Source: Dillenia suffruticosa
Lineage: Eukaryota; Streptophyta; Magnoliopsida; Dilleniales; Dilleniaceae
Direction: 5' to 3'
Length of the DNA stretch: 64,000 nucleotides
Assembly (NCBI GenBank): GCA_033439265.1
Contig: JAVTVX010000020.1
Span: 21,284,001 to 21,348,000 of the forward strand
Positions 1 to 64,000 of the stretch are shown here, piece by piece (the stretch's first letter is position 1; each line of letters begins with the position of its first letter). The position numbers and the translations under genes were made by a program. Under the pieces are notes generated by a model. It had not been told where the DNA came from. It saw only the letters and a program-made list of their open reading frames with translations, and searched no databases.

Positions 1-165
1 GGACAAATCAGTCGGATCAGCAGGTCTGGTCTGGTTTAAAAAAATAAATAAAACACTTGATACTGTAGTTTTACAAATGAATGCATAACATAAATTTTTT
101 ATGACAAAATAGATGGAGATGGGATAAAGAGAACACCCATGAGAGACTGATTCCATGAAACTTAC

Positions 166-3100
166 CGGAAGCAATAAACTTTGCCACTGGAATGGGCGAA
201 TGATAGGAATCACAGACAACACTACTGCTGACAGAACACCCTGCATGGTAGTCACCATAGTCAAAAGGCAAAAATGAGAACGAAGCCTAATCGTGTTGTT
301 ATTTCAGGTAAAGAAAATAATTTGGAAAGATGAGGTTATATTACCAGGTTTGGACACACCACTACCACTTGTTTTTCAAGGAGAACTCCAGTAAATAAAG
401 CCAAGATCTGAAAGTTAAAAAAAGGGGTCCTTTTTAGTAGGCTAACCTTCACCTTCAAATGTGAGTTTAATAGATTTCCAGGACCAAAAAAAAAAAAAAG
501 TTTGACAATATTCTTTTTTTATTAAGAAAATATTCATCTAAAGATACTGCCGCATTGAATCTCTGATATTCTAGAAAAACTATATCAACAAAATATTTTT
601 AATATGTCAAATCCAAAACAAGTTGAGACATGTGCCTCCAAATTCAACTTGCCTAAAGTTATAGAAAAGCTTCAGTTATTTACATTAACTGTAAAGAATA
701 GCAGTTTATTACTCAGTCTACCAAGGATTGAGATCCCAATCACATAGGAGCAAGCTTTCAAAGCTTCAATATGATTCTCTACATCCCTTTGAAATATTTC
801 ATTTCCTCCAAGGATCTTACATCACCAAAAAGATAGAAACAAGTGCATCTATCCTTAATATATTTCACTTCTAGAAAAGATAATTGGATAATGCATGCGA
901 AAGATCTGGATTTTGAGGAAATCAAACAATCCTACAACAACAACAAACTAAGTCTTAATCCCAAATTTTGGGTTTGGTTGATTAAGACCAATATAGAAGA
1001 AAGGAAAGGAAAAAATGTAGAAATAAACTATCAATAGAAAACTTAAAAATAACAATAATAATAGTGCATTAATTCAATTGAAATGGTAGGTCACTTGTAT
1101 CCAATTTGAAATCAAGCTATCCACTTTAGTGTAAATAATAATAAATTAGATTTGCTGGGAGGAAAAGTGATAAAAACAAATTACACTTTCAAGTGAAAGA
1201 GCCCGACAAATTGTTGTGGTTGTCCATATAGATAGTGCAAGAGCTTCCTCAGCTGCAGCTAACTCGGCATTAATCTAGTTATTTGAAACATCTTCAGTAG
1301 TATCTAACAAATGTAACAATACAAGGTGCAGTGCCTCATTGCAAAATCATTTTAAAATATCATACCTCAGCAGCTCCAACTGCTAACCCCAATTTGAAGT
1401 CCAAGTACTTCCCAACCAAGCCCAGAGCAGAAATGGTAGGTCGCCTGTACTCAATTGCCTGCAGATGTTCAAGGGGCTGGAAAACTATTTCACTTCCGTG
1501 AGAAGGAACAGGCAGTGAATGATAAGTGCAAATTATCTGAAGCGGATCATTTTTATTCTCCTGAAGGTTGGAAAAGAAGTATAAAGGATCCAATTAAATG
1601 AGATGTATAGAACATACCAATAATACGGTAAATTTCTGGTGGCAGAAATATGAACTAACCTTAGCCCATTCCATTACAATGTTATCCCCAATATCATGTT
1701 TACAGTTCGACCACAACTCATCATCTTCATCCTCTGGTCCCATGCTTCTTGCTGAACTGCCAAAATTAAAATGCAACTGAATCATGTCAGGAAAAAGGTG
1801 GCTTGGAGAAAAGAAATTACTGAAGCCAAGCCCATGATAAAGATGGAATAAGAGAATTGATGGAGAGGGGGGGAACAGAAGATATTGTTTTCCTAATCCA
1901 AAACAGTGACAGGTTTGTTTGGAAGAAACCAGACAATGCTTGAGCTATATAAATGCACAGTTCTCCAACAGAATGACGGGACAGCAACACAGTTCAGAAT
2001 TTTCATCTACCTGAATGAGGAATCAGAACTAGCCAGACGCTCCAGCATGAGCCCAGAGATGCTACCATCTGTGCCTCCATGAGGAGAAATATGACCATTT
2101 TCACAGCAGCCAGATATTCTTTCCACATTATCGTGGGGACTCTCTCCAAACTCTGAGACATTATCATCAAAGTAATGAACATCCCTCCCGCCATCTTCCC
2201 TTACTTGAGTGAAGTCTGAAGCCTCACTAGCAGAAAAGCTTTCAGGAGAAGGAGGTTCCCATGCCCTCGATGATGAGGATAGGATCTCATCATCTGATAT
2301 GATACCAGCTGCAGCAGCTGTAAGGGCTACGGCACTATCAAGAGGTATTGCAGATGCCATCCAATCATTTAAATCTTCTCCATTGGGCGAGTCAATACTC
2401 TCACTAATTTGTTGTTGTCGTTTAGATATTGAGACGTCATAGTCAGTGAAGGTCATTTCACTGACAAATTGTTGAATTCGATTAAGACGCTCCTCTGCAA
2501 TAATACTGCAATAAGTAGGTGAAATTTGTTAACGTTTGTGAATATAAAAACCATTTGCTGAGTCTTTATGGGACATGCTAAAATTAGAAGACAGCAATCA
2601 AATTTAAAATCTGACACAAACCTATTTAGCATCTCATAGTGCAACTCAAAGAAAGGAACTCTAGTTAGCACACAATAACAACGAGGTGCAGAAACCAAAA
2701 AACGACTGCTCCCTCCAGATGATTTAGAAAGGGGCGATGAGACACCAAAAATACCAGGAGGTCTCTGCACTATCTCCTGTACATGTAAGCAAACACCATA
2801 AAGTGTTGCATTGTCCGCCACCTGAAAAACATTAAAATCTCTTGAGAAGTGACTTCCTGTCTCCTGCACAAATCACTACACTAAAAAGGAAAGAATAAAC
2901 TTTGAACTGAATTGAAAATACTGCATAAGCAACACATGCATATAGGATGCTTTCAACTCTATTTTCTTTAGAATTACCACCTACCAGGTGGACAAAGAAC
3001 CGATTTACAGATGGGAACCTGCTGCAAAGCTCTTTATGCTTTTAATTGGCAAAATGAAAATTACTTGGAAAGCAAAAGAAATAGCATACCTGGAGTGTAG

Positions 3101-6100
3101 TATGAAAGAAAAAGGTCTGCCATCAATACCAGGAGATCTTTCCCATTACAATCCTCAAAAGCAAAGACTTTAACTCCACTAAAGACCTACCATCTATCAA
3201 GACTATTGAACAAGAACCCATTCTTGTTCCACGGCAATCATATTAGTCATCTCAGGCTTGCAGTTTAGAGAAAGCAACAGTGATCCCCAAAAGGAGCTTT
3301 GTACGGAAATGACACTAATTTTATAAAAAAATTTTAAAACAATACTATTTAAAAAATATTTACAAAACTAACCCACCTATGTCGTGACGTCGTGACTTGA
3401 ATTCACGACATATATTTAAAACGTAGTATGTCGTGATTTGAAGTCACGACATGGATGCTCATTCTAGTGCCATGTCGTGAGTTGAACTCACGACATACTC
3501 GAACTTAGACCCCCAATCCCTTCTTTTTTTCTCCCTTCTCTTTTTTCTTTCTTTCTTCCCCATTCTGCTTCTCCCTGCTCCGCCGCGGACGAAACCCTTC
3601 TCCGCCTCTGCATGCACGAACTGCAATAGCCAAGGACATCTGCAACCTGGGGGAAATGAATTGATCGCGATCCACTGCTTTTGAAAGTTCCACATGCGAA
3701 ATTTGACGAAGGTAAATTGTTGTTTGTGCTCCTTGAAATTTGAAATTTTATATGTTTAAATTGATTAAATTTTGATATACATTATTCAATTGATATATTA
3801 TTTGTTGATTTAACTATATTTTGGAAATATGTAATTAGATATTAATGTTTTAGGGTTTAGGTTTTTGTTGGAAATGAATGACAAATTAGGGATTAGGATT
3901 TTTTTAATTTGGGATAAAATTAGGATTTAAGGTTTTTTTTATAAATGTATTAAAAGTAAAATTAGTTAGATTTATTAATTGTAGTTAAATAAAATTAGAA
4001 TGTTTTTTGATAAATTTTGTTTATTGTTTGTTGTTTTGTTGTAAATTTAATTATAGGGTTTTAAATGAAAATTATATTAAATTTATTATTTATAGTTAAA
4101 TTTATTATTTATAGTTAAATTTTGTTTATTGTACGGTTCGTAGGAAAAATACTTGTATTTTCTGAAAATATTTTTTTGAAATGTATATTAATAGAATGTT
4201 TTTTGATTTTAAGTAGAAATGGCAGACATGGTGAGATTGTTATGTTACACAAATGATGAAATTGTGAAGGGTAAAAATGGAGTGGGCTATGACCGTGAAC
4301 CTTCGAAGTTGATTCGGGTAAAAAAAGATGTATCTTTTAATGAGTTGGTAACCATGGTCTGTAAGGGGCTTGGTATCAATTCGACAAGACAACACGTAGA
4401 GATATTTCATCATTGCCCTATGTCACACATGCAAGGGGGAATGTAAGGTACGTATTGGTACCGATCAATGATGATGATGACGTTCTGAACTTGATGGAGT
4501 TTGCGGTGGCTATGGGAGTGGGTACAAGTCATGGGTTGTATATAAAGGCATACAATGATCGGACGTTTGTCCCTGTACAACAAGATTGCGATTATGAAGA
4601 AGAATATCCACATATCGAATCTCGAATGGATGTTGCATTAGTAGACATGGATAATGATGTGGATGAAGAAGAATTGGCCGAAGAGGAGGCAGAACAAGAT
4701 GCCGAAGAAGAGGATGATGATGAAGAAGAAGATGGTAGAGAAGCTGGTCGTACTAGTGGTCGTAGTTATGGAAACCAGACGATGTTTGGGTCATCTTCAC
4801 AGCCTGTACCCATTCATGGTGGTAGGAGATATCTCTATAACGGAGTTGATGAGTCAATTCCTTTCATGCGAACTACACCGGGAGGAGATGGTTATGTCAC
4901 TTTTGAGGAAGATTATCGATTGATTGATAGTGAGAGTTTTAATAATGAAGTAAAGAAAAGTATGAGGTTTGAGTCGAAAGATGAACTTATACATTTTGTA
5001 AAAATGTATCATGTGGAGAATCACTATCAATTTCGTGTTGGGAGATCAACCCCTACACTTTGGACAGTGGTATGTACTCAAAGGGACGAAAGTTGTGGGT
5101 GGAGGTTGCGTGCACGTAAAATAAGACTATTTGATGCCTTTGTGATAACTGTTGTGGAGGGACCGCATACATGTGTCAATATTGGGTTGACGCAGGATCA
5201 TAGGCAGTTGGATTCAAATATGATGGCCCGACAGTTTGTTAACTATGTAAGGGAAGACCCAAGTATCAAAGTCTCTTTCCAACGAACCGTTATGACGGAG
5301 AGAACCATGTATGCAGTTTCCCGAAAACGAGTTTGGGCCGCAAAAAGAAGGACGATTGAAATGGTATACGGGAATTAGGATTAATCATACAATGAACTGC
5401 CTAAAGTTTTGAAAGCAATTATGCAAAAGAATCCAGGATCACAAGTGTCATGGAAGTTCGGTCCGGCCCGAGCGAATGGTGAAATGGTGCTTGAAGCTGA
5501 ATTTTGGGCATTTGGTCATAGTATCATGGCATTTAGAAGTTGTCGGCCATTAATAAGTATAGATGGGACTCGCTTGTATGGCAAATACAAGCACAAGTTG
5601 TTGATTGCATGCAGTATGGAAGGAGCGAATCACATAGTGCCGTTGGCATTCGGATTGGTGGATGTAGAGTCACTAGCGTTGTGGTCATGGTTTTTAATGT
5701 GCGTGCGAGACTATGTTGTGTTAGATAGGGAGGGACCAATATGCTTGATTTCAGATCGACATGAAGGGATAAGAGCTACTGTTGCTCGTCCAGAGTTTGG
5801 ATGGTCGCCTCCGCATGCCGTTTGGCGCTTTTGCATGAGGCATGTCACTAGTAACTTTAACACGCATCATAAAAGTCAAACTTGTAAGAGAGTCGCCGTA
5901 ATTGCTGCATTACAACCACAATGCAAGAAATTTGATCTATATATGACGAGAATGAAGGAGATAAAAATTGATGCCCCCGATTACTTCGCGAACATTGACC
6001 CTAAATAGTGGACTCTCTCTCACGATGGTGGCTTTCGTTATGGCTATATGACGACCAATATCAGTGAAAGTTATAATGTTGTGCTAAAAGGTGCAAGGAA

Positions 6101-9100
6101 TCTCCTCGTTTCTGCTTTGGTACCGAAAATATTTTATAATACGGCGAACTATTTTGAAAATAGAATCGTTGAGGCTGAAGCTGGGATGGCAAGAGGAGAG
6201 CGGTATACAAAGTATGCAAATGCCATATTAGGAAGGTGGATGAACACCGTTAACCTTCATACGGTTGTCTATTTTAGTAGGGAGAATGATATTTTCAAGA
6301 TAGAAACAGGTCATAGACAAATACGATATGACCACAAGAGAGGAAATAAACAGATCGTCGACGTCATTAATGAACATTGCACATGTGGAAAATGGCAAAC
6401 GTATAGAATACCTTGCTCACATGCAATCACTGCACTATCACGGACTATGATGGATGTTCTGTAGGAAAATGGTATACGTGGCAACATCAACTTAAAGTGT
6501 ACGAGTTATATTTTTCACCGGTAGGAGATAGATCTGGATGGCCAATCGGATCGTACCCAATCGAGAGTCATAATCGGAGAAGATACATGACACAAATGAA
6601 ATGTAGTATTTGTGGGAGACAAGGTCACAACCGAAGAAATTGCCCAACCATATCGCATTGATATAGATAGTTTTTGTGTTTTAGTTAAAAATTATGTATT
6701 TCTTATTACAACGGATATCATGTATTTGTTTTTCGTATATTTGACTTTTGGTATTTTCAGTTAGAATGTGTTATGACATTCATGTTTATAAATGTGTATT
6801 TCTATTTATTTAAATGATTACTTGTAATCTAAATTAATTGAGCATTTGAAATGTAATTTATTTTTAGCATTACGTATTTGTAATCTAATGTGTTATTTTT
6901 TCTTTCTTCATTTTGCAGATGGATCCAAACCCTTCTGATCCAAGTGTACTCCGGTTACAGCGACAACACCGTTTTTCTCGCCTTTGGGAGGGAGTCGGCA
7001 CGACGGTTACTCTTGCTTGTCGTCGACGCGAGGCCGTGTTACGCCGTTGGGACCACAGTCACATGTCCTTTCTCTTTTGGAGCACTCCGGATTTTTGGGC
7101 ATTGCTCGACTTCGCTTCATTCAGTTCGATTGGCATTTTATCACTGCTCTGGTTGAGCGATGGAGGCCAGAGATGCATATTTTTCACCTTCCCCATGGTG
7201 AGATCACTATTACCCTTCAGGGTATTGAGGTTTTGTTAGGGTTACCTGTGGATGGTCATCCCTCGTTTTGTTACATGCACATGCACGTGAGATTAGGGGG
7301 CGCTAGTTTTGTTACAGATTTGGGGGTGAGAGGATTTCCGTATATGGCTCCTATTCGACGAGGTTTGCACGTAGATAGGGATGGACCACTCGGTTTGCGG
7401 TGGCATGCTCAGTTTGATGTCACTATGTTCCCTACACACATAGTTTCCGTTTATAGGGAGGCACTCGATAGGCAGACGGTAGATCAGGTCATTTGGGTCC
7501 CGTACTCAGATGATGTATTGTCATCCCTCCCTGCCTACTGTCACAGGGGGAGGGATATTTGGCACGCACGGGTTCCTTTGATTTGTTTTAGTATCGTGGG
7601 GTGGCACTTTCCAGATAGGGTGTTACGACAGTTTGAAGGCTTACAGTACGTTCCGGGTGAGTGTGACACCGAGGACAGACTCCACGATACGAGTACGTGG
7701 GGTACTCTAGAGGTTGATTGGTCGACAGCACATGCAGTGTACATAGATCTTTGGAATCACCGTCACGACCATATAGTTCCGCTAGATACCTCCTTCGGAC
7801 CTGCGCTCGATCCTGACTATTCGGTCTGGTTTCGCTCCATCTCCCGCAAATTTGTCGGTCGTCGGGGAGCTTCTTTGACTTACGTGGTAAGTTTTCCTCT
7901 ACTACCTTCTTTTCATTCTCAATCAAAGAATTTAATTTGTTGTTTTAATTATTTTTCGCATTATTGTTTGTAGTGGGACACTTTGCACGAGATACGAGAC
8001 AATCCTGGTGCCGACGTTCGTGGCCTTGCTGAGTCGGCCATCTCGGTTCTGGCAAATGATATAGCACATCTTTTCAGTGATCGCCCCGAGACAGATGGCG
8101 CAGACGGTGGTGATGCAGGCCAAGCACGTGGACGAGGAGGAGGGAGAGGACAGCGTACGAGACCTCGACGCTCATCCGAACATGCGTCACCGCCACCGTC
8201 ACAGCAGCCCGAGAATGTCGCAGGACCTTTTACTACGTTCGGTGAGTCTTCAGATTTCTACACGCCCAGTATTTGATGACTTCTCTCAGGTTTTCACTCC
8301 GGGGGCTCCTCAGAGGGGAGTTCGTCCCGATAGCTTTATGGATGACGGACTAACACAGGGTGTGAGAGATAATGCACCACTGGTGTATCATGTGTCCCCG
8401 CCTATTTTCTCTTATCTCCACCAGCAAGATGTAAGCCCCTCCCAGATCACACAGATAGATGATATGGGATTAGTATCTCGTGATGACTCTATAGGCAGTA
8501 GAGCAGCTTTAGGTCTTAGACAATACACTAGAAGAAGACGACGACATTAATTTTTTATTTTTGTAATTTGTAACTTCTATTAAAATTAATAAAATTAATT
8601 TTATTTCTTTATTCTGTTCATTGTACTTTTTTTAGTACTTTTTGGTTTTTGGAATTTGTTGCTGATCAATTATGATATTTGGACAGTATTGCATATGAAA
8701 TCTGGTTATGAGGTCGAAAATTGGTTGATTTGACCATTATTGGAGTTTGTGGTATTTGTGTTGTGATGTAAATTTAGATAGCAGAATGGTTGATTTGGTC
8801 ACTATCGGAATTTGTGGTGTTTGTGTTGCGTTGTAAATTTGGATAGCAGAATGGTTGATTTGGCGACTATCGGAGTTTGTGGTGTTTGTGTTGTATTGTA
8901 GCGTTTGTTTTGTGTTGTATTATAGCGTTTGTTTTGTGTTGTAAATTTGGACAGCATATAATATGAAAATTGATTTTGGACAGTAGGTAGAAGCATGTCA
9001 TGAGTTCAACTCACGACATGGCATTAGAATGATCATGTCGTGACTTGAAGTCACGACATACCATGTTTTAAACATATGTCGTGACTTCAAGTCACGACAT

Positions 9101-12100
9101 GCATGAATAGTGCATGTCGTGACTTGAAGTCACGGCATAGGTGAGTTAGTTTTGTAAATATTTTTTAAATGATATTGTTTTAAAATTTTTTTATAAAATT
9201 AGTGTTATTTCCGTACAAAGCTCCCCCAAAAGAGCCTATCCAAATGAGTAACTCACTAACCTTCACAAGCAAAACTTAGTAAACTTAATGACATGAAAAG
9301 GAAAGAAGAAAATTAACCCTTCCCTTTGCAACCAATCAGCGTATCAAGGATGAACAAAGTCCTCTTAAGTGCCAACAGCAATTACCATTTCACAAGAATA
9401 ATTACCCCACTCGAATTCAGTCTATACCTTCTACACAAAAATACCACCTTTACAAACATTAGAATTAGAAGGCCACTTAATTAACCTTCTTCTGACATAT
9501 ATAATACAGAAGTGCCACCATTCTAGGTGCACTAGCTAAAGGAAAACGGCATCATCATGTAATCTTCTTCTCATAAATATTCTAAAATTTAACTACTCTG
9601 CTCCTTCTTGGCCCATATTATCAGCAAGCTCATCTATATCTCACGAAGCAAGACTTTTCACAAGTTCATCCACTCCAACCCCAGATCTTAAAGGGATAAG
9701 CGAGGATAGCAATGTTGGCATCTTACTTTATTTTAGGCCAAAACTACAAATACTCCCCCAAAGTTTTATTGCAATTAATTACTCCCAGGGCTTTTAAAAT
9801 AGAAGTCAATGAACCCCATACGTGGATGCGGTTGGGTCCCCCCCACTTAAAGATCACAAACCCTTTTCTCTCTCTTCCTCATCTCTCTCCAGCAAGAATA
9901 TTGATTTTTCTGATGAAAAAGAACACAAGGGGGAGAGAGAAAAGGAAGGATTTAGATCACTGCAGGAGAGAGAAATCCAAATGAAAAAGAATAAATTTGG
10001 CCAGAAGAATCAAAAGTCCATCCCATTATCTACTTAAGTTGCATGAGAAAAAGTGCAGATGATTCTCGTTGTATGATCAAAGTTTAGTTGAAGCATATCG
10101 CTAAGAATCTTTGTTTGACCAAGCACCAGGAAATTCTGGCTTCCATTATCTATTAGGCAGCAACGAGAATGCCCAAGACTTAAGAGTTCTTCACTCTAAA
10201 TGAATCTGCGGCTGCATGCCACTACTAAGTTTGAGATATTGATGCACAGAAATAAACCTGCCTGTGTTGAAACTAGCACTTCAATTTCTTTATCTTTACT
10301 ATGGCCAGTCTCAAACCCACCCAGTTAAGGAGGAGGGCTACATTAGGTTGACAGCTATCTTAAAATTTGAACAAACAATCATGATTTATGCACAGGAACA
10401 AGTAAAAAAAATTCAAGATCATGAGCATAAGTAATATGACACTACCAAACTAATAGATAAGTCAATGGCACCCTTTTTGACATCCATAAAAAAGTCACCT
10501 CAAAATTCAGAATTGGCATCTGAAGAAAAAAAAAAGTTAACAGTCAAAGCATAACTTGGAGAAAAAGACACTAGTACAATTCAAGGAAACATAAATCTGA
10601 AAGTGGATTCACCACAAAACGAGTATAAAAGGAGTTGCTTATATAAATTTTTCAAAATGTGATACATCATACTCCATGCAGTTGTTACAAATTTGGACTG
10701 TGAGGAAAGAACCTGCTTAGACACTATTGATACCCTAAAGTAAAACATGTAACATAGCAAGGAAGCAAGAGTACCATAGTTGAGCTTAATGAAAGAGACT
10801 CAAACTTACCTTCAGTGAAAATATGAAGGATGAGTCATCCCTACCCAAATGCTCCTGCAGATTATGGAGAAAATGAGGTGATGTTTGATAAAAGTTGAAA
10901 ATTTAGTATTGAATTTTGACACTAAATCAATCAAGGTGCTGAATTTGTTAAATGCATGACTATTAATACAAGTTGCTGAATATGCTGAACTCTAAGTTAA
11001 ATCAAATAGATTATTATCCTATTATCTATTTCATTTATCAAAGTAGATAAATGAATCAAAACTTTTTTGGATTTTTTTTTTTTTTTGCTTAATAGATTTG
11101 GCCAGGTTTCTCTATCTTAACATTTTGATGCCTAAATCTTAATCCTACTTGAAATTCAGCACTTAATTTTTGTTGTTATCAAACATATTTAACATAATAA
11201 CTAATCAATCAATTTTCAGCACTTAATGGTTATCAAACAACACCAAAGTTACCATTCAAAAATGTGTGAAGGCAGCGGCGGCAGCCATGGGGGAGGGAGT
11301 TTCGGTTCACATCAAAGACCCCAGATGGGCTCTTATCTAGAGAAATCAATGATTTATCTAGATGTCAAGCAAATGACTAGTGACATCAACCTGGATATAT
11401 TATTAAATGAAGCTAGTAACAGAATTACAACACAAACCCCCACACCTCAGCCAACAGGAGTTTTTGAGGTGGAAAGTTGGCCTAATTTTAGTTTTTGATT
11501 GAGAATTTAAGCTTGTATCTACACTCCAGTACAACTTTTAGAGAAAAACATATTGCTGGTTAAATCTGTTCATGCTCTCAATTATACTTCCACCTAAGGG
11601 TGCAGTTCATGACTTCACCAAGAACAGATTAGAAAAAGAAAAGGAAAAATGGGATCAAGCAAAGGCCAAGAGAGAATATTTAGGTTAGCTTCTGAAAGGA
11701 GAGGAAACAAACGGGACGGATAATATTTAAAAAATAATCACATGGATGACCATTCACCATCATATTTGCTCTTGCTGTTCTATCCCATTTCTTCCTTTTA
11801 CGTCTTGATTGGAAAAGGAAGAACTTTATTCACAATAAAAGAAATACAGAAAAGAGGGGGAGAGCATCCTAACAATTGAAATAGACCAAAAGCACAAAAA
11901 CTTGTAGGATTATTAACAAGTCATAAAGCAATTCTCCACACTGTAAAAGATTCTCCGAAACCTTTCCCTCCAAACCAATATGGCTAGAAGAAGCATCCTA
12001 ACAATTCTCCCCTTTGCTGTAAAACCCTTAAACCACTGCAAAGCCACAACTCAGAGCTTGAAGTCACCCGACATAGGTGCAAAAGAGAAAATTTTCCCCC

Positions 12101-15100
12101 AGAAGCACCATCTCCATGTGCAAAGAATAAACAACTGATCCACAAACTCAAGATAACTTTTGCATATACACATCTATTTACCAAAAGAAGTGCCTCTCCT
12201 CCGAAGATTGTATTGAGTTAAAAGTCTTCCACTTCATGTTTCACAGGTTGTAAGTGTTGAAGATGACGATGAAGCATTTCAAGAAGCATGCGAATGGATG
12301 CCTTCCGAATACATAACCCTAATTCGCCAAAGACTTGAATAGCAAAGGTGCATCAAAAGTCCAAGAAAATAAGAAGAAAAAAGGGGCCAAAATGAGCTAA
12401 AAACAAGCCCTCAAAGCTGGCCCATAATCTGTCCAGAATTGTTCCCAGAACCAGCCCAATTCAAGCCATGTTCAAGCCCACTTTGAGGCAGCATTTGGTT
12501 CAGCAAAGGGAGAGCAATTATCCCAAAATTATGAGCCATATTTTAGTTAAAAAGGAGTAAGAATTTGCATCCAAAAGTGTGGAGAAAAGCCCAAGAAATC
12601 AGCCCAATCAGCAAGGGGCAGAATGGACAGAATTTATAATGGCTAGTTTTTTTATTTGTGTCTACCGGCTAGTTTTTAGGTTTGTGTCTACAACTAATAG
12701 GACCTTTTAGGCTATAAATAAGACTCCTCTCTTCACTTGTAAGATATTCTTGGAGCATTGTCTCTCTTAGCATACTTAGAGCATAGTCTCTCTCACAAAT
12801 TGTCTCTAGAGCATTGTCTCTACAAATGTCTTGTATTTAATATTTTATCAAAACAATACAATTGAGTTCATTCTCACAAATTCAAGTTTGTTTCTTTCTT
12901 CTTGTTCTTAAACATTCAAACACACACAACACTCAAAACCTTCAACCATTGCTCACCACAAAAACCCTAACTCAACCACCTACGCTTCCGCACTCCAAAT
13001 TTCAACAGTAAGAGCTCTCCTAAATCTGATAGTTTAGCACTTATAAGCATACTTTATCTGTTAATCTTGAAGCAACACGATATCAATCCATCCTAAATCT
13101 ATTCTTCAGGCAACAGCAAATCTTAGATTATACACATCTCAATGAGGATCATATAAATGAATTGACAGCTGTCATAAACATTCAATTTATTTATTAATCA
13201 AACTTTGCACTTCTTATACAAGAACTGATCGCAAATTCGACAAATGTTATACAGTTATAAACCTCAAATATAAGTAATTTTACCCACATTTCCACTATGT
13301 CCAGGTTAGGTGAAATATCCTTTTGCACCAACAAAACATTCCAAAGTTCGATTAATATCTGCAGCTGAAATATTTGTAGCCATTTACATTTATCTGCTCT
13401 TAGTATCCATTCCCATGATAACTGGATCATAAAAACTACATAAGCCAATTATAATTATCTTGTTTTTATAAATGGAAATGACGAAGAAAAAAAAAGGACA
13501 CAGATCCTGTATGTTTTGATAGTTCACAACTCATGTAATTATGATAGTTGAGTCTGTTTTGTACATTCCTACACTTGGTGTATGCTCAATTACTGTAACT
13601 GATTTTGCGTTCTGATGAGATTTGATGATCAATCTGCTTTGTTTCTTCTGCTATGATTATTTTAACTGCAATATACACTTTTAATGATACAACTATGCTC
13701 ACATGGAATAAAAACATCAGATATTGAATCATAATGACACAATGTGTTAATCCAGGTTACCTGCCCATAAACAAGCTCATTAAGATCACTCAAGGATGGA
13801 GTTCTCTCCAGTACTTGTGCCTGCATCACAAAAACTAAATAAATAAATAAATAAAACATGATTGTACATGAATATATAAACCGGCAAAACAACTCAACTC
13901 TGCTGAAAAGAAAGTTATGAAAAATGACCGAACAAGTTTTTCTAAAACTATAATTCATGGGAAAAAAAAAAACAACAACAACAACTTCTAGAAAAATAAT
14001 TCCTCACACACACACACACACAAAAAAAAAAAGCTTTATGGATTTCAACTTTGCCATAAGTACAGTCCTCCCACCCCTCAAAAGAAAAACCCTACCAACA
14101 CTCATTACTCCTCCCCCCAAGATAAGCCACATATTTTTAGATGTAAAAGGGGTACAGAGCTATTTCAGTTGATTAAATTCTAATAGGATGGAAAATGGTC
14201 AGAAGCAATTTTAGGATGAATAAATGGGAAAATGTTTTGGGAAAATCTCCCCAAACATCTAAAACATAAATCCATCACTATGAGAGGCCACTTATGATCA
14301 CCCAACTCTGACCAAGTAAACTATGCATTAAAGATATAGATGATTTTCAACTCATGGTCCCATATAAAGGTATCAATAGGTCATACCGGCACTAATTATT
14401 TCAACTTCCTTTATCACATTGAAGCTTCCCGCACATCGACTGAAGAAGCAAAAACCATACACTGAATACAGTTCCCCCTAGAAGAAAGATCATAGACCAA
14501 TTTGGACCATATGCTGGTGTTTGCCTTTGTTTTATTGGGTCTAGCTCAATTTGGTATTAAGATTAAAGCAGTGATATACATGCCAAAGCAAACTTTCAAG
14601 TTGAGAACCTAAACTAGAGAGAGAGAGAGAGAGAAGGGGGTTGTGCTTGAATGGGCATTTATGCCCTCTTTTGTTCTGTTTTAAGGTTAAACTTGACACA
14701 ATTCACAGAATGTTTTATGAGACACAAACTAAATCATTTAAGTTGAAAGCTAATCCATAAATTCATAAGTTTGAAATTTATTTCATACTACATATGTTTA
14801 TTTATTTGTTTAGAAAAAGGCTTCTAAGCATAACCCTGGCATAGGCTTTCTCAAATTCGCTCTTTATTTGGAATTTCCTTGTCTCTATTCTACTTTTACC
14901 TTCCTTCTTCATTTCCCTCTCTGCTATATTACTCTCCATAGCCTCCTTGAATAATCATTAGTAATTCTACATTTCAGGCAACCTCTTTCTAAGTTTTGAC
15001 CCTCCAAGTTGAAGCCACCCCTCTTTTCCCTTAATCTGAAAAATAATGCCAATTAAAAGATCCAACTTCTGCACTCTATTCTAGCCAAAAATCTCCTAGA

Positions 15101-18100
15101 TCTAATTCTTAAAATCCACCAACTTCAAACTTTTAGGCACGTTTCACCTAATGCACCTCTCCATCAAAACCTTCATCCCTTGTCCAACTGCTTAACCCCC
15201 CTTCTGAGTGACGTGTTAGAATTACAACAAAATGGCCCACAGCAAACCAACCAACACTAGAAGCACAGGTTCCAATTCAAAGAATTGTCTAACCTAGATA
15301 AAGTGATAAACTACACTCCTGAACTTGGCCATGTAAATTCATCAGCATGAAGATAAGTCAAATAAATCATTTGTCATTACAATTGACAAACTCAAAAATT
15401 CCATAATGCCTGCACTCCTTAAATGAACTTCTCTGTTGGGTATAGATGATAATATTAAAATTCCTTCAGACAAGCCAAGCAACATGTGTCCCTAATCAAG
15501 TCCACATATAATAAGCTCCTTTTTGCAGACTGCAAACCCTGAGAAGAAATCCGAGTAAATCATTGTTAACCCCCCTGGGGGCATGCAGCTGAAAACATAT
15601 AAAAGAAATATGTGCAACTGTCACATCCTCTCTGGAAAACAATGATGCCTATGGAGCTATTCACAGGGAGCAAAAGTACAACCAAAATTCCTAATTCCAG
15701 AGATGATTTGAACATTAGTTCTTCCGATAAGCAAAGTTTCCAAGCATAAGATATCCTCTTTCCACTTCCACAGAAAATTCTTAATCACTGCCATCATCAG
15801 ATCAAATACTCCTCAAGAAAAACAAAGAAGCTTCACAACAACACGGTTAGTGATCCTTCTGCCTGCCAGTACAAAACCCCGAAAGCGACCCTCCCTTTTG
15901 CAAATAATTAAGCAACCTTTCAGGTATCCTCAGATTTCATGCAATCATTTCTGCCTACGCCAAAGCCATCACCCCTCCTCTATTTTATTCATTTATCTCC
16001 TCAAGCATTTGAACCATGGAAGGAAACCCCAAGACCCTCATTCATGAACTTCATCTTCCTTTTGCACCTGAACAGAAGCTTTTCTTTCCAATACTCCTCC
16101 ATACAGTTGTCGAAGTTATGGACCCATTAATCTTTAAAGAAGACTACCGGCCACCAAGGTATACCCGTTTTCCAAGAAGAAAAACCATAAAAGAACAAAG
16201 TAACAAAATTAAGCAAAAACTCAATGAATTTTCGGCCTTAACATACAAATTAGTACAATTGTATATAATCTTAAGGATTTCAAAGCTGTATCGTGATGGA
16301 TTTTCGGAAATCTCATCAGAAAGTAGAATCCCATACTTCATGCAGCAGCATGTCAATCTAAATTCAGTTTTACTGAGTTCAAAATAAATAAAATAAAAAA
16401 CTAAATAAATACACCAATATTAGAGGGGAATAAGATAAATCAACCTTAACTCCTCCAGGAAAGCAAAAGGCAGCTAAATCCTTTGGACGCAATGCTAACC
16501 TCTTCTGCGGAGGATATTTAAATATAACCTGTTTGATTTTAGGTTGCAGGGAAAAGAAGACCAAAAACCATCCAAGTCATTGCTTGATAGAATGAGAAAA
16601 TGCAAATTAAACAAGTACCATGGTTTAAAACAACAGTCACCAATCATTTTGATTAAGCCACAATTAGAGAAGCTATTCGTGCATTCTTTGTCACAACTAA
16701 ATAAAAGCCTTCAGATTGAACTAACACATTTTGTTGTCAATAGCAGAGCATAACGGAGGAGACTACATTATTGAACAGAGGAATGAAAACTAATCCATTC
16801 ATGACAAAGGCCCAAAATCATATGCGTCAATAAGCATTAGTCACCTATAAGGAAAATGCTCTAGAGATTTTTCAAGGAAAGAAAAAACACTTCAAAAAGG
16901 TCCATTACACAAAGAAGTCCAAAGAATTACAATAAGGATTTCTACAGAACCAGGCAACAAGGGAGAAACAAAGAAAACATCATGGTGAAAAATGAATGCC
17001 AAGCAACAAAAGGAAAAAGGCACATGCACACACTTGCCCTAAATGAAATTAACATATACACAAGATATAAATGTCAAAGATAATGATCCGGAAATAATAC
17101 AAATGGGGAAAAATTTTCAAATCTACATCAAGATAAGATTCCAGAGAAGCAGGCACCTTGGGTTCCAACACAGGAAGTGATGGGCCCCGATTTTTAAGCA
17201 ATTTAAGATCTATCATATCAGTTTTCGCCATCTCCAACTCCCACTTCTTTCTTCTGGCAAATGCATCCTCCACACCCCCAAGATTAGTATCTGAATGAAG
17301 ACCCACAATAACAAACTGTTCAAAAAGAGAAGTTGGCTCCTTGTACTCCTTCTGCTCCTATAACAACATCCACACACAAACCAATAAAACATCAAACGAA
17401 GTTGTAGCCCCTCATTTCCACATTGAACATAAATATATTAGAGAAACTACGGCTGAACATGTTTGTATACTAGTCACATACTTCATGACATGTTCTAATA
17501 TCTTTGTTTATATATTTTAACACTGCAAACTAGGTGGACTAAACACTCAGGAGATATCTGGATTTTTTTCTTTTTTCTTTTTTTTTCTTAAGCAATATCA
17601 TCAGTTTGAATGAGATACACATGGTATCATTTTTTCACATTAGTTTTTTTATTAATGACAAAATTTGAAAAGTATAAATTGTCAGTTTTCAGGACAGTTG
17701 CATGACAAAACTGAACCACGTCTAACAACCAGCTACCTGTAATAGATCCAGCCAGCTGTTCTCCATTACCCCACTACTATAATCCATAGTGTTATTTGAG
17801 ATGAAATTTGCATATCGAAAATGATCACCAAACAGAATGATAAAAGAGTAGTGTGATGTTTCAAGATATCATACCCTGATTTTGGAGTGAGATTGATACC
17901 ACTGCCGCTTTTGGTCCGCTAAGACCTCAAGATTAAAAGACGATTGTCTCTCTAGGTTCTTTGAATTTCCGCCCCATTTCCAAGCCCTCTCTATGTGGGA
18001 CTTAAATCTCTGAAAACTATTGCTACGCCTGTGAGCCAGACCAGCAACTGAAACTTCACTTTGACTGCGCCTATGCCCTAGTTCAGGTGGTGCAAGTCCC

Positions 18101-18240
18101 GAACTTACTGTATAAACAGTTTGCAGGGCTTCACCACCTACTCTGATAGCCCCCTCAGATAGCTGCTGTAAGACCCGATATGGCGATGATGGCATATCAT
18201 CTATACCATCATCTTCCTTTATTACCTCTTCACCTTGCAT
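166..18240 (-). CDS. DENN (AEX-3) domain protein, 5' part (12 exons)
   Basis: Exons in coding order: 17875-18240, 17157-17357, 16445-16528, 13761-13820, 10810-10854, 2622-2821, 2011-2505, 1660-1756, 1366-1560, 1185-1274, 345-407, 166-240. They join in phase to 1971 nt (657 codons); the 3' end lies outside the window. All borders are GT..AG. The start is the ATG that opens the first conserved block (MQGEEVIKEDDGIDDMPSS). The N terminus is basic and Ser-rich (HRRSQSE, HRRSNSFQRFKSH). Then come a uDENN-like block (LFEQFVIVGLHSDTNLGGVE, KYPPQKRLALRPKDLAAFCF), an acidic/Ser linker, and the start of the core DENN domain (GVLLEKQVVVVCPNL, then PIIRPFQWQSLLLP). Known for the family: DENN proteins are Rab GDP/GTP exchange factors in membrane traffic. 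The specific Rab here is unknown. The sequence resembles what I recall of Arabidopsis At2g20320/At5g35560. Introns are very large (up to 8 kb) because of transposon insertions, but no exon is damaged. A 5'-UTR intron is likely (about 18250-18764). Confidence 0.93.
934..1010 (-). mobile_element. RTE-type LINE 3' tail (severely 5'-truncated copy)
   Basis: The + strand reads a (CAA)n run followed by AACTAAGTCTTAATCCCAA and TTTTGGGTTTGGTT. This matches the 3' ends of two longer LINE copies at 39519 and 55375, which have the same CAACAACAACAAACT head and the same CCCAA..TTGGGGT core. Read on the minus strand, it is a LINE 3' end closed by a (TTG)n tail. Only about 75 bp remain. It lies in the DENN gene intron between exons 9 and 10 counted from the gene start, in the same orientation as the gene. 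The inner boundary is not sharp. Confidence 0.7.
3285..3293 (+). repeat. MULE target-site duplication, left copy (CCCCAAAAG)
   Basis: CCCCAAAAG directly precedes the left terminus GAGCTTTGTACGG. The identical 9-mer follows the right terminus at 9224-9232. Nine bases is the usual Mutator-superfamily duplication length. A perfect match points to a fairly recent insertion or to chance preservation. Confidence 0.93.
3294..3496 (+). repeat. MULE left terminal inverted repeat with 3 palindromes
   Basis: An 85-bp outer part (AT-rich after GAGCTTTGTACGG) is followed by three 25-bp palindromes at about 3379/3387-3411, 3428-3452 and 3472-3496. Each has the form ATGTCGTGACTT-N-AAGTCACGACAT with few changes. 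The first looks like a fusion of two units: GTCGTGAC is repeated at 3381-3395. Relative to the right TIR, about one unit is missing. Confidence 0.9.
4219..6661 (+). pseudogene. MuDR/MULE transposase, decayed
   Basis: Recognisable order: N-terminal PB1-like block (MADMVRLLCYTNDEIVKGKN), an acidic stretch around 4650-4740, a MuDR DNA-binding domain (about 4950-5180; FESKDELIHFVKMYHVENHY), a MULE DDE catalytic domain (about 5530-5850; SIDGTRLYGKYKHKLL, then LISDRHEGI), a SWIM zinc finger (CTCGKWQTYRIPCSHAI near 6380-6425) and a CCHC zinc knuckle (CSICGRQGHNRRNCP near 6603-6650). The reading frame is broken. There is a frameshift near 4440, in-frame stops at 5376 and 5382 and again at 6006, and a second frameshift near 6460. 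The start at 4219 opens the first conserved block. Role in the family: cuts and joins MULE ends. This copy should be inactive. Confidence 0.93.
6919..8550 (+). pseudogene. Plant mobile domain (PMD; MAIN/PP7-long-form-like) gene carried by the MULE
   Basis: The ATG at 6919 follows a good acceptor (TTCATTTTGCAG) and opens with MDPNPSDPSVLRLQRQHRF, as PMD proteins often do. The main frame (6984-7886) contains hallmark blocks FIQFDWHFITALVERWRPE and FHLPHGEITITLQGIEVLLG, then GLPVDGHP. An intron (7887-7973, GTAAGT..TTTGTAG) joins in phase to TWDTLHEIRDN-type sequence, with W encoded at 7974. An Arg/Gly-rich tail follows (GRGGGRGQRTRPRR). The frame slips near 7060 and again near 8270; the final segment ends at 8550 with RRRRRH. 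So the gene is close to whole, with about two frame slips. Known: PMD is shared by host MAIN/MAIL1 and transposon proteins. What it does inside MULEs is not known to me. Confidence 0.85.
8723..8957 (+). repeat. 65-bp tandem repeat, about 3 units, inside the MULE
   Basis: Units begin GGTTGATTTG at 8723, 8788 and 8853. They share TTTGTGGTGTTTGTGTTG and TAAATTTGGATAGCAGAATG. The third unit is expanded by a short duplicated insert (GTAGCGTTTGTTTTGTGTTG twice). The repeat sits between the PMD gene and the right TIR. Confidence 0.8.
8995..9223 (-). repeat. MULE right terminal inverted repeat with 4 palindromes
   Basis: Palindromes of the form ATGTCGTGACTT-N-AAGTCACGACAT lie at 8995-9019, 9035-9059, 9076-9100 and 9114-9138, about 40 bp apart. 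The outer edge of the last is 85 bp from the terminus, the same distance as on the left. The outer 85 bp are nearly identical to the left TIR in inverse orientation. Confidence 0.9.
9224..9232 (+). repeat. MULE target-site duplication, right copy (CCCCAAAAG)
   Basis: Identical to 3285-3293. It marks the right border of the MULE. Confidence 0.93.
10877..11247. mobile_element. Short non-coding MITE, hAT-like ends
   Basis: The left end GATGTTTGATAAAAGTTGAAAA and the inverse of the right end (GGTGTTGTTTGATAACC) match over about 17 of 20 bases, giving inverted termini of the TGTTTGATAA type common in plant hAT MITEs. About 370 bp, AT-rich, no ORF. I could not find a clean 8-bp duplication, so the borders and superfamily are tentative. 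It lies about 25 bp from the 45-bp DENN exon at 10810-10854. Confidence 0.5.
12250..12254 (+). repeat. Solo-LTR target duplication, left (GTAAG)
   Basis: GTAAG precedes TGTTGA at the left border and recurs after TCAACA at 13008-13012. Confidence 0.8.
12255..13007 (+). mobile_element. Solo LTR of an LTR retrotransposon (fossil)
   Basis: A 753-bp sequence with inverted ends TGTTGA..TCAACA and a perfect 5-bp duplication GTAAG on both sides. An internal TATAAATA near 12712 is followed by a CT-rich leader-like stretch, as expected of an LTR promoter, which fixes the plus orientation. No internal coding region is present, so it is what remains after recombination between two LTRs. The family cannot be assigned by eye. 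The intact duplication suggests moderate age. Confidence 0.82.
13013..13760. other. DENN intron sequence, nothing recognised
   Basis: AT-rich intron DNA between the solo LTR and the 60-bp exon at 13761-13820. Open frames on the minus strand here lack family signatures and are treated as chance. Confidence 0.5.
13821..16444. other. DENN intron 3, unassigned, with (CA)n and (GA)n tracts
   Basis: A 2.6-kb intron. It holds a (CA)n run near 14005-14022 and a (GA)n run near 14613-14634. The part from about 14820 to 16140 is less AT-rich and may be a decayed repeat, but I found no recognisable coding domain on either strand. Confidence 0.5.
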
Positions 18241-21200
18241 ATCTTCTCACTTAAAAGTTACCAACAACAAAATTCTTCGCAAATCTTCTCAAAGAAAACC
18301 TAAATTCAGACCGCATCAACAAAATTGTCAAATTTTTGATACATTCCATAACTTTCACACTTCACAATAACCTTTTTAGGGAATTACGAAAAACCCAGTT
18401 GGAATATAACTGCAAGACAATGATCAATGAACATGAACCCTTCCAATTTTGCACCAAGCCTCAAACTGATCCGAAAAAAAACATCTCCCGCCTACCAAAT
18501 TATTCAAATTAACATAGTTAGGGTTTCGACCAAGACACTAAAACAGGTAGATTAAGTATCAAAAGCAGTAAATTTTGCAAAAACAAAACGGACCCATCAA
18601 ATTTCTGGACATAAGACGTTGACCCATTTGACAATTGCAAAAATGGACAGAAACGATATAAAAAATTAACAAAAGTTGAAAATAAAAGACAAGAATTGGG
18701 AATAACGTGTGCAATGACAAGATAATGCAGAAAAGAATTTCATGAAAACGAAATCCCCGTACCTCTTTCTCGTTTGCCTAGGAATTGATTATGCACAGAA
18801 AAACGTTTTGAGAAAGAAGAGTCGCTTGGCTAAATATGGGAATTGATACATGAGACGTGGAGAGGTTACAGGTGTACGTTAAACTGGAATATAAAAACGT
18901 TGAGGGGTGTGGCTTAAAATTTCGAAAAGTTTAGAAAATATCTAGAAACCCCACAAGAATTTACGAAACATGGCAGATGTTTGAAGCAAGGAGGCACAGA
19001 TCCACATCACGGCAAGTCAACGGACTCCACATTTGTTTTTTATATTAGATGTGAAATAAGAGCAAACCTTTTTTTTAATTCTCGATCAATCGAAATCTTA
19101 TAATAAAACAATTTTTTTTCCCATTTTTTAATTTATGTAATATGAAACATAAATATAATTCTTTTTAAAACCGATATTAAATTAAATTATAAGTTCATCG
19201 TTATAGAAAGCTATATCTATACATTAGGAAAATATAAATTTACATTTTTAGTTGAAATTTTATTAATTTTTTTCTGATATTCTTTCAATAATAATAAGAA
19301 AATATAAAATTTATAATAAAAAAAATTATAGTTGTAAGGTATTAAATGTGTAAACCCTAGGATGTCTTTTAAGGGAAACTGAGTAAGTACGAATAAAAAT
19401 ATAATGATATTGTGTAACCATACAAAACCAAAAATTTTAACAGGGATTTAACACAAAACTTAGAAAACCTAAAGTGAGTAATTTTCGATTGAAAAGAAAC
19501 ATGATACTTTTTATAAGAGAAGTACGGATCTAACCCTAAAAAAAAAATTTAAAACAACTTTCGATAGAAATTAATTCTGTTTATGTCCCCTTTATGTTAT
19601 GGATTAAACCCGCGACAGACTATCTCGCGAATTAAACCCAGGACATAGTGCTATGTCGCGTCTATCGAAAATGATTGTCATGAGTTTAACTTTTAACTTT
19701 AATTTTAGAGTAAAAAAGTAAAAATAAAATTAATTACTTTATTTCAAAAGTAAAAAAATCAAACAATTGTTAATTTTTTTTTAAAAAAAGTAATTAATTT
19801 TTATTTTTCCTTAAAATTAGAAGATAAGACGAAAAAAACTATATCAAACGGGCACTAAGTGTAGGTTATATACTACACTTAATCCAAAAATATGTTTAGA
19901 TACATATTTAAATGATTTAAAAACAGAAGATCAAATTTTGGATGAGAAATTTCAAAATCTAAAAAGTTAGGAAAATTTTCAAAAAATGCGACATGATCAT
20001 TTTCACATATTTAGCCTATTATATCTCTTTGGGTAATTAAACATTTTTAAATTCAAAAATTGCATATTAAAGAAGGTACGTAGTGCTACAAATTCAAGTA
20101 TTTACGGTATTAAAAACTCGAGGATTAGCCAAAGAAAAATAAATGAAAAGTTATTTGGTCACTTGACTTTTGCAAGCAAGAAGATTTTCTAAAAGTTGAT
20201 TTTTTTGAAGAATTTTGAATTTTTAACAAACTTTATCAATTAGATAAATTCAAATCATAATTTATAAATATTAAGAGTGAATTTGAAATTTCAACTTTGA
20301 TTCATAACAGTTGGAAAATCTCAAAATATCATGAATATTTGGTACCTAAAATTCAGAAAACTTTTCAAGAAAATTGTTGCTCTTTGGATGGTAATTTTAG
20401 GTTGTTACCATAGGTTTTGAAAACTGAAAAATTAAGTTAAAAGGGGACATACATTAGAAAAAGACAGACAATTGACTTAAGTATTTTATAGGAGAATTTG
20501 AGTGAAATACTCTCAGAAAAAAAGAAGATTGTTGCTAAGCCAATGTTTGTTGTGCAAAATATTTTTCTATACTTGTATTGTATTGTGTTGAGTCTTGTAT
20601 TAAGATCTGTGAGGAAGTTTTGGTGAGAGACCACTATTGGACGAAGTCATCTTCGTGTTAAGGAATATCAGAAGTCAACAGTTCTAGAGTTGTATCTTGT
20701 GATTTGGTATTATAGTGAAAAATTAGTAAATTGTTAGATCCCGACTCGATGATTGGAAGAGTAAATATAGGCACAAGATAAAATTATTATAAATTCGGAT
20801 TTGTCTCTCTATCCTTGCTTTTATTTTCTGTTACATATGTTTAGAATGACTTTAAAATTATTTTAAATTTATATAGAGTTAGAGTAATTTTTTAAAAGTT
20901 AATCAAATATAACAAATTCAACCTCCCTTATTGGTTGTCACAAGAACCAACACAGTTCATATAATTAGCTGTTTACAAAATATATTTTAAATGCTATTTA
21001 TGTTATATAATTATTATATATACTATTAATATATATTATGACAAAATTTATATGAACGATTGAAATTTGTTCATGAGTATGGTTTAAAAGACTCACACTC
21101 ATGTATTATATTAAATTTTGTTAGATTTATAAACAAATCAGAATTAATCTAATTTTTGAAACATTATAAGCTACAAACGGGATTTAAGTTGATAAATTTT

Positions 21201-23249
21201 ATGAAAGGTAAAAATTTAGTTTGAGTCGGTCCAGCTCACTTTAACCTTGCAAGTGATATTAATAATTTTGATTATACAAAAAAACTAAAGAGTAAATTAC
21301 GAATTCGACTCGCGATTTCAACATGGAGCAGATTATATTGAGAGAGTATTCCCTTAAAAGGGCCACTGTATATCTTGAACCGAATTAATCGAAACATAAT
21401 TCTGAATATCGATCAGTATAATATAAAAAAATAAAAATAATATTATTAATAATAAAAAGGTCCATACTTCGGTTTCCTTTTTCACCGTGGAATATAATTT
21501 GCCCTATTGCATGCCTCACATGTCAATTCGACCACCAATTTCCTTCAACCTTATTGTATAACTGATGGATTTTTTTTTTTTTAATGGCATTGTGATAAGC
21601 ACCATTGAAAGTTCACCCAATCAACACATCTTTAAATTACTGCCATTTTGTTATTTTCTATGAGATGAAAAATGACTTATTTATATTGTAGAAACATTTT
21701 AAAATTATTTTCTTGAACAATATTAACCTTAGAGAAGTATTAATGTAACTGGGCATTATCATATGAAGGTGCAGGTTTTGGAGGGAAGTTTTTCTTATCA
21801 TACTGACATGTGTCTGCATTTATGACAGAAATTAATGCAAACTTTGTTTACGTTTAATACAAACATTACTGATTTTTTATATATATATTTTTTTCTACGC
21901 CGCCACCTGTATCAAAAAATTCGATTAATTTGATTTAAATAATATGAGACTTAATTTAGAAAATGACTCTTTCGACATTTACCTTTTTATTTCCATAATA
22001 CTTTACTATTAAACCCACATATAATACCAAATTTTCGTTCGTGTAATACTAAAACGTTATATCTCCTTAATAATAGATTTCAAGTTTGAGATTTGAAAAT
22101 GAAAAAACGAAATTTGGGAAAGTCAATTCCTTAATAGGCATCATAGTGTTTGGACTTAATAATCAGGTGAAGCTTAATAGGACTCACAGTATATGATTGG
22201 ACTAATTAAGTAAAGTCCAGATACTGGTGAAACAAGTAACCCACTTACACAAAAAAATACTATAAATCCACAAAAGATTTAAATTTAAATTTGAGAATGT
22301 TTTATAAATGGACAAAAGAAAACTATATATTTTCATGATGTTGACAATATTGATGGAGGATTCAAGGGGGTTAAGTGTTCGCGGTGGGAGTTGCCAAGCG
22401 GATTGAGTCTATAAGGCAAAGCACTGTGGGCCGTGGGGCATCGAGTAAGAACCTGAATTTCATACCACGGCTAGTAATTTCCCGATAAATAGGAAAAATA
22501 CAGCAAAGCACACCAAATCTCTCTCTTTGCAAAGGGAAAACTACTAATCACCCATGCAAATTCGTTCCTGGAATTTATTTCAAGTTAGGATCTCTCGACT
22601 ATACAAACAAAATTCCATTTTGATCTAATAAAACAAATAACATTTGAATCTCATTCTATAAATTAGAGATTAGAGATAGAATGTCAAAAATTTTTATTTA
22701 AATTGAACAAAGATTAAATTTTGTACATTCGAATCAGAATTGTGAAAATCACTATAATTCATTTTTGGAATCGAAATAAGAACCGTAACATTGGAATTAA
22801 ATCAAAATCAAACTAGAATCAAAAGAACTATAAAATTGAAACCAAACTAAAATCTAATTAGAACCAAAACCATTAGAACTAAAACCGAATCAAAATTATT
22901 TAATTCTTGAATCGAAATCAAAATTATCATTTCAATTCTGATTTTAATTTATTTACTACCAAACCAAAACGATCTGTTAATCCATATTTTTATATTTAGA
23001 GTCAAATTTTAAACCCTATTCCTAAGAAATTCGTTGCCAATAATTATCTCTAATAGGAATCTCTAAGTAAAGATTCGGTTTTTAACATAAATACCATTTG
23101 AATCCCGTGCTATAATCCCAAAAAGATCAATCCCTCGTGTTCCTCTCATAGATACAAATACCCACGCAGCAAAAGTTTCAAAACTCTCTCTCTCTCTCTC
23201 TGTACGGCCTCTCTAAAATGTTCAGTATCAGAACTAGGCCCATTGCTCA
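18241..23249. other. AT-rich intergenic region and DENN gene promoter side
   Basis: From 18241 to about 18850 lies the probable DENN 5' leader, with a likely UTR intron whose donor reads GAAAGAG|GTACGG on the minus strand near 18764. From 19000 to 23200 the DNA is strongly AT-rich with no supported gene. A stretch at about 22740-22980 is degenerate AACCAAAAC/GAATC low-complexity sequence. A (CT)n run sits at 23185-23203, just before the AMT pseudogene. Confidence 0.6.
19527..19690. mobile_element. Possible relic MULE terminal region
   Basis: The order AAGTACGGATCTAACCCTAA, an A-rich stretch, TTTAAAACAA, then paired CGCGACA / GGACATAGTGCTATGTCGCG palindromic pieces resembles the layout of the MULE TIR at 3294-3496 (GTACGG, TTTTAAAACAA, then ATGTCG.. 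palindromes). The palindrome itself differs. No partner end or duplication was found. Confidence 0.3.
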
Positions 23250-23322
23250 ATGGCACCGCAAAATCCAACCGCGGTGGCTGACTACATCTGCGGCCAATTT
23301 GCCGCCGTGTCGGGCAAATTTG

Positions 23323-23337
23323 TTGACACGACCTATG
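23323..23337 (+). repeat. SINE-like insert target duplication, left
   Basis: TTGACACGACCTATG, matching TCAACACAACCTATG at 23530-23544 in 12 of 15 positions. The right copy continues directly into the interrupted transporter sequence (TATGCTGTGGAC). Confidence 0.7.
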
Positions 23338-23529
23338 TTTTTTTTTTTAATCTTGGTTTAGTCACCACTCAATATCCCAAATTTTATCCCGACTAATCTG
23401 AATCAATTGCTGTAAGTCCTATTTTGAGAACGAGTCTCTCAACGTTATTTTTTTTTCGTATCCAGAGGAGTCAAACTCCCAAAATTAAGAGATAAAGATG
23501 TCTATCCTATCTATGTCAATAATTGTTGG
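23338..23529 (-). mobile_element. SINE-like retroposon inside the AMT1 pseudogene
   Basis: A 192-bp insert flanked by an imperfect 15-bp duplication. On the minus strand it ends in a run of A immediately before the duplication, the signature of LINE-mediated retroposition. A GAGTTTGACTCC motif near 23462-23478 (minus strand) resembles a tRNA-type B box; a convincing A box was not found. No ORF. The diverged duplication says the insertion is old. Confidence 0.6.
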
Positions 23530-25134
23530 TCAACACAACCTATGCTGTGGACTCATCGTATCTTCCTTCTCTGCGTACTTAGTCGCTCTTTGCCATGCAA
23601 CTAGGCCTTGCCATGTTATGTGCGGGGTCTGTTCGTGCCAAAAACACTATGAACATTATGCTCACTGATGTCCTAGATGCTACCGCTGGGGAGATCTTCT
23701 ACTGCTTGTTCGGTTTTGCTTTTGCTTTTGGAGGCCCATCCAATGGGTTCATTGGCAAACACAATTTTGGGTTGTCTGGTTTTCCATCACCATCATTTGA
23801 CTATGGCTACTTTTGGGTTGCAGGGATTACTAGTGGGTCCATTGCTGAGAGGACCCAATTTGTGACCTATTTGATATATTCTGCTCTTTTTGACGGTTTT
23901 TTTTTTGTTACATTAGGATTTGAACTCGGAATCAAGAATTTGTTTAGCCTGTGGTGTCTCATTGGTTTTGCTCTGGTGATGGTTGGGCTAGCCCGGCTCA
24001 AGCCAGTGGCCTCTTGTTTGGGTCTGGTGTGATTGATTTTGCTGGGTATGGTTGGCGGGGTAGCCGGCTTGTGGGGTGCATTGATCGAAGGCCCGAGGAT
24101 GGGGTGGTCCGATCACTCTGGCCGGGTTGTGTCAATGCATGGCCATAGTGCTACATTGGTTGTGTTGGGCTCATTTCTGCTGTGGCTTGGTTGGTATGGG
24201 TTTAACCCGGATTCCCTTCCTTTCCTTTTTTTTTTTCCAACCATTTTTTTTCCAACCCTGGTATCACTAATTGGTTCAAACGTGTGCAAGGATTCTAGAT
24301 GGCTTTCTCAATATAGTATTTTCTATTATCAAATTTTAAATTCAAAATTTAGTTAAAGAATGTAACACCTTATTCTATTAAGTCGACCGTCTGTTAGCAC
24401 CAAGGTTTCTTTCTAAATATCTTGAAGGCTTATGGTGATAGTGGCTCTTATTATGGGCAATGGAGTGCTGGGGCCGCACCGCAGTCACTACAGCCTAGCT
24501 GGATATGCCGTAGCTATAACCAAATTGTTTGGCAAAAGGTTCCTTCATGGCCATTTGAATGCAACCGATGTCTGCAATGGCCTACTGGGTGGGTTTGCGG
24601 CAATCACCTCAGGCGGTGCTGTAGTTGACCCATGGGCTGCGCTAATTTGTGGGGCAGCTGCTGCATGTGTGCTGACAGGGTTCCATAATCTAGCTGAGAA
24701 ATTTAGGTATGACGATCCTTTAGAAGCAGCCCAACTTCATGCAGGCTGTGGGGGTCCGGGAATCATCTTCACGGGCCCATTTTTGAACAAAAAATATGTC
24801 ATTGAAGTATAGCCGGGCCAGCCCGAAAGACTATATGGGCTTTTCATGGGCTTTTGGCTGCACATATTGTTCCAGATTGTTGTGATCGTTGAGCCTAACA
24901 GTAGGTCCATTGTTTTGGGTACTTAACTGATTGCGGCCTTTTAGGATATCACCGGAGGGTGAAGTCTCAGGCATGGACCTGACCAGTCATGGTGGAGCCG
25001 CTTATTCATATGATGAAGAAGAGAATAATAAGAATAGGAACGGAGAGGAGCTAGCTGCAACAAATGCTGGCGATCTATCTTCTCATGATATGGCCCACAA
25101 GACGTTTAATGAAGAGCAGAATGGTCCTAGTTGA

Positions 25135-25607
25135 GATGGACTTATTCTACATTTTGGTTGTACAAGGTGTGCTTTTAGTTTTTTGACAATTGCGGTTAGT
25201 AATGAGACATTTTCACGACTCCAGTGTCGAGCAAATACTAGAAATTGTCAAATTATAGTCCCTAGAGGATATTGATAAAATTGGAGCCATCCTAACACGT
25301 ACGCCCTGCACAGCACAAATGGAGAATTTGTCGATTCATAAGAAACTCATAGAATACTTGTCCAATGGTTGCTTGATAACTGAGCCATGTATATGTCACG
25401 TCCACAAATTTTACGACTGCCGGAAAAGGAATAAGTCTTCTTAGAATGGGAAAGTAGGATCAAGAGTTCTACGCACACCATTTTTTTAGTTTGTTTACAA
25501 CAGCCATGAACATAAAAATTTATTCTTCTATTCTTTCCATATCACAAGCAAAAACCAGTAAAGAAGCCTCCTGTGCATGTCGAGAATTTTGTTCTGGTAA
25601 AGAACCC
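25135..25607. other. Intergenic, between AMT pseudogene and GSNOR 3' end
   Basis: No gene seen. The part adjoining 25607 is expected to be the 3' UTR of the class III ADH gene on the minus strand. Confidence 0.5.
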
Positions 25608-30853
<5,246 letters not shown>

Positions 30854-31048
30854 AGATAATGAGAGGCTGTTCAGTTCACTTTCTTCACTCTCTTATCCGC
30901 CTGAGGGGGGTGATGGGTATGAGAAGCAGATACAGGGAGACAGAAAGACCCCTCAACTAATAATCAGAGGGGGTGAGGTGGATTTTTAAAGCTCAACGTG
31001 ACACATTGACACCTGGGTCCAACTCCGACATGCCCTGCTGTCGCAGCC

Positions 31049-31054
31049 CACGTG
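31049..31054. promoter_or_regulatory. G-box (CACGTG) upstream of GSNOR
   Basis: Palindromic CACGTG about 195 bp upstream of the GSNOR ATG, in a locally GC-richer promoter patch. G-boxes bind plant bZIP/bHLH factors. Function here is inferred from position only. Confidence 0.45.
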
Positions 31055-33563
31055 AGTAGAACGCGCCAAGACTTAACTATTATTGTTATTTACTTACTAT
31101 TAATATTCAAAATTATATTCTATTTAATTTAATTTAAATATTTTTAAAATCTTAATAAAATGTAATTCTCCGACATAATCTTATTTTGCTAAAAAAAAAA
31201 ATCAAATACCAATTATACTAATGATACCTATTTTAATATACCGAATCAAATAAATGAATTAAGTTGATTTTTTAAAAACTTAAATATACATTTAATAAAT
31301 ATATATTTATATATTATTTTATATTAAAAATTGATAAATGCAAAACAACCGACGTATATTTGTTTATTCATTAATTCACATATTCATTTGTATTAATTTT
31401 GATAACGGGTTTAAATTCTAATTTTGTATCAAGATTACACAAAGCAAACTCGAGTTTAGAGTTAATTATTTAAATGTGAGTTCAAATTTGAAAAGCAAAC
31501 TTGAGCTTGAATTTGAAGTTTAATGATTGAGCTCAAATTTAGAGTTTTATGATTGAATTCTGATTTTAAAATTGTTAGAAAATATTATATATTATAAGAA
31601 TATTTGATTTTATTAAAATATATTATATATTAAAATTAAATTTATTGATTTAATTTAAGAATATTTGACTTTATTTATTTCTATATTTATAATATATAAG
31701 TGATTTTCTATATAAACCCAATATATTATAATATCTGATTGATACGATGAATCATTAAATTTTCATATTTTTTTTTATTCTTAATAAGATATCAAAATTA
31801 TATTCAAATTTCTTTTAATATATATTTCAAATAATTGTCTTGAGTTAGAGGTTTTAAATAGGTATTTGGATTTAGTTCGATTTCAGCACTGGGCGTGATG
31901 CAAGAGACAGAACAGAGTGATCTTTTCTTCTATACGGAAGCCGAAAGATATGAAGGGTTACATATTTTGGGTTTTAATGGGGGAGTTTTGTAAGGTTTAG
32001 TTATGGTGACGGCCTCATGACATGATCATAGGATTAGTCTAATCAGGGCCCTTGAATTGCAAAGACAAATAACCTCATGATCGCCATTTGAATAATAAAA
32101 AATAAACCTGCAAAGCAGAGACCAGCACATTGGTTCAAAATATGGTATGTTCCTTAAAGAATCATCAGCCTCCCACTTTAGTAACTCTATGATCATCACC
32201 CTCCTAGATAGGTTTCTTTGACATTGCTTGTGCCTTTTGCCTTTGGCACTTGAGAGAGAGCGTGAGAGAGCAACGTTTCTTATAAGAATATCCGAGTAAT
32301 AAAAAATTTTTAGTGAAATCTCTTTTTAAAGATTCAGTATTTAAATTTTTATGAATACATATATTTTTATAATTTTCGTAATCATTGTATAAACAAAAGA
32401 AAAAAAAGAGGAGAAAGCTCGACATCACGTTATATCCCAAGTTACAAAACAAGAAGACACCATGATTTGGAGTAATAATAGAACCCTTCCATAATGTTTT
32501 TTAACTTTGCAAGAGAAATGGCATCTTGATCATGCTTTGCTTTGCTAACAATCACCATGTTCATTGCAAACTTACTAAATTTGTCACTGGCAGAGAAGGA
32601 TGGTAATCATTTTAACTAGAAACCAAAAATTTTGGCCATAAGTCAAATTAAATACGAAAATGCCATTATATTGATTAAAAAATAAATTATTTAATAAAAT
32701 ATTTAATAATTTTAGCTCATAATAAATATTTATTTCATTTTTAGTTTTTAATTCTGAATCTAAAAACAAAATCATAATCGTTTCAAATCGAAATTAAAAG
32801 AACGGCTCCGATTCTTTTAAATTTGGAACATGAATCAACGGTTCTAAAGTGTTCCATTCAATAGTCACAAATTCTATAGATATTATTAACTTAAAAAACA
32901 TACATTTCTACTTAATTAGAAAATGTATAGTCCTTATTTTGGGGGAGGGATTTACATTTTATTTTATTTTTGGGCCACCCCCTCCCCCCCCCCCAAAAAA
33001 AATACAAGACATAAGCATAGGCCTCATGGAGGTAGCCTAGATTTTTTCGCCTTATCTCTCTTGTTTTATTATTATTATTTTTTTAAAATTACATGTTTAG
33101 TGTTCAAACTATTGTAAGTATTTCAATAAGTCCTTCAACTTCATTTTGTACCGCCTAAATTCTTGAACTTTAATTATGGTGACAAATAAGTTAAAATTAG
33201 GGTTTTAAATAGAATTTATTCATACGACGCAAATATAATATATCGATGAGATTTACTTGAAAAATGTGGTAACTATCGTATCGTATCAGAAACTCGAAAG
33301 TAAATGGATTAGAGTAAGAAAGTGAGGATTATAGTTGGGAGGAAAAGAACCACAAATGTTTCCCATGTGGAAAATCTAATGGATTACAACGTAAAATCGA
33401 AAAATACAACCTCATATCATATATATTTTCTCTAATGGAAAATAATATATATGATATAATAAAATTTTCTATTATATAATATAGTTTTTTTTTTTTTAAT
33501 TTTTCTCTTAAAAGATGTGATTGAAAGATGCATGCACAATTAATGAGAAAAGGGCAATCAGGG

Positions 33564-33588
33564 CCAATCCCACGCCATTCTATATATA
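33564..33588 (+). promoter_or_regulatory. CCAAT and TATA motifs of the cupin gene
   Basis: CCAAT at 33564-33568 and TATATATA at 33581-33588, about 190 bp before the cupin ATG on its strand. The arrangement fits a core promoter. Confidence 0.45.
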
Positions 33589-33712
33589 CACCCAAAAAAC
33601 CAAACCAAGTCTTGTGCCTTGCACTGTCCGTTCTCATTTTACTTTCAGGAGAGAGATTCATCAAAACAAATAACAAAAATGTTTTTGACAGAAAAATATG
33701 AGATAAATTTCA

Positions 33713-33738
33713 GGGGAGAGAGAGAGAGAGAGAGAGAG
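33713..33738 (+). repeat. (GA)n tract in cupin 5' leader
   Basis: About 12 GA units, 35 bp before the ATG. It is the reverse complement of the (CT)n tract at 33866-33888 in the same gene's intron. Confidence 0.85.
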
Positions 33739-33771
33739 TCCTGAATAAAATACCTTCTATCTTTCTTTAAA

Positions 33772-34170
33772 ATGGCTGCTGATTCTAATCTAAGAATCAT
33801 AGTGGAAAGGAATCCTTCAGAATCGAAACTTTCAGAGCTTGGAATTAATTCATGGCCCAAGTAAGTCTCTCTCTCTCTCTCTCTCTCTATCTCTCAATAT
33901 TAATAGTAGGGAACATGACCCTTCTTTATATTTGGGTAATACATGTGAAGATGGGGATGCTCTCCGGGGAAATATCAACTCAGATTTGACGCAGAAGAGA
34001 CATGCTATGTGGTGAAAGGCAAGGTGAAAGTATATCCGAAAGGGTCATCGGAGTCAGAGTATGTTGAATTTGGTGCAGGAGACCTTGTAATCATCCCTAA
34101 AGGACTTGGTTGCACTTGGGATGTCTTGGTTGCTGTTGATAAGTTTTACAAATTTGATTCCTCTTCATAA
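33772..34170 (+). CDS. Small single-domain cupin (RmlC-like, DUF861 type)
   Basis: Exons 33772-33860 and 33951-34170 (intron GTAAGT..GTGAAG|A) join in phase to 309 nt, 102 aa. The start opens MAADSNLRIIVERNPSESKL. The rest is the short plant cupin pattern: SWPKWGCSPGKYQLRFDAEE, TCYVVKGKVKVYPKG, then EFGAGDLVIIPKGLGCTWDV. That is one beta-barrel of about 90 residues. Plants carry several such one-domain cupins (Cupin_3), related to ureidoglycine aminohydrolase, but their substrate is largely unknown. The metal-binding His positions of classical cupins are not obvious here, so I assign no enzymatic role. No signal peptide is visible, so it may be cytosolic or plastidial. Confidence 0.88.
33866..33888 (+). 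repeat. (CT)n tract at the cupin intron donor
   Basis: CT units begin within the donor context (GTAAGTCTCTCT..), 6 nt past the exon end. Confidence 0.88.
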
Positions 34171-35509
34171 TTATCACTATCCCCTTACCCAGACATTTTT
34201 CTTTTTTTTTTTTTTAAGTTTGGACATTTGTGATCTCCTTCTTCTTAGTCAAAGAAAGGTAGAGATGCATTAATCAGTCTCATAATGAATGTCACGTTCA
34301 AACCCAGTCAGCAGTGTTCTTTTTTTCCTTTAATGTTTATTATACATGGTTTCATTTAATGTGCCTGTTTTGACTGATCAATTTTGATGAGATTCATCTA
34401 TTATACTATTGCCTTGCCTCGTAGGGAATTATCAAGGCACACATATATTATGGTAATAAAAAAAAAAAAAATCTTTACAACAGTAAATGGAACAGCTTTT
34501 CTAAGACTGATCTTTGTGGTTCCTTTGTGATGTCCCAATTAGGAGGAAAATAGTGACCTCACATTTTGAATTGAGGGAGAGAGGAATATTTCATGTCCAT
34601 CCCCCCAGGTTCTAGGGTTTCTGTTCTTAGTAAAGTGGGGAGGTGTACCAGTTGATTTTATCTGGGTCTTTTGTGGGACAGGGATGCCATCCCTCTCTTT
34701 TCAGATTGATGTGTTCGATTGTGGTGAACTTCGTTTGACCTAAATTATGCCTGTCTCACGGCCCCTTCAAGATTTTTTTACCCATCAACAGATGCCATAA
34801 ATGTGCTTTCTCTCTCTCAAATCTTGACCAGGATAATTCTTGATTGCTTTTGGCAGTTGTGGACTTGGTACCATTAACCGACGTATCCAAGATTTTAAGG
34901 TCATATTAGTGCCAGAATCAATATCTACAGTGGCATATCATACCATTGTTCTGCAAATGTTGTATGACCATTCACGTAGTGCCATATAAAGACCAACAAT
35001 TTTGTATTTTTTTTTCAACCACAAAATTTGAGCATATGCTGTGTCCAAATATACACCATCCTTCTGTGTCAACACCATTTTGCTCTATAGAGACCATCTT
35101 TTGTACCTGACTTTTTTTTTTATGCCATCAGCACACCATCTTTTGTACCAAGTTCTGCTGCCATTTAGAGACCCAAGATTTGGATAACTTTTCACCAAGT
35201 TGCAAGAGAGTGTGATGATTTTGTCGGACATAGCACATTATAGGAACATTCAGGTCAGCTCACAAGCTACAAGTGTCTAAAAATCAAACAACATGGTTAA
35301 ACCACTTCTACAAAAATATATCTAGGCAAAAGTCACCAAAGCTATCTTACGAGGAAGAAAAATTAGTGACAAACTAAGAAAGCCATACAAAACTTCATGG
35401 AATGGGGTGATTGATGTAACTCGATGCTGTTTACAAATGCATTAAAAAATAGGAGAAAATTGAAAATGACAATATACAGAGGTTGGTGCAACCCATTTGA
35501 TAGCAATAT
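34171..35509. other. Convergent intergenic region (cupin and WD40 3' ends)
   Basis: It contains the two 3' UTRs. Between about 34860 and 35155 short inverted pieces (ACTTGGTAC / GTACCAAGT) and a repeated CACCATCTTTTGTACC motif hint at a decayed MITE, but no clean ends were found. Confidence 0.45.
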
Positions 35510-38500
35510 TCAAATCAGCTTCTCTCTTTGTACCTTCTTTGACCGGCTAGGTCCCCATATTCGGATAGTGTGGTCATCACTTGCTGATGCTAACATTTGA
35601 TGCCTTGTGGGATTCCAGCTCACACTGTTCACGGTCATTGAATGGCCGGACAATACCTCAATTGGCTTAGAGCTTCGTCGATTCCATATGTAGACCTTCA
35701 AGGGTGCACCAAAAAAGTTAAATAGTGTTTGCCGAATGCATTGCTCACCCAAAAGAATCAAGAAGATATTGATCAATACCGATTCGTACAAAAAAACATG
35801 AATTTGAGTCTATATGACCATGGTGTCCCACTAAAAAGGCACTTGACACAGCACAACGCTAATAATTTATAATAGTGTAAAATTTTATAACTTGTGATGT
35901 CACTGTTTCTGTGCAATATGGTGTTTGTTGTCATGTCCATACTCCTCAGATTTAAAATTTCACAAATGGTCAGCTAGCTTATGGTAAACTGCAAGCCCAT
36001 ATTTCCGGAAAGATCATAGAATTGAACAAGAGTGTGGCTTTACATGCTAAAGATGAAAAAAGCACACCAGAAGCTGAATGGAAAAGGAATCGAACCTGCG
36101 AATCTTCACTGCCACTGGCAATGAATGTGCAATTTAACCCACCAAAGCACGACCTTATCACATATTTGTGCTGTTTGTGACCTAAATATTTCAGAGGTTT
36201 TTCCCATTTCCCAGCAACATCCCACATATGAATCTCTTGGCTGTTGAGGTTGACTATCAGGAAGTCACTGTCTATCGAAACTGATAGGGATGTGATTGGG
36301 TGCTCTTCTGAGATGACCCGCTCAGCATTTGTGTTGACATTTAATATTCGGATTTCTTTATCAGAAAATATGCTGATAAGGTACTCACCATCTGGTGTCA
36401 CTGCAAGATCTAAAACCTTGGGCATTCTCATCCCTTTCCACTTTTTTATCTCGTTTCCTTCACAGTCCCACATATAGATGCCTTTTTCAGGGTTAGAGCT
36501 GCCACAGACAAGTCGTTTTGAATCGGGAAACCAAGCACATGAACTCACAGTGAATCCTTGATCCCCAAAAGTTCGCAGGCATGTACCTGCTTCCACATCC
36601 CATAGCTTTGCAACTTCTACATTCCCACAAGTGAGCAGCATTGTGTCATCTGGACTCCATGCTACAAAGGAGACTGGGTTCTGGTGGCTTCGAAGAGTGT
36701 GTTTCAATGTTGATCTATCATCTTCAAGAACCTAGCAGCAATAGTTTTGACTGAAATCAGGAGGAGGAGCAAATTCCAATGTTTTTGCAACTAAAAAATG
36801 GTATCAACTGCAAGATTGAACACCAGCTCTAAAATTCATCCAACTCATTTGATACATGTACTTCAAACAAATAAAATGACACTAAAACAGATCATATCAT
36901 GAAAGAAACAAAGCGCATCACAAGTCAAAATATGAAATTTCAAATAAATCAATTTCAGGCCAGACAAAGCTCAGTTACATTGGGAGTTCAGAATCTCAGT
37001 TTTCTAACCAACTGAAATATTCGTGATCTGTGTGAAAATACGCTTGCCTTCTTTGTACACACCAACCTTACTTAGGCTCATAGGTATAATGGAGAAGCTT
37101 AATCATTTTGATCTCGCAGTGCATCAAAGAAAGTTCTAGTTTTCTCAACAGGCTAAGCCACACTGAACTGGAAAGAGTTTAAACCAGTTAGACATGTCAG
37201 CACTTGTAAAAAATGATAGAATTTTGACTCACATGATAATTTAGGTTATAGAAATACATGAGAAAGAAGTGAAATGTGAATTAGAAGCAATTATCCCAAT
37301 TTTAGGAGTCATGGAGAGAGTACCTCCACCAGTCTCAAAAGTCTTTGCAGCGACCATCATAATGCTGCAATCATCACCACAAATTCCTCTCAATAGTTGA
37401 GAAAATCCCAAAAAAAAAAAAAAAAAATTATTGTGCATGCGCAGTGTACTTAGTTGCAGATCTTGTAACTGCAGGTGATGGTTAGCATAGTAACCACATT
37501 TCTAATGGAAATTTAGTTGGAGAGTATCATGAATAAACAAATGAAGAATGAGCAGTGTAGCATGCAGCCGTCAAAACTTGTCCAGCACTTGCCAGGTACA
37601 TGTTAAATGCACCACGTGGTGTGTCCAAGTTATTTAAATATAAGAACCTTCAAGCAGTAGCATAATGGGATGCTAATATTGTTTTAGACACTGCATGTGT
37701 CTTTTTCAAAATCAAATCATACTTAAATGTAAATTACACAAGCTGCTTAATTGATTAACTTATGATATTTATAGACAAAATTATTTTTATCACATGAATT
37801 TGATAATCAAGTAGTATCAATTTATATGGGAAAGTTTGTTGTATCCCCATCCTCATGTCCATACTTCATAGATAGAACAAAAATATTGACATCACTTGTT
37901 CGACTCAACATTTTCTCCTTGTTTTTTTTTTTTTAAAAATTTTTTTAAGCCCTGGAGAGGGTGGGGGCAGAATTTCTTTTCTATATTGGATATATTAGAG
38001 CATGTCATAAATAGTCATACAGATATAAGGCACCAAATGTGCCATCAAAATGTGACCTTGGAGCATTTCATCCTCAAAAATTCTGCCTGTTTCATTTCAA
38101 GTATACCAACACTCAAATATACACCAACTCCTGAAAATCGTTCAGTTCACCTTCCTAAATAAAATCTTAACTGACCACTAATTAAGTCTCAGTGTCCATG
38201 TATGGAAGAATAAAGAAAGAAACAGCATCATTAAAATTACTAAACAAATAAAATACAAAAGAGAAAAGACTAAATAGGTAAGGCATAATTGTCAAATTTG
38301 GAATCAACCACAACAAGCAGCAATAGAACAAGCCAATTACAAGTCACTAAATACCATAAACTCATCAAAACCGGCTACCTCATGCCAGATCTTGTATCAA
38401 CTCGCTACTATTCTGTACTGATGCTTTAGAATCAAAATGCTATTCTAATCCATAACAAATCTACATAAATTCAGCAGTCAGGCATCAACAGTGGGAATGA

Positions 38501-41500
38501 CATTGTACAGTTATGACAGTTAGGACCACTCTGTCATAATTCTCCTTAAGCTCTGTGAAAATTCCAGCTATTTACCATCTACATAAGTCCAACGAGCCTT
38601 CTTATTTATCTAGATAAACCACAGAAAACCTTGCCTAAGCCACACATTGTAAAACACAACTTCAGAAAGTCATACAAGATCAAGATTCACCAATTTGATG
38701 ATTTTATTGACTGCACAAGTGACAGCCTTACGGAAATAAAATAGTATAAGATAATCACCCCGGTTCCCAAAACCACCTAAACTACCACTTCCACAAATCT
38801 TCCTTACGTGGCAATTTCTTACACCATCTATCCGTAAATCTTGATTCGCATACTTGTAGTTTCCTCCATATGAAAAACAACACCACCCCCAATTTTTTTT
38901 TTTTTTAAAAAATCCACACATAATTCAATTGTCGAAATTCTAATCTCTTAAGCTCACCAAAAATCTACACAGCAAAAATGTTTTGAGAACAACATTTACT
39001 CACTAGTCTCAGATCTTTTCACTTCTTGTATACAATTTTCTCCTGGTCAGACCTCATTTCTTGCTTGTAAGCATCTTGCATGTAGACATATTGTAGGCAC
39101 ATTGACACAAAGGATTTCATGACTTTCCTGAAGTAGATAGTCAGATAACTGAAAGTGGGTCAGATTAAAATGAATCTTTGACATAAAGCATGGGATAGGA
39201 GCAAAAAAATAAAAAAATAAAAAAAAAAATAAAAAGATAAGGCCGTATTAGTGATTTCCATAAAGTATGATGTTACAATAGGAAATGCCAATAAATCAGT
39301 ATTATTTTCTAATTATGTAACAAAATAATTCATAATCAACCAAGAGTTACATTGTACACATATCAAATTTAATATAAAAAATATCCTATATAATTTAGCC
39401 AAACTAATAAATGGATTTTTCTGCTATTCAAAGTCCTTTAGAAATATTCAGACTACGAGGCAGGGATATGGTATGTGATACGGACACAGCATTATGAGTA
39501 CATAATGATGCAATATAGCAACAACAACAAACTGAATCTTAAACCCAATAATTTGGGGTCAGTCATTTGAGAGACAAATTATGATTAAAAAGAAAAATAA
39601 ATAAATAAATACAAAAATAAAAATAAATATAGAAGAGAATTTAAAAAATAATAATAATAAAAAAGTAAATAAATAAATAAATATATATCTAAAATATATT
39701 AGTTTAATTTATGCGGATTCTTTTACGCCACTCATTTCTATCAAAGGTCATCTTCTCGTCTAAATCCTTAATTATCATATCTTTACTAATAATTTGCGTC
39801 CAAATTTTCAGCGGTTTACCTCTACGTTTTACTAAATCTCTCATATTTAAGTTCTCGGTTCTCCAGACTGGTGCATCCTTAGGTCTTCTTTGTACATGTC
39901 CAAATCATCTCAACCGATACTCTCGTATCTTATCCACAATTGAACTAACTCTCAACTTGTTAAGAATCTTTTCATTTCTAATTCTCTCTTCTACTTTTAC
40001 CATACATCCACCTAAATATCTTCATTTATGCTACAACCATTTTTTATTCTTGTTATTGTTTAAAAGCCAACATTCAGTACCATACAATAATGCAAGTCTA
40101 ACCGCAATTCTATAAAACTTTCCATTCAAATGCATTGATATCGTGCGATCGCAAAGAATTTCGGATATTTTTCTCCATTTCATCCGGCCTGCTTGAATCC
40201 TATGGTTCACATTTTCATCTATATTGCCATCATTTTGAATGATGGAACCTAGATACCTAAACCGTTCATTTTCTGGTACATCTTGTCCATCTAGCCTAAT
40301 CGTTTCTTTATCATTTCGATGATTGTTGCTAAACTCACGCTTCATATACTTAGTTTTCGATCTATTCAATTGAAACCCTCTGGATTCTAGTGTGATCCTC
40401 CATAACTCTAATTTAACATGAATACCTTCCCTAGTTTTATCAACTAGAACTATATCATCTACAAAAAGCATACACCATGGTATTTCATCTTGAATGTTTT
40501 TTATAATTTCGTCTATTACTATTGCAAAGAGGAGGGGACTTAATGCTGAACTTTGATGGAGTTCGATATTAATGGGAAAGCTATCGCTCAAGCCCCCACG
40601 AGTTCTTACATTAGTTACACCTCCCTCGTACATATCTTTAATGAGATTAATATATTTCGAAGCGATCGCTTTCTTTACCAACGCCCATCACAATACGTCT
40701 CTAGGAACACTATTATGTACTTTTTCTAGATCAATAAACACCATATGTAAGTCTCTCTTATGTGCTATATATGTTTCCATCAAATGCCTTAACAAGTGGA
40801 TTGTTTCCGCAGTGGATCTCCCAGGCATAAATCCAAATTGATTTTGAAAATATTTATCTCCAATCTCAATCTATATTCTATCACTCTCTCATAGTTTCAT
40901 GGTATGACTCATAAGTTTAATTTCTCTATAGTTTGAGCAATCTTGTATGTCTCTTTTATTCTTATATAGCGGTATGATTATATTCTTCCTCCATATTTGT
41001 GGCATTCTCTTGGTTTACCAAATTTTGTTGAAAATATCCGTTAACATCATTATACCAAATTTACCTAAATATTTCCACACTTCTATAGGGATGTTATTAG
41101 GTCCTATGGCTTTATTATTCTTCATTCTCTTTAAAACCTTATTCACTTCATGGCGACAAATTTTCTCTATTAATCTCTTCTACAGGTATTTCAATATCTC
41201 CTATATCTGTTGTACTCTTAATATTGAACAGATTATCAAAATAATCTCTCCAAAGCTTTCTTATGTCTTCATTTCTTATAAGTATATCATTAACTCCATT
41301 CTTAATGCACCTAACACCATTTAAATATTTTCTCTTTCTTTCCCTTATCTTGACTAGTCTGTTTTCTCCTTCTTTAGTCTCCAATTTCTTGTAAAATTTA
41401 TTATACACCTTGCTTTTTTATTCTTGTATCATTTTTTTCACTTCTTTTATTACACTTTTGTATTTTTCATACGTATCACTACTGCTATCATTCTTAAGAT

Positions 41501-44500
41501 TCCTATAATACTCTCGTTTGATTCGAATGACAGTTTGTATTTCTTCGTTCCACTACCATGATTCCTTGCCTACCGGAGCTTGACCCATAGAGACACCAAG
41601 AACCTCTCTACCTATATTCTTAATATTAGTAGACATCTCTTTCCACATTGTTTCTAAATCAGCATTAGTAGACCAATTTGTTACCTAAATTAATTTATCT
41701 CTAAATGTCATCACTTTTTCTTCTTTCAGATTCCACCACTTAATTCTTGACTCTACAAATGGACAATATTTCTTTTGCCTTTTAGATACACGTATATCTA
41801 AAACTAGGAGTCTATGCTAAGTTGTCACACTCTCCCCCGGTATAACTTTGCAATCATTACAGATCATTCTATCACCCCTTCTAATAAGAAAGAAATCTAT
41901 TTGGCTAGCATTAGACCCATTTCTATATGAAACTAAGTGCGCGTCTTTTTTCTTAAATATGGTGTTTACATAATGATACAACACATTTTTTTGAAAATAT
42001 GAACTGATACAAAAATGATATTGCATCAGAACAATGTTGTTTTCATATGCATAAAGATAAAATCTGAAATATTCAAGTAATATTAACTTGATATTTTTAA
42101 TTTATCAAATTCTACTAGGATTTCCCTCAACTCATGGAGGCTAATAGATATCAAAATGGATAATGACCGCACCTTCAGAATTGTGCAACAAGGATTTCTA
42201 ATTCTAGAGGATTAAGCTATGCTTGGATTTAGGGAATCAGTTAGGAGGGAAGAGAAAGCTACCCCCTATTAACAATCAAGTGCAGAAAAGAGAGGAAAGT
42301 AGTGAAGCCTTTTTCTCATGGGGTCTGCAAGATAGAATCTGCTACTTGGATGGGCGGATTGAGAAGGAACAAGAAAAAATAAACGATTTAAAATTTAACC
42401 ATATCATATTTGTTGACATACAGATATTCCGGCAGTTAAATTTACAAAAAGGTTTGTAGAACTGAAATTTTTCCTTCCACTCCATCAATGAAACCAAGCA
42501 GTCACTCCTTATCTTCCTTCCTCTCCACCTTCTCTTCTTCCCTTTCAGTTCCATCAATTGAAACCAAACACAAAATAAAGCTATTTTACACGACATTGGA
42601 GAGCCATATAACATTTGGCACTTCAGGGCATAAATTTGAAGCTTAAAGATGAGCAAAACAAAATTTGATGAATTAAGAGATCATGAAGGAAGTGAGATTA
42701 AATAACTCTTTGGTTATACGGGATTTGACACGTTCAATTAGCATTCATTGAGTAATGTGGTCACCAAGGTAGCAAACACAATAACCATAGCACAAAACAC
42801 GACCATGATCCTAGAAAGATAGATGAGGATTCATTTATTCTGCCAAGATATCTAAAGTTGCCAAGCTCGGAGCTCAGGCATGTTTCCACCAGCAGCACTC
42901 TTTGCAATCGTTTAAAACAAAAAATGGTCAAAAAGGGACACAAAGTCACAAGACGTTCTTTCTTAGAAGAATAGTGTAAGTATAAAGTTTCTTGGGTATG
43001 CCTTCCTCACAGAGTCAGATTATAAGAATCCCTATCTCATGCAGGAATAGCAATGCGCAACTATGAGCTAGTGCTTTCTTATCTTCAACTACAAAAGGCA
43101 GTCAATCAGATAACAAGTAGCAAATGATTGCCATGGTCAAACCCCAAGACAGGAGGATAGGGAATACTTAGGAGGTGCTTTGACCACCCTATAGAAGCTA
43201 GTATACATAGCCCTTGGAAAGAGGGTAAAGTGTACTCTCCCATTTAAGATACTATTGATGGTAGCAACATTCTGAAGCCTTGTTAAACAATTATGGGGTT
43301 CATTTTCTTATATTTTTCAAAAGACTGCAATATGATTGGGGAATATACATCACTGCCAAGTGCCACTAAGGTACTAACATCGTCCAAAGCAATGAGTAAA
43401 ATAAGTGTTCAAATTTACCTTCCAGATTATGGCTGTGCAGTCACTTGATGATGAAGCTAAGTATTCTCCCTTATTAGAAAATTGTACAAACCAAACTTCA
43501 TTCTTATGATCCGTCAATATCTGGCACAATGAAAAGGGTTACATAAGATTTCTAGGAAAAAAGGGACATAACAATATGCTCAATAGGTGTTATTAATGAT
43601 GTCGCACAAATAGGCAAAGCACACAGTTCTGTATCCCAGTTCCAGCATTTAATGATGATGCTTAAAATTATTAGCATCTTGTGCCTCTCAGGTTTGTTCA
43701 GCTCTCCATGGTACCTAATCTTAATTGATTTAAAAAAAGGAATAAAAATAAAGAAAAATCAAAAGGCCTCAGGAAAGATGGCAACAGCATCAGAGAATTT
43801 AACACTATAATATACTATTCCTTACATGGTTTTGCCAACGCATGCATGCTACAAACAGAAAAAGGAAAACATTACGAATAGACAACAAAAAAGTTTTTAA
43901 TAGGAATAATGAATAAAAACTTTGATGCTGCTTCTTCCTATTTCACATATATCTCTTCCAGTATAAAGTTTTATTAAATATATAATGAATGAGTAGAAGG
44001 CCTTACTCTTAAATAAGGAATCCCTAACAACTGCAATCAAGTTAAAGCTAGTGATTTATTATAATTGTACCATTTGCCCCCCCCCTCTAAAAGATGAAAT
44101 GCTAACAGCTATCCACATCTGGGTGCATGCAACAAGAATAACATGCTCAGCAGCAGTTGGTATCTTTACTGCTAACAAATCATGTGATACGCACTACATG
44201 CTTCAACACACTCTACTCAAAGGAATCCATCCACAAATTTTGTTCCATCAACAAATTTTGTCACATATTCCTTTAAGTAATTGAAGAAATCATATTGAGT
44301 CATGATACCATACAACTCCAACACAGAAATTATTCAGAGAAAATAAAGATCTATTTAGTTGTGAATTTGCCACGGGAGATTCCAGAAAACCTACTACTTA
44401 TGAAGGCTTGCCAATAAAGAACTCTCTCTTCAACAGAGAATTAGTTAAGGAGTCAATTTTTCTGTTCAGCAGTCAATGATATTGATGTTTATTATATTTG

Positions 44501-46021
44501 TATCTAGTAGTACATATTTTGCTTTTGTAATACAGTTAATTTTTTTTTAATTTCATTATCAGTACAAAGACCCAAAATAAAATGACACCTAAATTAAACT
44601 TGAATTAAACAAAGTATCAAGTTGATGATTTGCACTATTGTGCCATAAATTCAACTTATTGAAGTTAATGCTTGACAATTGCTCGAAGATCAAATCATCA
44701 ATGCTTGCAACAATTTTTACAACATTGAATCAATTTACACCAAATCGCAATAATGTTCACTTAATTTCTTGTATAAGATCTTGACAAAAATTTTCACCCT
44801 TTTTCTTTTTGTTTTTTTTTCCTTAGATTGCCTTATCATCGTCAAAAAATCAAGGACACTTGGGCCTTATAATTTCTTGTAATGGGTAAGTTCCAGTGAG
44901 AGAGCAGTTATAAACAACAGCACATGAAAATATTTTCTAATTCGCTGGTCATTTCTAAATAATTAACCAGCAACTCATCCATAGGGTGTAGATATGTTGT
45001 TTCATGGAACAGTTTTCTTTTGTCCTCCAAGATTTAATGAATATTACACTAACCATATACCTCGCATGGTATTTTATTCTATCATGTGATCTTTCATGCA
45101 AGGAAAAATTCCTATGCAAAATACCACTCTGCAATCAGAAAAACACATTTGTTGTCACAATTACAGAATAAATGCAATGACAACACACAGGATTAATTAC
45201 AATGCCTGAATGACAGATGAATGTACCAAGAAACAGTCTGAGAATCAAATTGAATAAATTCAACTAGTCACCGTGGTACTGTGAGCTTGACAAGAAAATT
45301 TCTGAAACAAACTAAAGGAGATATATGGTTGACTTTTCAGCTATGATAACTTAATTTACTGCAAGAAGCATACCTGGACTATCTCTGTTGGGATCTGATC
45401 TCTACTGCAGCGATGATCCTCATAAAGTGAAATAGTATCAAAAGAATTGTGATACATGCACGACTCTACTTGAGAAGTGACTGCAGTCTCAACTAATTTT
45501 TCCAACCTTTTCTCTGGTAGGGTGATTGGTGGAGGAAGTAAGTTCTCCAATTCCATCAGCAACAGTTTCCGCAGTTCAAAGATAACATTATCATCAAGCT
45601 TATCCAAACCGATCTGCTTTGGAGAAAGAATACCAGAAGCAAGCTTGTGAACTTTATCTCTCCCTACAAGTAATGAACATATTTGCTTTCTAAGGACCGC
45701 AAGAGCTAAAGAATCTTCTCCATTATTCAGGAATTCCAACAAACACTGCTTCAAAATCAGAAACAAAGCAGAAGCTTTTGTTTCAACCGTCACATCATCC
45801 ATTGCATTGACAATTTCAACGCAGTCATCCAAATTTCCATTAAGCACTTGTGACTCCAGCAATTTGAAATCCATAGATCTGTGAAAGATGCCAGACTCCA
45901 CTTCCAAACAAGATGCAGACTTTTCATACCCAAGAGAATATAAGCATTGAATAATAACCCTCACAAACTCATGCTTCTTTATTAGACCTTTTGGGCCAAG
46001 AGCCGCCTCCTGATCTCCCAT
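35510..46021 (-). CDS. WDR26: LisH-CTLH-WD40 protein, WDR26/GID7 type
   Basis: Coding exons in order: 45374-46021, 43419-43520, 36096-36731, 35510-35695. These give 1572 nt in phase, 523 aa, the length I recall for Arabidopsis At5g43920. I chose the ATG at 46019-46021 ([20 protein letters not shown]) because homologues start there; an in-frame ATG lies 45 nt upstream. N-terminal LisH ([20 protein letters not shown]) and CTLH blocks cover roughly residues 15-110. WD40 repeats run from about residue 220 to the end ([45 protein letters not shown]). Known: WDR26/Gid7 proteins are subunits of the GID/CTLH ubiquitin ligase, and plant WDR26 also binds G-protein beta-gamma. A 5'-UTR intron (about 46265-46885) is supported by GTATGTG and TTCTCTGCAG. 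A 6.7-kb coding intron hosts a LINE. Confidence 0.95.
39519..41990 (-). mobile_element. RTE-type LINE, 5'-truncated, in a WD40 gene intron
   Basis: On the minus strand, from the 5' side: the end of an AP-endonuclease domain ([20 protein letters not shown] and [12 protein letters not shown], near 41820-41960), then a reverse transcriptase region. The main intact frame (40031-40681) has [31 protein letters not shown] (the F-A/V-DD catalytic box) and [20 protein letters not shown], and ends with GTECW. The 3' end is AT-rich, then CCCAAATTATTGGG and a (TTG)n tail at 39519. The coding region is split over several frames, so the copy is dead. The beginning of the endonuclease is missing. It is in the same orientation as the host gene. 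Confidence 0.9.
43521..45373. other. WD40 gene intron 1, nothing recognised
   Basis: A 1.85-kb intron with short poly-T and C runs. No coding or transposon signature was seen. Confidence 0.5.
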
Positions 46022-46821
46022 TCTCAAAAGCACAATTATGCTTAGTGGAACAATGAAATTTCCCACAAAGACTAAATCTTTGGTGGAAGACTGAGTGCAT
46101 AAGTTAAAAAGCTAAATTCCCAAAAGGGTCCAACACCCAAATCTTGAATCAATCGAAAAGGAGCAAATTCTCAAATTATGGCTCCAGAAAAACTTTTTAA
46201 GTAGAATATCTCCAATTATAGGACTCGGAGCACAAATCTGGAAAGGCCTTGGACAACAAAACACCTGCAGAGAAGTATAAGAAGAAAATTATTCAGGGAT
46301 CTTCAAATTAATATTGCCCAAACATCAAATACTAGAATTGCTGAGCATCGAAAAACCTTAAATTTCAAGAGTTCCCCCGGCAGCAGAACCGGAAAAACAT
46401 TATTAGTAGAAAATTTTCACAATACAAGTGCCACCAAAAGAACACAAACCCATTACCTTAAATAATTTGTGAGACAAAAAATTTTCCTAGCGCAAGTCCT
46501 ACTCAATTGAGGGAAGAAAACCATGAATTGGTTCTCGATGGAGGCAGATAAAAAACAAGTAATTCATGAACGTGTTATAATAGAACTGCAAAATGCCTAA
46601 AACCATTAAAATGAAGATAAAACGATACAGTGTGGATAAACATTTAAAAAAACCCTAAGAAGCATTTCATGAAGAGCACAATACCATATAAGGATATAGT
46701 TCCCGAAAACCCAAAGAACCAAGAAAACTCCAAATGAAGGATGAACATATAATATATCGCATGTGACAATTCATAATTAAAAAACCCAAAAGAATGAGAG
46801 ATCATCGAATTCAATTATACA

Positions 46822-46823
<2 letters not shown>

Positions 46824-46858
<35 letters not shown>
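46824..46858 (+). repeat. (GA)n tract in the WD40 gene 5'-UTR intron
   Basis: About 17 units. On the gene strand it is (TC)n starting about 27 nt past the UTR donor at 46885. A second (GA)n lies at 46949-46968 in the leader exon. Confidence 0.88.
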
Positions 46859-46862
<4 letters not shown>

Positions 46863-48541
46863 TAAGAGAGTTATTTTTCACATACCAATTTGGGTGTAAG
46901 CGAATGCGAGAGGGAGTTTGTGTGATGGATCGGAACACCAGGAGCAACGAGAGAGAGAGAGAGAGAGAGTAAAAAGGCAGGGTGGTGGTGACGATGTCGT
47001 TTTGAGTTTCGTATAAGCTGGAATATGCACCCTAATTTGCTGAAATCATTTGGGTTCCGGCGAACGGATGAGATCAATGAGAGATGCGGTCGACCCCACC
47101 CAGGCGTCACACCCCATTTCTCCTATTAAAATATGCCACGTATCAATCGACACGTTAGACGATAAAATATTCCGAAATTTACCACTCGACTCGAGCCCAA
47201 CCCATCCTAATGGACCAGACCCGGCCCGAACCACTCCCGACCACCTTGCCCCGTCATGGTTTTTCAAAAGTACTAGCTAACTGTACCGAAGAACATTAAT
47301 ACGGTCGTGAACGATCGGACAGACACTTTAGTAAAAATTGAAATATTAAATCACTTCATCAAATTTAAAATTTAAAAATAAAAATTATTACGTTGATAAA
47401 AATACCCCCTAAATAAGATCTTTACAGACGCTCGAACTAAATTAATCAGAATATAACTCTATGTATCAATAGTAAAAATCAAATAAAAAAATATGATCGT
47501 TAAAATGATATTTTTTTTAAATACATAATCGGATAAATATATCTATAGTTATTAGGTGTAAACTAAGGAGACATACCTTTCTCCCTTAAAAAAGTATCAA
47601 AAAAACTAATCATCATAGGGAATACAAATTAGGGCATGAAAGGGGTATATCAGGGATTTCCTTTTCTTACAAAGTCATATTAATTTGGAAATCCATACAG
47701 GGAAAGCTCCAAACATGGCAAGTTTGTCTGCATTTGGAATTTGGATCAAATCACACGTCTATTTGAACAAATTGCAAATCACTGTATGATCATGTTTGAT
47801 TTCAAAATGATGGTGTAAAATTAGAAAAATACCAAAGATTGAGAAAGTAGTGCAAATATTAATGTGATTTTATTAAATTCACTTTCTCTATGGAAAAAAT
47901 CTTATTATATTTCATGAAGAAATATTTAATTTGAATTAAATTTTAATTTAATCCATTTTAAATAAATAATTATAAATGAAATTTTGATGGGACAGCTTCA
48001 GGTTTGTGTATTGGATTGGAATTAACGAATTTAGCTTTTACCATAGATATCGACGGAAAGAGGAAAAGACGATATGATGGGAACTTTGCCCATTGTACAA
48101 GCATGAATGGATGGATGAGCAGAGATTAAGTGTCGGTGAGAAGCACGCGTGGAGTAGGAGAGTGGAGGAGACAACCATCAAAACGCCTCAAAGAAGAACT
48201 GATGTAGCTACACCAGCAATAAAGCCTCTCACCTCACCCTTCTCCCTCCTCTCTCTCCCCGTTACAGAGCACAACTCGTTTCTCTCTCCTCTCCTCTCCT
48301 CTCCTCTCTCTGTTCAAAACTGTTATTTCTAAGATCTCTCTCTTGTTCTTATCTCCAGATCCAACCTCCCTACTCTCTTTCTCTCACTTCACTCCATTTC
48401 CGCTCTCTGCAAACTCCCTCTCACTCTCACTCGCGCCTTTTGTGGATCTGTTTTACTGAAACCTAAACTCAGACGCCTACATTGCTCTCTCTCATCTAGG
48501 GTTTGCTCTCACTCTGCTATTTTTCAACTATTTTTTTAGCA

Positions 48542-48670
48542 ATGCGAGCTTTCGATTTCGAGCTAGAAGTGAACGATGAGCTTCTTTGTCGGCGCTTGCT
48601 TTGCTGTATCAAGTTTGAGCTTCGTCCAAGTGGGATTGCTGAGGTCGGAGTTTTTAGTTTCTCGCTATGA
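48542..48670 (+). promoter_or_regulatory. Upstream ORF in the ALE2-like leader
   Basis: An ATG at 48542 opens 42 codons ending in TGA at 48668-48670, 30 nt before the main ATG and in the same frame as it. A second upstream ATG at 48667 runs out of frame across the main start. If both lie in the mRNA they would lower translation of the receptor. The transcription start is not known. Confidence 0.45.
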
Positions 48671-48700
48671 ATTGTTTGAGCTTCAGATTGGCGAGCGAAG

Positions 48701-51006
48701 ATGCGGTTTCTGTTTCTAATGCTTCTTCTTATCTCTCTCTTGCTCAATTTGATTTCTTCTTCTTTAGGTAATGGACTTCGTCTTCTTCTGCTTTTCTCCC
48801 TGTTTACGAAAATGTAGCTCAAAATTATGAATTTCGATTCTTCGGAGAAAACCATGATTAGTATTCACGCTACTGTTACTCTTCCTGGTAGTATGGATTG
48901 TTAATTTGGAATTTGTTGGCGACTTAGGGTTTATGAGAGGATGGATATTTATCAATATACCAAAAGACTTAGGAATAATGAGGCAATTGAATTCGCTTGT
49001 TGAACATAATCAAGAAAATTGACTAATGGGGCGTAAAATTTATGGAGTTCGATTAATTATTTTTCATTATATAGTTTTAGCCGAAGAATACCAGTATGTA
49101 AATGGAAACGATAATTATCGCGGTGGATCTATTTTAGGGGTAGGTTTACGTATCCTGGTCTATTTTCATGGTGCATTCTCAAATCTTTGCACAGGAATGA
49201 ACCGAGTATTCCACCGAAATGGTTAATTGAGGATTATGCATTGAGTTATAAAATTCCACATTCATTTACATTAATTATGTTTGGGATTTTGAGTGCAGCG
49301 TTTTCTTCATCTTATAGATCAGGATTGTTGTCAAGAGAGGGTACTTTTCGCCATTTTTTGCATGGGTACATTAACAAGTTTCTTTCATTAGTTTTGACTC
49401 TGGGAAATTGAGCAAAACCCCAAAAATAACAAAAAGGTTTACTTAACTCGCCCAGTGCATAATACATCTCACAGTACAGGTGAAAGAAAGTAAATAAAAT
49501 TAGTGTAAGTATCTTCAACTTTTTTTTGGGGGGGATGGGTGGTTGGAGGGGGTAAAATGAGGTCTATAGTTTTGCTATTTTGTGAAAAAAGAGAGAGAAC
49601 ATTGTTTATGACTTAAAATCAAACTCTATAAATGTAAAGGTGACCTTTCAGTACTTTTGTTTTTTGAGATCATAGTGGAATACATGGTACTTCTCTTAAA
49701 CCCCCCCCCCCAAAAAAAAAGAAAAAACAAAGAAGATGGGGAAAAAAATAGAAAAACCAAATTTTCACCTTTTCTTTTTTGTTTGAACTTGATCATACTC
49801 ATCTTGAAAAGCTCATTTCTGGCAAGGAAAGTACTTGTGCTCTCACTATATATATATTTTTATAGAATAAATGTGTAAAATAGCGAGGCACCAATTGCAT
49901 GCTCGATAAGCTCAACTGTGTACAAGAAGGATAATCTGGAATCTGAAGGGTTCAGGGTGGAATGTGAAGCACCATTGCACTGCACCACAATAGAGTACTT
50001 CAGTAATAATTGATGGAAACTTTGTAGAAATCTTTCTTCCTCTCTATAGAAAGAGAAATTTCCCACTACGCTCCTTTGGGACTGGCAAAAGAAAAAACAA
50101 TGGCAAAAATAGAAAAAATGCTAACTCTTCATGCTCATTAATATACTGATTTTAAATAAAACATATAATGTATTTGTCATCAAAAACGGAAACCTATGTT
50201 GTGGTTTGATGCCTGACGACATTTATTGTTGCTTTTATTGACTCAAATGTAGCATTTCTGGAAAGTAAGAAATATGTTTGAGATGGTCGAAATTCCCTTC
50301 TTTTCTCTTGCAACTCATGCAACTTTTTTTTTTTTTATGTCTTTTAAGCTGTTGGCTTTCTACATAATTCCCCGAAAAGATATCCTTCTAGGGTTCAACT
50401 TGATGAGCATATTATAAAATCCAGGCTAATGTCGACTTTCATATCATGATTCTCTTTATGGTCTTGGAGTCAACTACTAGAATTTGAATAGAATGATCAT
50501 AGATATAGAGGATAATTGCACTATATGTTCCATAGTTGCCACATCTAATCATTGCATTGCTATTATTAGTTGTTTAGTGAAAGTAAGACCTAAGCAACAG
50601 GTGCCGATTCTCCCTTGCAATTCAGTTTAAGGCCTCCTAACTTATTTTGTTACTTTACATGAATTAAATCAACTAATTCATGAAGTTACCATATTTTGTT
50701 TGTCAGGAAAATTGAGGCCTACCATCATGTCTGTTGCTCCTGCTAAAGCACAGCCTTCTTTGGGACCCACAATTGCACCTGCACCATCTCCAATGCGTGA
50801 AGGTACTGAAACTCATGCAGCTTTTGCTAAATATATTATTCTTGCACTAACCTTTTAATGTTCACTTCTAGGAATTGCTTCTGGTCCTAGCAAACACCCC
50901 CATCCGAGACATCATCATTATCATCATCATCATCAAAGTCCAGTGGGACCTGTTGCCATTTCGCCAACACCTTCAACAGGTAATGTTTGATGTATACCCC
51001 TTTCCC

Positions 51007-51067
<61 letters not shown>

Positions 51068-52810
51068 ACAGAGTACACAGAGACATTTTATTCGGATATC
51101 CATGACACGAAGAATGGACTAATTCTTTGATAGACAGGAAAGAATAAATTACAAACTGGGCATCAAAGCATTAAAAAGTAGTCATTTATTTGTTGAGGTC
51201 ATATGTCAGGTCAGGAGTCCCTTAATTTGGTTTAATATGAATGAGATGAGTTTAAGTTTTCGTGATCTAAATTCTGGAAAATATCTAATATTAAGTGGCT
51301 GGCAAATTTCTTTAAGAGATACAAGTTGTTAACCACAGACAGGAAGAAGATCGCTCAGGCACTTATGGACCATGCTGGCAATCTGGTGTGTCTGAAGACT
51401 ATTGTTTTTGGAGGATACACACACAAGAGACTTGGTTAAAGATACTGTGGATGGACACTTTTTTTCTTTTCTTTTCTTTTTTTTTTTTTGAAAGCCTTAA
51501 TTACAAAATGTGTATGTTTCATTGCCCAAGTTGGAAAAATAAAAATAAGCCTTCACTTTTAAATTTTTAAGTGTTTAAAATAAACTTTTGAAAAACTTTC
51601 AGGTTGAAACTTTGAGAAAAGGATTTACCAGCACACAAAAGGTAAAATTTTTGGAAAGCACTAATATGAATTTGGGTGTTACTTTGCAAGTAGGATTTTT
51701 GAACAAATCTAAAATTATTACCATTGCATTTGAAATTTATAAATTCATTGATAAATTTTTATTTTGTTTTGAGACTTTGCATTGCAAAAACAATAGTTTA
51801 TTTGGTTTATTGTTGTATATTAGTGACATTCTCTTTTCACTTTCTCAAGCTTTTTGTATTGTTGCAATGTATCATATTGTGATTGGTATTGCATGTTAGT
51901 ATGGATGTTTTTTCATAGGGAACAAATCCGTGTTCCTCATTGTGAGAATTAAATATTAGGGACAATTCTAATATCAAATATGTATTTTTATATGGTATTC
52001 ACGGATCTGGTTGGCATAGATGTAGTCTGACTTCACTGAGAAAATTTTGTGTATGGATTAGGGAGGTCGTAAGCTCCTAATGAAAAAGAATGTAGAGCAC
52101 CACCACTTGTAGGTACCAAATGATTTTATAGGCTGTATTTGTCATACCAACATTGATTATAGGCTTTATCTGCTACCTCCTTTGCCACTCACCATAAAAT
52201 TTTCTCTGTCGTTTATTTTCTTGCTACTTTGATGGCAAGTGCTCTTTTTTCACCGAAGTTGATGAATCTATCATCTACTAGAGTTACCAAAAAAGCAATG
52301 CATTATTCGCTTGTTTCCATGACTCTTGACAATTTTGATGGCAAATTGTATGAGTACTATATCACAAAATACTAAACATATCTTTCATAGTTGTTATCTG
52401 GGTGTCCAGTTGGCTCAACTTTGGTGCCACCTAAGGGAAGATTGAAGCATGATAAATTGATTATTGCACATCAAGATGATGAAATATCTTTGATCACTGG
52501 CACCAAACATTTGGGATTTGTAGGTGGACAACTTAAGAATAAGTGTCAATCAATAGCCTTTAATGACCAAAAGCATCCGGTAAATTACAAATTGTTTCAT
52601 ATTTTTCCCAAGATGTGTTACTCTATAATTATAATTAATTTCATGCGATGTTATTGAAGCAAGCGAACATGAAAGGAACCAAATCGAGATAAAGATATTG
52701 ACTTTAATGTCGAGTATAGAGTTCAGGGGCTTGAATGCATCGTTATGCCCTTCCATGCATTTTTCTTTGCCTCTTGGCTTTTGCAGAAACTAAACAAATT
52801 TTGCTTAGTG

Positions 52811-52848
<38 letters not shown>

Positions 52849-55800
52849 CTTTAGAGAACATAAATAGAACTTTAGGCATTTGAGAATGATTACATGAACT
52901 TGTGCAGTCTTTTTGCCTTGTATTTAGACTTAGAGATTTATTTGAAGGCTATGCTTTTCAACTTAAGGTCTCCTTGTCAATTGCTGACCTTATAGCCTGT
53001 GTGTTAAGGTTATCTGACACAATACCTGGCTCCTTTTGGCTTTTCAACTATACCCCTTTGCTAATAAGACCTTAATACTTGGCAGGTTGTGGTCAAACTT
53101 GTTTGGAGCCTCGTACTTCAACTCCCATTGGCTCGCCGTGTGGTTGTGTTTTTCCTATGAAAGTTAAACTTCTTCTTGATGTGGCACTCTATGCTGTCTT
53201 TCCGATGGTTGATGAGCTAGAGATTGAGATTGCAGCAGGTACATATTTGAAACATAGTCAGGTGAAGATAACAGGTGCAGTTGCTGATGATCAAGATCAG
53301 GGAAGAGCTGTGGTTGATATTGACTTGGTTCCACTGGGAGATAGATTTGATAATACGACAGCAATACTGACTTACGAGAGATTCTGGCAGAAGAAGGTGC
53401 CTCTAAATAAGACACTTTTTGGCGATTATCAAATTATATTTATTCAGTATCCAGGTATGAACCTTTTTTACCTTAACATCAACATGCTCTTCAGTGTATA
53501 AATGCTGCAATAGAGCCTGACAGTGTAGTTATCAGGGCTTCCTTCTTCACCACCGAGTTCAGCAGGAAGTCCAACTGGTACTGCTGGAAGTAAGCAATTT
53601 CCCCTCACTGCAGAATTTGGCAGCAAGAAAAATAGGATGAATTCCAGAACAATTTTCATCATTGTTTCATCTGCGCTTGTACTCCTGTTAGTTTGTTTTG
53701 GAGCAATCTTCTTCCTTTTAAGGTGCAAGAAGGTTGGGAGACCATCAAGTGCAGTTGGTCCTGCATTTGCATCCTCTATTAACAAAAGATCTGGTATGTT
53801 TGCAAATAATTTTTTTTCTCTGACACTCAACTTGTTTTTAAGGGGAAAAAGGGGGGGAGTTGCGCCCATAACCCAAGGAGGAAAATTTTATTTCAAATGG
53901 TAAAGTAGGGATTGCATGGGGTTCCCACAAAATCTGTGTCTGAAGCATTTTTCTTTGTCGAGAGGATTTGTATGAAATGCCTTGGTTCTTATGTTTTGTA
54001 CACCTAGCAATGCTTTTTTATATTCTTTAAATGATCTTTCTTTTTGGTTCTGGGTCTTCCCGGGCAGCACTATGTAGTTGATAAAGATCTTTATGTTAAA
54101 TCAAGACATCCCTTTAAAATTAGGATCATTTTTGTTCAAAAATGTTTGCAATGACAGTAACTGAGTCTTTTGGTGGGAGCATGCAAGTCTTATGCTGCGT
54201 CATGGTTGCTGGAAAACTTACATTTGTTGTAATTAACTTTTTCAAAGTGTTGATTCTGTCATTTAAAGACCAAATATACTTTGAAGTATGCTTTTCTGAA
54301 ATACCTGACAGCTAACATCCATGTTATTTGCAACAAACATGAAATGTCTGTAATAGTACCCTGACAGGTTATGCAGGAAATATATAATTCAAAACATGAT
54401 TTCATGAAGTAACTTTGGCATGATCTGGGTAGATAACCAGGTATTCTTAATACTTTTTATTGTTTACCTTTGGTTTACAACAAGAAAACTCAATTACTTT
54501 GATCGTTGCAGCTTATTTTGTGCCTTGCTCATTTGCTTGAGCCTTATCCTTGTAACAGTTTTTGGTCGTGTCACTTAGATGTCAAATCACGCAAAATCTG
54601 TAGGCTTGAAGACCAAATTAAATATGCCTTGTGGCCTCTCTTTCCTCAAATGTTTGTGAATATCATGTTGGTCTATCACTTGCAGTAGTCAAATACATTT
54701 ATATATTAACTAGTATCGAAGTTGCTAAGATTATTTGCTCCTTTTCATTAAGATTCACTTGTTGAGATTTTCTGATTTCCAAATCAGTTAGTTGCTAAGG
54801 TTTTTTAACCATTTCATAGTATATATAATATAAGATGAACAAATCACACATGCAGGTATGGGATCTATCTTATCAAGTAGTATGGCGAGCTCAACATCAG
54901 TCTCCCTTATATCTGCCATGGGTAATTGTGCTCTCTCTGTCCGAACATTTTCTCTTGCTGAATTGCAGAGGGCTACCGGGAAATTTGCTTCAAAGAGAGT
55001 TTTGGGAGAAGGAGGTTTTGGACGAGTTTATCATGGGATTATGGAAGATGGAACAGAAGTTGCAGTGAAGTTGCTTACAAGGGATAATCGGAATGGAGAC
55101 CGTGAGTTCATTGCAGAAGTTGAGATGCTTAGTCGGTTGCATCATCGTAATCTTGTCAAATTGATTGGCATATGCATTGAAGAACGTACACGCTGCTTGG
55201 TATATGAGCTTGTTCGAAATGGCAGTGTTGAATCCCACCTGCATGGTATTGTTTTTTCTTTCTGGGTTTCATCTGTTCTTATCCAGAAATCATTTGCACT
55301 ATGCACATAAATAGAAATAGGATCTTTGGTTGCATTTGCCCTTGGAAGACTGATGAACAACTAATTGATAACATCAACAACAACAACAAACTGAGTCTTA
55401 TTCCCAAAATTTGGGGTCGGTCATTTGAGAGACAAATTTATAAAAGATAAAAAAAAGAGAAAAACAAGAATAAAATATATATATATATAGATAAATAAAA
55501 AGAAAAAGAAAATAAAGAAAATAAAATAAGAGAAAAATAGAATTAAAAAAAATAATAAATAAATATATAAGTCAATAGATAAATATCTGAAGTATATTTG
55601 TTTAATTTGTGCGGATTTTACTACGCCATCCATTCCTATCTAAAACCATTTTCTCTTCTAAATCTTTAACTTTCATGCCTTTACGGATAACTTGTATTCA
55701 AGTTTTCAATAGTCTACTTTTACGTTTTATTAAATTTCCTATATTTAAATTCTTAGTTTTCCTAACCGGTGCATCTTTAGGTCTTCTTTGCACATGCCTG

Positions 55801-57649
55801 AACCATCTCAAACGATATTCTCGCATCTTATCCACAATTGAACTAACTCCCAAATTGTTACGAATTTCGTCATTTTAATTCTATCTCTTTTAGTTTTTTC
55901 ACACATCCATCTAAGTATTCTCATTTCTACTACAGTCATCTTTTGTTCTTGTTGTTGTTTAATAGCCCAACACTTAGTACCATACAATAGTGTAGGTCTA
56001 ACCGTGATTTTATAAAACTTTCCCTTCAGGTGTAATGGTATCGTCCGATCGCAAAGAACTTCGGATGCCTTTCTCCATTTCATCCGACCCGCTTGAATTC
56101 TATGATTCACATCTCCATCTATATTGCCATCATTTTGAATGATAGAGTTTAGATATCTAAATCGTTCATTTTTTAGGACATCTTGCCCATCTAATATAAT
56201 CGTTTTTTCATCATTCCTATAACTATCGCTAAATCTACATCTCATATATTCGGTTTTCGATCTACTCAATCTAAACCCTCTGGATTCTAGTATGAATTTT
56301 CATAACTCTAGTTTAGCATTAACACTTTCTCTATTTTATATTCTGCACGTACAATGAAGTATGGCCCCAAAAAAAAAAAAATCCTTCGCAGGCCAGCAGC
56401 GTTTCTTACTCTATCTTTGCCTCCACAATTGTCTAAAATGTATCGTCCGTGATTTACTCTTCTCTATGATGTCAGGGGATGATAAGACAAAGGGTCCTCT
56501 TGACTGGGATGCACGAATGAAAATTGCCCTTGGTGCTGCACGTGGGCTGGCTTACCTTCATGAGGATTCGAACCCTCGAGTAATTCACCGTGATTTTAAG
56601 GCCAGTAATGTTTTACTAGAAGATGATTTCAACCCCAAAGTGTCAGATTTTGGATTGGCAAGGGAGGCGTCAGAAGGAAGTCATCATATTTCTACCCGTG
56701 TCATGGGGACTTTTGGGTAAGCACTTGAAACAAAATTCTAGAATTTAGTTTTTTCCTTTCGAAGAAAACTATAGTTGTGTCAGCTGCTTTATGGTTACAG
56801 AACTCCATTTTGGGACAGTTTTTTAATTCACTGCTAAATCATTTTCAATTGCATATCTACCAGCTAATTCCGGATCTATACATCCTGCCTCCCTAATTAG
56901 TACTCCTTTCCTTGAAAAAGGCTAAAACTGAGATTTGCAGGTATGTTGCACCGGAATATGCGATGACAGGGCATCTACTTGTGAAAAGTGATGTCTATAG
57001 CTATGGGGTTGTATTGCTGGAGCTTCTCTCAGGAAGAAAACCGGTAGATATGTCTCGGCCTCCAGGACAAGAGAATCTTGTGACGTGGGCACGACTGCTA
57101 CTGACTAGTAGAGAAGGGTTGGAGCAGTTGGTTGATCCTTCCTTGGCTGGTAACTTTGACTTTGACAACATGGCTAAGGTGGCAGCTATTGCTTCCATGT
57201 GTGTTCACCCTGAGGTGACTCAGAGACCATTCATGGGTGAAGTTGTGCAAGCATTGAAGCTCATATATAACGATACTGATGAAACTTGTGGTGATTGCTG
57301 TAGTCAGAAGGAGTCCTCTGGTCCAGAATCAGATTGCAGAGGTGATTTTGGTCCTTCTGATAGCAGTTGGTGGAATGCTGGTGCAATCACCCCACGCTTA
57401 ACATATGGTCAAGCATCACCGTTCATAACAATGGAGTATAGTTCAGGTCCCCTTGACGACATAGAAAACAGAGCATTTTCAACCTCAAGTTTTGTTGGTG
57501 AAAGGGTGGCTTTACCAATCAGGCACGGAAATAGATCAGGTCCCTTGAGAACAGTAAGAAGTAAACGTGCCTTTTATAGGTTAAATGGGAGTATAAGTGA
57601 CCATGGAGTCCTCTTGAGGCGAATGCAGAATGATGGTTATTGGGGATGA
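48701..57649 (+). CDS. ALE2: ALE2-like receptor-like serine/threonine kinase
   Basis: Eight exons: 48701-48767, 50707-50802, 50872-50979, 53086-53454, 53536-53793, 54856-55245, 56476-56716, 56941-57649. They join in phase to 2238 nt, 745 aa; I recall Arabidopsis ALE2 as 744. A signal peptide ([20 protein letters not shown]) fixes the start. A proline-rich segment and a His-rich run ([15 protein letters not shown], about residues 62-76) follow. The ectodomain has paired cysteines ([18 protein letters not shown]). One membrane span lies at about 252-275 ([19 protein letters not shown]). The kinase (about 343-615) has [25 protein letters not shown] and APEYAMTG. All catalytic residues are present. 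Known role: ALE2 acts with ACR4/ALE1 in epidermis specification and cuticle formation at the plasma membrane. The intron between exons 6 and 7 carries an antisense LINE fragment. Confidence 0.95.
51009..51064 (+). repeat. Compound (CT)n(CA)n microsatellite, ALE2-like intron 3
   Basis: About 10 CT units then about 18 CA units, starting 29 nt past the donor at 50980. Confidence 0.92.
52812..52843 (+). repeat. Poly-T run of 32 in ALE2-like intron 3
   Basis: An uninterrupted T run. It could be the antisense A-tail of an old retroposon, but no body or duplication is evident. Confidence 0.8.
55375..56340 (-). mobile_element. RTE-type LINE, 5'-truncated second copy
   Basis: Antisense in the ALE2-like intron 55246-56475. 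The minus strand holds the C-terminal part of the RT region (frame 55808-56269): LSRSKTEYM-type start, [66 protein letters not shown]. An AT-rich 3' part and the same CCCAAA..TTGGGG core with a (TTG)n tail follow. It is colinear with the 39519-41990 copy. It starts inside the RT, so it is a dead fragment. Exons on either side are intact. Confidence 0.9.
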
Positions 57650-57771
57650 GGGCTTCTTTTTAAACCCTTTATTTTGGTTTTGAAAATGTACAGTTTTTGA
57701 AGGACCTGGGCTTTTTCATTGAAGGAATGTTCAGTTTAGAGTAGGAGTTTGGGGTTGCTGCGGTTTCCATA

Positions 57772-57836
57772 TTGGGGGAGAGGGAGGGGGAGGGGGAGGG
57801 GGAGGGGGAGGGAGAGAGAGAGAGAGAGAGAGAGAG
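57772..57836 (+). repeat. (GGGGGA)n and (GA)n tract 3' of the ALE2-like gene
   Basis: Five or more GGGGGA-type units grade into (GA)n, about 120 bp after the stop codon and so probably within the 3' UTR. On the mRNA strand it has enough G5 runs to form a G-quadruplex. Confidence 0.88.
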
Positions 57837-58610
57837 GTGTATCTAATCCAGGCAATCTTGATTCATTGCCGTACAAAGTGGGAGATGTAAGTTGAGAAAC
57901 TCCGTGTATCATATGTATCTGCTAATTGTTTTTCTTGTGGTTCATTGCAGCATTACTTTGCGTTCAACTCTCAAACTAGTTTGGTAATGGTAGTGATGTT
58001 TTAGTCAAGACTACCACTTTGGTTTGAAATGAATTCCAGAGTGGGTTGTTTTGGATTCTTCTGTATCGTTTGTGGAATTTGAATGATAACCTTTTGAACA
58101 TCGAATCAGATCGTAGATTTTTGAGGGTGGAATTTATTTGTTTATTTATTTATTTTTACCATAGTCAAGATTAACGACTATCGCACTCCAAGAGGTAAGA
58201 CACAAAACTGAGTGAGAGTGAGAGTCGAGGTCAATTATTTTTGTTAAATTCGGTGGAGATTGGCTTAGGGTCTTAGAATTAATTGATCTTGTGAAGACTT
58301 TAATGGAGATCAGCCTTCGATGGTTTTGCTCGTCAGAGCAAACGTTCAATAATCCTGTAACACCCTCTGAGAGAGAGAGAGAGAGTGAGAGAGAGAGAGA
58401 GATTAACTTCCATATATATTTTAAAAAAAATTGTAAAAAATAAAGGGAAAGTCATTATGTAATTAAAATAAATATTAATAGAGAGAGAGAGAGAGAAAGA
58501 TTAACTTCCATATACATTTTTAAAAAATTGTAAAAATTAAGGGGAAAGTCATTATGTAATTAAAATAAATATTACATAAGTTAAACTAAATTTATATAAA
58601 AATCTGAATA
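57837..58610. other. Intergenic, with a tandem duplication of about 100 bp
   Basis: Two adjacent copies (about 58390-58478 and 58485-58574) share GATTAACTTCCATATA, AAAATTGTAAAAA and GGGAAAGTCATTATGTAATT, each preceded by a (GA)n run. No gene is seen. Confidence 0.7.
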
Positions 58611-59075
58611 TGTAAATTGAATTGTAAAAAGAATCCCGTAAATGGAAGGGAGACCTCCGCCTGAAGAAAAATTTTCGTAACTGCATGAACTTTCCTAATT
58701 GAAGATCATTAACATCTTATAGAATTTCCTTATCGTAATCTCCGTAATCTCAGGATACTTTTGTATGGAACTAGGGTTTCAACGGCTTACTAATGCATGT
58801 CTCTTACATCTGAGAACTATATATATATCAGGGGATCAATCGACTATATACGCACACATATATTCTCTGAACTCGCACACAACATATGGGTAATTTTTTT
58901 CTGTTTGTTCTTTCCTTTCGAAAACCTTTTTCTAACTTGAGTGTCGGAGTCTCCTCTACTAGAGCATCCTTCGGCGTTCTTTTGCAAGACTCATTGATCG
59001 AGATCAGAGGACGGCCCAGTCTCCCAGTTCGAGTTATTAGAGCCATTATCTGTGAAACCAAACCCACCTCCAACA
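58611..59075 (+). repeat. 5' LTR of an old Ty3/gypsy-type element (fossil)
   Basis: 465 bp, TG..CA ends, ending CCTCCAACA. It is colinear throughout with 62455-62918; by eye roughly four of five bases match. A primer-binding-site-like segment (ACACCGTTTATGGGAA) follows directly, in the position expected for this class. Confidence 0.85.
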
Positions 59076-62000
59076 GATTGACACCGTTTATGGGAACAGA
59101 CAAGAAAAAAATCCATCCCATCACCGCTTCGCTTTGTCGAATGAGAATGCCTCCTCGAATAATGACCGGGGCCTTTTCCAGAGCAACATCCTTGGTGGAA
59201 GGGTGCACTGCCTCTCAAACGAACACCACGCAATGTCCGGTTGGATACCATAGCCACCCTGCACCACTTGTTGCTCCTGTTTCTCCAAAAGGAGTCACTC
59301 AGTCCCAAGTAAAAAGGCTAGAATCAAACGTACAAAGTATGACCAAATAGCCGAAATAACTTCGTCGTACTCTTTGACCGGGAGCCCAATCTTCCTCTCG
59401 TGAATCGGGCCATGGGCACACAAAGAGACTTGAGCCTAGGGAACACCAAGAACTCTTAGTGACATCACGACATGACCCTGATGATCTAAGAAAAAAATCG
59501 AAAAGCTCATAACTAACGAGCGAAAATGAGCAAACATGAAAAGAGATGAACCTATCCAATATCCCATTGGTCTCTCGCCTTTCAACCCTAAGATATCTTT
59601 GGAACCGATACCTCATGACGTGCTTCTCCCACCCTTGGAGAGGTACGACGGCACCAATGACCCCAGTGACCATGTCGCCCACTTCATCACCGTGATGGTC
59701 TCAAGAGATAAGACAAATGTCGCTATATGCAAGCACTTTCCAACAACCCTGAAGGGCAGTGCACTGACATGGTTTGACTCGCTCCCCTCTAAGAGCAATA
59801 GCAGGCTCAGGCTCTACAGCAGGGACCTTAGGGCCCGAGGGCATAGCATTCGTCAACCCCGTCTGCCAAATAATCTCTATAGTACACTGAAACCTCTCAG
59901 ACAACTCGTACTAGGTGCGTGCATCCTTTGCAACGACGGCTTTCAGTTCAACCAATTCTTGCTTAGTAGCTTGGAGGGATCGACCATACATGTCAACCAA
60001 CTTCCTTGCGACCTGAAGAAATGCCTTGCACACCTTGACCTCCGCCTTGAGCTCCCCATATCATTGGATGGCTGCATCCCGTTTGCCTTTTAACTACTCC
60101 ACCTTTTTGGCACAGGCATTCGTGGCTGCTGTAGAGGACCTTGCCTCCTCAAGTTCCCTTTCATTCCGTAAAAGGGCCTTCTCCAACTAAGAGACGTCAC
60201 TTACCGTTTGGTCAGACCGACGCCTCATATGACTCAGTGTTTGCTCCCTCCGTCACTTTTGAAACTCAGCGAGGACAATGGTTTGGACAAAAGAACATCA
60301 TTCAGTGGGCTAAAAAAGGAAAAGCAAACGAACACCAAGAAATGAAGAGTACTATCATGGTTGCTAAAATCAAGGTCTCGTCGCCCTATTCAAGTAAGAG
60401 CCTGTTCAGCTCCAGATTTGAATAGTAGAAGTCCAACCGATCGGCTATTTGTTTCCCTTCCACGATATCCACATAACAGCGACGATTGTCTCCAGCACTG
60501 ATCGTTACCGTCCCTAGCTCTTTTGAACCCCGACTCCCATTAAAAGACTGAAGAGGAATTGCATGGAGGGACACCTTCTCCTCAAGTATTGAATGTTTGC
60601 ACCTGTCCAAGGGTACCGATGAATAGTAGTAGACGGCCTTGCATCGGGCTCCCTTGTTAACTTGGGGCCAACATCTTCAGAACCCTCTGAGGAACCTCCC
60701 TCTGGCTCTCCAGTACTTTCGAAAGTAGTCCCCTCGATCAGTCTCACTCCTATGACCATAGCACCTACAACCGCTTCTCCTTCTGGCGGCTCCCTTATCA
60801 GGGATACCCCTACCAATTCCATTTACAGAATGCCCACCACCGAGCTCGCTACTGCTTGCTTCCACCGGCTCGTTAGTAGTTAACCGAGCAAGTCCTAAGG
60901 CAATGGGAGATCTCTCTTCTGGGCTCTCACCAGACTCCTCTTTGGGGAACTTTCGCAATAGCACCCGCCTCCTCTTAACCCTTAATGTGGCAAGCGAGGT
61001 CGAATTAGGCGAACAAGCCCTCGACAAGCTCCAGGTCTCTTCAAGGGCCCCCACTGATCTCTCTCTCATCAGTCAATCAGTAGTGACCTCTTTCAAATCC
61101 TCTTCTGTGGGGGAAACGCAAGCAATCCACAAGTTTCTTCTTCGTCTTCTCGAGTAACAAGGGCCACTCGATTCCCCTCCTTTCATCAAGTATCTCATCA
61201 TCTAGGAGACGGTTGATCCAGACGCTTCTCAACGAAGCCTCACAATATTCACTCATAGACCGGACAAAACCCAAATTACAATAATCTTTGCAAGGTTTCA
61301 ATTAGGTAAATGGGTTTGCATCGGGCAACAGAAGCCTCGACATTAGGCCTTCCTCCAAGAACTTGATGAAAAAGTATTTGTATATCTAGTTTTTGTCAAT
61401 GGTCTTACTATAGAAAAACTTCCAATTTGACTCTAACCGAGACTGCAGATAGAACCAACCTCTAGTAGAGTCCCCTTCTCACACTTCTTCAACGAGAACA
61501 TAGATGTCAAGATTTAGAAATCAAAGCATAACTAACAGAAGCTCATTAGAAAAATAAGTGCTACCATCAAATGCCAAGCACTAGGAATCAGCAAAGTGAG
61601 GAATATATTCCAACATAATAGGACCCTAGTAATAGGGTCGTTGTATGGCACCTTCAGACCAAATTTCACCGATTGTTTGTATATTGAAACTCGATTCCCG
61701 AAGACCATGTTGGCTCTATCGGTATCAATCGCCGACACAATTTCAAGATTGTTGCCTAACAACATAATGTTTCTGATCTTGTGTAGTTCCTTCTGCGAAA
61801 TGGTGCTCCTGATACCTTTGATGCCCAGAGAAGAACCAGGTGATGAACGCTTAGCCATTTCTTTCGGAAGATCTTTGTAGAAAGCTGAATCGTTAAAAAG
61901 CTTAACTACCAAAAAGATTAAGGAAGTCATGGGGAGCCAATCGACAAACAAGCAGAATAAAAAGCGTGTTGAGACGGTTCGTGGTTACCGAAGCGACACG

Positions 62001-62454
62001 TACCACATTTAATGTTTTGATTTGCAAAATCCAAGGGGTCTTCTCTAGACTGTACTCCTGGCGTTCCTTCTCCGAATCCTTAACGGGAGTGGGGGCAAAT
62101 GATGATACATGGTCAAAGCGGCCTAAAATGTATTTAGCACAAAACCAGCCCGCAATGTTACGAATGACTCTTGGTGGCCCAGTCATTCGATTAGTCGCTA
62201 TTCACCCGATCGACTAGCCAATTTGCTTGTTACTATCATGAGGTTTCCGACCCTCCGAATCCCCCGCTCATGGGGTGCATCAACCGAAACGTGTCGTCAA
62301 TACGAAATCTATCTCCGAGACGGGTAGACACGACCCTCTCTCTCTGTATATTTGCACTGAGCGCGTCTTGATTGGTAAATGGTTGATTGATCGTAACACT
62401 CACTTGGCGATCGGTGATAACCTCTTGGCTCACTAAGCTAAATATTCAATTTTC

Positions 62455-62918
62455 TGACAAACATGAAAGGAATCTCCCGTAAATAAAAGGGAGACCTCCA
62501 ACGCATGAAGGAAAATCTACGTAACTGTCTGGACTTTCCTAATTGAAGATCATTGAGATCTTGCATAATCTCCTCATCGTAATCTCCGTAATCTCGGGAC
62601 ACTTGCGCATGAAAACTATGGTTTCAACCCCGCGCTAATGCATGTCTCTTATGTCCGCTAACTATATATACATCAGGGGGTCAATCAACCAGATACTCAC
62701 ACAGATACTCTATGAACTCGCATATAGTGCACGGGCTATTTCTTTTGGTTTGTTCTTTCATTTTCAAAACCGTTCTTTAAGTTGAGTGTCAGAGTCTTCC
62801 CGCTGGAACACCCTTTGACTATCTTTTGCAAGACTCATTGACCGAGATCAGAGAATGGCCAGCCTCCCAACTCAAGTTAATAAAGCCATCATCTGTGGAC
62901 CTAAATCCACCTCCAACA
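62455..62918 (+). repeat. 3' LTR of the Ty3/gypsy-type element (fossil)
   Basis: 464 bp, colinear with the 5' LTR, ending CCTCCAACA at 62918. Confidence 0.85.
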
Positions 62919-62929
62919 GATACCATCCA

Positions 62930-63110
62930 CACTCGCAAAGCGTGAACTAGGCCAAGCTAAACCATCTATATTGAGTTTGAAACAAACAGCCGGTGGAGGT
63001 GACCAGCACAACCAACGACCTCGCTTAGGAGAAGATATGGAAGTGGCGTGGGCAAAGAAGGCATTTCGGGCATACCAAATGACATAATGGAGCACCTCCA
63101 ATGGTATAAA
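62930..63110 (-). mobile_element. RNase H-like fragment (LINE-type RVT_3)
   Basis: The minus strand reads RGRWLCWSPPPAVCFKLNID, the conserved opening of the RNase H domain found in plant LINEs and related pseudogenes (W-x-PPP-x(3)-FKLN-x-DG). Only about 60 residues are recognisable, with upstream sequence VIWYARNAFFAH. It directly abuts the 3' LTR. Confidence 0.55.
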
Positions 63111-64000
63111 TTCGAGCTTTCTACAAGCCCCAGATCACGAAGACAAATAGCAAAGCCCAAGGTAGATCCGGACAATTTTGAGAAAGCCGCATACATAACT
63201 CCAAATCACAATGCCCCCAGCTCAAAATCACAATGCCCCCCTTTCTTTCCTTATGTGTCCTGTACGCCAGAGAGTCGCAGTTTTCGACATGAACAATGCT
63301 ATTCTTCATCCCTATCACTTACGCGGTTAATGGAGTTTGACCATACACGCATACATACATACACAGCTCACCTCACCACAGAGAGTCCTTTTTCCCGGCT
63401 AAAAGGGTTCAGCTGCCTGAATCCACCTTTTTCACAGAACTATTTTCAAAGCAACGTCTGCCGTTAGAATAAAATTTACCATATCATGTTTTTTCATCTC
63501 TCCTTGGAGGTGGATTTAACTCAAATGGGACGACAAACTTTGTGCAAATGGACTGTAGGGATTATTTTATTTTATTTTATTTTTTTGGTTTTCAACACAG
63601 GTATCTCGACTTTCTGTGGGACTTATTTTTGGGTTGGCTCTCCCCAAAAGGACTGTAGGGATTATTTATGGGAAACATTGATGCTGACCATTTAATCAGC
63701 TTAGCAGTCTTTAATGTATTTCAAAACAACTCACCTTACTATAATGTTCCCAGTAATTCAAGCTGATTGCTGTTCTTTAACCAAAGCATTTCTAAAGAAA
63801 GAGTTGTCGGTCCCCTTTCGGAATATTTTACCTGATAATGCTATCTTGGCATTTTAGGTTCTGGGAGGTGCAAATGCAGGGAATGCTTTGACAGTTGCGG
63901 CTCATTTGGGCTTTACTTCCGCGGATTACTTCTAAGTTTTGTGTTTATAATGCTTATACATTCTTGGACATGCTTTTGCTTTCAATTCACCTTTTTTAAA
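63111..64000. other. Window end, unassigned
   Basis: No gene supported. The phrase GGACTGTAGGGATTATTT occurs twice (about 63549 and 63650), a short direct repeat. The last 150 bp are less AT-rich but give no recognisable frame. Confidence 0.4.

Follow-up and report, generated by a model that had tools for sequence, protein, structure and literature searches.

The window, i.e. the whole 64,000-nucleotide stretch of Dillenia suffruticosa DNA that was analysed (contig JAVTVX010000020.1, positions 21,284,001 to 21,348,000), contains a MULE with two genes on one strand, the first encoding a transposase and the second a plant mobile domain (PMD) protein. Its features are listed below in order of position.

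3285–3293, no strand: left copy of the target-site duplication, 9 bp, CCCCAAAAG
3294–9223: whole element, a MULE with both ends complete, a 9-bp duplication, inverted repeats and two same-strand genes
3294–3391, plus strand: outer part of the left terminal inverted repeat, 94% over 99 nt with one flanking base included
3389–3499, plus strand: left inner repeat, three palindromes centred on TTGAA
3712–4216, plus strand: possible 5' leader intron proposed from the sequence, donor GAAG/GTAAATT, acceptor TTTTAAGTAG
4219–6661, plus strand: transposase gene, decayed, with MULE and SWIM domains and a zinc knuckle
6919–7886, plus strand: PMD exon 1, decayed, with a 10-bp deletion near 7065 and a deletion of about 330 bp near 7269
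7887–7973, plus strand: PMD intron with ends GTAAGT...TTGTAG, placed as in the sister copy L031
7974–8550, plus strand: PMD exon 2, with a basic tail and a 1-bp insertion near 8265
8992–9143, minus strand: right inner repeat, four palindromes centred on TTSAA
9126–9223, minus strand: outer part of the right terminal inverted repeat
9224–9232, no strand: right copy of the target-site duplication, 9 bp, CCCCAAAAG

Three features by which MULEs are recognised are present, namely an 8–11-bp duplication, long terminal inverted repeats (TIRs), and the MULE DDE and SWIM domains. The two flanks agree at 9 of 9 positions, and the chance that two points picked at random in the window would show a perfect 8–11-nt duplication is 0.0001. 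The outer repeats show 94% complementarity over 99 nt, and additional blocks match as far as approximately 206 nt inward of the left end and 232 nt inward of the right; in L031 the TIRs match at 98.6% over 219 nt. An earlier note on this DNA had described a structurally whole element. This description holds for the ends, where both termini and the perfect duplication were confirmed, but not for the interior, where transposase and PMD gene both carry deletions.

The frames of the window copy match the Pfam domains MULE (PF10551, 2.4e-13) and SWIM (PF04434, 4.4e-7) above cut-off, as do those of L031 and L029; zinc knuckle and DBD_Tnp_Mut score below their cut-offs. Comparison with L031 bears out the decay of the transposase that the note had reported, in the form of a G-run slip near 4436, stops at 5376–5378 and 6006–6008, and deletions of 7 bp near 6460 and 117 bp near 6561, the latter stretch being present in L031. 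Recurrence of the early frame change in many copies had suggested a programmed frameshift. This was dropped because L031, L032 and a second subfamily read open through that point, and the change is attributed to a variable G-run. The acceptor of the putative leader intron sits immediately 5' of the transposase ATG. A strict match to its donor is present in 8 of the 22 elements checked, none of them in the second subfamily.

As the note had claimed, the PMD gene lies downstream on the transposase strand and has its own intron. The domain (PF10536) scores above cut-off in the window copy (3.6e-41), L031 (8.3e-82) and L029 (2.7e-87). The intron call is based on the GT..AG ends and comparison with L031, and a GTAAGT donor is found at the matching position in the second subfamily. 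Like the transposase gene, the PMD gene of the window copy is evidently broken. At the larger gap in exon 1, 19 nt remain versus 347 in L031, with about 109 residues missing. Relative to L031 the window copy also lacks smaller pieces and shows further 1-bp indels. Loss of an intron from the window copy was considered and rejected, as the approximately 330 bp extra in sister copies are exon 1 coding sequence. The product of exon 2 is basic; it has an RGRRRGRGQR stretch and, in L031, ends in RRRRRH. Among solved structures no PMD relative was found, the single match having an E-value of 0.13. A single-frame fusion of transposase and PMD was likewise discarded, because in the two open elements compared the transposase has its own stop, separated from the PMD ATG by 246 and 229 nt. 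An acceptor-like site precedes both start codons, and open elements may still form a transposase–PMD fusion through splicing.

A search of the host genome with the TIRs gave 40 scored matches among 294 candidates, two being the window's own; the 20 loci fetched cover 30 of the 40, and eight matches lie outside the fetched set. Sister copies sharing the ends, for which the earlier note had called, thus exist. Transposase sequence is held by 19 of the 20 fetched loci and PMD by 18 of those 19, i.e. 18 of all 20, so that the note's refuting outcome, in which the ends are unique or PMD is absent elsewhere, did not materialise. On a wider scale, at least 96 of the 150 transposase matches that were scored (1,093 candidates) have a same-strand PMD match 0.7–4.5 kb downstream, and 54 have none among the matches listed; within 6 kb of a transposase, none of the listed PMD matches is antisense and none is upstream. 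Open transposases, also sought by the note, were found in L031, with stop-to-stop frames of 857 aa (transposase) and 464 + 191 aa (PMD), and in second-subfamily copies, with frames of 870, 490 and 180 aa. At 11 loci of that subfamily the 870-aa transposase and 490-aa PMD frames are both stop-free, and its exon 2 is known from the two fetched copies only. The host genome holds an old, decayed burst together with a second subfamily in which several copies are open in both genes.

Between the subfamilies, dN/dS is 0.124 (0.096–0.155) for the transposase, 0.164 (0.113–0.221) for PMD exon 1 and 0.292 (0.161–0.443) for exon 2, all rough values because dS is high (1.2–1.4). Exon 2 constraint is weaker and alignment-dependent, since another alignment gives 0.42. 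Within the window subfamily the ratios are mostly 0.4–0.8, most copies carry stops, and the transposases of L031 and L032 give 0.62 (0.35–1.10), so recent constraint is not demonstrated there. The PMDs of the two subfamilies group at 98/97 in a tree of nine rows from one genome and 192 columns. These data bear on whether the PMD is a host gene fragment captured by chance, in the manner of a Pack-MULE, in the window copy or a few copies. MULEs do take up host genes, as the available part of PMC6446971 states, and the PMD of the window copy is broken. Pack-MULE fragments, however, would occur in few copies and be unconstrained, while here one shared arrangement recurs across most genome matches, PMD accompanies nearly every fetched transposase, purifying selection acts between subfamilies, and their PMDs group together. 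Chance capture is accordingly very improbable. The constraint between subfamilies and the PMDs of sister copies argue that PMD is a maintained element gene. We assign a probability of roughly 0.85 to the main reading, in which the window carries a degraded member of a plant MULE family normally built of two same-direction genes. The normal order would place the DDE/SWIM/zinc-knuckle transposase first and the two-exon PMD gene behind it, and the transposase would cut and paste the element by its ends.

From the perfect duplication beside a dead transposase, the earlier note had suggested that the window copy moved with outside help. This was not borne out. Across 20 further aligned copies, not all of which contain the stretch in question, seven of the eight lesions examined were not seen, and the window copy may therefore have been intact at insertion. 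The unmutated 9-bp pair is unremarkable, because the terminal branch of the window copy measures 0.038 substitutions per site. Among 23 elements, 14 have a perfect duplication (9–10 bp), four have one mismatch and five have none; in the family of the window copy, 11 of 20 further copies with paired ends kept a perfect duplication, most of those also being decayed. A copy already dead before insertion, moved only by help in trans, appears doubtful. The eighth lesion, the shortened G-run at 4436, does recur, with the same run length in 9 of those 20 aligned copies, and internally deleted copies with perfect duplications exist (L011, L028). Yet family members have runs of 5, 6 or 7, and the slips may thus be independent; the other seven lesions were seen in none of the aligned copies, and the internal branches of the star-like family tree are mostly weakly supported. 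A better pointer than the window copy to mobilisation in trans within the family is L028, 678 bp long, whose duplication is perfect and in which no coding sequence was matched. Relative to the prevailing letter of the family, 117 of 176 changes in the window copy are G:C to A:T, as methylated DNA predicts.

The inner repeats contain palindromes of 21–29 nt. Their pattern has 776 sites in the genome and none when read backwards, and in 22 elements it reaches 3–14 per kb at the ends versus 0–0.91 per kb inside. The arms differ between subfamilies with symmetry kept (TGTCGTGACTTGAAGTCACGACA versus TGTCGCGGGTTGAACCCGCGACA and TTCCGCG types). The free arm pair 10–16 is complementary in 117 of 161 sites (CG 79, GC 31, TA 7), a table that leans toward complementarity because sites with more than 4 of 12 arm mismatches had been dropped (161 of 208 retained). 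A protein encoded by the element would dock at such arrays as a symmetric dimer; the transposase is the likeliest candidate for this putative binder, at chances of about even. Alternatively, the palindromes would be a side effect of tandem duplication and foldback formation, and no protein would bind them. Repeats of this kind expand easily, and their number varies among ends and elements; against this, symmetry is preserved while arms diverge between subfamilies, and the partners in one arm pair vary together. On balance the by-product origin is unlikely. Copying an already symmetric unit could yield part of the symmetry pattern.

Maize MuDR has convergent mudrA and mudrB genes, whereas both genes of the window family run in the same direction and the second is a PMD gene. 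With MuDR it shares two genes, a 9-bp duplication and long TIRs (PMC6446971 and general background). PMD-carrying MULEs are already published, as the available portions of PMC5418596 and PMC6446971 show. Dupeyron et al. (2019) place them in groups 46–50, in 42 and in half of 45; as far as those portions go, these are flowering-plant MULEs whose duplications, where stated, are mostly 9 bp, whose TIRs range from tens to hundreds of bp and which have a SWIM or CCHC finger, with PMD in most members of groups 47–50 (PMC6446971). Their PMD is described there as sometimes, often or mostly antisense, whereas in the window family all PMD matches listed beside a transposase are sense and downstream. The MULE-PMD-C elements of grasses and Amborella combine MULE transposase and PMD in what the accessible text calls fusion proteins (Ikeda et al. 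2017, PMC5418596), unlike the separate open frames found here. VANDAL elements with the anti-silencing protein VANC are likewise MULEs that carry an additional protein gene, together with arrays of short non-coding motifs that differ between subfamilies, but the excerpts describe degenerate TIRs and VANC21 motifs of 9 bases that are not self-complementary and lie within introns and upstream regions, all in the same orientation (PMC5735166, PMC10398659); half of the VANDAL group has PMD and/or DUF according to Table 1 of PMC6446971. No plant PMD-MULE with such terminal palindromes was found in the literature searched. The nearest case is mosquito Muta1 of Aedes, where, in the part of the paper available, long TIRs combine a terminal palindromic motif with subterminal repeats, these being nine 12-bp tandem repeats beside one transposase gene (PMC5225508); in the window family the repeats themselves are the palindromes. 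Possibly new are the arrangement of both genes in sense, with an acceptor-like site ahead of each start codon, the measured constraint on a MULE-borne PMD, and the terminal palindrome arrays with subfamily-specific arms and retained symmetry.

The PMD protein would aid spread of the element, and the likeliest route would be a weakening of host silencing at the element itself. By analogy with other MULEs, for which Ikeda et al. (2017) suggested an anti-silencing use in the available text (PMC5418596), we put this role forward tentatively. The earlier note had tied the gene to the host MAIN/MAIL proteins, and of this tie the common domain stands and nothing beyond it. A somewhat less probable alternative is a transposition cofactor acting in insertion or complex assembly, in a mudrB-like role. 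It would fit the constraint on PMD exon 1, which is near that of the transposase, the basic exon 2 product, and the description of mudrB as apparently required for integration (PMC6446971, in the part seen). It accords less well with the involvement of the host PMD proteins MAIN and MAIL1 in silencing and gene expression, as reported in the accessible parts of PMC5418596 and PMC7156037.

A bolder and improbable version of the anti-silencing role is that PMD acts as a sequence-specific dimer on the TIR palindromes, lifting methylation, with arms and PMD having changed together in each subfamily. If true, MAIN/MAIL silencers and element PMDs would be opponents in a single arms race whose DNA target can be read. 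In Arabidopsis, PMD proteins contribute to transposon silencing, and transposon-borne PMDs have been suggested in print as a countermeasure. An element PMD under selection, together with a candidate DNA target in the terminal repeats, makes the counter-silencing idea testable.

A structurally whole MULE (Mutator-like element) with a PMD (plant mobile domain) gene, as the earlier note had claimed, is borne out at its two outer limits and in its gene content. The duplication CCCCAAAAG is perfect and flanks the element on both sides, and the terminal inverted repeats (TIRs) are 94% complementary over 99 nt, followed by further blocks inward. Its reading frames match the Pfam models MULE, SWIM and PMD, with a two-exon PMD gene lying downstream of the transposase on the same strand. 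The features read as follows:

3294–9223, MULE with both ends present, 5,930 bp
7887–7973, same strand as the transposase, intron of the PMD gene

A search of the host genome (G000; 596 Mb, 37 contigs) with the left end's outermost 100 bp gave 40 scored matches of 294 candidates, two being the element's own ends. Twenty loci were fetched, covering 30 of the 40, and eight matches were left unfetched. Transposase sequence is present in 19/20 of the loci sharing these ends and PMD sequence in 18/20, so that the proposed check for sister copies carrying PMD gave a positive result. The exceptions are L020, which lacks PMD and also a second end in the fetched stretch, and L028, whose 678-bp element (969–1646) holds neither gene. 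The latter combines family ends, nine matches to the palindrome half-site described below and a perfect 9-bp duplication with no matched coding sequence, and is a candidate for a small derivative mobilised in trans. A rearranged copy, L021 (2298–8689), carries the end of PMD exon 1 together with exon 2 in opposite orientation near its other end, as would result from inverse duplication of one end of the element.

Across 23 paired-end elements (the window element with the initially and later fetched copies), target duplications were perfect at 9–10 bp in 14, had one mismatch in four and were absent from five; the chance of a perfect duplication in random pairs is 0.0001. A search with the transposase domain scored 150 matches out of 1,093 candidates. 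A same-strand PMD match follows 0.7–4.5 kb downstream at 96 or more of the 150, a lower bound with 117 candidates scored in each PMD list, and for 54 no PMD was among the matches listed. Since L022 holds PMD in its fetched sequence and nonetheless counts among these 54, 96 is a floor. Antisense or upstream PMD within 6 kb of the transposase matches was not seen among the PMD matches listed.

An open transposase, likewise sought among the sister copies, is present in L031 (G000:C20:10782880–10789183; 6,304 bp, TIRs 98.6% over 219 nt), with frames of 857 aa for the transposase and 464 + 191 aa for PMD, measured stop to stop and thus including some non-coding sequence. The window copy is 93–94% identical to L031 in the aligned parts of both genes, and is missing 117 bp of the transposase gene and roughly 330 bp of the PMD gene, besides smaller indels and two stops. 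Eight lesions were compared with 20 further copies, not all of which retain the stretches concerned, and seven were found in none of these; the eighth, a slip in a G run, has the same run length in 9/20. A tree of 16 copies is star-like, with a terminal branch of 0.038 for the window copy, and fits a burst followed by separate decay of the copies. Of the window copy's changes from the family's prevailing letter, 117/176 are G:C to A:T, the signature of methylated DNA. Help from another copy, as the earlier note suggested for the window copy, is not needed to explain this state: the copy may have been intact when it inserted, and movement with help in trans is the less likely course.

A second subfamily, whose elements measure about 8.0 kb and carry GAGAAATGTACC ends, has stop-to-stop frames of 870 aa (transposase) and 490 + 180 aa (PMD), again including some non-coding sequence. 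Its two fetched copies are 99.76% identical over one 7,553-nt block, or 98.3% over 8,089 nt when longer flanks are included, and differ at 2/2,544 transposase positions. Eleven loci among the matches listed are free of stops in both the 870-aa and 490-aa frames; the sequence of PMD exon 2 comes from the two fetched copies only. With several copies open in both genes, this subfamily looks recently active. Its near-identical copies are those at L029 with L033 and L034 (contig C19) and at L030 with L035 and L036 (contig C5).

A strict pattern located the PMD ATG in 11/22 elements, directly preceded by AG in ten and by AT in L023; the second subfamily reads TTTCAG/ATG. Before the transposase ATG, the window copy and the majority of aligned family copies read TTTTAAGTAG/AA, and the second subfamily reads TTTATAG/AATA. 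A strong donor, GAAG/GTAAATT, is located some 415 bp inside the window element; it is matched strictly in 8/22 elements, with no strict match found in the second subfamily. From these motifs, splicing may join a leader exon to either the transposase or the PMD gene.

The ends are further marked by palindromes. The self-complementary pattern TCGTGANTTNAANTCACGA has 776 genome sites, and none when read backwards. Palindromes with arms of at least 10 nt reach 3–14 per kb in the end 500 nt of 22 elements and 0–0.91 per kb inside, a count in which L028 is shorter than two 500-nt ends and each second-subfamily copy contributes one A/T-rich match. A half-site search in 20 window-family elements gave 208 distinct 25-mers, of which the 161 with at most 4/12 arm mismatches were tabulated and 47 dropped, a selection that favours complementarity. 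Pair 10–16, outside the half-site used, is C.G in 79, G.C in 31 and T.A in seven; it is non-complementary in 44/161, with C.A or T.G in 32 of these. The inner TT..AA pairs are intact in 160 and 161 of 161 sites. The second subfamily shares this layout, with different arms (GTCGCGGGTTGAACCCGCGAC; TTCCGCG types). Symmetry kept despite sequence change argues for a putative symmetric protein binding the terminal palindromes; duplication of a symmetric unit can account for part of the symmetry.

PMDs inside MULEs are already published. Ikeda et al. (PMC5418596) describe fusions of PMD-C with MULE transposases from grasses and Amborella, for which they propose an anti-silencing use, an idea restated in a review (PMC8616336). 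In Dupeyron et al. (PMC6446971), several groups of plant MULEs carry PMD in the majority of their members, with an antisense orientation that is occasional, frequent or predominant, and half of the VANDAL group has PMD and/or DUF. Nicolau et al. (PMC7156037) give eudicots as having mainly genic PMD-C. The literature searched yielded no description of two sense-oriented genes with acceptor-like sites, of measured PMD constraint or of the palindrome arrays.

Two further observations concern other loci. L038 and L039, PMD genes on different contigs (C16 and C34), are 96% identical over the compared frame, as expected after a recent duplication or a whole-genome duplication. A search with actinidin met a series of papain-like protease frames in which equal scores recur, at G000:C31:18084197–18323000, which suggests a tandem array.

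Between L031 and the second subfamily, dN/dS was 0.124 for the transposase, 0.164 for PMD exon 1 and 0.292 for exon 2, rough values at a dS of 1.2–1.4; another alignment gave 0.12, 0.17 and 0.42. Rough as they are, these ratios show both genes to have been constrained since the subfamilies split. For L031 and L032 the transposase ratio is 0.62 (0.35–1.10), and ratios within the window subfamily are mostly 0.4–0.8 with stops in most copies, so that no recent constraint is evident there. In a tree of nine rows and 192 columns from this one genome, the PMDs of the two subfamilies group at 98/97 support, apart from the seven other PMD sequences. The nearest of these, at 50–51% identity and closer than the other six, is L041, a PMD reading frame at G000:C13:1590300–1592400 that may belong to another element or be related to the donor gene. 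On the simplest reading of these comparisons, the PMD gene would predate the subfamily split and have been kept since.
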